DNA from: Porphyromonas sp. COT-239 OH1446
Lineage (GTDB): Bacteria; Bacteroidota; Bacteroidia; Bacteroidales; Porphyromonadaceae
Reading direction: 5' to 3'
Assembly: GCF_000768875.1 (NCBI RefSeq)
Contig: NZ_JRAO01000027.1
Location: 124,897 to 157,565 of the forward strand
DNA: 32,669 bases
Below are positions 1-32,669 of this stretch, piece by piece (position 1 is the stretch's first letter; each line of letters begins with the position of its first letter). The notes under the pieces are model-generated. The model did not search any database, had not been told where the DNA came from, and worked only from the letters and a program-made list of their open reading frames with translations. Both the position numbers and the translations under genes were made by a program.

Positions 1-114
1 CGAGACACAAGTAGGATCGAAAGCGAAATCCTACTTAGATCGACTGTGAGACTCAACTAGGATCACAAGACTAGTGTAAATAGGAACGCAGATACATTTC
101 TACTTAGATCGACA
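1..114. repeat. Intergenic 23-bp modular repeat array A (5 units, mixed orientation)
   Basis: Five degenerate units whose core hexamers (GTAGGA-like forward, TCCTAC-like reverse) start at 11 (fwd), 29 (rev), 57 (fwd), 80 (fwd) and 98 (rev). Spacings of 18, 28, 23 and 18 are exactly what abutting 23-bp units give when orientation flips. The first two units form a perfect 9-bp inverted pair, AAGTAGGAT at 9-17 and ATCCTACTT at 28-36. The array reaches the window's left edge, so it may continue outside. It is the same family as the arrays at 11350, 24129 and 31867. Function unknown. Confidence 0.8.
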
Positions 115-460
115 GCTCCGAAATAAGTGTTACTTTTGTGCTGTCACGAGATCCTCAATGATAGCGCGGCCAACACGGTTGGAACTTCCAAGCTGAGTGA
201 GTGACCTGTAAGGCTAGTAGAGTTTATACTCTTGCTGGCCTTATTTGTTATAGGAGGTTGAGCTGGTACTTCTCTTCGAATAGAATGTCTTCGAGGGTAA
301 GGTAATGAGAGAGAATTCCTCCCACAAATAACACAGCACCTAGAGATTCCTCTCTACCAGTCGAGAGGCTATCTAGAAATTCACCCAGGGACAAATAAAA
401 ACGCCCCCGAGGCAAAGAAGAGGACAGAGGCAACCTCCTCCTCCCTATCCTTCACACCTA
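115..460. other. Gene-poor intergenic stretch
   Basis: No gene can be called with confidence. On the minus strand there is a 61-codon TTG-started open frame at 248-433 without a recognisable domain. A 27-codon open stretch lies at 130-213, preceded directly by a stop codon; its reading (...SLTQLGSSNRVGRAIIEDLV...) looks protein-like but could be chance. The region may be decayed coding DNA. No tRNA or other structured RNA was seen. Confidence 0.4.
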
Positions 461-500
461 TAAAAAGAGCGGGAGCATCGTGAACGCTCACGACACTCCC
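461..500 (-). terminator. Rho-independent terminator of prs
   Basis: On the minus strand a hairpin at 471-500 (GGGAG and TCGTGA arms pairing with TCACGA and CTCCC, tetraloop ACGC, small internal loop) is followed by CTCTTTTTAT, a T-tract. It lies about 44 bp after the prs stop codon on the same strand. Confidence 0.8.
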
Positions 501-543
501 ACTCATCATAAGGTCTTCCCAATCGAAGAGATAAGTCTACAAC

Positions 544-1488
544 CTATACAGAGTAGAGGCTACTGATAGACTCATGGTTGATCACTCGCTTGATGGCCTC
601 GGCAAACACACCCGATACAGAGAGGATGTGCACCTTGCTGCAAGGCTTGCGCAGAGGGATCGAGTCGGTGAAGATGATCTCCTTGAGAGCAGAGGCTTCG
701 ATACGCTCCACCGCAGGATCACTCAGCACCGCATGACTAGCAATAGCCCGTACACTGCGTGCCCCATTGGCAATCATCAGGTCAGCTGCCTTCGTGATCG
801 TGCCTGCAGTATCGACGATGTCATCGACGAGTAGAACATCCTTGCCCTCCACATCTCCGATAATGCGCATCTCGGCAACCTCGTTGGCCTTAGCCCTATG
901 CTTATGACAGATGACCATGGGAATGCCGAGGAACTTGGCGTATGAGTTTGCTCGCTTCGTCCCCCCAACGTCTGGGGTGGCCATCACGGCATTATCCATA
1001 TCGACCTCGGACTTGAGGTAATCGACAAAGACCGTTGAGGCATAGAGATGATCCACAGGGACATTGAAGAAACCCTGGATCTGATCGGCATGCAAATCCA
1101 TCGTGATCATACGAGTAATGCCTGCGGCACTCAGAAGATCGGCAATGAGCTTAGCTCCGATAGATACACGTGGCTTGTCCTTACGATCCTGTCGAGCCCA
1201 GCCAAAGTAAGGGATCACAGCCGTGATGTAGTGTGCCGATGCACGACGGGCAGCATCAATCATCAGGAGAAGCTCCATGAGATTGTCTGAAGAAGGATAA
1301 GTAGACTGCACAAGGAATACATCCTTGCCACGAATGCTATCCTTATAGTAGACAGAGAATTCGCCATCGGCGAAGTGCTCCACCTCCATGTCGCCTAGGC
1401 TACAGCCAAGGCCTTGGGCAATCTGCTCTGCCAGATCTCTAGAGGCAGAGCCTGCGAAAATGGCAAAGTTGTTTGAGTTTGTAGTCAT
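544..1488 (-). CDS. prs: Ribose-phosphate pyrophosphokinase (PRPP synthetase)
   Basis: Makes 5-phosphoribosyl-1-pyrophosphate from ribose 5-phosphate and ATP, the cytosolic precursor for purines, pyrimidines, NAD, His and Trp. The 314-residue protein has the class I Prs layout: RQDRK near 99-103, the metal/ATP-loop segment DLHADQIQGFF at 131-141, and the PRPP-binding loop VDDIVDTAGT at 221-230. The length is normal for the family. I chose the MTTNSN start at 1488 rather than the more upstream ATG at 1536, because the upstream ATG lies on the far side of a -7 promoter box (1525-1532) and its 16 extra residues have no family counterpart. It is followed by its own terminator (461-500). The GT14 gene lies 117 bp upstream on the same strand, so prs is probably transcribed on its own. 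Confidence 0.97.
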   Translation of the reverse strand: MTTNSNNFAIFAGSASRDLAEQIAQGLGCSLGDMEVEHFADGEFSVYYKDSIRGKDVFLVQSTYPSSDNLMELLLMIDAARRASAHYITAVIPYFGWARQDRKDKPRVSIGAKLIADLLSAAGITRMITMDLHADQIQGFFNVPVDHLYASTVFVDYLKSEVDMDNAVMATPDVGGTKRANSYAKFLGIPMVICHKHRAKANEVAEMRIIGDVEGKDVLLVDDIVDTAGTITKAADLMIANGARSVRAIASHAVLSDPAVERIEASALKEIIFTDSIPLRKPCSKVHILSVSGVFAEAIKRVINHESISSLYSV

Positions 1489-1524
1489 GTTTGCTGAAAG
1501 TAGATATTGTGCTATCCTTGAGTG

Positions 1525-1532
1525 CAAAGTTA
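1525..1532 (-). promoter_or_regulatory. Bacteroidetes -7 box for prs
   Basis: The minus strand reads TAACTTTG, matching the Bacteroidetes -7 consensus TAnnTTTG. It would give a leader of about 30 nt before the ATG at 1488. No clear -33 element was found. Confidence 0.6.
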
Positions 1533-1605
1533 GCACTTTACACTGTCATCCCCCAACGTTCTGAAGCAAAAGATTGCCACACACAAGCCCCTCCTCAGCA
1601 CAGCT

Positions 1606-2487
1606 CTACTTCGGCAGCACCTTGAGCTCATCCATCAGCTCGAGCAAGAAGTCCATGTCTTGCGAATTGAACTTTCTTGCCCATAATCCATTGGAGCTGA
1701 GCAGCATCGGGCGATCGGCTCGGGTGTAGTCGGCCAGCACATTGTCCCGCCAACCGATCTCTCGCATGCAGCCCCTACCCTCGAGTACAACATCGAAGAT
1801 GCGCTCCCGCATCGGAGAATGCCAAAGAAGGGTCTGGACGAAGATCTCGTCGGAACAAAAACTCTGACGATAGAGCCTGAGTAGCTCCTCCCTTCGCTCC
1901 AGCATATATCCGACAAACTCATGAGTAAGGCTTACCCACTGCGTCCCCTTCTTAAACTCAATATCTTGATACCTCCTCAGACCTGTGGCGATCTGCGTCC
2001 TCAGCCACAAGAAGCGCAAGAGCCTCTTGAGCTGAAAGACAAAGCCCGAACCCTTGAAGTCCCTAGCAAAGAGATGCCGCCTGCGCACCTTGCGATCAAT
2101 AGAGACCTCAAGATCTCGACCCCAGTAATAGCCAACAAACTCCGCCCCCGCATGGGTAGCGAAAAACTCATGGATGTAGTCCTGGCTCTTGAGCGGTAAA
2201 TCAACCCCACTGAGCAAGTGATAGTAACTATAGCCGCTAGCCTGCCTATAGGCTTCAGCAAAGAGCTCTAGCTCTGTATCGACCATGCTTACATCGCCCC
2301 AGCGAACATCTATTCGTCGAGGCAAAATGAAGAGACCGGCATGGCGGGTAGACAACTTCGGGAGCTCCTGTACCTTGCGGTCAAAATGGATGTAAATATC
2401 GTTGCGCACATCGTCTAGGCATCGCACGAGCAGCTCCAGCACAGCAAATTCGCCGTGAGCAATGATCAGATAGGCATGACGCATCAT
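1606..2487 (-). CDS. GT14 (core-2/I-branching type) glycosyltransferase
   Basis: A 293-residue protein resembling the 'Branch' family of beta-1,6-N-acetylglucosaminyltransferase-like enzymes (GT14) found in Bacteroidales. Seen: N-terminal AYLIIAHGEFAVLELLVRCL, YIHFDRK near 32-38, VRWGDVSMVDTEL near 61-73, and YYHLLSGVDLPLKS near 88-101, all typical of the fold. No signal peptide or membrane segment, so a cytoplasmic or peripheral enzyme. It probably transfers a sugar during surface glycan or O-antigen synthesis; the acceptor cannot be read from the sequence. Two adjacent ATGs (2487, 2484) could both start it. It is flanked by ompA upstream and prs downstream on the same strand, with no sugar-gene cluster around it. 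The family call is firm, the substrate is open. Confidence 0.85.
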   Translation of the reverse strand: MMRHAYLIIAHGEFAVLELLVRCLDDVRNDIYIHFDRKVQELPKLSTRHAGLFILPRRIDVRWGDVSMVDTELELFAEAYRQASGYSYYHLLSGVDLPLKSQDYIHEFFATHAGAEFVGYYWGRDLEVSIDRKVRRRHLFARDFKGSGFVFQLKRLLRFLWLRTQIATGLRRYQDIEFKKGTQWVSLTHEFVGYMLERREELLRLYRQSFCSDEIFVQTLLWHSPMRERIFDVVLEGRGCMREIGWRDNVLADYTRADRPMLLSSNGLWARKFNSQDMDFLLELMDELKVLPK

Positions 2488-2535
2488 AGTGGGAGGGGAT
2501 TAGGAGGGTAATCAAAAGGAGCTAGTGAACAAGGC

Positions 2536-2582
2536 TAAAAAGCTAGGGGCTATCCCATGGCTCATGCCACTAGGATAGCCCC
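2536..2582 (-). terminator. Terminator of the OmpA-family gene
   Basis: Perfect 10-bp arms GGGGCTATCC (2546-2555) and GGATAGCCCC (2573-2582), with an inner TGGC/GCCA pairing. On the minus strand this is followed by AGCTTTTTAG. It lies about 30 bp beyond the ompA-like stop. Confidence 0.8.
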
Positions 2583-2611
2583 GATATTTTGATAATGACC
2601 TACTGAGAGTC

Positions 2612-3862
2612 TTATTCAGCGATCTTCGTCAGCACAGCACGGCTGAGACGTGGGTCGTTGTAGTACATGTTAGCTACACCACCCTTGAAGTCCTTCTTGA
2701 GCTGAGCTTCAGACACACCGAACTCCTGTACGAGGCAATTGTAAACAACCTCTGCACGCTTGCGGCTCAGGAAGATGTTGCGCTTGCTGCTGCCAGTACC
2801 CTGGTCTGCGTAGCCCACCACGGTGTAAACCATCTTAGGATTAGCCTTGATAGCAGCTGCCAGGTAACCGAGGTTCACACGATCCTTCTTGGTCAGAGTC
2901 CAGCGATTGATAGTAAAGGTTACGAGCAGAGGCTGAGCAGATACATTGTCAGAGGTAACCTCACGGTTGAGAGCGTTGTGCAGCTGACGACGAAGATCCT
3001 CATTAGCATCCTGCAGCTCAGCGATACGATCACGCAGAGAAGCAACAGTTCCTTCTCCTACACGGATAGTCGTCGTAGTAGCACGATCCCAACCTCTCTT
3101 GGGGAAGTTATAAGAAACGCCCACAGAAGCAGAGAGAACACCCTCGCCCCAACGAGCACCGATCTGCTGGTCAAAGCGGTCATTCACGAAAGCACCACGA
3201 ACATCAAGATTGATGTCCAAAGCACGGCTTACACGGAAACGGTTCAGAAGACCTATGCTAGCAGATACCTCGTGCGTATAGCCATCGTTGTTAGAGATGC
3301 CAGGAGCAGGTACAGAAGCCTTCTCAAGAGACTGCATCCAACCAAGGCCAGCGTAAGGGATGAAAGAGTAGAAGCGATCTTCGTTATAGCCACCGATCAT
3401 CTGAGAGAGGTTCAGCATAATGTCCAGGTGAGCATTCAGATACTTCATCTCGGTCTCGAAGAGGAGGTCTCCCTTACCGTTATCATACTTCACACGAGGC
3501 TGCTTGATATAACCCTGATGACCTGTAAGCGAAGGGCCAGAGACTCCGTTAACTTGGATGCCACTTACACCGAGGCGAAGACCAAGACCAGGAGTAAACC
3601 ACTTACCTACATACAGGTCAAAGTTGGGAGTAAGCTTGTCGAAGAACTTCATCTGTCTCGTAGAATGGTCAGCGAAGAGCATCTGAGCTCCGACACCAAC
3701 ACCTACAAACCAGTTGCTGCCGAACTTATTAGTAACTACAGCGTGCTTGCCGCCGTGAAACTCAGTCGTAACAACTGAGTCGAGAGTGGAAGTAGCCTGC
3801 GCTGAAGCTACCTGAGTAGTGGCAAGAAGAAGACCTGCCAGCACCAAACTTTTTCTTAACAT
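2612..3862 (-). CDS. OmpA-family outer-membrane protein
   Basis: A 416-residue outer-membrane protein that links the outer membrane to peptidoglycan. Signal peptide MLRKSLVLAGLLLATTQVASAQ (first 22 residues). Then a beta-barrel region of about 230 residues, a short coiled coil (SLRDRIAELQDANEDLRRQL), and a C-terminal OmpA-like peptidoglycan-binding domain with the signature GYAD..TGSSKRNIFLSRKRAEVV. The organisation resembles the P. gingivalis Pgm6/Pgm7 (Omp40/41) proteins, but only one copy is present here. The start at 3862 is set by the signal peptide; an upstream in-frame ATG at 3919 would add 19 unlikely residues. A -7 box lies about 105 bp upstream and a strong terminator follows, so it is monocistronic and probably highly expressed. 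Confidence 0.93.
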   Translation of the reverse strand: MLRKSLVLAGLLLATTQVASAQATSTLDSVVTTEFHGGKHAVVTNKFGSNWFVGVGVGAQMLFADHSTRQMKFFDKLTPNFDLYVGKWFTPGLGLRLGVSGIQVNGVSGPSLTGHQGYIKQPRVKYDNGKGDLLFETEMKYLNAHLDIMLNLSQMIGGYNEDRFYSFIPYAGLGWMQSLEKASVPAPGISNNDGYTHEVSASIGLLNRFRVSRALDINLDVRGAFVNDRFDQQIGARWGEGVLSASVGVSYNFPKRGWDRATTTTIRVGEGTVASLRDRIAELQDANEDLRRQLHNALNREVTSDNVSAQPLLVTFTINRWTLTKKDRVNLGYLAAAIKANPKMVYTVVGYADQGTGSSKRNIFLSRKRAEVVYNCLVQEFGVSEAQLKKDFKGGVANMYYNDPRLSRAVLTKIAE

Positions 3863-3966
3863 AATATTCAACAATTTATTATTTACTTCTAACTTGACCA
3901 CTTTGCCAACCACGCTCACAAACCGTCAAAACCTTGCTTTGAAAGCATGTTTGGGAAAGTGTGGCG

Positions 3967-3974
3967 CAAAGATA
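3967..3974 (-). promoter_or_regulatory. -7 box for the OmpA-family gene
   Basis: The minus strand reads TATCTTTG (TAnnTTTG), preceded by an AT-rich stretch. The implied leader is about 100 nt, long enough for regulation, although no specific RNA fold was recognised in it. Confidence 0.6.
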
Positions 3975-4026
3975 ATACTTTTTTCTTATATAACGTTTAT
4001 TTTCATTTTAAGGTTATATCCAAAGG

Positions 4027-4365
4027 CTAACCTTTACGAAGAAAACATGTTTTCAGCACAATGGCCGAGCCATCAATGCGACAATCGACCTCCTCAGGGT
4101 TGTCGGTCAAACGAATGCCTTTGACCTTGGTCCCTTGCTTGATGACAAGGGATGAGCCTCGGACCTTGAGATCCTTGATCACGGTTACGACGTCGCCATC
4201 GGCAAGCTCCGCACCATTGCAGTCTTTGGCTCGGGGCTCTTCGTCCTGTATAGGATCGCTTTCGTCTAAATGAAACTCGTGGAAGCAATCTGGGCAAATG
4301 TAAGCACTCCCATCAAAATAAGTATTGTTCCCCAGACATTGTGGGCACTTAGGATAGTCAGTCAT
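4027..4365 (-). CDS. PhnA/YjdM-like zinc-ribbon protein
   Basis: A 112-residue protein of the PhnA (alkylphosphonate-uptake-operon protein, YjdM) family. It has an N-terminal zinc ribbon with Cys7-x2-Cys10 and Cys24-x2-Cys27, then an acidic linker and the conserved PhnA domain (KDCNGAELADGDVVTVIKDL, then KQGTKVKGIRL and DGSAIVLKT). Despite its historic name the family is not a phosphonate hydrolase; its molecular role is unsettled, and no phn genes lie nearby. I place the start at 4365 (MTDYPKCPQC); the longer reading from 4452 runs through the promoter region. The -7 box ends only about 6 bp before this ATG, so the mRNA may be almost leaderless. It is divergent from ychF. Confidence 0.9.
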   Translation of the reverse strand: MTDYPKCPQCLGNNTYFDGSAYICPDCFHEFHLDESDPIQDEEPRAKDCNGAELADGDVVTVIKDLKVRGSSLVIKQGTKVKGIRLTDNPEEVDCRIDGSAIVLKTCFLRKG

Positions 4366-4371
4366 GATGGG

Positions 4372-4379
4372 CAAAGATA
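4372..4379 (-). promoter_or_regulatory. -7 box for the PhnA-like gene
   Basis: The minus strand reads TATCTTTG immediately before the start codon at 4365. Transcription would start at or within a few bases of the ATG. Confidence 0.6.
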
Positions 4380-4425
4380 ATATATTCTCAACGAATCTGC
4401 AAGAGATCTGCTCAGGGGAAATGAG

Positions 4426-4433
4426 TACCTTTG
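4426..4433 (+). promoter_or_regulatory. -7 box for ychF
   Basis: TACCTTTG matches TAnnTTTG and lies about 75 bp before the ychF start. It is about 50 bp from the oppositely directed phnA-like box, forming a compact divergent promoter pair. Confidence 0.55.
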
Positions 4434-4508
4434 CATCGCAAATGCGGAGCAATGCTCCTGGAGGAATATCTATTTATCGAATTTCAGCAAGATAACATAA
4501 AGCAATAT

Positions 4509-5612
4509 ATGGCATTACAATGCGGTATCGTGGGCCTACCTAACGTTGGGAAGTCCACTCTATTCAACTGCCTCTCCAATGCGAAGGCACAGTCTGCTAA
4601 TTTCCCCTTCTGCACGATCGAGCCCAACGTAGGGGTCATCACAGTACCTGATGAGCGGCTCAACCAACTGGCCGAGATCATCAACCCTCAGCGTATCGTC
4701 CCCACGACGGTCGAGATCGTAGACATCGCAGGGCTAGTCAAAGGAGCAAGCAAAGGGGAGGGGCTAGGGAATAAGTTCCTGGCCAACATCCGAGAGACGG
4801 ATGCTATCCTGCATGTGCTGCGCTGCTTCGACGATGATAATATCACCCATGTCGATGGCACGGTAGACCCTGTTCGAGACAAGGAGATCATCGACACCGA
4901 GCTACAGCTCAAGGATTTAGAGACAGTCGAAGCGCGCATTCAGAAAGTCGCCAAGCAGGCTCAGACGGGAGGGGATAAGGCAGCCAAACAGACCTACGAA
5001 GTACTGCTTCGCTACAAGGAAGCTTTGGAGAAGGGGCTCAACGCCCGCACAGTGAGCTTCGAGACAAAGGACGAGCAGAAGATCGCTCGGGAGCTATACC
5101 TACTCACCAGCAAGCCCGTCCTCTATGTCTGCAATGTAGATGAGGGCAGTGCTCTCTCGGGCAATCAGCATGTCGAGGCTGTACGCAAGGCCATCGAGGG
5201 CGAGGATGCCGATATCCTCGTCGTAGCAGCCAAGATCGAGAGCGAGATCGCTGAGCTGGAGACCTATGAGGAGCGTCAAATGTTCCTCGCCGAGATCGGC
5301 CTCGAGGAGAGTGGTGTAGCTCGCCTCATCAAGGCTGCCTATAGCCTGCTAGGGCTAGAGACTTACTTCACTGCCGGGGTGCAAGAGGTGCGTGCCTGGA
5401 CTTACCCCAAAGGCAGCAAGGCCCCTCAGTGTGCGGGGGTGATCCATACAGACTTCGAGAAGGGCTTCATCCGTGCCGAAGTAATCAAGTTCGCCGACTT
5501 CATCCACTATCGAGGTGAGGCGGCCGTAAGAGAAGCGGGCAAGATGGCTGTCGAGGGCAAGGAGTATGTCGTCCAAGATGGCGACATCATGCACTTCCGA
5601 TTCAATGTCTAG
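4509..5612 (+). CDS. ychF: Redox-responsive ATPase YchF (Obg-family)
   Basis: A 367-residue YchF/OLA1 P-loop protein that prefers ATP over GTP and associates with ribosomes; in other bacteria it affects translation fidelity and oxidative-stress response. Seen: G1 [12 protein letters not shown] at 9-20, G3 region [20 protein letters not shown], the altered G4-type motif NVDE in place of NKxD (fits ATP preference), a central coiled-coil region, and a C-terminal TGS domain ([20 protein letters not shown]... to [13 protein letters not shown]). The start at 4509 ([16 protein letters not shown]) matches the family; the open frame extends 26 codons further upstream but through the promoter. It ends in a strong terminator shared with the convergent CorC/GldE-like gene. 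Confidence 0.97.
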
Positions 5613-5645
5613 CTCTTCTCGGGCAGAAAGTCTCTAGAAATGTCT

Positions 5646-5679
5646 ATGGGGCAGCAGAGCCGACGCTCTGCTGCCCCAT
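5646..5679. terminator. Strong bidirectional hairpin terminator
   Basis: Perfect 15-bp stem (ATGGGGCAGCAGAGC against its complement) with loop CGAC, between the convergent ychF and CorC/GldE-like genes. The plus-strand side continues TATCTTTATC; T-tracts are weak on both sides, but the stem is long and GC-rich. Confidence 0.75.
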
Positions 5680-5698
5680 ATCTTTATCTCGCCCAAAG

Positions 5699-6946
5699 CT
5701 AAAGGATGCTTAGGCGAACGAGTACGATCTTAGTAGCACTCGAGCGAAGGATCTCGAAGCGCAAGCCCTCGATCTCAATGACCTCACCCTGAGCAGGAAT
5801 GCTCTGATGGTGGTGGAGAATCAGGCCTGCAATGGTCATGAAGTCATCATGCTCGGGCAGGCTAAGACCGAAGCGTTCGTTTACGTCGTCGATCTCTAGA
5901 CGTGCACTCAGGATATAGGTGTGCTCATCGACCTGCTTGGCGGTGAGCTTCTGATGGTCATGCTCATCTTCAATATCGCCGAAGATCTCCTCAACCACGT
6001 CCTCTAGGGTGATCATCCCTGCCGTACCGCCCAGCTCATCAATAACGATGGCAATGCTCTTCTTACGCTGCATGAGCTGGGTCATGAGCTTATTGACATA
6101 CATACTCTCGGGGACGAAGACAGCTGGGACGATACGATCCTGCCAATTCTCCCCTCGAAACATCTCGCTCGAGTGAATATATCCCACCACATCGTCGATA
6201 CTGCCTCGATAGACAATAATCTTCGAGAGACCTGTGCGAACAAACTTCTCCTCAAGCTCCTGTATATCCGCCCCGAGCTCCACACCCACGATCTCATTGC
6301 GAGGGATGAGGCAGTCTCGCACCTGTAGACTAGGGAAGTAGAGGGCTTTCTGAATAAGGCTTACCTCGGTATCCAACTCTCCCTCCTCTCCTTCGCTGGG
6401 CTGATTGCTCTCGAGATAATGCTCCAGGTCTGCCACCGAGAGGCTCGGGGTGATACCAGTCTGAGAGGAGCGTTGGCCTAAGAGCAAGAGTAGTCCTCGG
6501 GTAATCCAGCCGATGATGTAGACGAAAGGATAGAGCAAGAGATATATGAGCAGGACAACGGGACTAAAGAAGCGCATCGTCTCGTTGGGGTTCGTACGGA
6601 AGGTAACCTTGGGGATGAATTCACCCATGAAGAGGATGAGCAGCGTACCCAGGAGCGACTGAACGAGCAGGACGAGCACATCGCTCTGCAGGAAGCTCTC
6701 GAGCCAGGGCTCAAGCAGTCGAGCTACCAGTAGTCCGTAGATAACCAGGACAACATTGTTGCCCAAAAGCATCGTCGTAATGAAGTGATCTGGACGTCCG
6801 TAGAAGAGGTTCAGAGCCCGAGCCGTCAGCCCACCTCGAGAGCGGTCAAGCTCGAGGCGCAGCTTGTCCGAGGAGACAAAGGCGATCTCCATGCCCGAGA
6901 AAAAAGCAGAGAGTAAGAGAGAGATGAGGAGGTATAGGTAAATCAT
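5699..6946 (-). CDS. DUF21/CBS/CorC_HlyC membrane protein (GldE-like)
   Basis: A 415-residue inner-membrane protein of the CorC/HlyC (CNNM) family, linked elsewhere to Mg2+/Co2+ export and, in gliding Bacteroidetes, known as GldE. Order: DUF21/CNNM transmembrane domain at about 1-175 (SAFFSGMEIAFVSS at the start), paired CBS domains at about 195-315 (including MITLEDVVEEIFGDIEDEHD), and a CorC_HlyC C-terminal domain at about 330-412 (SARLEIDDVNERFGLSLPEHDDFMTIAGL is the characteristic stretch). Its start overlaps the lptC stop by 4 bp, so the two are translationally coupled. No other gliding genes are present, so a transport or envelope role is more likely than motility. Last gene of the minus-strand run from coaX. 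Confidence 0.92.
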   Translation of the reverse strand: MIYLYLLISLLLSAFFSGMEIAFVSSDKLRLELDRSRGGLTARALNLFYGRPDHFITTMLLGNNVVLVIYGLLVARLLEPWLESFLQSDVLVLLVQSLLGTLLILFMGEFIPKVTFRTNPNETMRFFSPVVLLIYLLLYPFVYIIGWITRGLLLLLGQRSSQTGITPSLSVADLEHYLESNQPSEGEEGELDTEVSLIQKALYFPSLQVRDCLIPRNEIVGVELGADIQELEEKFVRTGLSKIIVYRGSIDDVVGYIHSSEMFRGENWQDRIVPAVFVPESMYVNKLMTQLMQRKKSIAIVIDELGGTAGMITLEDVVEEIFGDIEDEHDHQKLTAKQVDEHTYILSARLEIDDVNERFGLSLPEHDDFMTIAGLILHHHQSIPAQGEVIEIEGLRFEILRSSATKIVLVRLSIL

Positions 6947-7569
6947 CTAGACAGATCGCTGGGAGGTAAACCCTCAAGACTATCTCGAGGAGCAAGAGAG
7001 TCTGCCCCAGAGAGGGGCTTATCCTTGTAGTCGAAGTCGCCTCGAGAGCGATAGATCGAGTAGCTGCTCAGATCGTCTCGAGCGGAGAAATGATCGCCCC
7101 GAAGCTCACGCCCCTGGGTGAAAAAATAGGTCGTATCATTGGAGTAAAAGCGACGCTCTCGCTTGAGCCAATGCAACTGGGGGGTGTAGAGCCTACGCCC
7201 CTCTGTGCCATGCATGCGGACATTGCCATAGAGCACCCACTCCTCCTGCTCCACTCGGTGCACAGCCGAGTCGGCCTCGATGAAGATCTCCGAGCTCTGA
7301 ATCGAGTCGAAACCCTCGAGGCGTAACCCATCGGGGAAGAGCCAATACTTCGGATCGCTCTCATCATAGATCAGCCACAGAGGACTGATGAGGCGATACT
7401 TGACCTGCCCAGAGTCGGAGATGAGGACATCTACCTGCTCGGTACGGATGGTGTACATCGAAGTGGTGTCGATCTCCAAGTTGCGGATCTCGACCTTCTT
7501 CTGCCCACAAGCCCCCAAGCCCGCAAGGCTCAGGACAATGGCCAAGAGGAGCGATAGATACTTACCCAT
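6943..7569 (-). CDS. lptC: LPS export periplasmic protein LptC
   Basis: A 208-residue lipoprotein of the LptC (DUF1239) family, which passes LPS from the LptBFG transporter to LptA in the periplasm. Signal sequence with lipobox LGAC, lipidated Cys at residue 21 (MGKYLSLLLAIVLSLAGLGAC). After it, a beta-jellyroll-type sequence with DVLISDSGQVKYRLISPLW, FPDGLRLEGFD, ADSAVHRVEQEEWVLYGNV and LHWLKRERRFYSN, typical of the family. A Ser/Asp-rich tail follows. A lipoprotein LptC is the usual Bacteroidetes form, unlike the membrane-anchored E. coli protein. Overlaps the CorC/GldE-like gene by 4 bp. No other lpt genes are in the window. Confidence 0.9.
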   Translation of the reverse strand: MGKYLSLLLAIVLSLAGLGACGQKKVEIRNLEIDTTSMYTIRTEQVDVLISDSGQVKYRLISPLWLIYDESDPKYWLFPDGLRLEGFDSIQSSEIFIEADSAVHRVEQEEWVLYGNVRMHGTEGRRLYTPQLHWLKRERRFYSNDTTYFFTQGRELRGDHFSARDDLSSYSIYRSRGDFDYKDKPLSGADSLAPRDSLEGLPPSDLSR

Positions 7570-7600
7570 GCGTCTAACAAAGCGAAGAGACCTCCGCAGC

Positions 7601-7632
7601 CTGCCCTAAGCGGCCCAGCCGTCTCAGGGCAG
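7601..7632 (-). other. Stem-loop between the TPR gene and lptC
   Basis: CTGCCCT (7601-7607) pairs with AGGGCAG (7626-7632), with an inner CGGC/GCCG-like pairing. It lies in the 154-bp gap between the TPR gene (stop 7724) and lptC (start 7569). There is no T-tract, so it could be a weak terminator, a processing site or nothing. Confidence 0.3.
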
Positions 7633-7723
7633 ACCCCGAAGGTCTATCCTCCAATCAACTACGATACCGTACGTCTCGGATGCTCATCCATGACCTGGTA
7701 TGCAATCTGTGTAAGCCCTACGA

Positions 7724-9076
7724 TTAGCGAATAGTCGTAGTCCCGTAGCCTGGTACGGTAAAGCTCTGCCCAGCCTTGAGGTCAGGATGCATGAAGATAT
7801 CTGAGGGCGAGGGTAGGCTACGGCGATAATTGGCAATCAGGCTATTGGCACGAGAGGCCACAGAGGGGTCTAGGCTAGCGGCCTGCTGTAGCTTGTCGAT
7901 CACGAGATAGTAGACACAGCGCTGCTTCACCTTGTCGTCTGGGAAGATGCGGTCGGCATCGTTACCGATCATCTGAGCCAGGAGGATGAGCGAGGGACCT
8001 GAGCGAGGGTTCTCTGCCAGGGCCTTATTGCTGTAGCTGCGGGCATCGGAGAATTTATTCTGCTTGAGGGCAATCTGCGCCAAACCTTCGTAGCACTTGG
8101 CCCTATCGGTAGCCTCCTGAGAGTGCTCGATGGCCTTGAGCAAATACTCCGTAGCCTCCTCGTAGCGACCACTCGAGAGGGCATCGCTGGCGATACCTAC
8201 GGCTGCACGGGCAGAGGGTTCGAAGGCGAAAAGATAGCGACTAGCCTTACTGTAGGCTGGCGACTCACAGCCAGCGAACTGGAAGAGGGAGCAGGCAAAG
8301 CTGAGGAAGTCTTTGTTGTCCTTGTTCTCCTCTACCTTCTCTACGGTGTAGATCTTGTTGATGAGCTCACAGTTTGCGAAGCCACTCTGAACGAACTCTG
8401 TATCCATCTGTGTCTTGACAGTGAGGATCTTATTGACCGTAGTGCTATCCTCGGCGGCGGCGGCAACCTGCTTGTCGAGGTAGTCGCTCATGAGCATATA
8501 CTCCTTGACGTAGGCCTCCTCCTGGCTCTTGTCCTTGAGGGCTATAGCACGAGAGGCATTGGCATGGAAATAGAGTAGCTGTGGAGATGCCTCATGCTTG
8601 CTGGCCTCAATCACAGGGCGTGTCCAGCTGAGGATCTGATTGTAGTCTACATCGGCCTGCATCAGGGTGATATAGTCCGTGATTTTGCTGCTCATGATCA
8701 CATCGACACCGTGGCGAGGGTCGTTGCCAAAGTACTTCGCACGATCATCATGGAGCTTGAGCAGACGATTGATCAGCTCCATTCTCTTCGTAGCATCCTT
8801 CTCCTGTCCGATGCGCCACTTGAGGATGCGAGAGCCGTGGATGTAGATGTTCTTGCTCGAGGCAGGACAGTCTCTGTAAGCCTTCTCCCAGGGTGCGATA
8901 GCCTCCTGCATAGAGCCGCTACGCACGAAGCCTCCGAATAAGGAGAGATTTTGGCGACAATCGATGCTGTCCTTACCTGAACCGAAGGGAGTGCCCGTGG
9001 CAGCTCCTGTCTGAGCATAAGCAGAGGTGGCAACGAATGTGAGGGCTGCACCTAAGATAAACTTCTTTAGCTTCAT
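7724..9076 (-). CDS. Exported TPR-repeat protein
   Basis: A 450-residue exported protein with signal peptide MKLKKFILGAALTFVATSAYAQ. It contains several helical tetratricopeptide-like repeats; the clearest are at about 300-370 (ASDALSSGRYEEATEYLLKA, then YEGLAQIALKQNKFSDARSYSNKALAENPRSGPSL). The N-terminal part begins with a conserved region (FGGFVRSGSMQEAIAPWEKAYRDCP) that also reads as TPR. TPRs mediate protein contacts, so a periplasmic or outer-membrane assembly partner is plausible, but the exact role is unknown. It lies 44 bp downstream of the barrel gene and upstream of lptC. In Bacteroidales, coaX, a barrel protein, a TPR protein, lptC and a CorC-type gene often occur together (from memory of the lineage). 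Confidence 0.85.
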   Translation of the reverse strand: MKLKKFILGAALTFVATSAYAQTGAATGTPFGSGKDSIDCRQNLSLFGGFVRSGSMQEAIAPWEKAYRDCPASSKNIYIHGSRILKWRIGQEKDATKRMELINRLLKLHDDRAKYFGNDPRHGVDVIMSSKITDYITLMQADVDYNQILSWTRPVIEASKHEASPQLLYFHANASRAIALKDKSQEEAYVKEYMLMSDYLDKQVAAAAEDSTTVNKILTVKTQMDTEFVQSGFANCELINKIYTVEKVEENKDNKDFLSFACSLFQFAGCESPAYSKASRYLFAFEPSARAAVGIASDALSSGRYEEATEYLLKAIEHSQEATDRAKCYEGLAQIALKQNKFSDARSYSNKALAENPRSGPSLILLAQMIGNDADRIFPDDKVKQRCVYYLVIDKLQQAASLDPSVASRANSLIANYRRSLPSPSDIFMHPDLKAGQSFTVPGYGTTTIR

Positions 9077-9120
9077 TACTTATAGAGTCTTAAAGTGTTA
9101 CAATCATTGATTTTGAGTGC

Positions 9121-10467
9121 CTAGTGCACACGAGCCTTGCGAAACCAAGCCTCGTTGAAGGTCAACCCCAGCGTAATGCCAAGGTAGTGCTCTCGGATCA
9201 TAGATGGCCGCTGAGGCGAGAGATACTTGTAATTGACTGCAAGGTTGAGGAAGGAGCGCATATCCACCAGAGGGAGGGCCATCCCCAGAGAGGCTCCGAG
9301 CTCCTGATAGCCAGCAAAGTCCGATGAGGCAGGCAGGGCGATCTTCATGTGCCCCTGACCGAAGCTCAAGCCGAAGCGATAACGAGCGCGCTTGAAGATG
9401 CTTCGGCTGCGTGCCGAAGGCAAGATCTCTGCTCCGAGAGCAAGGCTATAGGTATCGGCTAGCTGACCAATCTGTACCCCCTCCTGGTCGATGAGCTTAC
9501 CCACCTGATTGCGGTACTTAGCACTAGACCACTGGCTATAACGCAAGTCTGCCCCAACGAGCATCTTGTCCTGGATGCGATACGAAGCCCCGAAGCCCAA
9601 TGATAGGGGTAGGGTGTAGTGCCCGTTGGTAGTGATTGTATCACGCTTGAGAACAATGCTGTTACCTGTCGCAGAGTTGATCGCCAGGCGGTTCTCCTGC
9701 TCCTCCACAGAGAGCGATGTAGGCAGGCTAGCCGTTACACCAAGGGTTAGGGATCTCTGTCCCTTGTCGCCGAAGGCGATCTCGTACTGAGTGCCAAGGT
9801 CGAACTTGACCCCCCTCAGATCCATCCGATCTGTGAAGACAGGGTTGATCGCCCCTGGTGTCGAGTAGATCACCCTGCGCTCGTGAGCGTTCACCCCAAA
9901 GAGGAAGGAGGCATTCGCTCCAATGCTCAGTCCCTTGAGTGGGGTAAGGGCCGAGAAACCAAGATAGAGATTGTTGTACGTCCCCTCGCCCGAGTAAGTG
10001 CGTACCGAGGTCTTGCCGTCCTCGCCTGTCGAGAGGGTCTCAGGGCTGCCGAAGCGGTAACCTGTCGTCGCCCAAGGCATGATGCCTGCGCTCATAGCTA
10101 GCGAACGGCCGAGCGGCATGAGGATAGTCATGTACTCGAGGTTACCTAGCGTGCGGGCATCGGACCGCTTCCCCTCAGCAATCCATCCGTTACGCAGCGA
10201 TACGGCTACGTCCATGATAAAGGTCAGCGAGTCTACTGCACTGTAAGAGGCTGGATTGCCAGGGTTGATGATATAGGCATCTCTCAGACCAACCGAAAGG
10301 CCTCCCATAGCACGGCTGCCCGCAGTGGTATTGGGCGAGAGCATCCCATAGCCATAGCGGCTATAGGGCGAACGCTCATTGTTCTGTGCCGTAGACACGC
10401 TAGGCACTAGGGGCAGGATGGCCAGGGCCATGAGGCCGATACATCTAGTTATTTTGCGGATCATCAT
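9121..10467 (-). CDS. Outer-membrane beta-barrel protein
   Basis: A 448-residue predicted outer-membrane barrel. Signal peptide at about 1-27 (ending VSTAQ), then NNERSPYSRYGYGMLSPNTTAGSRAMGG, a start typical of Bacteroidetes barrel proteins related in style to FadL/PorV-like channels. Alternating hydrophobic beta-strands follow, with aromatic girdle residues and a strand-like C-terminus. No specific channel family could be assigned. Its start overlaps the coaX stop by 4 bp, so it is translationally coupled to a cytosolic kinase, and the TPR gene follows after 44 bp. Context suggests a role in outer-membrane biogenesis or transport together with lptC; that is inference. Confidence 0.85.
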   Translation of the reverse strand: MMIRKITRCIGLMALAILPLVPSVSTAQNNERSPYSRYGYGMLSPNTTAGSRAMGGLSVGLRDAYIINPGNPASYSAVDSLTFIMDVAVSLRNGWIAEGKRSDARTLGNLEYMTILMPLGRSLAMSAGIMPWATTGYRFGSPETLSTGEDGKTSVRTYSGEGTYNNLYLGFSALTPLKGLSIGANASFLFGVNAHERRVIYSTPGAINPVFTDRMDLRGVKFDLGTQYEIAFGDKGQRSLTLGVTASLPTSLSVEEQENRLAINSATGNSIVLKRDTITTNGHYTLPLSLGFGASYRIQDKMLVGADLRYSQWSSAKYRNQVGKLIDQEGVQIGQLADTYSLALGAEILPSARSRSIFKRARYRFGLSFGQGHMKIALPASSDFAGYQELGASLGMALPLVDMRSFLNLAVNYKYLSPQRPSMIREHYLGITLGLTFNEAWFRKARVH

Positions 10468-11189
10468 TTGTTATACTCCAATATTACATTCAGGCCGCTG
10501 AGCACGAGGTTACGCACGGCCATCGTTTTGTTTCTAAGATGAGGGGCGAGCTTGGGGGCATCGCCGCCAGAGACGAAGACAAGAGCATCCGAATGCTCTG
10601 CTCGTAAGGCATCTATGTAGGCATCCATCTCATAGAGCAACCCCTGCATCACTCCTAACGCTAGAGCTTGCTGAGTATTGTGTCCGTAGGGTGCGCCGTC
10701 GAGGGCTGGCTCGACCCAGGGCAGACGAGAGGTGAAGTGCTGTAGTGCCTTGGCACGCAGCGAGAGACCTGCCGAGATGTTGCCTCCGACATATACCCCT
10801 GCCGAGGAGATACGTTCGTAGGTAACAGCCGTACCGGCATCGATCACGAGACACTCACGTCCGAGCGTTCCGAGAGCAACAGCCCCGACGACAGCGGCCA
10901 CTCGGTCTGTTCCCAGAGTGGTACGGTCGTAGGCGATCTCTACGGGCACGGGCGTGTGGGCATCCATGTTGATGACCAGGGGCAAGCGATCCTGCAATAG
11001 GCGAAGCGGCTCATGATCCACATCAGCTACAGAGCTATAGATGGCGGCCGAGATCTCGGGATGGCGATCAAGAAGGCTATTGACCTCGGGCCAATAGAGC
11101 CGAGGAAGCACATAATTCTTGAGCACACGCCGAGCATCGCACACAGCGATCTTGCATACAGTATTGCCTTGATCTATTACTAAGTTCAC
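10464..11189 (-). CDS. coaX: Type III pantothenate kinase
   Basis: Phosphorylates pantothenate, the first step of coenzyme A synthesis. The 241-residue protein belongs to the CoaX/ASKHA fold: N-terminal phosphate loop DQGNT at 6-10, GTDR at 93-96 (pantothenate-binding segment), DAGTAVT at 117-123, and GGNISAGL at 135-142. The length is slightly under the roughly 250 usual. First gene of a minus-strand run into the envelope genes, overlapping the barrel gene by 4 bp. A weak -7-like box lies about 26 bp upstream. Divergent from queC across a repeat-filled intergenic region. Confidence 0.95.
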   Translation of the reverse strand: MNLVIDQGNTVCKIAVCDARRVLKNYVLPRLYWPEVNSLLDRHPEISAAIYSSVADVDHEPLRLLQDRLPLVINMDAHTPVPVEIAYDRTTLGTDRVAAVVGAVALGTLGRECLVIDAGTAVTYERISSAGVYVGGNISAGLSLRAKALQHFTSRLPWVEPALDGAPYGHNTQQALALGVMQGLLYEMDAYIDALRAEHSDALVFVSGGDAPKLAPHLRNKTMAVRNLVLSGLNVILEYNK

Positions 11190-11214
11190 GAAGGCTTGTC
11201 CTTGAATTAGAGTA

Positions 11215-11222
11215 CAAAGAAA
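11215..11222 (-). promoter_or_regulatory. Candidate -7 box for coaX
   Basis: The minus strand reads TTTCTTTG, one mismatch from TAnnTTTG, with a leader of about 20 nt to the ATG at 11189. Confidence 0.35.
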
Positions 11223-11349
11223 CGCTTTTTTTGTGGAATAAGCCCCCTTGCCGAGAGGGCAAACCTACAAACTAACTTCCCCCCAGCCCCCAACAGGGCC
11301 TCGATCTCCCTCCTCGAACTCCAAGGATAAAGTATAGCGGCTATCCGAT

Positions 11350-11558
11350 CCTTCGGAAGTGTAGGAGCGCAGGTGAGGTATAAGTAGAGCCTCGATCAAG
11401 GTGATAGATAGGGCCTCCTCAGAGACATAAGTAGGAGTGCCATCGAGATATAGATAGGGCTTCAATCGAAGTATAAGTAGGAGCTCGATGGAGATATAAG
11501 TAGGAGCGCAATCGAGGCGATAGATAGGATCTCCATCGGGCAGATAATAGGCTTACAA
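11350..11558 (+). repeat. Intergenic 23-bp modular repeat array B (9 units, one orientation)
   Basis: Nine forward units whose core hexamers start at 11361, 11384, 11408, 11431, 11454, 11477, 11500, 11524 and 11547, so the period is 23 (twice 24). The unit consensus is TCGAGATATAAGTAGGA followed by GCTCGA. Two core variants occur, TAAGTAGGA and TAGATAGGA, partly alternating. The unit ends (TCGAG/CTCGA) are inverted copies of each other. The array lies in the 550-bp gap between divergent coaX and queC. The rest of that gap (11223-11349 and 11559-11712) shows no gene, only a C-rich patch near 11279-11300 and weak small hairpins. Period-driven open frames on the minus strand here are artefacts. 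Confidence 0.88.
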
Positions 11559-11712
11559 GCAGGGTCTCGAGACGACACTTCAGTTGCAAAGAAGAGAAGA
11601 TAGCCACAAAATACTAGCAGATAAGCAAATAGATATCCTTATGCTGCTCATGCCGTAGGGCTCTAGGCGTTCGAGGCACGGGGGAGAGAGTTGGAGCTTG
11701 AGAGATAATGCC

Positions 11713-11720
11713 TATCTTTA
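11713..11720 (+). promoter_or_regulatory. Candidate -7 box for queC
   Basis: TATCTTTA, one mismatch from TAnnTTTG at the last base. It lies 20 bp before the ATG at 11740 and supports that start over the TTG at 11698. No preQ1-riboswitch-like structure was recognised between it and the gene. Confidence 0.4.
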
Positions 11721-11739
11721 CCTGCAAGTGATTAGAGAC

Positions 11740-12432
11740 ATGATACAGGAGCACATCCAAGATCCTCAGCACCTCGGCCTCATCGTCCTCTCGGGCGGTA
11801 TGGACAGCGTAACCCTACTCTACGAGTATAGGGAGCGGATTGGCCTTGCCCTATCCTTCGACTACGGAGCCAAGCACAATGCTCGAGAGCTGCCCTGCGC
11901 TCGCTACCACTGTGAGCGTCTCGGCATCCCCCACATCATCATCCCCCTGGGCTTCATGGGTGAGTACTTCCGCAGCTCACTGCTGCTCTCAGGTGGCGAC
12001 ATCCCCCTGGGCCAGTATGACGAGCACAATATTCAGAGTACCGTCGTCCCCTTCCGCAACGGGATCATGCTCTCCATCGCCGCAGGCCTGGCCGAGAGCC
12101 ATGCACTCGGGAGCATTTACATTGCTAATCACTTCGGCGACCATGCCCTCTACCCCGACTGCCGAGCCAGCTTCATCGAGCCCATGACCAGGGCCGTTAG
12201 GGAGGGAACGACCAATGCCGTCGAGCTCATAGCCCCCTACACCCACCTCGACAAGGGCCAAATAGCCAGCATCGGGGCACGCCTAGGCATCGACTACAGC
12301 CATACCTGGAGCTGCTATCAGGGGCGAGAGCTGCACTGCGGAGAGTGCTCCACCTGCCTGGAGCGACGTGAGGCTATGGCCCAAGCCGGACTAGAGGACC
12401 CCACTGCCTACGAGAGCAAACCAATACAATAG
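11740..12432 (+). CDS. queC: 7-cyano-7-deazaguanine synthase (preQ0 synthase)
   Basis: ATP-dependent conversion of 7-carboxy-7-deazaguanine to preQ0 for queuosine tRNA modification. With the ATG at 11740 the protein has 230 residues. Seen: PP-loop SGGMDS at 18-23, FDYGAKHNARE, STVVPFRNGIML, IANHFGDHALYPDCR, and the structural zinc cysteines Cys192, Cys200, Cys203 and Cys206 (CYQGRELHCGECSTC). The frame is open back to a TTG at 11698, but those 14 extra residues are not needed by the family and overlap the -7 box. No other queuosine genes (queD, queE, queF) are in the window. A stem-loop separates it from rfbC. Confidence 0.94.
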   Translation: MIQEHIQDPQHLGLIVLSGGMDSVTLLYEYRERIGLALSFDYGAKHNARELPCARYHCERLGIPHIIIPLGFMGEYFRSSLLLSGGDIPLGQYDEHNIQSTVVPFRNGIMLSIAAGLAESHALGSIYIANHFGDHALYPDCRASFIEPMTRAVREGTTNAVELIAPYTHLDKGQIASIGARLGIDYSHTWSCYQGRELHCGECSTCLERREAMAQAGLEDPTAYESKPIQ

Positions 12433-12441
12433 CAAACAAAG

Positions 12442-12483
12442 AGGAGGCCTACAGCACGGGATCTACCCGACTGTAAGCCTCCT
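12442..12483 (+). terminator. Long stem-loop between queC and rfbC
   Basis: AGGAGGCCTACAG (12442-12454) pairs with CTGTAAGCCTCCT (12471-12483) with one mismatch, and an inner CGGG/CCCG pair extends the stem. There is no T-tract after it. Either a queC terminator of Rho-assisted type, or an attenuator or stabilising hairpin in the rfbC leader, whose ATG is 18 bp away. Confidence 0.5.
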
Positions 12484-12501
12484 GGTGTAATATACAAGAC
12501 T

Positions 12502-13041
12502 ATGACTTATCACGAGACTTCCATCCCTGGCCTATGGCTCATCGAGCCGGCCATACACACGGATGAGCGTGGCTACTTCTTCGAGAGCTACAATGCTGAC
12601 GATTTCGCTCGCCGCATCGGCAGCCTAACCTTCGTACAGGATAACCAATCTCGCTCCAAGCGTGGAGTGCTACGTGGACTGCACATGCAGTACGCCCCCT
12701 ACGAGCAGGCCAAGCTCGTGCGCTGCCTCGAGGGTTCGATCATGGACGTTGCCGTCGATCTGCGCCCAGGTTCTAGGCACTATGGCAAGCACTTCGCCGT
12801 CGAACTATCTGCAGAGAACTATCTGCAGCTCTTCGTTCCCCGAGGCTTCGCTCATGGCTTCATCACCCTGTCAGATTTTGCCACGGTACACTACAAGGTA
12901 GACTCTCTCTACACTCCACACGCCGAACGAGTGATCCGCTTCGACGACCCTAAGCTAGGTATCGACTGGCAGGCCCTGAGTGGCATACCCACTGAACAAT
13001 TCGTTCTCTCGGAGAAGGATCAACGAGCCGAACGCCTCTAA
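12502..13041 (+). CDS. rfbC: dTDP-4-dehydrorhamnose 3,5-epimerase
   Basis: Third step of dTDP-L-rhamnose synthesis: epimerises dTDP-4-keto-6-deoxyglucose at C3 and C5. The 179-residue cupin protein has DERGYFFESYN near 21-31, VLRGLHMQ at 56-63 with the catalytic His61, the FVPRGFAHGF segment at 111-120 and the conserved Tyr131. The length is normal. It is separated from rfbD (20025) by about 7 kb, and rfbA and rfbB are absent, so the rhamnose pathway is scattered. No clear TAnnTTTG box precedes it, so it may be read from the queC promoter. Convergent with the DUF721 gene, only 13 bp apart. Confidence 0.96.
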   Translation: MTYHETSIPGLWLIEPAIHTDERGYFFESYNADDFARRIGSLTFVQDNQSRSKRGVLRGLHMQYAPYEQAKLVRCLEGSIMDVAVDLRPGSRHYGKHFAVELSAENYLQLFVPRGFAHGFITLSDFATVHYKVDSLYTPHAERVIRFDDPKLGIDWQALSGIPTEQFVLSEKDQRAERL

Positions 13042-13054
13042 CACCCCTACCTTG

Positions 13055-13345
13055 CTAGATCAAGATCAACTGGCGCAATAGCTCAGCCTGTATGCGCTCG
13101 TTGATCTGTCGTACTAACGTCTCCCGCTGTAGCGAGAGGTGATGACGTATGACCGAGGAGGTTGTCTGCACCACGAGCTTACCCTCGTGTATATCTATAT
13201 GTGAGATAAAGGGAAGTTCTCGCTCGAGCAGCTCCCTTACCACGATGATGGCCTGCCGCTCGAGCAGGCCTTCGTGTATATTGGGCTCTTCCTCGAGGAA
13301 GTCCTTGAGAATATCGCCGATGAGGCGAGAGTCCTTACGCTTCAT
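13055..13345 (-). CDS. DUF721/DciA-like protein
   Basis: A 96-residue protein of the DUF721 family, found downstream of recF in Bacteroidetes. The family includes DciA, a replicative-helicase loader or operator, so a role in replication is possible but unproven here. Seen: MKRKDSRLIGDILKDFLEEE at the N-terminus, and HIDIHEGKLVVQTTSSVIRHHLSLQRETLVRQIN in the core, which resembles the family's 'L.V.v.ssvwr.EL...r..L...lN' pattern. The start at 13345 overlaps the recF stop by 11 bp; the longer frame up to 13480 simply reads inside recF. It lacks the usual Trp in the central 'lW..vvG' region, so it may be a divergent member. Confidence 0.8.
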   Translation of the reverse strand: MKRKDSRLIGDILKDFLEEEPNIHEGLLERQAIIVVRELLERELPFISHIDIHEGKLVVQTTSSVIRHHLSLQRETLVRQINERIQAELLRQLILI

Positions 13346-14450
13346 GATAATCAATAGGCGTGATGACACCATGCGAGACCTCGAAGAGGCGATAGTCATC
13401 ACCCAGCGAGGCGACAATCTCATCCAGGTGCTTGCGATTGGTGTCGGTAACGAAGATCTGCCCAAAAGCTTCGCCTCCAACCAGCTCGATGATGCGCTCT
13501 ACCCGCTCGGCATCGAGCTTGTCGAAGACATCATCCAAGAGCAGCATGGGCCGCTCCTGGGCCGAGAGGCTGAGCAGGATGTACTGGGCTAGCTTGAGAC
13601 TGATGACAAAGGTTTTGTTCTGCCCCTGGGAGCCAACCTTGCGGATGAGCTCGCCCTCTAGGAGCATCAGGAGCTCATCCTTGTGAATACCCTCTGTTGT
13701 GAAGCCTACAGCCCGGTCTCGAGCTCGACTGAAGGTGAGCAGCCCGAGCAGGCGACCCTCAGTCTCATGCAGACCGCTTAGGTACTCTAGGCTTACTCGA
13801 TCCGCCCCCGAAGAGATGGCTGTATAGAACCGCTGGAAGTGGGGGATGAACTCCTCAATAAACCTCTTCCTACGCTCATAGACCACCCTACCCCATCGAT
13901 CTAGCTGCATATCCAGCACATCGAGGAGGGCATCCGAGACTGAGGTCTCCTTCAGCAGGCTATTGCGCTGCTGTAGAGTCTTGTGGTATTGGCTTAGGGC
14001 ATTCAGATAGACGGCATCCTGCTGCGATAGCTGCTGATCAACGAAGCGTCGCCGCTCCTCACTCCCCCCGAGGATTAACTGATAATCTTCAGGCGAGACG
14101 ATCACCAGCGGGAAGCGACCGATGTGTTCGGAGAAACGCTGATACTCCTTCTTATTACGCTTGAGGATCTTGCCCTTACCAGGGCGGATCTGTAGGAGCA
14201 GACTCTGCACATCCTCACTGTCCGAGAGATAAGAGGCGTCAAGCACCGCTGCCTCCTCCCCACGACGCACCGCCAGGGCGTCCGTGATCCCGAGGTGGCT
14301 CTTAGTGAAGGAGAGATAGTGGAGAGCATCCAGTACATTGGTCTTGCCCATGCCGTTGAGACCGATGAAGCAGTTGAGCTTGTCAGAGAAATGACAGCTC
14401 GCCGAGGCAATGCTCTTGAAATTGATAATATGAAGCTCTCTCAGACGCAT
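13335..14450 (-). CDS. recF: DNA replication and repair protein RecF
   Basis: SMC-like ABC ATPase that helps RecOR load RecA at single-strand gaps. The 371-residue protein has Walker A GLNGMGKTN at 30-38, the ABC signature GSQGQNKT, and Walker B with D-loop PMLLLDDVFDKLDAERVERI. The length is typical. It lies 13 bp after comB and overlaps the DUF721 gene, in the Bacteroidetes-type recF-DUF721 pair. dnaA, dnaN and gyrB are not beside it, so this is not an origin-type recF locus. Confidence 0.96.
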   Translation of the reverse strand: MRLRELHIINFKSIASASCHFSDKLNCFIGLNGMGKTNVLDALHYLSFTKSHLGITDALAVRRGEEAAVLDASYLSDSEDVQSLLLQIRPGKGKILKRNKKEYQRFSEHIGRFPLVIVSPEDYQLILGGSEERRRFVDQQLSQQDAVYLNALSQYHKTLQQRNSLLKETSVSDALLDVLDMQLDRWGRVVYERRKRFIEEFIPHFQRFYTAISSGADRVSLEYLSGLHETEGRLLGLLTFSRARDRAVGFTTEGIHKDELLMLLEGELIRKVGSQGQNKTFVISLKLAQYILLSLSAQERPMLLLDDVFDKLDAERVERIIELVGGEAFGQIFVTDTNRKHLDEIVASLGDDYRLFEVSHGVITPIDYHEA

Positions 14451-14463
14451 ACTAGTCTATCCA

Positions 14464-15207
14464 TTAGTCGAGGATACGCAGCCACTCATCTCCATTGGGT
14501 TCTAGTCCCACAACGATCGGGTGGCTATCAAGCTGCATACAGTAGGGCACAGCCCCCTCGTGCCCAGCCGAGCATAGACGCTCGTAATGCTCACAGGAGC
14601 GGATGTAGTCAATACGCTCCTCAAGCGTGAGGCAATGGGCTGCCCAGAGGTCAGTCATCATACGGGCAGCATCGCCCATAGCCTTGCCTCGGCCACTCAG
14701 CTCGAGCTCATAGCCCAATGCCCCTGCATAGAGGCAGTCTTCGCTCGAGACATGCCCCTGCCATCCTGCCGCCACGACAACGACCTCGCCGATGCCACGA
14801 CGCTCTAACAGGTCAAGCGTAGCCGATACATTGAGCATACTACCGATGAGCACATAGCCAGCACCAGCCTCTCGGGCAATGCGTAGCGACCGAGTGCCAT
14901 TGGTCGTCGTTAGGACAATACGCCTACCCCCCACCCGCTCGGGGGTGTACTCCTTAGGGTCATTGCCCAGGTCGGCGAAGTCGCAGCGGCGAACATTCCG
15001 CTCGGCAGCGATAAGGCAGCCAAGCTCTCGACCTCTCTTCTGGGCCTCCTCCGTCGTGGCTACAGGCAGGATCGCCTCGGCACCATGGGCCATGGCCGTA
15101 ATCATCGTCGTCGAAGCTCGAAATATATCTGTGATCAGCACCGCAGCACCATCTCGGTGGTAGAGCCCATAGAGCTCGGGGCTAGGGCAGAGGAAGAGTT
15201 GGATCAT
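14464..15207 (-). CDS. ComB family 2-phosphosulfolactate phosphatase-like protein
   Basis: A 247-residue member of the ComB family, named for the 2-phosphosulfolactate phosphatase step of coenzyme M synthesis in methanogens. Seen: ITDIFRASTT at 25-34, GNDPKEYTPE at 81-90, TTNGTR at 101-106, and AGWQGHVSSEDCLYAG near 150-165, the conserved acidic and loop segments of the family. The start at 15207 (MIQLFLCPSPEL) fits; an ATG at 15252 would add 15 unlikely residues. Bacteroidetes are not known to make coenzyme M, and comA or comC partners are not visible, so the true substrate is open. Packed between a membrane-protein gene (47 bp) and recF (13 bp). Confidence 0.9.
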   Translation of the reverse strand: MIQLFLCPSPELYGLYHRDGAAVLITDIFRASTTMITAMAHGAEAILPVATTEEAQKRGRELGCLIAAERNVRRCDFADLGNDPKEYTPERVGGRRIVLTTTNGTRSLRIAREAGAGYVLIGSMLNVSATLDLLERRGIGEVVVVAAGWQGHVSSEDCLYAGALGYELELSGRGKAMGDAARMMTDLWAAHCLTLEERIDYIRSCEHYERLCSAGHEGAVPYCMQLDSHPIVVGLEPNGDEWLRILD

Positions 15208-15254
15208 AAAGTCATTGATTAGTCTGTAAATAAAATAGCCGAAGCTCCTCACCC

Positions 15255-15713
15255 CTAGCAGGGGGACGTCCCCAGCACTCTCTGGGCAGAGGCCACGAAA
15301 GGCTCGGCATCCTCGAGCGAGAGCTTTCGCTCGCTGCCATCCTTGAGCTTAATGAGCACCGTATGCCTAGATCCCTCAACGAGGCTAATGCTATACACCT
15401 GTGTCAGCGGCAGATGTTGCTTGCGAGAGAGCGACCCATAGCCCGAGAGGACGATATGCCCCAGCTCCTCATCCAGGATCAGCGAGACAGGGCGGATGGC
15501 AAAGTAAATCCCGACAAAGATGAGACTCAGGACGAGGTACACCGTATAGCGGGCAACGAGCGAGGCCTCGACCAAGGGCTGCTGCATGGCCTTGATGAGG
15601 ACATAGTCTAGCATGAGAACAAAGCCCAGGAGCATGTAGTCCAACAGTCTGCGTAGCCCCTTGGGCGAGAAGCCGAGGAGGTAAAATCTGGTTTTGAGGT
15701 CTTTGTGCGACAT
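15255..15713 (-). CDS. Small membrane protein, bPH-like, function unknown
   Basis: A 152-residue protein with two predicted membrane segments (about 23-41 and 54-74) followed by a soluble beta-rich domain of about 75 residues (SLILDEELGHIVLSGYGSLSRKQHLPLTQVYSISLVEGS..., broken here), which resembles a bacterial PH-like fold. I do not recognise a named family. It lies between xseA and comB in a dense minus-strand run, with gaps of 28 and 47 bp, so it is probably co-transcribed. It occupies the place where the small subunit xseB would often be, but it is too large and has membrane segments, so it is not XseB. Confidence 0.75.
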   Translation of the reverse strand: MSHKDLKTRFYLLGFSPKGLRRLLDYMLLGFVLMLDYVLIKAMQQPLVEASLVARYTVYLVLSLIFVGIYFAIRPVSLILDEELGHIVLSGYGSLSRKQHLPLTQVYSISLVEGSRHTVLIKLKDGSERKLSLEDAEPFVASAQRVLGTSPC

Positions 15714-15741
15714 AGTGCCTGAGTATATCGAAGTGAATGTA

Positions 15742-17121
15742 TTACTGGATAGTCTCGACCGATGCCTCTATACTCTGCCTGGAGAGGCGAATACGCAGCC
15801 GATCGCCCCTATTAAGGGTAGAGGCCTCGGTGATGATCTTCCCCTCGTGCTCGACGATGGCGAAACCTCGGCTAAGGATGTGCTCAGGGTGCGACAGACG
15901 AATGGCTGTCTCTAGCTGGTCAAGGCGAGCCCTCCAGCGGGCTTCATGCCCCCGAACCAGCACCCCGAGGGGCAGCACAAGACGCTCGAGCCTGGATGCT
16001 CGCTGCTCCATCACCCTGCGGCCCAGGTGGGGTAAGCTCTCAGCAAGGCTTCCTACACGCCTAAGCTCAAGGGCAAGGCGTTGGGAGAGCGAATGGCTTA
16101 GGCGACGGTGTAGCTGGCTCTGACGCAGTCCCTCGAGCTCGAGCCTGCGAGCCCCTAGGCGAGGCAGCAACGCAAGCATTTGCTCAAGCCTACGCTCTCG
16201 GTAGGCCATGAGCTCCAGGACAGCTAGGCGAAGCCTTTGGCCTCCTGCCTCGAGGAGGCGAAGCTCACCGTAGAGGTTCTGTACGAGATAGTCAGCAACA
16301 GCAGTAGGTGTCTTGAAGCTCGTATGGGCCACCATATCTAGGACACTAAGGTCTCGCTCGTGTCCAATGCCACTGAAGAGGGGAAGAGGAAACTGTGCAC
16401 AGTACTCGCAGAGCTCATAGCTATCGAAGGCACGCAATTCACTCACTGCCCCTCCACCTCGAATGATCACCACAGCATCGAAATGGCTGCGAACAGCAAA
16501 GATACGCCTTAGGGCAGCAATGACCGAAGACGTTGTTTGCTCTCCCTGCATTTGGGCAGAAAAGAGAGCAGTATAGAAGTGTAATCCATAGTGATTGTCC
16601 CTAAGATGTCGCACGAAGTCGCCATAGCCTGCAGCCCCCTGTGCCGACACGATGGCGATACGCTGTAGGGGGCGAGGCAGCTCGAGCGACTTGTTGACCT
16701 CGAGGATGCCATGACGCTTGAGACGCTCGATGGTCTCTAGCTTCAGCCGAGCAAGTTCGCCCAAGGAATAGCTCGGATCAATCTCATGAATCTGTAGGCT
16801 CAGACCATACTGCTCGTGGTAACTGATCGAGACCCGAGCGAGGATGTTCATCCCCGAGGTCAATGGTCCTGCACCCGAGGCAATGAGGCTCTGGCGGATC
16901 TCGGCATAGGTAGAAGCCCAAATCGTCGCCCGTACTCGAGCCACGACATTGCCCGTACTCCCCTTCTCGAGTAGCTCCATGTAGCAGTGCCCCGAAGCCC
17001 CTGCATGTCTGAGGTCGCTCGTCTCGGCACGTACCCAGTAGGTCGAAGAGAATGAGGCCTCGAGACAGCGGCGCACCGAGCCTGTAAGCTCGAGCAGACT
17101 ATAGCTTCGTGGTCTGGACAT
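15742..17121 (-). CDS. xseA: Exodeoxyribonuclease VII large subunit
   Basis: Large subunit of exonuclease VII, which degrades single-stranded DNA to oligonucleotides. The 459-residue protein has an N-terminal OB-fold domain (YWVRAETSDLRHAGASGHCYMEL...), a catalytic domain with IAIVSAQGAAGYGDF and VVIIRGGGAVSELRAFDSYELC, the conserved FSGIGHERDLSVLDMVAHTSFKTPTAVADYL segment (split over adjacent motifs), and a long Arg/Leu-rich coiled-coil region from about 280 to 400, ending with the HILSRGFAIV tail. The usual partner gene xseB (about 65 codons) is not found in the 28-bp gap or elsewhere in the window. 32 bp after the HIRAN gene. Confidence 0.95.
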   Translation of the reverse strand: MSRPRSYSLLELTGSVRRCLEASFSSTYWVRAETSDLRHAGASGHCYMELLEKGSTGNVVARVRATIWASTYAEIRQSLIASGAGPLTSGMNILARVSISYHEQYGLSLQIHEIDPSYSLGELARLKLETIERLKRHGILEVNKSLELPRPLQRIAIVSAQGAAGYGDFVRHLRDNHYGLHFYTALFSAQMQGEQTTSSVIAALRRIFAVRSHFDAVVIIRGGGAVSELRAFDSYELCEYCAQFPLPLFSGIGHERDLSVLDMVAHTSFKTPTAVADYLVQNLYGELRLLEAGGQRLRLAVLELMAYRERRLEQMLALLPRLGARRLELEGLRQSQLHRRLSHSLSQRLALELRRVGSLAESLPHLGRRVMEQRASRLERLVLPLGVLVRGHEARWRARLDQLETAIRLSHPEHILSRGFAIVEHEGKIITEASTLNRGDRLRIRLSRQSIEASVETIQ

Positions 17122-17153
17122 CTATGGCTGTGAAGAGTAAGAAGTAAAAGCCT

Positions 17154-17663
17154 TTATTCGGACCGAACCTCCTCGACAGCCTCTACTGTGGGCTGAGCCT
17201 TGGGCTGAGGGGTACGGCGAGTGTACTTGCGCTTGGGCTTGGGCTCTGCCGTCTTGGCGGAGTCTACCTTGGGTTTGCGGGTAGAGGCATTCATCGAGGG
17301 GATCTGATCCCGAGAGATGATCTTGAGCGTGCAGTGGATCTGCCCATCGGTATGCTTATCGGGACAGACACGGTTGATCCTTAGAGAGAAGATCTCCTTG
17401 TAGCCAGCACGCAGGAGCTTGGCCACGAGCTCATTCTTCTCGCTGGGGATGTAGCCTAAATGTTTATCGCCCAAGAGGATCTTAATCGCATTCGGATCGT
17501 AGTAGTTATGCTCTTCGAGCTCTAGATCTAGCTCCACACCGATCGAGAGCTGGTCGAATACTTCAAGGCCATCATAGTACTTGAAGCCTGCGATGCAAAA
17601 GTCTGAGAGGAAGTTGTTTGGGTGCATGGGCTGTACAGCCTCGGGGGATGTTTGCGGTCTCAT
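17154..17663 (-). CDS. HIRAN-domain protein
   Basis: A 169-residue protein with a HIRAN domain at about 20-117 (FCIAGFKYYDGLEVFDQL, EEHNYYDPNAIKILL, HLGYIPSEKNELVAKLL). HIRAN domains bind DNA 3' ends or stalled-fork structures; in bacteria they often occur alone. The tail (about 125-169) is Lys/Arg/Pro-rich (KPKRKYTRRTPQPK) and then acidic, fitting nucleic-acid contact. Start choice is uncertain: MRPQTS at 17663 has an A-rich context, and MIILLEIN at 17705 is also possible. The frame stays open up to 17834, but a -7 box at 17721-17728 makes those earlier starts unlikely. It heads the run into xseA and recF, so a DNA-repair role is a reasonable inference. Confidence 0.8.
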   Translation of the reverse strand: MRPQTSPEAVQPMHPNNFLSDFCIAGFKYYDGLEVFDQLSIGVELDLELEEHNYYDPNAIKILLGDKHLGYIPSEKNELVAKLLRAGYKEIFSLRINRVCPDKHTDGQIHCTLKIISRDQIPSMNASTRKPKVDSAKTAEPKPKRKYTRRTPQPKAQPTVEAVEEVRSE

Positions 17664-17720
17664 TACTGTTTCGTTTATATCGTTTATCTCTAGGAGGATT
17701 ATCATCGACGCTATGCAAAG

Positions 17721-17728
17721 CAAAGTTA
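17721..17728 (-). promoter_or_regulatory. -7 box for the HIRAN-xseA-recF run
   Basis: The minus strand reads TAACTTTG (TAnnTTTG), identical to the box of prs. It lies about 15 bp before the ATG at 17705 and 57 bp before that at 17663. Confidence 0.55.
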
Positions 17729-17826
17729 AAGAAAATCTAAGCATTTGCCCCCCACCTCTTGTATTCTCACAGGGCAACCGCATCAAATCTTTAGGAGCTT
17801 CTTGAGAACGTGAGTTCGGTATAAGC

Positions 17827-18036
17827 TCACGCAACTAATTCTTGAGAGTCAATGTGTTCTAGGTTTAGAGAAGGCTTCTTCTCAAGTGTTTGATAGGCAA
17901 TAAGCCCTGCTAGCAGGTTAGAAATGAAGTTGTGAAGGGAACGATGCCTGGTGTGCTCTACTTGGCAAATGTTCTTCAATTCATCATTGACACACTCCAC
18001 CAAGGCTCTTTGACGCAGTAAGACCTTATCACAGTC
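17827..18036 (-). pseudogene. IS982-family transposase remnant (C-terminal part)
   Basis: The minus strand encodes about 70 codons ending at a TGA at 17827: [19 protein letters not shown], then [20 protein letters not shown], then [20 protein letters not shown]. This matches the C-terminal end of IS982-family transposases. The upstream part is missing: the frame hits a stop at 18055-18057 inside the adjacent palindrome. The remainder of the transposase and the opposite IS end are not in the window, so this is an insertion-sequence relic. No target-site duplication could be identified. Confidence 0.85.
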
Positions 18037-18114
18037 GTCCCTTAAAAAGCAATGCTAAGCGAGAGGTCATCCATGAATGACTCCTCGCTTAGCAAGGCTT
18101 TTTAAGGGATGACT
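18033..18114. repeat. 82-bp near-perfect palindrome (MITE-like)
   Basis: Arms 18033-18063 and 18084-18114 match at 28 of 31 positions in inverted orientation (AGTCrTCCCTTAAAAAGC then TGCTAAGCGAG after two mismatched bases). The 20-bp centre keeps the same symmetry axis (GTCAT at 66-70 pairing with ATGAC at 77-81 of the 18000s), so the whole element can fold as one hairpin of about 38-41 bp. It begins where the IS982 remnant breaks off and ends 10 bp before the -7 box of the next gene. It could be a MITE, or two fused IS ends. Confidence 0.85.
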
Positions 18115-18123
18115 ATTTAGTAT

Positions 18124-18131
18124 TATCTTTG
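18124..18131 (+). promoter_or_regulatory. -7 box for the phosphodiesterase operon
   Basis: TATCTTTG matches TAnnTTTG; the leader to the ATG at 18206 is about 70 nt. It sits 10 bp after the palindrome, so the -33 region falls inside the palindrome's right arm. Confidence 0.6.
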
Positions 18132-18205
18132 CTGAGACGAACAGAATTGGATTCGCTCCACAGAGATCAGGATAGACAAAAGACTTATATTGAGATACAA
18201 CGAAA

Positions 18206-19453
18206 ATGAAAACAAAACAAACCTACGCCCTCCTGCCAAGGCAGAGCCATCTATTCGGCCTCATCCTCCTCATCAGTCTCCTACTGCCTAGCTGTGTGAG
18301 CCAATCCTCAGCTCCGGAGCGTTATGTCGTAGTCCTCTCGCTTGATGGTTTCCGATGGGACTATCAAAACAGGACCGAGACTCCAGCTTTCGACGAGATA
18401 GATCGTGAAGGACTCTCTGGACGCTTCCGCCCCTGTTACCCTTCGCTCACCTTCCCCAACCACTATGCTATGGCAACGGGATTACACCCCAACAACCACG
18501 GCATCGTGGGCAATGAGTTTTGGGACGAAGAGGGACGACACTACCGCATCGGCAAGCGTGAGGCCGTTGAGGATCCGACCTTCTACCTCGGCGAACCCCT
18601 ATGGAATACTGCCCGTCGTGCAGGTTTGCGCTCGGCAAGCTTCTTCTGGGTGGGCTCCGAAAGCCCCATCGGAGGGCATCATCCTGACCTGTGGAAGAAG
18701 TATGACAGCTCCGTCCCCTACACCCAACGAGCGGACTCCGTCATCAGTTGGCTCTCCCTGCCCAAGGAAGAACGCCCTCAACTGATCATGTGGTACCTTG
18801 AAGAGCCAGACCATACTGGACATGAGTACGGCACAGAGGCCGAGGAGACTCGACAGATGATCTCACAGATGGATAGCCTCGTGGGTTACTTCCGCAGTCG
18901 CCTAGCCGAGCTTCCCATTGCCTCTCAGGTGGACTTTATCATCGTCTCCGACCATGGGATGATGACCTACGACATGAGTCGCTTAGTTAATCTAGCTCAT
19001 TACCTCAATCTCGACAGCATTGAGCACGTCTCCACTGGGCCTTTCTCACACATCTATCCCAAGGAAGGCTATGCCGAGACCGCCTACCAAAGACTACAGA
19101 ATGTCCTTGGGATCAAGGTCTACCGCAAGGGGGAGATGCCCGAGCGGCTACACTTCGGCACAAGCCCCCGCATCGGAGAGCTCGTTGTCATGGCAGAGCT
19201 AGGCGTACCCGTAACCTGCACCCCAGAGGGCAAGCCTATTAAGCTGCTCGCCGCAGGGCACGGCAACGACAATGCGCACCCAGAGATGCACGCCCTCTTC
19301 AAGGCCGTAGGCCCAAGTTTCGAGGCCGGTAGACGCCTCGAGGAGCCTATCCCCAACATCACCCTCTACCCTCTCGTGTGCAAGATCCTAGGCATGAAGC
19401 CCGCTCCACACGATGCCGACGAGGCCCTTGCCGAAAGCCTCATCAAACGATAA
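18206..19453 (+). CDS. Ectonucleotide pyrophosphatase/phosphodiesterase-type lipoprotein
   Basis: A 415-residue alkaline-phosphatase-superfamily enzyme of the nucleotide pyrophosphatase/phosphodiesterase (NPP/ENPP) type, cleaving phosphodiester bonds outside the cytoplasm. Lipoprotein signal with lipobox LLPSC, Cys30. Metal ligand Asp47 in SLDGFRWDY, catalytic Thr82 in PSLTFPNHYAMATGLHP, then EEPDHTGHEYG (Asp and His ligands), VSDHGM (Asp-His) and AAGHGND (His). The length is close to that of other bacterial NPPs. First gene of a plus-strand run with DUF4924 (15 bp gap), rfbD and prfC. Substrate (nucleotide or lipid diester) unknown. Confidence 0.92.
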   Translation: MKTKQTYALLPRQSHLFGLILLISLLLPSCVSQSSAPERYVVVLSLDGFRWDYQNRTETPAFDEIDREGLSGRFRPCYPSLTFPNHYAMATGLHPNNHGIVGNEFWDEEGRHYRIGKREAVEDPTFYLGEPLWNTARRAGLRSASFFWVGSESPIGGHHPDLWKKYDSSVPYTQRADSVISWLSLPKEERPQLIMWYLEEPDHTGHEYGTEAEETRQMISQMDSLVGYFRSRLAELPIASQVDFIIVSDHGMMTYDMSRLVNLAHYLNLDSIEHVSTGPFSHIYPKEGYAETAYQRLQNVLGIKVYRKGEMPERLHFGTSPRIGELVVMAELGVPVTCTPEGKPIKLLAAGHGNDNAHPEMHALFKAVGPSFEAGRRLEEPIPNITLYPLVCKILGMKPAPHDADEALAESLIKR

Positions 19454-19468
19454 GCCTCCCCCTCGCCT

Positions 19469-20023
19469 ATGATCGTAGCACAAGCCAAGCGCAAGGAGAA
19501 TATCTGCGAGTATCTGCTCTATATGTGGCAGGTGGAGGACATGATCCGAGCCGTCGGCTGTAGCGTCGAGGGCATTAGGCAGCACATCCTCCCTCGATAC
19601 GAGGTGAGCGAGGCCGAGCGAGCGGAGATCCTCCGCTGGTACACCGAGCTCTGCGACATGATGCTCAGCGAGGGCAAGCGAGAGCGAGGCCACCTCGACG
19701 TCCACCGCATCGTCCTCATGCAGCTTGAGGATCTGCACCGCAGACTGCTCTCCGACGAGCGAGAGGTCATCTATGCTGGCCTGCACTTTCAGGTGCTGCC
19801 AGCCATCATTCAGCTTCGGACTAAAAGTGGTGAGGCCGAGGTGGGCGATCTAGAGACCTGCTTCAACGCCCTCTACGGCTACCTCACCCTCAGCCTCAAG
19901 GGGGAGGCCATCAGTCAGGAGACCCGCAAGTCCATCCAACAAATGAGCTCGCTGCTGGCCATGCTTGCCCACCGCTACAAGATGGAGCAAGAGGGACAAT
20001 CAATAGAGCAAAACGGAGAGTAG
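19469..20023 (+). CDS. DUF4924 family protein
   Basis: A 184-residue, largely alpha-helical cytosolic protein of the Bacteroidetes-restricted DUF4924 family. The N-terminus IVAQAKRKENICEYLLYMWQ and VEDMIRAVGC, and the later EILRWYTELCDMMLSEGKRE, fit the family pattern. No catalytic motif, signal peptide or membrane segment seen, and no function is known. The gene stops 1 bp before the rfbD start and lies 15 bp after the phosphodiesterase gene. The order DUF4924, rfbD, prfC recurs in Bacteroidales (from memory), suggesting a stable operon. Confidence 0.85.
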   Translation: MIVAQAKRKENICEYLLYMWQVEDMIRAVGCSVEGIRQHILPRYEVSEAERAEILRWYTELCDMMLSEGKRERGHLDVHRIVLMQLEDLHRRLLSDEREVIYAGLHFQVLPAIIQLRTKSGEAEVGDLETCFNALYGYLTLSLKGEAISQETRKSIQQMSSLLAMLAHRYKMEQEGQSIEQNGE

Positions 20024-20024
20024 T

Positions 20025-20939
20025 ATGGGCATAGGACATAGGAAGATACGCCTGATATCCATAGGTTCAAAGGGGCAGCTTGGTCGCTCAATCGAAGCCG
20101 TCTGTCGTACCCATCCCTCGATCGAGTACTTAGGTCTCGACAGAGCTCAGCTCGACATTCGAGAGCAGGGAGCTCTGGAGAGCTACCTACGTACTCGTCC
20201 AAGTAGTCTCCCCTCGGTCGTGGTCAATTGCGCCGCATACACCTCGGTCGATGCTGCCGAGAGCCATGAGGGCGAGGCCTACGCTGTCAATGCCTACGGA
20301 GCTGGATACCTAGCCTACAGTGCCCTCATGAGCGACCTCATGATGATCCAGATCAGTACCGACTACGTCTTTGACGGCTCGGCCACGAGTCCCATTGCAG
20401 AGGATGCAGAGCCCTCCCCCCTCTCCGTCTATGGAGAGACTAAGTACATGGGTGAGTATAATGTGCGCCACCTCTTGGGCCTCAGAGGCCTTGTGCTCAG
20501 GACCTCGTGGCTCTACAGCCCGTATGGAGTAAACTTTGTCCATCGGATGAGAGAGCTCGCCCAAGGGCACAAGCAGCTGCGCATCGTTCGGGATCAGATT
20601 GGCTCGCCAACCTATGCGCCGCACCTGGCTGAGGCGATTGTCCGCCTCGCTCTCGTTGCAGTGCAGGAGGGATGCTTCCGAGCTCAAACCCTTCATTACG
20701 CGGGGGCGGGGGCGTGCTCCTGGTACGACCTAGCCCGAGCAACGATCGAGCTCGGGGGCTACGACACGGAGGTTGTGCCTATCACTACGGCCGAATACCC
20801 CACTGCTGCCCGAAGGCCTGCCTACAGCGTCCTCTCGTCGGAGCGCATCGGCAGCCTCTACGGCATAGAGCCTCAGCCCTGGATAGAGGGGCTGAGGGAG
20901 TATTATCGCCACATCGGGCGAGATCAGCATACCCAATAA
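20025..20939 (+). CDS. rfbD: dTDP-4-dehydrorhamnose reductase
   Basis: Last step of dTDP-L-rhamnose synthesis: NAD(P)H-dependent reduction of dTDP-4-keto-L-rhamnose. The 304-residue short-chain dehydrogenase has nucleotide-binding GSKGQLG at 14-20, [12 protein letters not shown] near 68-79, ISTDYVFDG at 110-118, and the YGETK catalytic Tyr/Lys motif at 136-140, then [15 protein letters not shown] and a [13 protein letters not shown] segment. Works with rfbC elsewhere in the window; rfbA and rfbB are not visible. Adjacent genes are 1 bp away on both sides, so it is tightly coupled to DUF4924 and prfC. Confidence 0.95.
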
Positions 20940-20940
20940 T

Positions 20941-22527
20941 ATGAGTACCTATAAAGAAGAAATAGACCTTAGGCGAACCTTCGCCATCATCAGCCACCCT
21001 GATGCAGGGAAGACCACCCTGACGGAGAAGCTTCTCCTCTTCGGTGGAGCAATCCATGTGGCAGGAGCTGTCAAGAGCAATAAGATCAAGAAGACCGCCA
21101 CCAGCGACTGGATGGAGATCGAGAAGCAACGCGGTATCTCGGTCGCCACCTCGGTCATGGGCTTCGAGTACAATGGCCACAAGATCAATATCCTCGACAC
21201 CCCTGGACACCAGGACTTCGCCGAGGATACCTTCCGCACCCTGACAGCGGTCGATAGTGTAATCATCGTCATCGACTCGGCCAAGGGCGTAGAGGCACAA
21301 ACCCGTAAGCTGATGGAGGTATGCCGCATGCGCAAGACTCCAGTAATTGTCTTCATCAACAAGCTCGACCGTGAGGGGCGAGACCCCTTTGATCTACTGG
21401 ATGAGGTCGAGGAGGAGCTTCAGATCTCAGTACGTCCGCTCTCCTGGCCAATAGACATGGGGGTGCGCTTTAGGGGCGTATATAATATCTACGAACAGGG
21501 ACTTAATCTCTTCACCCCCGACAAGCAGCGCATCACCGAGAGTGTCGCCTTTGCGGACATCAATGCCCCAGGTCTAGAGCAGTACATCTCAGCCGAGCAG
21601 GCGGACAAGCTGCGTGCAGATCTAGAATTGGTCGATGGGGTGTACCCCGAGTTCGACCGAGAGGCCTACCTCAAGGGCGATCTAGCCCCAGTCTTCTTCG
21701 GCTCTGCGCTGAACAACTTCGGCGTGCAGGAGCTGCTCAACTGCTTTGTAGACATTGCCCCCTCGCCTCAACCCGTACGGGCTGAGGAGCGAGAGGTGAG
21801 TCCCTACGAAGAGGGCTTCACGGGCTTTGTCTTCAAAATCCATGCCAATATGGATCCGAACCACCGCAGCTGTATTGCCTTCGTGAAGATCTGCTCTGGC
21901 CGCTTCGAGCGCAATGCTGCCTACAAGCACATCCGCCTGGGAAAGACAATGAAGTTCAGCAGCCCCACAGCCTTCATGGCCCAGCGCAAGGAGACGGTGG
22001 AGGAGGCTTTCGCTGGGGACATCATCGGTCTGCCGGACACGGGTAACTTCCGGATCGGCGACACGCTCACCTCGGGCGAGGAGCTGCACTTTAGAGGTCT
22101 GCCGAGCTTCTCTCCTGAGCAGTTCAAATACATCGAGAACCAAGATCCGCTCAAAACAAAACAGCTAGCTAAGGGGATCGATCAGCTCATGGGCGAGGGT
22201 GTGGCACAGCTCTTCACCAATCAATTCAATGGGCGCAAGATCATCGGCACAGTGGGTCAGCTACAGTTTGAGGTGATCCAGTACCGCCTCCTGCACGAGT
22301 ACGGGGCAGCCTGCCGCTGGGAGCCTGTGAACCTCTATAAGGCCTGCTGGATAGAGAGCGACAATGCTGAGGCTCTAGACAACTTCAAACGTCGTAAGGC
22401 CCAATACATGGCCAAAGACCTTGCTGGTCGAGATGTTTACCTAGCCGACTCGGGCTACGTGCTCACGATGGCTCAGCAGGACTTCCCCGATATTCGCTTC
22501 CACTTCACGAGCGAATTTGGGCACTAA
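20941..22527 (+). CDS. prfC: Peptide chain release factor 3
   Basis: RF3, a GTPase that recycles RF1 and RF2 after termination. The 528-residue protein has G1 HPDAGKTT at 19-26, the switch region [11 protein letters not shown]3 DTPGHQD at 86-92 and G4 NKLD at 140-143, followed by EF-G-like domains II and III ([21 protein letters not shown], then [15 protein letters not shown], characteristic of RF3). Length as in the family. It begins 1 bp after the rfbD stop, at the end of the DUF4924-rfbD-prfC run. No terminator is visible before the GH109 gene 57 bp later. Confidence 0.97.
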
Positions 22528-22584
22528 CATGGGTTTATAGAACAAATCAATAGATAATCACAATTCAATCCAAACACTATTCTC

Positions 22585-23994
22585 ATGAAGAAGATCAAGC
22601 AAATGGCAAGCCTCGTGCTTGCTGGGCTTTTGCTCACGAGCTCTCTAGCCTCCTGTCAGGAGACTAAGACTCAGTGCACAAGCCACATCATCCCCGTGGA
22701 AACACCCGCTCGCCCCGCTGGGCAGAAGGACGTGCTCGGCCTCAGACACGACCCGATCCCCGTGGTGCGTGTGGGCTTCATCGGCCTGGGAATGCGCGGC
22801 CCTGGTGCGGTACAACGCTTCACCCACCTCGAGGGGGTAGAGATCAAGGCTCTATGCGACCTGCATCCTGAACGGGTGGCTAAGAGTCAGAATATCCTAA
22901 CTCAAGCGGGGAAGCCTGCAGCTGCTGAATATAGCGGTAGCGAAGAGGCCTGGAAGCAACTCTGCGAACGTGAAGACATCGACCTCGTCTACATCGCCAC
23001 TGACTGGAAGCATCATGCCGAGATGATGATCTACGCAATGGAGCAGGGCAAGCACGTGGCCTGCGAAGTGCCTGCGATCATGAACCTCAAGGAGGCTTGG
23101 GACGTAGTCAATACGGCTGAGAGAACTCAACGCCACTGCATGATGTTGGAGAACTGCGTCTACGACTTCTTTGAGCTCACCACGCTCAACATGGCTCAGC
23201 AGGGCCTCTTCGGCGAGGTGCTCAGCGGTAAGGGTGCCTATATCCACAACCTCGAGCCCTTCTGGCTGGACTACGAAAACGACTGGAGATTTAAGTACAA
23301 CAAGGAGCACCGTGGCGATGTGTATGCCACACACGGCCTAGGCCCTGTTTGCTTCGCCTTAGATATTCACCGTGGAGACAAGATGGACTACCTCGTAGCC
23401 ATGGATGTGCCTGCCGTTACGATTCCCAAGTACATCGAGCAGCAGAGAGGCGAACCTGTAGGCGAGTTCAAGAATGGTGAGATGACCCATACCCTCATCA
23501 AGACAAACAAGGGTAAGACCATCTACCTAGAGCACAACGTAGCCTCCTATCGCCCCTACGACCGTATGTATCAGCTCATCGGTACGGACGGCTTCGCCAA
23601 CAAGTACCCCACTACGGGGATCTGCCTGCGTCCTACGGAGGAGAATAAGAGTGCTGTACCCGATCATGAGGATCTGACCAAACACAGCTTCGTAAGCAAG
23701 GAGACTGAGAAGATGCTCATGGAGAAGTACCAGCACCCCATAGCCAAGGACATCGTCGAGAAGGCAAAGAAGGTAGGCGGACACGGCGGCATGGACTTCA
23801 TCATGGACTACCGTCTGATCTACTGTCTGCAGAAGGGTCTGCCTCTCGACATGGACGTATATGACCTGGCCGAATGGTCAGTGATCGGAGACCTAACCCG
23901 CATCTCTCTCGAGAACAACTCTGCCCCTGTAGAGGTACCTGACTTCACTCGTGGCGAGTGGAAGCGCATCAAGGGCGTTCGCTTCGCTCAGTAA
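22585..23994 (+). CDS. GH109-type Gfo/Idh/MocA lipoprotein (alpha-N-acetylgalactosaminidase-like)
   Basis: A 469-residue exported Gfo/Idh/MocA-fold protein, closest in pattern to family GH109, NAD-dependent glycosidases that remove terminal alpha-GalNAc (as on blood-group A antigen and mucin glycans). Lipoprotein signal ending SLASC (Cys24). Rossmann segment VGFIGLGMRGPG at 63-74, then ALCDLHPERV, VYIATDWKHHAEM, GKHVACEVPA, and the GH109-like stretch GGHGGMDFIMDYRL near 403-416. The Rossmann fold keeps the cofactor bound inside, so export with bound NAD is expected for this family. Substrate is inferred from the family only. Follows prfC by 57 bp and ends in a strong terminator. Confidence 0.87.
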   Translation: MKKIKQMASLVLAGLLLTSSLASCQETKTQCTSHIIPVETPARPAGQKDVLGLRHDPIPVVRVGFIGLGMRGPGAVQRFTHLEGVEIKALCDLHPERVAKSQNILTQAGKPAAAEYSGSEEAWKQLCEREDIDLVYIATDWKHHAEMMIYAMEQGKHVACEVPAIMNLKEAWDVVNTAERTQRHCMMLENCVYDFFELTTLNMAQQGLFGEVLSGKGAYIHNLEPFWLDYENDWRFKYNKEHRGDVYATHGLGPVCFALDIHRGDKMDYLVAMDVPAVTIPKYIEQQRGEPVGEFKNGEMTHTLIKTNKGKTIYLEHNVASYRPYDRMYQLIGTDGFANKYPTTGICLRPTEENKSAVPDHEDLTKHSFVSKETEKMLMEKYQHPIAKDIVEKAKKVGGHGGMDFIMDYRLIYCLQKGLPLDMDVYDLAEWSVIGDLTRISLENNSAPVEVPDFTRGEWKRIKGVRFAQ

Positions 23995-24021
23995 TCACCG
24001 AGGGTAATGCCCTCCTAGTGC

Positions 24022-24062
24022 TACGGCCTAAGATCCTTTGTGGATCTTAGGCCGTATTCTTT
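24022..24062 (+). terminator. Terminator after the GH109-type gene
   Basis: Perfect 15-bp stem TACGGCCTAAGATCC (24022-24036) with its complement (24042-24056), loop TTTGT, followed by TTCTTTAAT. Closes the plus-strand run that began at 18206. Confidence 0.9.
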
Positions 24063-24128
24063 AATCCCTACAGCTCCTCGAGTGCGTGCCTATCGGATAA
24101 GCGGCGAAGAAGCTATATGGCCCCGCCT

Positions 24129-24220
24129 CTGAGCTCCTACTTATATCTCGACAGAGGTCTAGATAGGAGTTCACTCGAGCTCCTATCTGAGTCTCGGTGG
24201 CGATCCTACTTAGACCTCTA
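24129..24220. repeat. Intergenic 23-bp modular repeat array C (4 units, mixed orientation)
   Basis: Core hexamers start at 24135 (rev), 24163 (fwd), 24181 (rev) and 24204 (rev). Spacings of 28, 18 and 23 again fit abutting 23-bp units with orientation flips. Lies between the convergent GH109-type gene and uvrB, flanked by the terminators of both. The rest of the 24063-24310 gap shows no gene. Confidence 0.82.
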
Positions 24221-24230
24221 TCGCCTCTCA

Positions 24231-24275
24231 AAAGTGCGATGCCCTGTAGCCCACTCGGAGGGGTTGCAGGGCATC
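24231..24275 (-). terminator. Terminator of the trpS-uvrB run
   Basis: GATGCCCTG (24238-24246) pairs with CAGGGCATC (24267-24275). On the minus strand it is followed by GCACTTTTGAG, a short T-run. It lies about 36 bp after the uvrB stop. Confidence 0.65.
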
Positions 24276-24310
24276 TCGCTCTTGGGCTATAGCGATGGGC
24301 CTCAGGGGAG

Positions 24311-26335
24311 CTATCCTCGTGCGGCAGCCTCCTGCTCGAGGCGTTGGAGCTCATTGCGCAGTCTCGCAGCTTCGATGAAATCGAGCTCCTTGGCAGCCTC
24401 GAGCATCTGAGCTCGAGTGAGTTCAATAAGGCTAGTAAGCCCCTCAGGCGAGAGGAGCTCCTCGATAGGGTCAGCAGCTCTACGGCCAGCCAAAGGATCG
24501 ACAGACGAGGGATCAGAGCTAGCAGTCGAAGCCGTAGCCTGCCAAACGGAAGGACTATTCTTGACAATCTGCTGGGGTGTAATGCCATGAGTCTCATTAT
24601 AGGCGATCTGCTTTTCTCGGCGGCGATTCGTCTCATCGATAGTCTGCTGCATGCTCTGGGTGATCTTGTCTGCGTAGAAGATCACTCGCCCTCGGACATT
24701 GCGAGCAGCACGCCCTGCTGTCTGGGTTAAGGAGCGGTGCGAGCGCAGGAAGCCCTCCTTGTCTGCATCAAGCACAGCCACCAGGGCAACCTCGGGCAGG
24801 TCTAGCCCCTCACGCAGCAGATTGACCCCAACGAGCACGCTGTAGGTGCCTCGGCGCAACTCCTCCATGATACGAATGCGATCAAGCGTATCCACATCGC
24901 TGTGGATATAGCTACAGGCGATCCGATGACGGATGAGGTACTCCGAGAGCTCCTCGGCCATACGCTTAGTCAGCGTCGTAACGAGCACACGTTCGTCGGC
25001 CTCGATACAGCGACGGATCTCTTCCTCCAAATCATCCACCTGATGCTCCGTAGGGCGCACCTCAATCACCGGATCAAGCAACCCCGTGGGACGTATGAGC
25101 TGCTCGACAATGATCCCCTGGCTACGCTCGAGCTCATACTCGGCTGGCGTAGCACTGATGTAGAGGGTTGTAGGGCTGAGAGCCTCAAACTCATCAAAGG
25201 TCAAGGGCCTATTATCTAGTGCAGCAGGCAGACGAAATCCATACTCCACGAGACTCTGCTTGCGAGAGCGGTCGCCGCCATACATGGCTCGGATCTGAGG
25301 GATCGTAACGTGGCTCTCGTCGATGACGAGCAGATAATCCTCGGGGAAGTAATCGAAGAGACAAAAGGGTCGCTCGCCCTCTGCCCGTCCGTCGAAGTAG
25401 CGAGAGTAGTTCTCGATCCCCGAGCAGTAGCCCAGCTCTCGGATCATCTCCATGTCGTAGGTTACACGCTCGTAGAGGCGTTTGGCCTCGTAGGTCTTGC
25501 CCAGGGCCTCGAGATCACTGACCCTTGTACCAAGATCTACGGCCATGAGATCAAGAGCTCTATTAACCTGCTCTTGCGTGGTAACGAAGAGGTTCGCTGG
25601 ATAGATCGCTAGACTTGACATCGGGCCATAGCTCCTGCCCGTCTTGGGATCAAAGCTCGAGATCGCCTCTATCTCATCGTCCCAGAAGCTGATGCGGTAG
25701 GCTACCCCATTGAACCCTTCTACGGCGGGGAAGACATCGATGCTATCCCCCTTGACCCGAAAGTAACCACTCTCGAAGGTTACTCGGTCATTGACATAGT
25801 AGTTGGCCACGAGATCACGCTTAAACTGCTCGACATCATACCGTTTACCCACGGACAGATGAATGATCTTCTCCGAAAAAGCCTTAGGATCGGCCATACC
25901 ATAGAGGCAGGAGACCGACGAGACGACGATCACATCGCTTCGACCCGAGAGCAGCGAGGCTGTAGTCCTAAGGCGAAGCTTCTCGATCTCGGCATTGATC
26001 GCCATATCCTTCTCGATATAGGTATCGCTAGAGGCGATGTAGGCCTCGGGTTGATAGTAATCATAGTAGGAGACGAAGTATTCGACAGCATTGTCGGGGA
26101 AGAAGGCCTTGAGCTCAGCATAGAGCTGAGCCGCTAGGGTCTTGTTATGGCTCAGCACGAGGGTAGGCCGTCCGAGCTGGGCAATGACATTGGCCGCCGT
26201 GAAGGTCTTACCCGAGCCCGTTACCCCCAATAGAGTCTGTGCTTGAGCTCCTGAGGAGAAACCTGAGACAAGCGATGCTATAGCCTCGGGCTGATCCCCC
26301 GTGGGGCTAAATCGAGAGCATAGTCTATACTGCAT
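24311..26335 (-). CDS. uvrB: Excinuclease ABC subunit B
   Basis: Damage-verifying helicase subunit of nucleotide excision repair. The 674-residue protein has Walker A GVTGSGKT at 37-44, the damage-probing beta-hairpin region YYDYYQPEAYIASSDTYIEKD (positions about 92-112, key Tyr cluster), DESHVTIPQIRAMYGGDRSRK, helicase motifs VGVNLLREGLDLPE and QTAGRAARN, and a C-terminal UVR domain of about 35 residues (LIELTRAQMLEAAKELDFIE and onward) that contacts UvrC. Length normal. Last gene of the minus-strand run; 13 bp after mscS, then a terminator. Confidence 0.98.
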   Translation of the reverse strand: MQYRLCSRFSPTGDQPEAIASLVSGFSSGAQAQTLLGVTGSGKTFTAANVIAQLGRPTLVLSHNKTLAAQLYAELKAFFPDNAVEYFVSYYDYYQPEAYIASSDTYIEKDMAINAEIEKLRLRTTASLLSGRSDVIVVSSVSCLYGMADPKAFSEKIIHLSVGKRYDVEQFKRDLVANYYVNDRVTFESGYFRVKGDSIDVFPAVEGFNGVAYRISFWDDEIEAISSFDPKTGRSYGPMSSLAIYPANLFVTTQEQVNRALDLMAVDLGTRVSDLEALGKTYEAKRLYERVTYDMEMIRELGYCSGIENYSRYFDGRAEGERPFCLFDYFPEDYLLVIDESHVTIPQIRAMYGGDRSRKQSLVEYGFRLPAALDNRPLTFDEFEALSPTTLYISATPAEYELERSQGIIVEQLIRPTGLLDPVIEVRPTEHQVDDLEEEIRRCIEADERVLVTTLTKRMAEELSEYLIRHRIACSYIHSDVDTLDRIRIMEELRRGTYSVLVGVNLLREGLDLPEVALVAVLDADKEGFLRSHRSLTQTAGRAARNVRGRVIFYADKITQSMQQTIDETNRRREKQIAYNETHGITPQQIVKNSPSVWQATASTASSDPSSVDPLAGRRAADPIEELLSPEGLTSLIELTRAQMLEAAKELDFIEAARLRNELQRLEQEAAARG

Positions 26336-26348
26336 CCTACTCCCCCTG

Positions 26349-27266
26349 CTAACGGGCCTTGGCCTGATGTAGAGTTAACTGAGGGAAGGGGAAGCCTATG
26401 CCGGCCTGGTTAAACTCTGTATAGATCCTCCGATTAATCTCCCAGTAAACAGGCCAGAGGTTCTCCGTCTGCGTCCAGGCTCTAATAATCACATCCACAG
26501 AGCTGGTGTTGAGTTTGTAGAGCTCTACCATAGGAGCTGGATCTGTGAGAATGCGCTCCTCCTCGGAGATGATCTGCATAACGAGGCTGCGTACCCGCTC
26601 GAAATCTTCATTGTATTCGACCCCTACAATCCACTCTGCTCGCCTACGATCAGCCTGAGAATAGTTGATTACCACACCACTACTAAGCGCACCATTGGGG
26701 ATGTAGATAACCTTATTCTCCACCGTCGTGATGCGGGTGTGGAAGAAGGTTACGGCCTTCACCTCTCCAGTTACATTCTGAGCCTCGATGAAGTCCCCGA
26801 TCTTGAAGGGCTTGGTCAACATAATGATCACCCCGCCAGCCAGGTTCTGTAGTTGTCCACTCAGAGCCATACCTACAGCCAAGCCCATCGAAGCCAGTAC
26901 TGCAGCAAAGGAGACAGACTTCACTCCCAGGGTCGAAACAATGATAATCCCCAGCACAAGGTACAGGACAGCCACCATGATCGAGTTTAATAGGGTCGCA
27001 GCAACTCCCTCTACGTCCCGACGCAGAAGGATACGATGCAGAAGCTTGGTCAAGCGGGCAATGATGAACTTACCCACGAAGAAGATCAAGATTGCCAGCA
27101 GGACACGCACTCCGAAGTTAATCAACCCATCGCCCCACTCATGGAGCTTATCCATCCAGTTAATATCCTTGAAGCGTACAGGTTCAGTGGCAGATTTCAA
27201 AACGGAGCCGACTCCCTCGGGGGCAGGGGGCAGGACTTGTAGGAAAAATAGAATAATATTGTTCAT
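26349..27266 (-). CDS. MscS-family mechanosensitive channel
   Basis: A 305-residue small-conductance mechanosensitive channel that opens under membrane tension to release solutes. Membrane segments at about 50-70, 90-110 and 120-145; the pore helix TM3 contains the Gly/Ala-rich ASMGLAVGMALSGQLQNLAGG, followed by the beta domain (GDFIEAQNVTGEVKAVTFFHTRI, IPNGALSSGVVINYS) and a C-terminal alpha/beta cap. The start at 27266 (MNNIILFFLQ) gives the usual N-terminus; the open frame to 27329 overlaps the neighbour and is unlikely. 17 bp after the transferase gene and 13 bp before uvrB. Confidence 0.93.
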   Translation of the reverse strand: MNNIILFFLQVLPPAPEGVGSVLKSATEPVRFKDINWMDKLHEWGDGLINFGVRVLLAILIFFVGKFIIARLTKLLHRILLRRDVEGVAATLLNSIMVAVLYLVLGIIIVSTLGVKSVSFAAVLASMGLAVGMALSGQLQNLAGGVIIMLTKPFKIGDFIEAQNVTGEVKAVTFFHTRITTVENKVIYIPNGALSSGVVINYSQADRRRAEWIVGVEYNEDFERVRSLVMQIISEEERILTDPAPMVELYKLNTSSVDVIIRAWTQTENLWPVYWEINRRIYTEFNQAGIGFPFPQLTLHQAKAR

Positions 27267-27283
27267 TATTTCATATAGGGGAT

Positions 27284-29011
27284 TTATCGTAATACAGGGC
27301 GACGAGGGCTCAGGCCATACCTCGACCAAGCCTCATCGTCCAGGGGCGATAGTTTGAGCTCCTGCAGCGGCACGCGCTCGTAACGATCGTTGAGGTAAGC
27401 TCGCTCGCCAGCCTCTAGGTGGGGCGAGAGCAGCGAGAGACTGTCCCTGAGGTAGGGGGTCTCGACCGATGCCATCTGCAGCATCGTGTGGAATACACTA
27501 TTGGTCATCACAGGCCGAGTAGCATTGGCCTGAGCCGCCTCGACCCGAGAGGCAAAGGCCTCCCGATAGGACTCTGAAAACCATAGAAGGGCTGGGATGT
27601 GCAGCTGGTAGTAGGAGAGCGTAGGCGAAGAGTGTAAGATACGCTCGCGCTCATCGTCGAAGAGATCCTCCCCATGATCACTCACATAGAGCATCCCAGC
27701 GACAGAGCCACTGCGCTCCAGGCGAGCAATGACCTCATCCAGGAAGTAATCCGTATAACGAATAGCATTGTCGTAGCCATTGAGGAGCTCCTCCCGGTAG
27801 CGGGGAGATGCCGACCAAGCTTGATCCTCGACGAAGTGTGCCCATTCCTTAGGATAGCGATCACTGTAGTTGAAGTGAGAGCCGTAGCCATGCAGGACGA
27901 CCACGAGCTTGCGATGCCCAGCCTCCAGGAGACGATCCAGGTAGGGAAGCATATCAGTGTCGTAAATAGGCGACTTACCCTCTAGCTCCTGACGCAGGGC
28001 ATGGTGCTCCTGGGCCTGGTGGGCAAAGAAGTCAAGGAAGCTCCTATTCTCCGTCTGATTGGAGATATAGGCCGTATAATAGCCTGCCTGCTGCATGGCC
28101 ACGAGGAGGCCCTTGACCCGATGCAGCTCATCGGCATGGTCTGCGTCGGCAGGGGAGAGGAGAATGGGGACGCTGCGATAGGTCGTATTCGACTGCGTAA
28201 GCATATCCCTCATGACAACGATCTCACTAGATCGTTGTGCCAGTCTCGGATTTGTCTCTCGCTCGTAGCCATAGAGAGACCAGTTGCAGGCTCGGGAGGT
28301 CTCACCGATCACGAGGACGTAGACCTCGCTCGTCGCCTCATCTACAGGGCTTAGCCTCTTGGCTTGGTAGTCAAAGTCCCGAGAGGTATCCTCGTAGGAG
28401 GCAACCTGAAGGAGCTTTTGGGCGGCTAGATACATGTTGTACCCCACACTGATGGGGTAGACCTCTCGCTTGATACTGTATGAGCTATCCTCTCGCCCAG
28501 CCCACCACACTGAGAGCAGCGAGAGGGAAAGGATGACTACACCCAGCTTGAGCGAGCGTCTACGCTCTGCCAGTGGGAGGATGGCACTCTTGAGCGAGCG
28601 AATAGAAGTCCCCAGCAGTGGGGCATAGACCAGGAGCACCAGGGAGATGGGTAGCAGGAGATTAGAGAGCAATTCGCCGGCCTCCTCGCTATCGCTAGCG
28701 AAGAGATTCAGCAGCATATCCACCGCAATCACTGACCCAGGGAAGAGGGTCAGCTGCACCAACTGGAAAGCATTCACCAGCACTAGGGGCAAGAGCCACA
28801 GGTAGCCCTTGCCAGGATGGCGAAAATATGAGAAGAAGATGAGGTATAGCCCTAGGGGGAAGAGGAGGCTTGCTATCGACGACCAGAGAGCTGTATGCTC
28901 GGCCGTGAGCAGCAGCCCCACATTGGGCAGCAGCAGAGAGAGCAGGAAGAGCAGATGGCGTAGACGCTGCATAGCCTCAGCCTCGGGCCATCTGAAGCGA
29001 AATATATTCAT
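27284..29011 (-). CDS. Phosphoethanolamine transferase (EptA/sulfatase family)
   Basis: A 575-residue inner-membrane enzyme that probably transfers phosphoethanolamine to lipid A or another surface glycan. About five N-terminal membrane segments (15-165), then a periplasmic alkaline-phosphatase-fold domain from about 225. Seen: metal ligand Glu237 in VIGETSRACNWSLYGY, catalytic Thr at about 277 in SNTTYRSVP (aligned with the EptA GTSTAVSVP motif), VLHGYGSHFNY (His), and VSDHGEDL (Asp-His). EptA-type enzymes usually have HTxGSH here; the Tyr in HGYGSH suggests a divergent acceptor. An alternative start at residue 14 is possible. Gap of 25 bp to rlmH, 17 bp to mscS. Confidence 0.88.
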   Translation of the reverse strand: MNIFRFRWPEAEAMQRLRHLLFLLSLLLPNVGLLLTAEHTALWSSIASLLFPLGLYLIFFSYFRHPGKGYLWLLPLVLVNAFQLVQLTLFPGSVIAVDMLLNLFASDSEEAGELLSNLLLPISLVLLVYAPLLGTSIRSLKSAILPLAERRRSLKLGVVILSLSLLSVWWAGREDSSYSIKREVYPISVGYNMYLAAQKLLQVASYEDTSRDFDYQAKRLSPVDEATSEVYVLVIGETSRACNWSLYGYERETNPRLAQRSSEIVVMRDMLTQSNTTYRSVPILLSPADADHADELHRVKGLLVAMQQAGYYTAYISNQTENRSFLDFFAHQAQEHHALRQELEGKSPIYDTDMLPYLDRLLEAGHRKLVVVLHGYGSHFNYSDRYPKEWAHFVEDQAWSASPRYREELLNGYDNAIRYTDYFLDEVIARLERSGSVAGMLYVSDHGEDLFDDERERILHSSPTLSYYQLHIPALLWFSESYREAFASRVEAAQANATRPVMTNSVFHTMLQMASVETPYLRDSLSLLSPHLEAGERAYLNDRYERVPLQELKLSPLDDEAWSRYGLSPRRPVLR

Positions 29012-29036
29012 AGAGTGCTACAAAGTCAAGAGATGG

Positions 29037-29510
29037 CTATTCGTGATGATAGGGCTCACCACGGATGATGGTCATCGCCCGATAGATCTGCTCGACAGCG
29101 AAGAGGCGAACCATCTGGTGGGAGAAGGTCATACGACTGAGAGAGAGGCGATCGTTAGCACGCTGATAGACCTCGTCGGAGAAGCCGTAAGGCCCTCCGA
29201 TCACGAAGGTCATCCGACGCTCGCCCGAGACCATCCGACGCTCGAGGTAGCGGGCAAACTCGATGCTCGAGTGCATCCCACCCCGCTCGTCGAAGAGGAT
29301 CAGCATATCTGAGGGATCGACCTGACGCAGGATCTCCCTGCCCTCCTGCTCACGCTGTAGGGCAGGGGTCAGCTTGCTCGAGCGTTTCAGGTCAGGGATG
29401 ACCCTCATCTCGAAGGGCAAATAATGACCGATGCGCCCTATGTAGGTGCTGATGAGCTCCTCCATAGGGCGACTATCTGTCTTGCCGACGACCAGCAGAC
29501 GGATCTGCAT
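29037..29510 (-). CDS. rlmH: 23S rRNA (pseudouridine-1915-N3)-methyltransferase RlmH
   Basis: SPOUT methyltransferase that modifies Psi1915 in helix 69 of 23S rRNA on assembled 70S ribosomes. The 157-residue protein has the N-terminal IRLLVVGKTDSR, a central LILFDERGGMHSSIEFA, the knot loop TFVIGGPYGFSDEV, and the C-terminal QMVRLFAVEQIYRAMTIIRG plus EPYHHE, all typical. Length matches the family. Follows the DUF3127 gene by 28 bp in a minus-strand run. Confidence 0.97.
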   Translation of the reverse strand: MQIRLLVVGKTDSRPMEELISTYIGRIGHYLPFEMRVIPDLKRSSKLTPALQREQEGREILRQVDPSDMLILFDERGGMHSSIEFARYLERRMVSGERRMTFVIGGPYGFSDEVYQRANDRLSLSRMTFSHQMVRLFAVEQIYRAMTIIRGEPYHHE

Positions 29511-29538
29511 AGGCTATCTCAGTGATGACCTCAACACC

Positions 29539-29988
29539 CTAGAAGGGTAGGTCATCTGCACTCGAGAGACCTCCACCCGAGAGGGGTTCGGACGCTGGAG
29601 CAGTAGGAGCGGAGAAGGGGTGCGAGGCAGGAGCCTGCTGATAGCCTCCTGGGGCTGGAGCTTGGGGCATACCGGGAGCAGCACCCATACCTGCCTGGGG
29701 CATAGCCATAGACTGTAGGCCACGATCCACACGCCAGGCACGAACATCCGTGTACCAGCGGCCGTTGAACTCACGGCTCTCCAAATCGACCTGTACGGTA
29801 ACCTCCTCACCTAGCTGGAGGTTAAACTTAGCGATATTGTCTCCCCAGAGGTTGAAGCAGATCTTCTTCGGATACTGCATGTCGAGCGTCTCGAGGATAT
29901 ATTCCTGCTTCTTCCATTCCTTGCCAGAGGCCTGGCCTACTCCCGACTGTAGGGGGAGTAATTGTACGATCTTTCCCTGTATTTCCAT
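29539..29988 (-). CDS. DUF3127 OB-fold protein with SSB-like tail
   Basis: A 149-residue Bacteroidetes protein of the DUF3127 family. The N-terminal 90 residues look like an OB-fold (GKIVQLLPLQSGVGQASGKEWKKQEYILE, split motif, then ICFNLWGDNIAKFNLQLGEEVTVQ and WYTDVRAWRVDR). Then a Pro/Ala/Gly/Gln/Met-rich linker (about 92-135) and an acidic tail ending DDLPF. That end closely resembles the DDIPF tip of single-strand binding protein SSB, the docking site for many repair enzymes. DNA-binding and partner recruitment are plausible but unproven. It lies 48 bp after the HD gene and 28 bp before rlmH. Confidence 0.87.
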   Translation of the reverse strand: MEIQGKIVQLLPLQSGVGQASGKEWKKQEYILETLDMQYPKKICFNLWGDNIAKFNLQLGEEVTVQVDLESREFNGRWYTDVRAWRVDRGLQSMAMPQAGMGAAPGMPQAPAPGGYQQAPASHPFSAPTAPASEPLSGGGLSSADDLPF

Positions 29989-30036
29989 AATCTTACTGTG
30001 CCCTTGCGGGGGCTATTGTCTTGTGGTGAATAGTCT

Positions 30037-30603
30037 TTAGTGAGCTTCGAGACGAGCATGCAGCTCGGTGTAGAGCTCCTTGAACTCCTGCTCCACCTCG
30101 GCGAAGGGCCGCACCTCGAAGCGAGGCTGAGTCAGGATCTCGGCCTTGTAGGGCGTGAGCTCTTGCTTCATGTAGTGAAGGAACTCGTGGTAGAGCATCG
30201 CATTGTCGATCGCATCGACCTGTGCGAACTCGGCCTCAGATAGCTCCGAGCCGAGGAAGAACTCATAGATCATCCGCTGTAGGCGATCCTCTACCTCGAG
30301 GTAGAAGTCGAGCTGCCTCTTCACCGGACGGGTAATGTCTGAGATATAGGCCTCACTCGAGTCGTGCACCAGAGCGGCCAGGGCCACTCGAGGCGAATGC
30401 CCTCGGGCAATGGCCTCTCGGGCGCAGGCGATGCAGTGCTGCCCTACGGAGTAGAACTCGGGCATATGTCCATTGGCCCGTGTCATGAGCGAGAGGGCAT
30501 GGGCAATATCGTCCAAACAAATATCCTCCCGCTTGGGATCTAGAGGTGCGATCCGTCTCCCAGTATAGGTCGTGATATACTCTGTCATAGGCTTGCGGCT
30601 CAT
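30037..30603 (-). CDS. HD-domain phosphohydrolase (YfbR-like)
   Basis: A 188-residue metal-dependent HD protein similar to YfbR-type 5'-deoxynucleotidases or related phosphohydrolases. Seen: His56 in YSVGQHCIAC, the HD pair His80-Asp81 in ALVHDSSEAYISDI, and a further conserved Asp in VDAIDNAMLYHEFL near 130. No membrane segment. Its start overlaps the trpS stop by 4 bp, so translation is coupled. The substrate cannot be read from sequence; dephosphorylation of dNMPs is the family precedent. Confidence 0.85.
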   Translation of the reverse strand: MSRKPMTEYITTYTGRRIAPLDPKREDICLDDIAHALSLMTRANGHMPEFYSVGQHCIACAREAIARGHSPRVALAALVHDSSEAYISDITRPVKRQLDFYLEVEDRLQRMIYEFFLGSELSEAEFAQVDAIDNAMLYHEFLHYMKQELTPYKAEILTQPRFEVRPFAEVEQEFKELYTELHARLEAH

Positions 30604-31592
30604 TGTCTAGCCCTAAAGCCAATGATGTGGCGCACCTCGTCAATGGTCTGACGAGCTCGCTCTCGAGCCCGCTCTGCCCCCTCTCGAGCCACACGAGAGA
30701 GGAAGTCGGTGTCGGCACTGAGCTCGGCAATGCGCTCACGGATCGGGGCGCAGTAGGCGTTGATGTCCTGGGCCAGCTGCTTCTTCAGATCGCCATAGCG
30801 GATCGAGCAGTCGGCATAACGCTCGTTGAAGTAGTCGTAGGTCTCCTGCGTAGAGACGAGCTCCATGAAGGTGAAGAGGTTCTCGATCACCTCGGGCTTG
30901 GGGCTATTGGGCTCTGTGGGGCCCGAGTCCGTTACGGCCTTCATGACCTTCTTGCTAATGGTCTTCTCGTCGTCCTTGAGGTAGATGCAGTTGCCCTCGC
31001 TCTTGCCCATCTTACCCGAGCCGTCAAGCCCTGGCACTTTGAGAGCCTTCTCCCCAAGAGAGTAGGACTGTGGCTCGACAAAGTAGTCGACACCGTAGAT
31101 GGTGTTGAAGCGACGGGCGAACTTGCGGGCCATCTCCATATTCTGCTCTTGATCCTTGCCCACAGGCACCTTGACGCCTCGGTGGATGAGAATGTCTGCG
31201 GCCATGAGGCTAGGGTAGGTCAAGAGGCCAGCATTCACATTATCGGGCTGCTGCCGAGCCTTCTCCTTGAAGGAGGTGGTACGCTCTAGCTCGCCCAGAT
31301 AGGCGTTCATATTGAGGTAGAGATAGAGCTCGAGCACCTCGGGCACATCACTCTGAATATAGATTGTAGCCCTCTCGGGGTCTATGCCACAGGCCAGGTA
31401 CTCGGCCAATATCGTGTAGGTATTGCGTACAATATCCTCGGGGCGTGGGTGCGTGGTCAGCGAATGCCAGTCGGCTATAAAAAACGAGCAGTCATACTCG
31501 TGCTGCATCTGTGTAAAGGCGCGTACCGCTCCGAAGTAATTGCCCAGGTGCAGATTACCGGTGGGGCGGATGCCACTTACTACTCTTTCCAT
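30600..31592 (-). CDS. trpS: Tryptophanyl-tRNA synthetase
   Basis: Class I aminoacyl-tRNA synthetase that charges tRNA-Trp. The 330-residue protein has the HIGH-type motif PTGNLHLGN at 10-18 and the KMSKS-type motif KMGKS at 194-198; ADWHSLTTHPRP and VPVGKDQEQNMEMAR are further family segments. Start at 31592 (MERVVSGIRPTGN), which fits the family N-terminus; the 25-residue upstream extension to 31667 runs across the promoter. First gene of a seven-gene minus-strand run to uvrB, with a -7 box about 45 bp upstream. Confidence 0.97.
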   Translation of the reverse strand: MERVVSGIRPTGNLHLGNYFGAVRAFTQMQHEYDCSFFIADWHSLTTHPRPEDIVRNTYTILAEYLACGIDPERATIYIQSDVPEVLELYLYLNMNAYLGELERTTSFKEKARQQPDNVNAGLLTYPSLMAADILIHRGVKVPVGKDQEQNMEMARKFARRFNTIYGVDYFVEPQSYSLGEKALKVPGLDGSGKMGKSEGNCIYLKDDEKTISKKVMKAVTDSGPTEPNSPKPEVIENLFTFMELVSTQETYDYFNERYADCSIRYGDLKKQLAQDINAYCAPIRERIAELSADTDFLSRVAREGAERARERARQTIDEVRHIIGFRARQ

Positions 31593-31636
31593 TCTAATAC
31601 TCTTTGTACTCGTATAATATACATCTGTGTAGCAGG

Positions 31637-31644
31637 CAAAGATA
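31637..31644 (-). promoter_or_regulatory. -7 box for the trpS-uvrB run
   Basis: The minus strand reads TATCTTTG (TAnnTTTG), with an implied leader of about 38 nt. It is the only good box seen ahead of this seven-gene run. No T-box leader was recognised. Confidence 0.6.
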
Positions 31645-31866
31645 GTCATAATTGGCTCGTCGCCCAAGAGGCATCCATGGGCATCCGAGGCATAGAGGTC
31701 GAACTAAATATCCCCATAGCATAATCTCAGAGGCAATGCGATCCACTCTTTAGCGAAGGGTTTCTCCCTATTCTCTGCTCATCAATCTGCTCATCGGCCT
31801 CGACCCCGATAGGCTCTCCGATGAGGGCCCGTCGGCCGCGCTGCGACGAGCCCGTAACCCTCTCGC

Positions 31867-32006
31867 TGGAGATCTAGATAGGATCTCACCCTCGATCCTA
31901 CTTGAGCCTCGATCGAGCTCCTACTTATACCTCCACCTCGATCCTATCTAGATCTCTCGCATAGGGCCTATCTGCCTCCTCAGCCGAGATCTAGGTAGGA
32001 GCTCCG
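31867..32006. repeat. Intergenic 23-bp modular repeat array D (6 units, mixed orientation)
   Basis: Core hexamers start at 31878 (fwd), 31896, 31919, 31942 and 31966 (rev), and 31995 (fwd). Spacings are 18, 23, 23, 24 and 29, matching abutting 23-bp units with two orientation switches and two 1-bp slips. Lies in the 630-bp gap between divergent trpS and the small-lipoprotein gene. The remainder of that gap, 31645-31866 and 32007-32127, shows no gene or tRNA. Confidence 0.85.
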
Positions 32007-32127
32007 CCACGGGCCTAGCGAATGCAGCCCCATGGCGAGCGAGCCCTCTAGAGCACCGATCGCTTGTAAGCAAAAAACAATAAATATTCTCTTCTAGCAA
32101 GAAGGCTATACTTATCATATTATTTGC

Positions 32128-32135
32128 TATGTTTG
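32128..32135 (+). promoter_or_regulatory. Candidate -7 box for the small-lipoprotein genes
   Basis: TATGTTTG matches TAnnTTTG in an AT-rich tract, about 90 bp before the ATG at 32224. Confidence 0.45.
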
Positions 32136-32223
32136 TATCGAAAAATCACGAAGTTAAACCCTCGACATTGCACCCACAGGAGTGCAGCTAGAGAACTATT
32201 AAAAACTCTATAATTAGGCTGGT

Positions 32224-32612
32224 ATGAAGCATTCTATCCACATTGTCTCCATACTCCTTCTGCTCGTCCTACTCTCCTCTTGCGCTGCATTCCTGGGTAG
32301 ACGACCTCTCAGAAGGAGGAACAAAAGGGCATACTCAAGCGAGGTTTCAAGGGCTTCCAACTCCCCACAGACTCAGTGGCAATCTCAGAATACACAAATA
32401 CCCCCAGTGATCCCAAACTTCCACCAAAGCTCTATTACATCGTAGAGCTCTACAACAAAAAGGCAGTCGAAGCATTACGCTATGAGTGGCTATACAGCAT
32501 CAAGGTTACATTCTCTGACGAAACGGGAGCTACATGTGTGATTGTTTTGGGAAGCGGAATAGGGTACTACCCCGAGGGGAAGCCTCGATACAAACCCAAA
32601 ACTAAAAAGTAG
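32224..32612 (+). pseudogene. Small lipoprotein gene, frameshifted copy 1
   Basis: The first frame gives a lipoprotein start, MKHSIHIVSILLLLVLLSSC (Cys20), but ends at 32445. A second frame, open from 32301 to 32612, encodes a better-looking domain (GFQLPTDSVAISEY, KLYYIVELYNKKAVEALRYE, WLYSIKVTFSDETGA, VLGSGIGYYPEGK). Joining them needs a -1 shift (or one missing base) between about 32301 and 32370, for example near the AAAAG run at 32323. The joined product would be about 129 residues. This is either a recent frameshift mutation, a sequencing error, or programmed slippage. A second copy begins 3 bp after the stop. Function unrecognised. Confidence 0.65.
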
Positions 32613-32614
32613 AT

Positions 32615-32669
32615 ATGAAGCATTCTATCCACATTGTCTCCATACTCCTTCTACTCGTCCTACTCTCCT
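32615..32669 (+). CDS. Small lipoprotein gene, copy 2 (partial, window edge)
   Basis: The last 55 bases repeat the start of the gene at 32224 with a single base change (CTTCTGCTCG against CTTCTACTCG), encoding the same leader MKHSIHIVSILLLLVLLS. This is a tandem duplicate cut by the window end. Whether its frame is intact further on cannot be seen. Confidence 0.75.
   Translation, partial: MKHSIHIVSILLLLVLLS

Follow-up and report, generated by a model that had tools for sequence, protein, structure and literature searches.

A row of short, abutting repeat units separates the divergent genes coaX and queC in Porphyromonas sp. COT-239 OH1446, which raises the question of whether such a row is an array of binding sites, a nucleoid or transcription-insulating element, or a mobile repeat. 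The stretch analyzed (hereafter the window) comprises 32,669 nucleotides, and the genome to which it belongs is denoted G000. The original prediction described nine units at steps of 23 bp, twice 24 bp, between the two genes, and the gene order was upheld by the protein-family matches listed below, the steps and the register by Tandem Repeats Finder, which reported a period of 23 at 11422-11516 (score 97) and a period of 46 at 11427-11515 (score 113), as well as by a 23-column scoring profile. This profile was built solely from 151 units of another contig (C2), which had been chosen with an earlier profile that had included the window. Seven units were found with it, starting at 11381, 11405, 11428, 11451, 11474, 11497 and 11521; six of them score 16.5-29.1, which exceeds the highest value obtained from 50 block-shuffled windows (15.6), and the remaining one has 12.8. 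The ninth unit, beginning near 11544, was recognized as in register by eye and is absent from the profile list at a cut-off of 2. The relevant features of the window are as follows.

8..30, + strand: single unit at the left end of the window, score 23.9 (profile scan)
10464..11189, - strand: coaX, type III pantothenate kinase, divergent from queC (TIGR00671, 105.9 bits, cut-off 58.2)
11260..11267, - strand: candidate -7 element TAGGTTTG of coaX, between the array and the coaX start (letters checked)
11350..11558, + strand: tandem array of nine 23/24-bp units in register, seven of them well-scoring, between coaX and queC
11358..11380, + strand: degenerate edge unit, in register, profile score 3.2
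11381..11403, + strand: unit TAAGTAGAGCCTCGATCAAGGTG, profile score 16.8
11405..11427, + strand: unit TAGATAGGGCCTCCTCAGAGACA, profile score 16.5
11428..11450, + strand: unit TAAGTAGGAGTGCCATCGAGATA, profile score 26.8
11451..11473, + strand: unit TAGATAGGGCTTCAATCGAAGTA, profile score 21.1
11474..11496, + strand: unit TAAGTAGGAGCTCGATGGAGATA, profile score 29.1
11497..11519, + strand: unit TAAGTAGGAGCGCAATCGAGGCG, profile score 27.6
11521..11543, + strand: unit TAGATAGGATCTCCATCGGGCAG, profile score 12.8
11698..12432, + strand: open reading frame of queC, 7-cyano-7-deazaguanine synthase (TIGR00364, 155.6 bits, cut-off 150.3)
11713..11720, + strand: candidate -7 element TATCTTTA of queC, between the array and the queC start, with one mismatch to TAnnTTTG
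24074..24212, mixed strands: second array of the family, orientation --+-, in a convergent gap (profile scan)
31806..32014, no strand assigned: third array, upstream of trpS (30600-31667, - strand), with units at 31806, 31882, 31905, 31928 and 31992

The queC reading frame opens with TTG, and the ATG at 11740 is the likelier start. The window holds 20 profile matches, counted at a score of at least 2 in or near the three arrays or at the left end and of at least 8 elsewhere, some of which are probably due to chance; the lone unit at 8..30 is possibly the end of an array lying outside the window. Both cores named in the original prediction, TAAGTAGG and TAGATAGG, are present, but their strict alternation fails in the coaX–queC array. 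We agree that the array is neither a CRISPR nor a simple microsatellite: its units abut and vary in place, and a constant repeat with unique spacers is not found in it.

We then asked how the unit is built and how often it recurs in G000. A first profile drifted because the unit is quasi-palindromic, and it was replaced by a strand-resolved one. The unit reads GAG-R-Y-M-YARRTAGGA-N-Y-K-C, repeats at a strict 23-bp pitch and is joined by a loose 4-bp linker, NATN; in the G000 profile, its GAG and CTC ends flank an asymmetric, conserved core, YARRTAGGA. In the training lot, 51 of 90 clusters of profile hits were kept, and 11 single-unit loci among them (8 wholly inside predicted genes) were excluded from the array counts. 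The training lot contained 40 arrays (211 units) and the held-out contigs 35 arrays (203 units), making 75 arrays in 832,669 sampled bp, and the reversed sequence gave none for either lot. Extrapolation to 1.96 Mb yields an estimate of approximately 177 arrays in G000, where the samples are stretches, some of them taken on contigs known to contain hits (one genome per species was sampled throughout). The G000 arrays hold 2-11 scoring units, mostly 4-7, and the in-register signal dies away over 3-5 further units on each side. Units lie on both strands in 31 of the 75 arrays. In 38 of the 45 listed cases, opposite-strand neighbors are separated by 30 bp (+-) or 39-40 bp (-+); the flips therefore keep the 23-bp register, which survives them because the unit is a quasi-palindrome. 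Among the 44 single-strand arrays, units two apart are more alike (identity 0.689) than after shuffling of their order (0.640, sd 0.007), and adjacent units are slightly less alike than expected (0.627 versus 0.639 shuffled), indicating that the 46-bp alternation is statistically real.

The search of the genus proposed in the original prediction was run as a pattern. With at most one mismatch, a 21-base G000 pattern gave 228 matches in G000 against 1 in the backwards control, and 0-4 matches in each of 25 other genus genomes, with 0-4 in their own controls as well; without mismatch, it gave 53 matches in G000 and none in 37 other genomes of the family. The search thus stood far above its control in the genome of origin, but in only 1 of the 26 genus genomes. 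An exact two-unit G000 pattern had no matches in genome_contigs, from which G000 itself may be left out, and none in viral_contigs, and the coaX–queC gap had none in phages; spread of the arrays by phages was rejected on the latter two results.

A named repeat family with comparable units is BrickBuilt, an intergenic repeat of P. gingivalis whose 23-nt units follow one another in tandem with no spacers between them (Klein et al. 2015, PMC4596501). The accessible portion of that paper describes a leader, a tail and IS5-like ends, with leader, tail or both in 16 of 19 elements and unit mismatches of 0-11%, reports the element only from P. gingivalis and P. gulae, and refers to previous mentions of repeats of 22, 23 and 41 nt in strain W83. 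In the portions available of two further papers, PMC5771137 annotated BrickBuilt and left short repeats of 3-31 bp unannotated, and PMC4060949 contained nothing specific; a literature search limited to open-licence papers returned no description of a wider 22/23-bp array class. The BrickBuilt consensus AGAYCATARTATCCTCTCRTRTG rotates to RTRT-GAGAYC-ATARTATCC-TCTC, a frame of 4+6+9+4 that is also that of the G000 unit, NATN-GAGRYM-YARRTAGGA-NYKC. The G000 arrays further match BrickBuilt in having 23-nt tandem units without spacers and in being intergenic: none of the 75 is coding according to gene calls from our own script rather than a standard caller, and one array of the training lot overlaps a gene by 7 bp. 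They differ from it in the core, and the G000 pattern has no matches in G006, whose units fit the BrickBuilt consensus. Differences also extend to abundance (an estimated 177 or so arrays versus 19), to the leader and tail, which have no counterpart at G000 arrays, to within-array identity (62% versus 93% in two sampled BrickBuilt arrays), and to the orientation flips of the G000 arrays. The expectation that no named family would match was therefore borne out in part, as BrickBuilt shares the 23-bp frame but differs in its core and possesses a leader and tail that G000 lacks. A core-free pattern derived from the BrickBuilt frame (GAG-N13-CTC-N4 repeated, at most one mismatch) gave, with controls in brackets, 516 (3) matches in G000, 374 (2) in G006, 87 (2) in G002, 42 (0) in G008 and 30 (1) in G013, and 0-3 in each of 21 other genus genomes. 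This frame accordingly occurs in five genus genomes with four different cores: besides that of G000, BrickBuilt units in G006 and G008, GAGGTATCCYCGTAACCTC in G002 (P. catoniae) and GAGGYRCYACTRGYGCCTC in G013.

The common frame GAG-N13-CTC-N4 would be expected if the G000 arrays were BrickBuilt-type minisatellites travelling in a MITE (a non-autonomous transposon) that an IS transposase mobilizes, and had no host function, as would a leader, a tail and IS5-like ends of the kind published for BrickBuilt (PMC4596501). One pair of arrays (C2 78959 and 206558) can be aligned over 217 bp at 82%, slightly past the called units, and whole-array copying therefore happened at least once. Against such a transposon, comparison of all 76 flanks of 38 G000 arrays with one another gave only 2 flank-flank matches and thus no shared leader or tail, and the arrays have no common flanks to carry terminal repeats like the IS5-like ends of BrickBuilt. 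Eight DDE_Tnp_1 genes were found, with convincing inverted ends at three loci (L055, L057 and L058); none of these ends starts with GAG, and array-like ends were absent at the IS examined. The Y1 (RAYT-type) transposase model PF01797 had no matches in G000 and was matched in 5 of 14 control genomes. In addition, the units have diverged, those of one locus resembling each other scarcely more than those of different loci, and the arrays are enriched at divergent promoters, where neutral insertions are least expected. We consider a MITE origin unlikely, and the mobile-repeat reading of the original prediction is disfavored by the lack of common flanks, of a Y1 transposase and of array-like IS ends, the one alignable array pair notwithstanding. 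Separately, the IS at L057 (G000:C30) and L058 (G000:C7), with ends ACGTGAGTTCGGTATAAG and TAGTCGTCCCTTAAA, appear inside array-like units at TA, and arrays may serve as insertion targets.

A motif-free lag scan was applied to 15 other Porphyromonas genomes (1.56 Mb). Of the 121 arrays obtained, 92 have a period of 21-23 (8 at 21, 34 at 22 and 50 at 23), with 43 of the 50 23-bp arrays lying in G002, and nine further arrays have periods of 44-46. The block-shuffled genus set gave no arrays, and 100 kb of E. coli K-12 gave none at period 21-23. A 22- or 23-bp array was present in 10 of the 15 genomes sampled, with clear dyad symmetry (z at least 2.5) in 7, and was absent from the samples of 5. 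No arrays were found in 40 kb each of G010 and G014; G001 and G025 had only 21-bp arrays in their 40-kb samples; and G009 had none at 21-23 in its sample, yet carries 22-bp arrays at two other loci. Most of the 22/23-bp motifs are unrelated between species, and some are common (BrickBuilt in G006 and G008; AAGTTATATTACTT-like units in G011 and G016). In other Bacteroidales (76 loci, 1.26 Mb; the title of one, L136, names Porphyromonas), a period of 22-23 was seen in 9 of 40 arrays, and five of these 9 have dyad symmetry at z of at least 2.5 (L110, L131, L135, L136 and L159); the genus sample contains such arrays at a density per base that is five times (without G002) to eight times (with G002) higher.

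Several of these genomes show further repeat types. Two 23-bp families, CGAGTTACCATAACTCG and GAGGTATCCCCGTAACCTC, occupy separate arrays of the one P. catoniae genome (e.g., L187:9011-9169), and G011 has several 22-bp palindromic motifs (L104, L105 and L106), namely GACCNATATAGGTC, ATACGTAT and AAGTTATATTACTT, the last resembling the G016 arrays. The 21-bp arrays of G025 and G001 (L205, L206, L087-L088) consist of GGAATCAAATGAAACTTC-type units beside CCACGTGG palindromes, with a period lacking clear dyad symmetry. Arrays with a 41-bp period, at L100:3027-3202 (P. loveana) and once in the G008 sample, recall the 41-nt PgRS repeats of P. gingivalis. The G016 sample (L202-L204, L252-L256) contains six arrays with an 18-bp period, which are perhaps coding, this period being a multiple of three.

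Although most motifs differ between species, their geometry follows a rule. Considering clear symmetry only, the dyads of 22-bp arrays lie between base pairs in 21 of 21 cases, whereas the main dyad of 23-bp arrays lies on a base pair in 39 of 42; in the three exceptions, the on-base dyad scores just 0 to 0.04 lower. The linker dyad lies between bases in 21/21 arrays at 22 bp and in 40/41 at 23 bp. Since a period of 23 forces one dyad of each kind, the informative parts of this result are the even linker side and the absence of on-base dyads at 22, and the 23-bp period resembles one of 22 with a single base pair added at the palindrome center. Outside the genus, two arrays run against the parity, L135 (22 bp, on a base) and L168 (23 bp, between bases), neither of them significantly (z 1.4 and 0.2). 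When conservation was aligned on the linker, P. catoniae family A (23 bp) correlated with G016 (22 bp; r 0.95) and G011 (22 bp; r 0.81); the three agree among themselves at r 0.79-0.95, and G004 agrees less (0.46-0.55). The profiles of G000 and P. catoniae family B differ from this group (r 0.19-0.48). A contact profile common to all families is therefore only partly kept, and one protein family for all of them is not established. Conservation of spacing over sequence had been taken to suggest helical phasing or protein packing; of these, packing gains support from the rule of period and parity, whereas simple helical phasing fits less well because a pitch of 22-23 bp does not correspond to a whole number of B-DNA turns.

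The similarity of units within and between arrays bears on how the arrays arose. In G000, unit identity is 0.620 within arrays and 0.604 between them, the former being slightly but significantly above the maximum (0.618) of 500 permutations. The corresponding values are 0.689/0.701 and 0.625/0.624 for P. catoniae families A and B and 0.648/0.652 for G016, with G011 family a as an exception (0.606 within, 0.548 between); the two sampled BrickBuilt arrays give 0.93 both within and between. Conserved and free columns are identical within and between G000 arrays, a pattern as would be seen for sites held by selection. The within-array excess, together with the 46-bp alternation, indicates that some local duplication or homogenization occurs. 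Neutral minisatellites, generated by slippage or unequal exchange and surviving where genes allow, would account for this alternation, for edges that decay over 3-5 units, and for the clean gain or loss of 22 bp that distinguishes an orthologous 22-bp array in G006 and G008. They would not lead one to expect a single motif common to loci across the sampled genome, nearly equal identity within and between arrays, position-specific conservation, a bias to sites upstream of promoters (see below), or the concentration of 92 of 121 lag arrays from 15 genomes at period 21-23 together with the parity rule, and we regard such an origin as distinctly improbable.

The position of the arrays relative to genes is biased. 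In G000, arrays occupy 31 of 62 divergent, 7 of 60 convergent and 34 of 418 codirectional gaps, and the lag arrays of the 15 other genomes likewise occupy 30/78 divergent and 10/84 convergent gaps (p 1e-4). Gap length matters, as none of the 18 divergent G000 gaps with less than 300 bp left after array removal holds an array. With length matched, the divergent excess persists in G000 (30 versus 23.4 expected, p 0.021), in P. catoniae (18 versus 10.6, p 0.0005) and in all 16 genomes (60 versus 36.2, 0 of 2000 permutations), while the length-matched convergent shortfall is not significant in G000 (7 versus 11.2 expected, p 0.057) or in all genomes (15 versus 19.6, p 0.13) and is absent in P. catoniae (6 versus 5.2). 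The Bacteroidetes -7 promoter element is TAnnTTTG. On the sense strand of the gene in G000, it was found 83 times between array and start codon (32.6 kb), 17 times on the far side of the arrays (33.7 kb) and never within them (14.4 kb); the arrays therefore lie mostly upstream of promoters, and between both promoters in divergent gaps. The genes near arrays that we looked at were coaX, queC, trpS, dnaN and those for an aldose epimerase, DUF4301 and a YfhO-like protein. No common function was apparent among these few downstream genes, and such ordinary neighbors favor a general role over a single regulon, few though the genes are.

Arrays recur at orthologous promoters of G000 and five other species in 18 joint cases against 13.4 expected (p 0.034, pooled and uncorrected for gap length), and in P. 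catoniae alone the sharing is not significant (p 0.15); conservation of position is thus suggestive only, an example being the array upstream of dnaN in both G000 and G016. Of 24 genus coaX loci, three (G000, P. loveana and G001) have a 22- or 23-bp array upstream of the gene, with unrelated sequences. By a rough estimate, three arrays are near what array density predicts, and we do not claim positional conservation at coaX. At the coaX locus of G025 (L083), a 7/14-bp repeat (CCAACAG-like), unlike the 22/23-bp arrays, lies about 220 bp upstream of the gene. In G007 (L085/L086, G007:C33), the matches to coaX fall in two frames that overlap, and one of these frames contains four TAG stops; this suggests a frameshift or an assembly error.

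Palindromic units could also form arrays of RNA hairpins in leaders or terminators. Mismatches in the palindrome arms of G000 comprise 141 G-T and 139 A-C (78 and 77 on the sense strand of the downstream gene), and those of other genomes 127/135 and 52/57. No strand asymmetry between the two classes was found; since an RNA hairpin would tolerate G-U far better than A-C, the palindrome is kept at the DNA level. An analysis of mutual information across 782 column pairs, drawn from 128 adjacent unit pairs, revealed no base-pair covariation, only local couplings, the strongest joining neighboring columns (21-24, 3-4 and 9-10), and the best distant Watson-Crick excess (z 3.3) is unremarkable given the number of tests. 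RNA pairing was rejected on the equal mismatch classes and the absent covariation. Furthermore, promoter elements lie mainly downstream of the arrays, which would place most arrays outside the leader, and the window had no Rfam matches at the gathering threshold. RNA hairpin arrays are accordingly a most improbable explanation. The arrays look like rows of DNA sites, and not like a young MINISATELLITE / minisatellite, a MITE or RNA hairpins.

Preservation of the palindromes at the DNA level, enrichment between divergent promoters and freedom of the sequence to differ between species would equally suit a structural role of the DNA itself, in which palindromes or bends take up negative supercoils between promoters without any sequence-specific protein. 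Short mismatched arms, however, make poor cruciforms, a single genome-wide motif would be needless for such a role, and the core that is conserved is asymmetric; we think this explanation very unlikely.

Among the three readings offered by the original prediction, the binding-site array is the best supported, given the location upstream of promoters, the DNA-level palindrome, the nearly equal unlikeness of units within and between arrays, and the fixed geometry. The G000 arrays combine a conserved pitch and site motif with independence of their flanks and a position at promoters. Judged from sequence, our best reading, which we hold with somewhat more confidence than doubt, is that the arrays are cooperative binding platforms of a putative dimeric protein with species-specific sequence preference; a function as nucleoid or insulating element would be compatible with them. 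Under this binding-platform reading, a putative dimeric DNA-binding protein would occupy each palindrome, and neighboring dimers would touch across the even linker. That contact would set the pitch, at 22 bp for an even palindrome and at 23 bp for one with a central base pair. The filament so formed may influence the neighboring promoters from upstream, as a regulatory platform or an insulator, with repression, activation, insulation and nucleoid organization all conceivable, and the preferred sequence would be rewired from species to species. More broadly, and as a tentative proposal to which we give a little less than even credence, Porphyromonas and, at lower density, other Bacteroidales may possess an unrecognized promoter-upstream lattice in which a putative protein family polymerizes on 22/23-bp palindromes, neighbors making a fixed contact over an even linker and the recognition sequence being rewritten in each species while position and geometry persist.

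With arrays in 31 of 62 sampled divergent gaps, whatever reads them would be a global factor. By this comparison BrickBuilt, so far described as a species-specific minisatellite in a MITE, becomes a single member of a broader class that follows a geometric rule. If sequence preference indeed drifts while geometry stays, this would be an unusual instance, in bacteria, of a global DNA-binding factor co-evolving rapidly with a very large number of sites.

Other repeat systems invite comparison with the G000 arrays. The iterons of plasmid origins are sites of roughly 17-22 bp, arranged in tandem and recognized by a single protein, whereas the G000 arrays are palindromic and located at many chromosomal promoter loci. 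REP/BIME elements, according to the accessible part of PMC3733652, are short palindromic intergenic repeats in many copies, linked to RAYT transposases; the G000 repeats are likewise short, palindromic, intergenic and multicopy, but G000 is without a Y1 transposase gene, and its arrays have a fixed 23-bp pitch and lie upstream of promoters. The TAACTGA direct repeats of Beggiatoaceae, Cyanobacteria and some Bacteroidetes, as presented in the available sections of PMC4679880, resemble the G000 arrays in that considerably more than a hundred sets of intergenic repeats precede genes unrelated to one another. Their units are 7 bp long, lie mostly within nucleotides of start codons and are thought to act on translation, unlike the 23-bp palindromic units upstream of promoters in G000. 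As a system that works in a similar way, we point to BldC, described in the part of PMC5859096 available to us as a small regulator that oligomerizes cooperatively along direct repeats of variable length, bound head to tail; the repeats of BldC are direct and the units of G000 quasi-palindromic, and the likeness lies in a regulator oligomerizing along repeated sites.
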